The notes under the pieces: generated by a model
Told to the model about the DNA's origin: nothing
The model's input: the letters and a program-made list of their open reading frames with translations, nothing else
The model's database searches: none
Translations under genes and position numbers: made by a program
In this document: positions 1 through 9,324 of the stretch, one piece after another
Numbering within the stretch: position 1 is the first letter of the stretch
Layout of the letters: every line of letters starts with the position of its first letter
Source of the DNA: Synergistetes bacterium JGI 0000079-D21
GTDB lineage: Bacteria; Synergistota; Synergistia; Synergistales; 79-D21
Reading direction: 5' to 3'
Assembly (NCBI GenBank): GCA_000402835.1
Contig: AQRZ01000055.1
Span: 1 to 9,324, forward strand
Length of the DNA stretch: 9,324 nt

Positions 1-290
1 TTCGTGTCTATGATTCCCTGATGTTCTGCGGCTACCGCCATCTCAAGCATCTCAAGGTCGACCACGGCAACAAGGTCTATGCCAGCGGCAAGGTCTACAT
101 CAACGGGCTTGAAGGGTTCTGGAGCTTTTCCAAGGAACGTCTGATCAAGCATCATGGTGTTTCCAGGACCTGGTTTCCGTTTTATCTCAAGGAACTGGAA
201 TTCCGATACAACAATCGAAGGACGGATATCTTCCCTGTTCTCGGTCAGTATGTCTGTGACTTTGTACCCTTTGTGCCAAATAGGGACTAA
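1..290 (+). CDS. IS1595-family (ISXO2-like) transposase, C-terminal part
   Basis: C-terminal end of a DDE-type transposase that would catalyse excision and insertion of its own IS element. The frame is open from the window edge (codons from position 3, before the first Met at 21), so the N-terminal part lies outside the window. Counting from that Met, residues about 28-41 read NGLEGFWSFSKERL, the conserved block near the catalytic glutamate of ISXO2-like transposases. Residues about 56-66 (YLKELEFRYNN) followed by RRTD form the usual C-terminal motif. The stop codon is TAA at 288-290. Family assignment rests on these motifs and is fairly secure; whether the element is intact to the left cannot be seen. 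It converges on the helicase gene with less than 100 bp between them. Confidence 0.85.
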   Translation, partial: RVYDSLMFCGYRHLKHLKVDHGNKVYASGKVYINGLEGFWSFSKERLIKHHGVSRTWFPFYLKELEFRYNNRRTDIFPVLGQYVCDFVPFVPNRD

Positions 291-295
291 TCACC
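1..295 (+). mobile_element. 3' end of an IS1595-family insertion sequence
   Basis: Contains the transposase tail. The sequence just after and overlapping the stop codon, read inward from position 295, begins GGTGATTAGTCCCTATTTGG. Its position suits a terminal inverted repeat, so the element probably ends near 295. The matching left end and the 8-bp target duplication typical of the family would lie outside the window, so the boundary is inferred. Confidence 0.5.
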
Positions 296-313
296 AAGAA
301 GAATTCAGAGGGA

Positions 314-338
314 AAGCGTTTTCAAGACGAGAACGCTT
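314..338 (-). terminator. weak hairpin downstream of the helicase gene
   Basis: Imperfect inverted repeat AAGCGTTTTC / GAGAACGCTT around a 5-nt loop, in the convergent gap between the helicase stop and the IS1595 end. Read on the minus strand it has one C-A mismatch and is followed by TTTCCC rather than a long U run. It is at best a weak intrinsic terminator for the operon and could be chance. Confidence 0.25.
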
Positions 339-386
339 CTCGGGTGCTTGTGCCTTTCTAACCCTCGAGAAAAACGATCTTTTCGC

Positions 387-3300
387 TCAGTCTTCTCGAA
401 GCAAGCCGGCAAGATAGGACTTCGCGAGTCCCCTCTGGAGGAAACGGTGGGCGAACTGGTTCCGGTAACTCCGGAGGCAGCCGTAGCAGCTTATGGCGGG
501 GTCGCACCCGCACCTTCCGTCAACTCTAAGGAAGGCCCTCTCCAGTGTTTCCCTGAAGACCTCGGGTTTCTCCAGGCTGCTGACGATTCCCGCTCCGCCG
601 GGAACGGCATCGTAAAGGATGATTGGAGGAATTTTACGGCTTTCCGGCAATACCTCCCCGACGGTGGTGCTCAGGTCGGTTGAGGGGATTCCTATGGCCT
701 CGGCAGCCCCTTCCGAAAGGGCATACGCCAACGAGAATGCGAGAGAAAGCAAATCCACCCCTTCTTCTGCCTCGGGAACGAAGTGAACCTCCAGCACATC
801 CGTGATGAATTCGTGCCCCAGGGAATACCTGGCCAGGGACCCGGTACATTTCTTCCCCATGTAGGTTTCGTGCGACGGGATTTTTTCCTCTTTTTTCTTC
901 TTCGGCGGAACGATAGCCCCGAACCCGCATTTTTCGCAGATGAGGAACTCGCTTTCCCTCCTGCCTTCGCAAATAACGCTCATCAAACCGGGCTGGGCGG
1001 GGCGGAGGCGCAAAATCGGGGCGTTTTCGTCAAACAACAAGACATCGGGGCGTTTCGGATTGTCCGGCAGGGGACCCGCGAAGTAGGGCCGCATCGAAAA
1101 GAGCCTGGTCGGCTTGAATCGCGGTTCCTTCGCCTGTTCCTCGTGGGATACGACAAATCCGAAGGAAGGGATGATGTAGGTCCTTCTTTCTGCCCTGTCT
1201 CCGCACTCCAGTGCAGGTTCCGGCTGCCCCTCTTTCCACTGGACGTAGCAATTGTGCACTTTGCACCGCTTATAGTGCCGCCGTTCCCATTCCTTTCCCG
1301 CCACCCTCTTGAGGCTGTGCGACTTCCATTCCTTCTTGTTCGCGATGACGGAACTCGTCGGGGCAAACTCCCCGATTGCCAGGGAAAGGTCTCGCTGGAG
1401 CTGGATTTGCTGGCCTTCGAACGTCTTGGACCAACGGGTGTCCAGTTCCACAACGTCCACAGGAAATCCGTATTTGGGGATGACGGCCTGGCGGGAAAGG
1501 AACGAGAGGCAGTCGTCCCCAAGCAGGGTCCTCTCCATGCTTTTCGCCCAGTTCGCAGCCTTGAGCTCGTCCCTGGCTTTGGCTTCATCCTTGAAAGCCT
1601 GGATATCTGCGATATCCGACGCGAATGAGTGTTGGGCTTCCGCCATTCGGCTCTTTTCTCCGCAGATGACCTCGACCCAGGCATTCGTAGTCCCGACGCC
1701 CAGCTTTCCGGAGGTTTCCATAGGAAGGATGGCCTTCAGGCTTTCGCCGAGCCGACCGACATGCTTCCTTACATGCAAGCGAACCTCGTTCAGGACGGTC
1801 GGCCTTGTCGGATCAGGCCCGAACATCTCCTCCAGCTTGCCGAACCGCCCCCCGTGATACCTGAAAAAATCCGAAAGGATGACACCGGCCACATGCCGAA
1901 GAAGAATCTTGTCATTCACGATGCGAACGGCGGGTACCCGGATGGAGCCCCGAATGATTCCGAGAGGGTCGGCAAAATGGTACAGGTCGTGGGGTGAGCG
2001 GCGGCAGAACGTGATGGCGAGTCCAGGGAATCCTCGCCTCCTTCCTGCGCGTCCCACTCGTTGTGCGTAGTTGAAGGACTCCGGCGGGACGTTCCTCAGG
2101 AAAACGTTGTCCAGGTCACCCAGGTCCACCCCTAGCTCGAATGTCGTCGAGCAGCTCAATACATGGATCAGACCTCTCTTGAAGTCTTTCTGGTATTCCC
2201 TTGCCTTGTCATGGCTCAGCTGGGCCGTGTGTTCCTCGACTCGCATCTTTCCGGGGAGGGGTTCTTCGTAAAGCCTTCGGTAGTGATTCTCTCCCAGACT
2301 GAGGCTATCGATGGGTATGACCGTCCCAACACAGCCGGGCCTTTCACAGATCCCGAACAACGGGCGGTATTGCACCTGTCCGCAAAGTTCGCAGCGATAG
2401 ACGGTTCCGAAGCGCTCCCCGATGGCCCTGAACCAGCGGATATTGACTCGTGCTCCGCCCTCGATGGGGACGAAAATCCTTTCCGAATCCCGGGTCGCCA
2501 TTTTGTTGTCCCAGTCGGCGACCGCACCCCAGGCAAGGGCAAGGAACTCTCCCGCCAGCGCCTCGGAATGTTCAGGTTCGATCCCGCGGGCTTCCAGGAC
2601 GTTTTTAAGGACCTTCCGCCTCATTCCGGAGCCGCACCAGCTGACCGTAATTTTTGTCCCATTGGGTTTTCCGTAGACGAGATATTTCTGCCCGATGCCA
2701 AACCCGATGTTTTGCCAGGAGACGGCGTTTCCGGTCGCACCGGTAAACTCCACTGTACCCTGGCGCCTTGAGGTGTCCAGGAGGAACTCGATCAGCTCGA
2801 GTGCTTCCTCCCTCGAAAAGTTAAAGGGGGGGGCCAGCATTTCAGGGGGGATTTCGAACGTCTTGTGCAGGCCGATTTTCCAGTGAACGAGCCCGACTCC
2901 TTCAGGGGAAATACGCCGGCTTGTGGTAAAGAATTCCTCCAGGACCCAGGTCCAGCACTCCCTGAACATTTCCTGCTGAGTGGCCGTGAGAGTAAACAGC
3001 CCTTCCCTCCCGGCCAGGTCCACGAGACTGTACACGAGGTCCTCCGCTGAAACACCGTCGGGGTTTCTCAACCTGAGGGATTCCAGAGCCTCGGAGACCA
3101 AGTGCCCGCGGAGAAAGGACTTGTAGGAGTTTTCAAGGTACCAAGCGAAATAGGCAGCCTCCTGCCGGCCATCCGCGAAGGCCAGGATCTTCCTCCTTTC
3201 GGGAGGAAGGTTCGCGTGTAGGGCCGTGGAAACAACGGCGTGTGGAGCGTCGCTTCCCGAAATAACGTCCCGTATGGGAGCGTTGGGGGATTTTGCCCCG

Positions 3301-5129
3301 CACGCGCGGCAGACATAGAGCCGTTCCTTCACCTTCGACTCGTCATCGGAGCTCGTTTCACGCTTTACCCTCAACATCATCGAAAAATCGTGGCCGCATG
3401 CGGGAGGAGCCCACTCACCGTATGCTCCGCAGACAGGGCAAAGAAAGGATTCTCCTTCCTCTTCTTCCAGTCCGTTCCCGTTGTCGGTGGGGGCTTCCTC
3501 TTCGTCACCCGCTTCGGGTTCGTTCTTTTCCAGGGGCCGGAAGTAATCGACACCGAAATCGATGTCCCCCGGATCCCTGATGGCCTCCACCAGCCTGAAA
3601 AGGTTTCCCTGCTTCTCCAGGCGCCCGACGAAATAGTGCTGCCCGCATTCCTTGCAGACCGCAGTCTCGAAGACAGCGCCATCGCCCGAACCCGACAGTC
3701 GTTCGACAAAAACCCGCTTCTCGGGGACATAGGAGACAAAGGCTCCTTCCAGGGCCCTCAAAAAGAAATGGTATCGAGGCGAGCCGAAGGGTTCCCCGTT
3801 TTCCGGGTTCCGCGCCCAGGAAAGGCATTCAATGAGGGCAGTCAGCGCATCGTGGCGAAGGGCTTCAGGTGCCTCAGGGAAAATGAGTTCCGCAAGTGTT
3901 TCGACCGGCATGGGATTCCCGTTGACCGCATTCCTTAAACGGGTCGCGTGACTTTCATGGGCAAGCAGGTTCCCCATGACCAGTTCCTTCGATTCTCCAT
4001 CAGGAAAACCAAGGAAATCGGCTCCGGAGAAGATGGAATCCAGCTGGTGATTGAGAGCCTGGGGTTCGTCGAGGTTCGAGGCCAGTTCGCGCAAGGTTTC
4101 CGCGGGAAGCATGATACTCTCCTCTCCCGTGATGTCTTCCACATCGCCGGAAATGACGTCTTCCGCCTCGAAAGGCTCTGCGAAAATTGTCGAAGCGAAT
4201 TCCGCCACTGCGGGGAACCCCTTCTTCCCGTCCGAGAGCGTGGCGCTGGTTCCGACACACCGGAAGGGCCCCGTTCTTCCCCCCTCCTGGATGCGCCTCT
4301 TCAGGCGCCTGATGAGCATGGACATTTCGATTCCGATGGACCCCCGGTACTGGTGAACCTCGTCAAGAACGATGAAGGTCCAGTTCCGGGCAGACTCTCC
4401 CTGGAAAAGAGGGCTATCGTAGGGTCTGAGGAGAAGATATTCGAGCATGGAGAAGTTCGTCAGGAGAATGTTGGGTGGAGCGTTCCTCATTTCTTCACGG
4501 AAAACTAGTTCTCCCGGCTTCCTTTCACGCATCTTCTCCTCGGCGGCGCGATACCGGTCTCCCAGGTTCTCGGGCGTTTCCCCGATGTATTGGCCGAAGG
4601 TGAAACTGAAACGAGATCCTTCTTTTTTCAGGGCAGCTGCAATTTCCCCTAGTCGATCTCTTTGGTCGTTTGCAAGGGCGTTCATCGGGTAGAGAATCAT
4701 GGCCCGAACACCCGGCCCCAGAGTTCCATGTTCGTGTTCCTTGTAAAGATGGAGAAGGATGGGAAGCAGAAAGGCTTCGGTTTTGCCACTTCCCGTTCCC
4801 GTCGAGACGATGACGTTCCTTCCCCGCGTTACCTTTTCCAGCGCCCGATCCTGGTGGAGATAGAGGTTGCGGTTTCCCTTTAGGGCCCTGACAAAAGCCT
4901 CTTCCGCAGGGTGTCCGAGCAGAGAGGCAAATACTTCCCCCGGTAACCGCCCCTTCCTGAACGGGGGGGAGACCTCAAGGTAGGGCCCCTTCGCCAGGCT
5001 GCTTCCGGCCAAGGCTTCCTTGAATGTCCTGTTCAGGTCCGGGTCCTTGAACCGGTAGGAGGTCAAGAGGTATTCCCGGTAGCGCTCTTCCACGGTTTTA
5101 CAAAGCTTAAGCGGGCTTGTCCGATCCAT
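387..5129 (-). CDS. large DEVH-box SF2 helicase with C-terminal DUF1998/MZB zinc domain
   Basis: Predicted ATP-dependent nucleic-acid translocase or helicase of 1580 residues. Visible motifs: Walker A TGTGSGKT (110-117), motif Ia YPMNALANDQ, motif II DEVH (256-259), motif III GTSATL (293-298), motif IV region FADGRQEA (650-657), motif V STTFELGVD (994-1002) and motif VI QRVGRAGRRRG (1023-1033). CxxC pairs at 492/495, 564/567, 607/610, 913/916 and 1398/1401, plus Cx4C at 928/933, suggest inserted zinc ribbons. An acidic stretch lies at about 533-561. The C-terminus has PGGAG then CxCx5CxxC (1540-1551), the MrfA-type zinc-binding DUF1998 signature. I chose ATG at 5129, with GGAGG 9 nt upstream, over an in-frame TTG at 5162. 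All motor motifs look intact, so the gene is probably active. The architecture is closest to Druantia DruE, more distantly DISARM DrmA; MrfA is much shorter. The defence role is inferred from family and context. Confidence 0.93.
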   Translation of the reverse strand: MDRTSPLKLCKTVEERYREYLLTSYRFKDPDLNRTFKEALAGSSLAKGPYLEVSPPFRKGRLPGEVFASLLGHPAEEAFVRALKGNRNLYLHQDRALEKVTRGRNVIVSTGTGSGKTEAFLLPILLHLYKEHEHGTLGPGVRAMILYPMNALANDQRDRLGEIAAALKKEGSRFSFTFGQYIGETPENLGDRYRAAEEKMRERKPGELVFREEMRNAPPNILLTNFSMLEYLLLRPYDSPLFQGESARNWTFIVLDEVHQYRGSIGIEMSMLIRRLKRRIQEGGRTGPFRCVGTSATLSDGKKGFPAVAEFASTIFAEPFEAEDVISGDVEDITGEESIMLPAETLRELASNLDEPQALNHQLDSIFSGADFLGFPDGESKELVMGNLLAHESHATRLRNAVNGNPMPVETLAELIFPEAPEALRHDALTALIECLSWARNPENGEPFGSPRYHFFLRALEGAFVSYVPEKRVFVERLSGSGDGAVFETAVCKECGQHYFVGRLEKQGNLFRLVEAIRDPGDIDFGVDYFRPLEKNEPEAGDEEEAPTDNGNGLEEEEGESFLCPVCGAYGEWAPPACGHDFSMMLRVKRETSSDDESKVKERLYVCRACGAKSPNAPIRDVISGSDAPHAVVSTALHANLPPERRKILAFADGRQEAAYFAWYLENSYKSFLRGHLVSEALESLRLRNPDGVSAEDLVYSLVDLAGREGLFTLTATQQEMFRECWTWVLEEFFTTSRRISPEGVGLVHWKIGLHKTFEIPPEMLAPPFNFSREEALELIEFLLDTSRRQGTVEFTGATGNAVSWQNIGFGIGQKYLVYGKPNGTKITVSWCGSGMRRKVLKNVLEARGIEPEHSEALAGEFLALAWGAVADWDNKMATRDSERIFVPIEGGARVNIRWFRAIGERFGTVYRCELCGQVQYRPLFGICERPGCVGTVIPIDSLSLGENHYRRLYEEPLPGKMRVEEHTAQLSHDKAREYQKDFKRGLIHVLSCSTTFELGVDLGDLDNVFLRNVPPESFNYAQRVGRAGRRRGFPGLAITFCRRSPHDLYHFADPLGIIRGSIRVPAVRIVNDKILLRHVAGVILSDFFRYHGGRFGKLEEMFGPDPTRPTVLNEVRLHVRKHVGRLGESLKAILPMETSGKLGVGTTNAWVEVICGEKSRMAEAQHSFASDIADIQAFKDEAKARDELKAANWAKSMERTLLGDDCLSFLSRQAVIPKYGFPVDVVELDTRWSKTFEGQQIQLQRDLSLAIGEFAPTSSVIANKKEWKSHSLKRVAGKEWERRHYKRCKVHNCYVQWKEGQPEPALECGDRAERRTYIIPSFGFVVSHEEQAKEPRFKPTRLFSMRPYFAGPLPDNPKRPDVLLFDENAPILRLRPAQPGLMSVICEGRRESEFLICEKCGFGAIVPPKKKKEEKIPSHETYMGKKCTGSLARYSLGHEFITDVLEVHFVPEAEEGVDLLSLAFSLAYALSEGAAEAIGIPSTDLSTTVGEVLPESRKIPPIILYDAVPGGAGIVSSLEKPEVFRETLERAFLRVDGRCGCDPAISCYGCLRSYRNQFAHRFLQRGLAKSYLAGLLRED

Positions 5130-8100
5130 GTTCAGTCGCCTCCATAACACAAAGCCGGTCAAAATGCTCCTTCAACGCGTGTTCGAGCATCTCCTCTCTC
5201 TTAATGAAATCTGCGCCGCAGATCTCGCAGCGCCAGGTTTCGCATAGGGTGGAAAGAAGGTTATCCCGGATTTCCTCGATACTCGTGACGGGCCGAAATG
5301 AAGGTTGTTTCCCACGATGCTCTCTTTCGAAGTGGTTTAAAATACCGCTCGTAGGGTTCTCTAGGGCATCCTCGTAAGAAACCTTCAGGTAAAAAGGGCA
5401 TCCGGGAAAAAGACATTTGTAGATTTTCGCTGGCAGAGACCGATCTGCTTCTGCTATTTCGTCGTAAGTTAACTCGCGAAAGAACTTGTTACAAATATCG
5501 TCCTCGTGTTTTTCCTTGAGGTGCGTTTTCATTTCACCTTTAGTGAGTTTTTCCTCGCAGAAAGCACACTTTTTCCGGTTCAGGTAGTCAGCCAAATGGA
5601 TCTTTTTCGATTCGCCTCTATACTCAAATGAAAGGAATAAGGGGGTTCTGATTTCGGAGAATTTCGCCGGATTTAGAGCAATGACTGCGCCGAGTTCATC
5701 CATTCCTATACTCCAAAATCCTTCTCCCTTGTGCAGTCGATGCTGGTCGAACCCCTTTACGAAGAAACAAGCTTTGAGATTCGAAACAGTCTCGGGACAT
5801 CTGACAAACAGCTTCCATCCGCGACCGGGGCGGATCGTTTCCGGTCCTACATCAAGAACCTGCTTCCCGAGTATCAAATCTGACAAATCTCTCCCGATAC
5901 CCCACCAGAAGGACGGGAAATGTGTCTGAAAACGCATTTCATCAGGGTTCCCAGGCCGGATTTTCCAGTTCAAGGTTTCACATTCGGGAACAACGGAAAG
6001 AAGGATAGTCGTTTCCTCCATTTTGGATTCAATTTCAATAAAAGAATCCAAGTCTGTTTTTCCTAATACTGGCGCACACCCTAAAGAGTGCGATAGTTCG
6101 ATCCTAATCTCCCGGCTCGATTCTGAGACACCAATTGGGTCGTATCCCTCAACGTCTATTCCCTTGAAACCCTTGTGAAAAGCGAAGGGATGGCTTTCCA
6201 GAAGCTCATCGTGCCTGTCGTATAGGAGGACGGTAAAATGCCCCCCCTGGCTTTCCAACCCCTCAGGGATCGTGATTGGTCTTGATTTGCCCATGCCGGG
6301 GTAAAAATACTGCTTTTCGCGCCTTTCACCTTCAATATCACTTCGAATGACGATTTTCTCCACATTGTTCCAGCATGCATCCTGCACAGCAACGATGGCC
6401 GGGGGGTTCAGAAAGAAAACCGGCTCCCCGTTTGGACCTGACAGGTATGGCGATGTGCTTCCCTCAAAGTGGAACTCCTGCCAGGAACTCATGACCTTCA
6501 GGATGGAGCCATCCGGCCTGCGGAAAGCAATACCGTTTCGCGGGCTGGTTTGAAAGAAGTGCACCCTTGCCCCGTCAATCGAGCAAGGTTCCGGACTTTC
6601 GAAGGGGCGCCCGGATATCCGTTCTTCACGAGTGTAATCCCACGGGACGATACAGATATAGTCCCCAGCCGAATGCTCGCTCACCATTTTTGAAAGGGTA
6701 CCACCGCGCAAAATTTTAAAAAGAAGAAATCCCTCTTGCCCGAATTCTCTCTCGATCTTTTCCTGGAACCCCTGCCTGGTCCATTCGCACCTTAGAATTC
6801 CTTTCAAGCAGGTAATCGGCAACTCTCCAAACGTTTCCCCCCAGAAAACCTTTTCGTTGTTTTGAAACAAGGTCGGCGAATAACGCAGCACCCGCTTCGG
6901 TATCCTGCCAACGACCTCCCAAAGGGCTCCCCTTTTTAGGCAAAGGATATCTATGCACTCCCGTTTTCCGGCCGGACCAGCCTCCCGGGTATAACCCAGC
7001 CTCTGTCCTCCACGCCGGACGGGTTCGATACGGCGAGTTCCTTCCTCCAGCTCTCCCTCGGATTCGGGTTCAGGCTCTCCTTCATCAGCCACTTCCCGAG
7101 TTTTTTCTTCGTTCTCTGCGATTTCCACGGTTTCTTCAGCTTCCGCTTTTTGCGATACCAAAGCCCCTTCCCCTGTCCCCTCTCCTACCGATTTTGTTTC
7201 CGTTTCCGAAGCATCATCAGGAATTTGCTCCTCGTCCCGTTTTAACTCGAGTACGGAAACCGTCGGAAGCTTTGCTTCCTCGAAGGTAACAAGGGGAACC
7301 ACGGGGGGAGTTTTTCTCAGTGCGCCGATCAATGAGACAAGGGAGCGCAAACGCTGCCTCGTAGTAAGAACTTTCATCAGGACTTTTTCTAAATCCTTCC
7401 TCTCCGCATGGTTTTCCAAAAGAGAGGAAATCTTTTCGGAAAAGTCTTCGAAGGCGTTTTTCAGGGCTTCGACTCGATGATGGATGTTCGATTCATGAGC
7501 GGCAAGGTCATTTTTCATTTCTTCAACTCTCGGCAATAGAGCCACGTCGATGTACGTCCCAACGATACCGGGGATATCAGCCTCCATTTTTCCTATTGCG
7601 TGTATTGCCGCCTGGATTTCGGATTCGATTTCGGCCGTTTTCCTTTTCTGATCCAAACTCTCCTGGACAGATGAATCCACATGATCCCGAATCCTTTCCT
7701 CGAGCTCGGTAAAACGGAGTGAATTTCGGGACAAGGCCTCTGAAAGGTTGCTCCTGGATTCGGATATGATCTCGCGCATGTTTAGCTCCAGGGCTTCCTG
7801 CGAATCGCGATACTCCTTTACTTTTTCTTCGGTGGCCTGAAGTCTTGCTTCGAGCATCATTAGTTTGCTCATTGCCTGTGCAAAATCAACTGAAAGAGAC
7901 TTTATCGCATCCTTTCCGGCTTGGATTTTCCTTTCAATTCCGAAAATCTCTTCCTTCTGTTCCAACACGGATTTGTGAAGATTCTCAATGGCAACTCGAA
8001 TCGATTCCAGAGAGTTTCCATTAAGTCTGGATTCCTGCTTCATTTCACTTCTCAGGGCTTCAATTTTCTCACCGAATTGCAGTTTGCCCCTCCAAATTTC

Positions 8101-8469
8101 TGCTGAGATCTCCGCAAGAACATCTCGGAATTGCTGAAGGATGTCGCTAATCTTTTCCTGTTGTTCCAGAAGAGGGGACAACTGTTGTTCAAGTGCGGAT
8201 ATTCTTTCTTGTATCTCGTTCATCTGTTTCTGTTGGCAGGATCTGATAGATTCTATAATTTGTCGCTCTTCTTCTATGCGCCTGGTTTTTTCTTCATGGA
8301 TCTCTTTTCTTAAATCTTCAACAAGCTGGAAAAATTTATCAGAAACCTTCTGTATTCTCGAAGCGCTCTCGATCGCGTTCTTACCAGCCTGTTTTCGGAT
8401 GAAGAATATGGAAAGACCGGATAGAGTAACCAGGGTAAAACCAAAAAGGACAAAAACCGAATTCCACAA
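5107..8469 (-). CDS. membrane-anchored coiled-coil protein with three C-terminal C2H2 zinc fingers
   Basis: 1120 residues; family not recognised. Order of parts: one hydrophobic helix at about 4-24 followed by basic IRKQAGK, so a likely inner-membrane anchor with the bulk in the cytoplasm; charged heptad-rich coiled coil at about 30-385; acidic, Glu-rich linker at about 412-478; globular, partly beta-like region at about 500-960 with no motif I can name; then three zinc fingers, C968-C971-H983-H988, C1019-C1024-H1046-H1051 and C1081-C1084-H1097-H1102, each ending HX4H. No catalytic motif is visible. Start is TTG at 8469, preceded by AGAGGTGAT; an in-frame TGA at 8476-8478 rules out extension. 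It overlaps the helicase gene by 23 bp, so the two products probably act together. By position it could correspond to DruH of two-gene (type III) Druantia, but I cannot confirm homology. A role as membrane-tethered DNA or RNA sensor is inference. Confidence 0.92.
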   Translation of the reverse strand: MWNSVFVLFGFTLVTLSGLSIFFIRKQAGKNAIESASRIQKVSDKFFQLVEDLRKEIHEEKTRRIEEERQIIESIRSCQQKQMNEIQERISALEQQLSPLLEQQEKISDILQQFRDVLAEISAEIWRGKLQFGEKIEALRSEMKQESRLNGNSLESIRVAIENLHKSVLEQKEEIFGIERKIQAGKDAIKSLSVDFAQAMSKLMMLEARLQATEEKVKEYRDSQEALELNMREIISESRSNLSEALSRNSLRFTELEERIRDHVDSSVQESLDQKRKTAEIESEIQAAIHAIGKMEADIPGIVGTYIDVALLPRVEEMKNDLAAHESNIHHRVEALKNAFEDFSEKISSLLENHAERKDLEKVLMKVLTTRQRLRSLVSLIGALRKTPPVVPLVTFEEAKLPTVSVLELKRDEEQIPDDASETETKSVGEGTGEGALVSQKAEAEETVEIAENEEKTREVADEGEPEPESEGELEEGTRRIEPVRRGGQRLGYTREAGPAGKRECIDILCLKRGALWEVVGRIPKRVLRYSPTLFQNNEKVFWGETFGELPITCLKGILRCEWTRQGFQEKIEREFGQEGFLLFKILRGGTLSKMVSEHSAGDYICIVPWDYTREERISGRPFESPEPCSIDGARVHFFQTSPRNGIAFRRPDGSILKVMSSWQEFHFEGSTSPYLSGPNGEPVFFLNPPAIVAVQDACWNNVEKIVIRSDIEGERREKQYFYPGMGKSRPITIPEGLESQGGHFTVLLYDRHDELLESHPFAFHKGFKGIDVEGYDPIGVSESSREIRIELSHSLGCAPVLGKTDLDSFIEIESKMEETTILLSVVPECETLNWKIRPGNPDEMRFQTHFPSFWWGIGRDLSDLILGKQVLDVGPETIRPGRGWKLFVRCPETVSNLKACFFVKGFDQHRLHKGEGFWSIGMDELGAVIALNPAKFSEIRTPLFLSFEYRGESKKIHLADYLNRKKCAFCEEKLTKGEMKTHLKEKHEDDICNKFFRELTYDEIAEADRSLPAKIYKCLFPGCPFYLKVSYEDALENPTSGILNHFEREHRGKQPSFRPVTSIEEIRDNLLSTLCETWRCEICGADFIKREEMLEHALKEHFDRLCVMEATEHGSDKPA
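5139..5143 (-). promoter_or_regulatory. ribosome binding site of the helicase gene, inside the upstream gene
   Basis: GGAGG on the minus strand, 9 nt before the ATG at 5129. It decides the start against the in-frame TTG at 5162. It lies within the last codons of the upstream coding sequence, so ribosomes finishing that gene uncover or feed this site (translational coupling, inferred). Confidence 0.8.
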
Positions 8470-8474
8470 GCGGC

Positions 8475-8483
8475 ATCACCTCT
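8475..8483 (-). promoter_or_regulatory. ribosome binding site supporting a TTG start
   Basis: AGAGGTGAT on the minus strand, with its AGAGG core 9 nt before the TTG at 8469. An in-frame TGA overlaps this site, and the next upstream ATG and the overlapping GTG are out of frame. TTG is therefore the only start that keeps the complete membrane helix. Confidence 0.75.
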
Positions 8484-8510
8484 AAAACAACAAGTTAGGG
8501 GTGTTCTTCT

Positions 8511-8526
8511 AGCAATTCCCAACCCC
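8511..8526 (-). promoter_or_regulatory. possible sigma-54-like promoter of the operon
   Basis: On the minus strand GGGGTTGGGAATTGCT has a GG-N10-GC core and a TTGCT -12 box, about 40 nt before the TTG start. The -24 half matches the consensus only partly (GG and the later G). I saw no convincing sigma-70 pair nearby; TTGATC at 8532-8537 has no good -10 partner. This is a weak call. Confidence 0.2.
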
Positions 8527-8690
8527 AACAGGATCAAGGGGCTGTAAAATTCCGGCATCAAGAAGGCTTCTCCGGTCCTTAATCCCACAGATTGAACAAA
8601 CAACCTGCCTGATTGCTTCTTCACCCCTATTTCACATGCGTGTTTGTTGCTTCGTTGTAATGGGTATGCCTTCGGGCTTTCTTAATTCAA

Positions 8691-8716
8691 GTTCCGAAAA
8701 CCGCCTAAATCGGAAC
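8691..8716. repeat. 7-bp inverted repeat, 12-nt loop
   Basis: GTTCCGA at 8691-8697 and its exact reverse complement TCGGAAC at 8710-8716 could form a hairpin on either strand. A competing pairing AACCG/CGGTT overlaps it (about 8699-8722), so two alternative folds are possible. Confidence 0.5.
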
Positions 8717-8755
8717 CCGGTTAGAGATTCCCTACCGCGGTCTCCTGTTAAGCCA

Positions 8756-8801
8756 GGTTGACCGGCTATTTATCCGAGAGATGGAGTCGCTCAGGTCAAC
8801 C
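8756..8801. repeat. 8-bp perfect inverted repeat, 30-nt spacer
   Basis: GGTTGACC at 8756-8763 and GGTCAACC at 8794-8801 are exact reverse complements. They could be the base of a stem-loop in a transcript or a two-half-site protein binding site. Function unknown. Confidence 0.5.
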
Positions 8802-8987
8802 CCTAGGAGGGACTTGCCCCTTTTGCTACTCCTTTGGTTTGTCTTTTCTCCCTGAGCGCGCTGTTCCCGGCGAGCCTTCTCTCCCTACTTGTTCCCGCCT
8901 GATTCGGCATCCTTTTTTGAGCACTAAAGGAGCCTGGCTTTCCCAAAAGACCTTAATTGGATTTTAGTCAATTCCAGAAGTTCGAAC

Positions 8988-9010
8988 AATCAGGTTTTCC
9001 CTGATTTTTT
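8988..9010 (+). terminator. rho-independent terminator-like hairpin
   Basis: AATCAGG (8988-8994), a 5-nt loop TTTTC, then CCTGATT (9000-9006) running into six T residues (9005-9010). This is a compact 7-bp stem plus U tract on the plus strand. No recognised plus-strand gene precedes it, so it may end an unannotated RNA or a decayed gene in 8640-8985. It may also insulate the region from the IS3 remnant. Confidence 0.5.
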
Positions 9011-9084
9011 CATGCAGTGGTCGGAATTCCCCTTTCGGTTTCCGTTTCTGGCTCGTGGGGGATTCTTTCAACCACATGAACGAA

Positions 9085-9324
9085 TGTAGTGCTCCCCAGA
9101 AATCAAGTCACTAATGTCGCTTGTTTTAGCCGAACCTGCTTCGGGGAAAGGTACCCCAGAGATTGATGGGGCCTCCCCTCGTTGTACCAGTGAATCCAGC
9201 CAGCGATTTCCCGCCTGGCTTCGTCGAAGGACCGAAAATTCCTCAACCAGACGCATTCTTCCTTCAGGCTCCTGAAAAATCTTTCGATCATGCCGTTCTG
9301 TTCCGGCGTATAGGGCGTCACGAA
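9085..9324 (-). mobile_element. right end of an IS3-family insertion sequence
   Basis: Holds the transposase tail below. Position 9085 starts TGTAGTGCTCCCCAGAAA, beginning with the TG that marks IS3-family termini and lying just outside the transposase stop codon, as expected for the terminal inverted repeat. The other end lies beyond the window. The exact boundary is inferred. Confidence 0.55.
9103..9324 (-). CDS. IS3-family transposase OrfB, C-terminal part
   Basis: C-terminal portion of an rve-type DDE integrase-core transposase for IS3-family transposition. The frame is open to the window edge, so the N-terminal part is outside. The sequence TPYTPEQNGMIERFFRSLKE contains the region of the catalytic Glu. 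A little later WIHWYNEGRPHQSLGYLSP is the typical C-terminal IS3 motif. Stop codon TGA at 9105-9103. The apparent first residue at 9321 is a GTG inside the gene, not a real start. Confidence 0.88.
   Translation of the reverse strand, partial: FVTPYTPEQNGMIERFFRSLKEECVWLRNFRSFDEARREIAGWIHWYNEGRPHQSLGYLSPKQVRLKQATLVT

Follow-up and report, generated by a model that had tools for sequence, protein, structure and literature searches.

A Druantia-III-like gene pair in which a predicted membrane-anchored, Ig-like partner carries an exchangeable C-terminal module

Background

The closest described system is Druantia type III, which comprises two genes, druH and druE. In M. smegmatis DruH is reported to have 1132 aa and DruE 1667 aa, with the genes overlapping by 17 bp, and the authors report no canonical nuclease domain in either protein (PMC13316683). 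Three Ig-like domains have been reported in DruH, which is described as diverging faster than DruE (PMC13192584). Bell et al. 2025 distinguish a "Druantia Type III-like" or III-B branch, with GIH50614.1 as representative, and this is compared here by its description; the available text of that paper describes no partner with a membrane anchor, an Ig-like core or ribosomal or C2H2 tails (PMC12458937). Ig-like domains or DUF1998 are present in other defence proteins treated in PMC11090510 and PMC12839542, the available text of which likewise includes no such partner.

The gene pair

The locus discussed here lies in a stretch of DNA of 9,324 nucleotides (the window), and both genes and all features given below are on the minus strand. 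The partner gene (5107..8469) has a TTG start, with a Shine-Dalgarno-like AGAGGTG (8477..8483) 7 nt ahead of it, and encodes 1120 aa comprising a predicted membrane anchor, a coiled coil, a basic RGG motif, an Ig-like core and three C2H2 fingers. The gene for a DruE-like YprA-family SF2 helicase (387..5129) encodes 1580 aa, counted from ATG 5129, which we take as the start, the longest frame beginning at TTG 5162; a GGAGG Shine-Dalgarno (5139..5143) lies within the partner gene 9 nt ahead of this ATG. Both ribosome-binding sites were read by eye. The ORF call confirms the 23 bp overlap of two large genes (5107-5129) given in the preliminary description. The window thus has the two-gene operon of type III, partner then helicase, and, apart from the pair and transposase ends, its ORF list includes no further long, non-overlapping gene.

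The helicase

All helicase motifs are intact by pattern search, with TGTGSGKT at residue 110, DEVH at 256, SAT at 295, QRVGRAGR at 1023 and CxCx5CxxC at 1540. The DEAD/DEAH (RecA1) domain with Walker A and DEVH (residues 92-299, 4233..4856; PF00270, 5e-21), the Helicase_C domain with QRVGRAGR (residues 961-1031, 2037..2249; PF00271, 5.8e-10) and the MZB/DUF1998 zinc domain (residues 1467-1552, 474..731; PF09369, 6.2e-9) are all over their curated Pfam cut-offs, and with ResIII these are the four families listed at E 1. The earlier reading of a complete DEVH helicase with a C-terminal CxCx5CxxC DUF1998/MZB domain is thus borne out by both the motifs and the MZB match. Only 28 residues lie beyond the MZB domain, and Pfam at E 1 gave no recognised nuclease domain and no PLD.

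The best PADLOC matches are to DruE models (DruE1 2.2e-158, 528 bits; DruE3 486 bits), and the protein is therefore a DruE homologue, an SF2 helicase with DUF1998. Full-length relatives were found, and in the tree the window helicase falls within a set of 25 rows with support of 100, outside DruE I and III-A. It may belong to the III-like/III-B branch, as far as that branch is described (PMC12458937).

The partner protein

The partner is probably a membrane-anchored protein, with a transmembrane helix predicted at residues 6-24 (8398..8454; Kyte-Doolittle 2.25), and other members of the family probably have a cationic amphipathic helix in its place. The long coiled-coil region (about residues 30-380, 7330..8382, with approximate boundaries) is visible only through matches to coiled-coil proteins: NCBIfam SMC over residues 54-293 (4.5e-6, far under its cut-off) and PADLOC LmuB over residues 49-376 (2.1e-8), the sole PADLOC model to match the partner at E 0.1. 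A basic motif, RRGGQR (residues 485-490, 7000..7017), opens the conserved core, and an RGG-type motif is present in many of the 40 aligned partner members. The core (about residues 503-964, 5578..6963) is predicted to comprise four or five tandem Ig-like beta-sandwiches, its structure model resembling Ig arrays on fold comparison.

Beyond the core there are three fingers, recognised by pattern and each containing a model helix: C2H2 finger 1 (residues 968-988, 5506..5568; C968/C971/H983/H988), C2H2-like finger 2 with a long loop (residues 1019-1051, 5317..5415; C1019/C1024/H1046/H1051) and C2H2 finger 3 (residues 1081-1102, 5164..5229; C1081/C1084/H1097/H1102). Finger 3 matches Pfam zf-C2H2_4 at 1079-1102, though this, like all Pfam C2H2 matches of the partner, is under cut-off. 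The window partner has 57-73% identity to three metagenomic relatives, and an alignment of the four sequences shows all twelve finger ligands to be identical. The anchor, coiled coil and three fingers that had been read from the sequence are thus present, the first as a prediction. No recognised nuclease domain was found in the partner.

The large core between the coiled coil and the fingers, its predicted Ig-like fold and the exchange of the C-terminal module were absent from the preliminary description.

Pairing, co-evolution and spread

Of 80 helicase loci gathered, all but four (L039, L066, L076 and L079) were examined. The partner was identified with a core-only profile, an iterative profile that drew in the coiled coil being set aside. 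Of the 71 related loci that could be tested, 64 have a partner homologue as the gene upstream of the helicase. The pairs are co-directional, with a gap of -23 to +59 bp in 59 of the 64 and more than 60 bp in 5. Seven loci have another upstream ORF; six of these (L062, L064, L065, L068, L070 and L073) form one outside branch of the helicase tree and the seventh, L050, where the ORF has 237 aa, belongs within the family. The partner-bearing set is not strictly one clade, with L031, for which the upstream region is missing, at its base, but a single clade is not rejected (p 0.374). A scan of 198 genomes of the L064 phylum, in a search that had no positive control, gave no partner.

The pair spans 17 named phyla, one of them archaeal, and one clade of the helicase tree (support 99) comprises one Dehalococcoidia, one WOR-3 and one Methanophagales sequence. 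Among 299 sampled genomes from a single phylum, 6 have the partner, in every case adjoining the helicase, and 22 of the 28 helicase-positive genomes are without it at 1e-8. Helicase scores are at most 1215 bits in genomes without the partner, as against at least 2141 bits in the four unsplit partner-bearing genomes. The co-occurrence expected of a module thus holds in both the loci and the genomes.

Partner and helicase distances are strongly correlated (Mantel r 0.93, n 53, with none of 2000 permutations as high), and mean identity is 28% for the partner and 51% for the helicase. The two proteins are paired across phyla and co-evolve, with the partner the faster, which is like the pattern published for DruH and DruE, so far as it is reported (PMC13192584).

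Single-sequence and profile searches for partner homologues gave the same 4 proteins, including the window's own, and the wider family was therefore found only by reading upstream of the helicase. With the partner alone as query there were no matches in the genome scan, the viral scan or plasmids. There were 10 viral helicase loci, and in the 9 with an upstream ORF near the helicase that ORF was in no case a partner.

With regard to neighbouring genes, 121 of 263 ORFs were surveyed, from 18 of 47 loci. PADLOC matches include HmaB/HmaC, type I and IIG restriction-modification, Cas10d and Csm3, among the matches listed (25 of 233 families), and Pfam gave GmrSD. No conserved housekeeping context was found among the 121 ORFs, in keeping with the earlier suggestion of a defence module, and for the loci surveyed a housekeeping operon is rejected.

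Exchange of the C-terminal module

The tails of 68 partners were typed with profiles made from members picked by eye, giving C2H2 fingers in 23, an eL13-like ribosomal domain in 20, a uS9-like ribosomal domain in 8 and "other", which is a mixture, in 17. On the helicase tree there are 13 changes of tail type if "other" is included, and the three named types alone require 7 in 43 rows. The C-terminal module is thus exchanged between C2H2 and ribosomal-protein domains on one partner family. Structural matches of the eL13-like tail are all ribosomal, among the matches listed, and the uS9-like tails do not cover the final fifth of their family model. In two of six genomes scanned there is no L13e match, and the partners there are of "other" (L053) and uS9 (L014) type. 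eL13 is otherwise known as a protein of archaeal and eukaryotic ribosomes, and the eL13 and uS9 folds here appear to be an unusual non-ribosomal use in bacteria. The predicted Ig-like core and the module exchange are the most unusual features of the system.

Proposed function

We think it probable that the pair is a two-gene Druantia-III-like antiviral module: an Ig-like sensor, tethered to the membrane and equipped with a replaceable reader of nucleic acid, would govern a translocase of the DruE type. The partner would be held at the inner membrane by its transmembrane helix and spaced by the coiled coil, and would sense infection with its array of Ig-like domains and with the exchangeable reader of nucleic acid or RNP at its C-terminus, in this case the set of three C2H2 fingers. 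Once bound to foreign nucleic acid or to a phage complex, the partner would recruit or release the ATP-driven translocase, which would unwind or strip phage DNA and so block replication. Sensing, the contact between partner and helicase, DNA as target and the antiviral role are all parts that we infer. No nuclease domain is recognised in either protein, so that any degradation would be by host nucleases or by an unrecognised activity.

A bolder proposal, which we consider rather unlikely, is that these Ig-like membrane-tethered sensors use eL13 or uS9 folds or zinc fingers as interchangeable plug-in readers, keeping watch on phage RNA, on ribosomes or on transcription coupled to translation at the membrane, and passing the target to a DruE-type motor that has no recognised nuclease.

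PADLOC has no DruH model that matches the partner and would probably report only a lone DruE here, and a widespread two-gene module may for that reason have been overlooked. The natural exchange of readers on a constant core also provides ready-made pairs with which to ask what Druantia-like sensors recognise.

Relation to DruH and other explanations

The preliminary description had left a choice between a divergent type III Druantia and a distinct system of two genes whose partner acts as a tether, and the second fits best, with a remote link to the partners of one sister helicase group remaining. A true divergent type III, in which the partner is a DruH orthologue beyond recognition working as published for DruH and DruE, is in our judgement improbable. 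The gene number and order and the similar sizes in M. smegmatis (PMC13316683) and the Ig-like domains reported in DruH (PMC13192584) do favour it. However, no DruH (YjiT family) model in PADLOC matches the window partner at E 0.1, nor at E 1 any of 9 relatives (8 with the core, and L064 from the sister group), whereas two real DruH proteins are matched by 11 and 8 of the models. In hhalign the partner core gave a probability of 0.1% against four DruH, which make a weak profile, and the partners of the sister helicase groups gave 0.3-1.9% against DruH. We therefore reject identification of the partner as DruH, and the absence of a full-length DruH match also stands; in addition III-A DruE is on another branch.

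Profile comparison gave one remote link in favour of a divergent type III, in that the sister-group partners L131-L134 match the partner core at 94% (8.9e-8). They are linked in turn to the other two sister groups at 76% and 93%, while directly against the core the L118 group gave 0.5% and the Olsenella/Collinsella group 0.3%. Controls gave 0.1-2.0% for six other proteins and 0.1% for six shuffles. An earlier joint alignment of sister-group partners, headed by the L118 protein, had given 92.5%, and a split test traced this signal to L131-L134. Given that link, the view that the sister-group partners are unrelated to the core was dropped.

Less probable again is an RNA- or ribosome-directed system, with the tails as readers of RNA or RNP and the helicase targeting RNA, R-loops or transcription coupled to translation at the membrane. 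The 28 of 68 partners ending in eL13-like or uS9-like domains, which are parts of the ribosome, and the ribosomal structural matches of the former point that way, but C2H2 tails are equally common, the uS9-like tails are incomplete, and the helicase relatives with reported activity (DruE, SftH) act on DNA so far as they are described. A DNA repair or chromosome-maintenance pair with no immune role, made up of a helicase like MrfA/YprA and a membrane partner resembling SMC, has in its favour the SMC-like coiled coil and the existence of YprA-family repair helicases, as reported in PMC12458937, but is very improbable: occurrence is patchy (6/299 genomes), relatives from different phyla are intermixed, the neighbours vary, the partner evolves fast and its reader is exchanged, and the best matches of the helicase are to DruE models.

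Comparison with known systems

DISARM, which also has a DUF1998 module and an SF2 helicase, is rejected: it has separate DrmA and DrmB and a methylase, whereas the window has a single fused helicase-MZB protein, for which the best DrmA model in PADLOC gives 71 bits, and no third long gene except transposase ends. Druantia types II and IV and CoCoNuTs share a DruE-type helicase, and the type II operon also includes a coiled-coil protein. However, types II and IV are defined, as reported, by DruM/DruF/DruG or DruF/DruL (PMC8565338), and CoCoNuTs by McrBC homologues. The markers of Druantia I, II and IV (DruA-D; DruM/F/G; DruF/DruL) are absent, the one other gene of the operon matching only LmuB at E 0.1. 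With the III-like/III-B branch the window shares a YprA-family helicase, on that branch described as mostly without nuclease and distinct from other Druantia types (PMC12458937).

With type III itself it shares a large partner followed by a DUF1998 helicase homologous to DruE, Ig-like domains, here predicted and in DruH reported, and a partner evolving faster than the helicase. It differs in the helicase, E. coli III-A DruE having 2104 aa with PLD domains (by description only) and lying on another branch of the helicase tree, as against 1580 aa in the window, and in a partner that is not recognisably DruH and has a predicted membrane anchor, a coiled coil and an exchangeable reader.

The gene pair in the window

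The two large overlapping genes of the preliminary description are borne out. Both are on the minus strand by ORF call, the partner gene (1120 aa) at 5107-8469 and the helicase gene (1580 aa) at 387-5129, and they share 23 bp, with a Shine-Dalgarno-like sequence ahead of both starts. The complete helicase with a C-terminal CxCx5CxxC DUF1998/MZB domain that it described also stands, with the SF2 motifs intact and the CxCx5CxxC present in the MZB domain by motif patterns and Pfam. The protein ends 28 residues past MZB, and no nuclease domain was found in it by Pfam scan. The module sits between two insertion sequences, as it is flanked by the 3' ends of an IS1595-family transposase gene (3-290, plus strand) and an IS3-family transposase gene (9103-9324, minus strand), both from Pfam/NCBIfam-type profile matches. 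Both transposase 3' parts are directed inward, toward the module.

Conservation, spread and context

The partner-helicase pair is conserved, and the co-occurrence of homologues on which the proposal of a two-gene module had been made to depend is what we find. A scan of species genomes with the helicase profile gave 80 loci, of which 76 were examined and 71 were testable in having a co-directional upstream ORF of more than 150 aa close to the helicase. With a core-only partner profile, extended outward from the window sequence, the core is found upstream of the helicase in 64 of the 71 (54/58 plus 10/13), and none of 16 reference proteins, four DruH among them, was matched. The intergenic distance falls between -23 and +59 bp for 59 of the 64 pairs, and 8 pairs overlap. 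For a single-phylum sample of 299 genomes (2 of them previously seen) the partner is in 6 and adjoins the helicase in all 6, and the helicase profile at 1e-100 is found in 28. Pairwise distances for partner core and helicase are correlated (r 0.93 for 53 pairs; 0 of 2000 permutations as high), with mean identities of 28% and 51% respectively.

Seventeen phylum names, one of them archaeal, are represented among the 64 loci, 7 of which are unplaced, and phyla and domains are intermixed among close helicase relatives, as in loci L001 (Chloroflexota), L010 (WOR-3) and L014 (Methanophagales), with support of 99. Individual taxon labels may be wrong because nearly all the genomes are metagenome-assembled.

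Neighbouring genes were sampled as 121 of 263 ORFs at 18 of 47 loci, with ORFs of 1150 aa or more omitted. Among the matches listed, which for PADLOC are the first 25 families, HmaB/HmaC, type I and IIG restriction-modification, Cas10d, Csm3 and GmrSD appear as plain occurrences, and metabolic genes are common. A fixed genomic context is absent, as no Pfam family among those listed exceeds 3 of the 121 ORFs, and the conserved housekeeping setting earlier raised as an argument against a defence module is thus not seen.

Relation to known Druantia proteins

The window helicase is ranked by PADLOC with DruE1 (528 bits) above DruE3 (486 bits), the top DrmA model being at 71 bits. It has 1580 aa whereas E. 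coli type III-A DruE has 2104. The helicase family is large: of 7993 proteins scored, 6116 belong to it at E 0.001. In a 39-row tree, made by a quick method and rooted on a long branch with no certain type II reference, the family helicases and that of locus L031 form a set with support of 100, and addition of relatives with other partners gives a larger set, also with support of 100, separate from DruE I and III-A. In one genome (G183:C16:4555-9070) the helicase next to a partner is in two adjacent frames of 976 and 641 aa, possibly two genes or a frameshift. The portions of Bell et al. 2025 (PMC12458937) covered describe PLD domains for Druantia type III and a Type III-like branch mostly without nuclease, within which the window helicase may fall. 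The main text of that paper has 0 occurrences of "DruH", and its abstract and the sections and passages covered contain no partner of the present kind.

A full-length DruH match, which would have made the partner a known protein, was not found: its sole PADLOC match is LmuB, located in the coiled coil. Nor did DruH models match any of nine other upstream proteins, of which eight carry the core and one, that of L064, belongs to a sister group; two real DruH proteins matched 11 and 8 of these models. Comparison of the partner profile with a four-DruH profile gave a probability of 0.1%.

Sister-group partners are of 1005-1643 aa, with no DruH model match among those scanned, and one set has remote similarity to the core (94% by profile comparison). 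Other large partners (1238-1643 aa) without a DruH model match precede sister-group DruE-like helicases at L131 (623-5554), L132 (3-3884; its partner additionally matches PADLOC C3a139, HKD+Snf2), L133 (6065-10921), L134 (3-4796) and L118 (6440-10156). An Olsenella/Collinsella-type group (L062, L064, L065, L068) has a DruE-like helicase and another related set of partners, of 1005-1051 aa; PADLOC had no match for the two scanned, L064 and L068.

The variable ends of the partner

The N-terminus is variable, and membrane association is probable as predicted from sequence. Hydropathy reaches 1.8 in the first 120 residues of 28 of 68 partners, in a survey with partners truncated by contig ends at seven loci, and fourteen others, picked by eye with no control set, have cationic amphipathic N-terminal helices (moment 0.45-0.96).

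Tails were typed, by profiles built from members picked by eye, in 68 partners, including the window, three metagenomic relatives and the identical L008 and L017 each counted: 23 have C2H2 fingers, 20 are eL13-like, 8 uS9-like and 17 other. For ten partners scanned with Pfam, Ribosomal_S9 was over cut-off in three (E 6.2e-11 to 4.7e-17) and Ribosomal_L13e was found in four, one barely over cut-off and three under. An L13e search of six whole genomes matched 4 (2 over cut-off), always in a long open frame at the partner region; the two negative genomes have partners with other tail types, and none of 14 control genomes gave a match. A model of the eL13-like tail by itself (19 sequences, pLDDT 84.2) matches ribosomal structures: each of the 50 PDB entries listed for it is a ribosome or a ribosomal precursor, at E 1.0e-3 to 6.2e-3 and probability 1.00 (highest TM 0.67, with rmsd 2.0 and 30% identity). 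One PDB description among the matches listed names eL13, and the remaining ribosomal chains we take to be eL13 also. To our knowledge eL13 is otherwise archaeal and eukaryotic. All 4 genomes with a uS9-like tail that were looked at have a separate complete uS9 gene, and their tails span only positions 1-94 or 1-96 of 121. By title and start of abstract, no fusion of uS9 or L13e in a Druantia, defence or phage context was found in the open-licence literature.

Tail types are clustered on the helicase tree yet have been swapped repeatedly, as the three named types require at least 7 changes over 43 rows, where shuffling gives a mean of 18.3. The three-member helicase clade of L001, L010 and L014 has C2H2, eL13 and uS9 tails respectively. 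Further reader types probably exist, as cysteine pairs resembling zinc-binding clusters were seen by eye in the "other" tails of L015, L016, L054, L058, L061 and L063.

Proposed mechanism and comparison with type III Druantia

In the parts of the reports covered, DruH of type III is described as the probable sensor, bearing Ig-like domains, and DruE as a helicase-nuclease effector (PMC13192584), and in M. smegmatis the DruH-DruE interaction is required and phage DNA replication is blocked (PMC13316683). By analogy, our partner would be the sensor and the helicase the acting component. We suggest that the tail is the recognition head, since this small module is swapped while the core stays constant, and since the types identified are nucleic-acid-binding or ribosomal in kind; binding of the tail to nucleic acid, which could be DNA or RNA, would activate the motor. 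The same sources state that M. smegmatis DruH and DruE lack a canonical nuclease domain according to the authors (PMC13316683) and that the E. coli DruH dimer showed nuclease activity (PMC13192584), so our partner may likewise have an unrecognised activity. What is new relative to published type III is the predicted membrane tether together with the replaceable tail.
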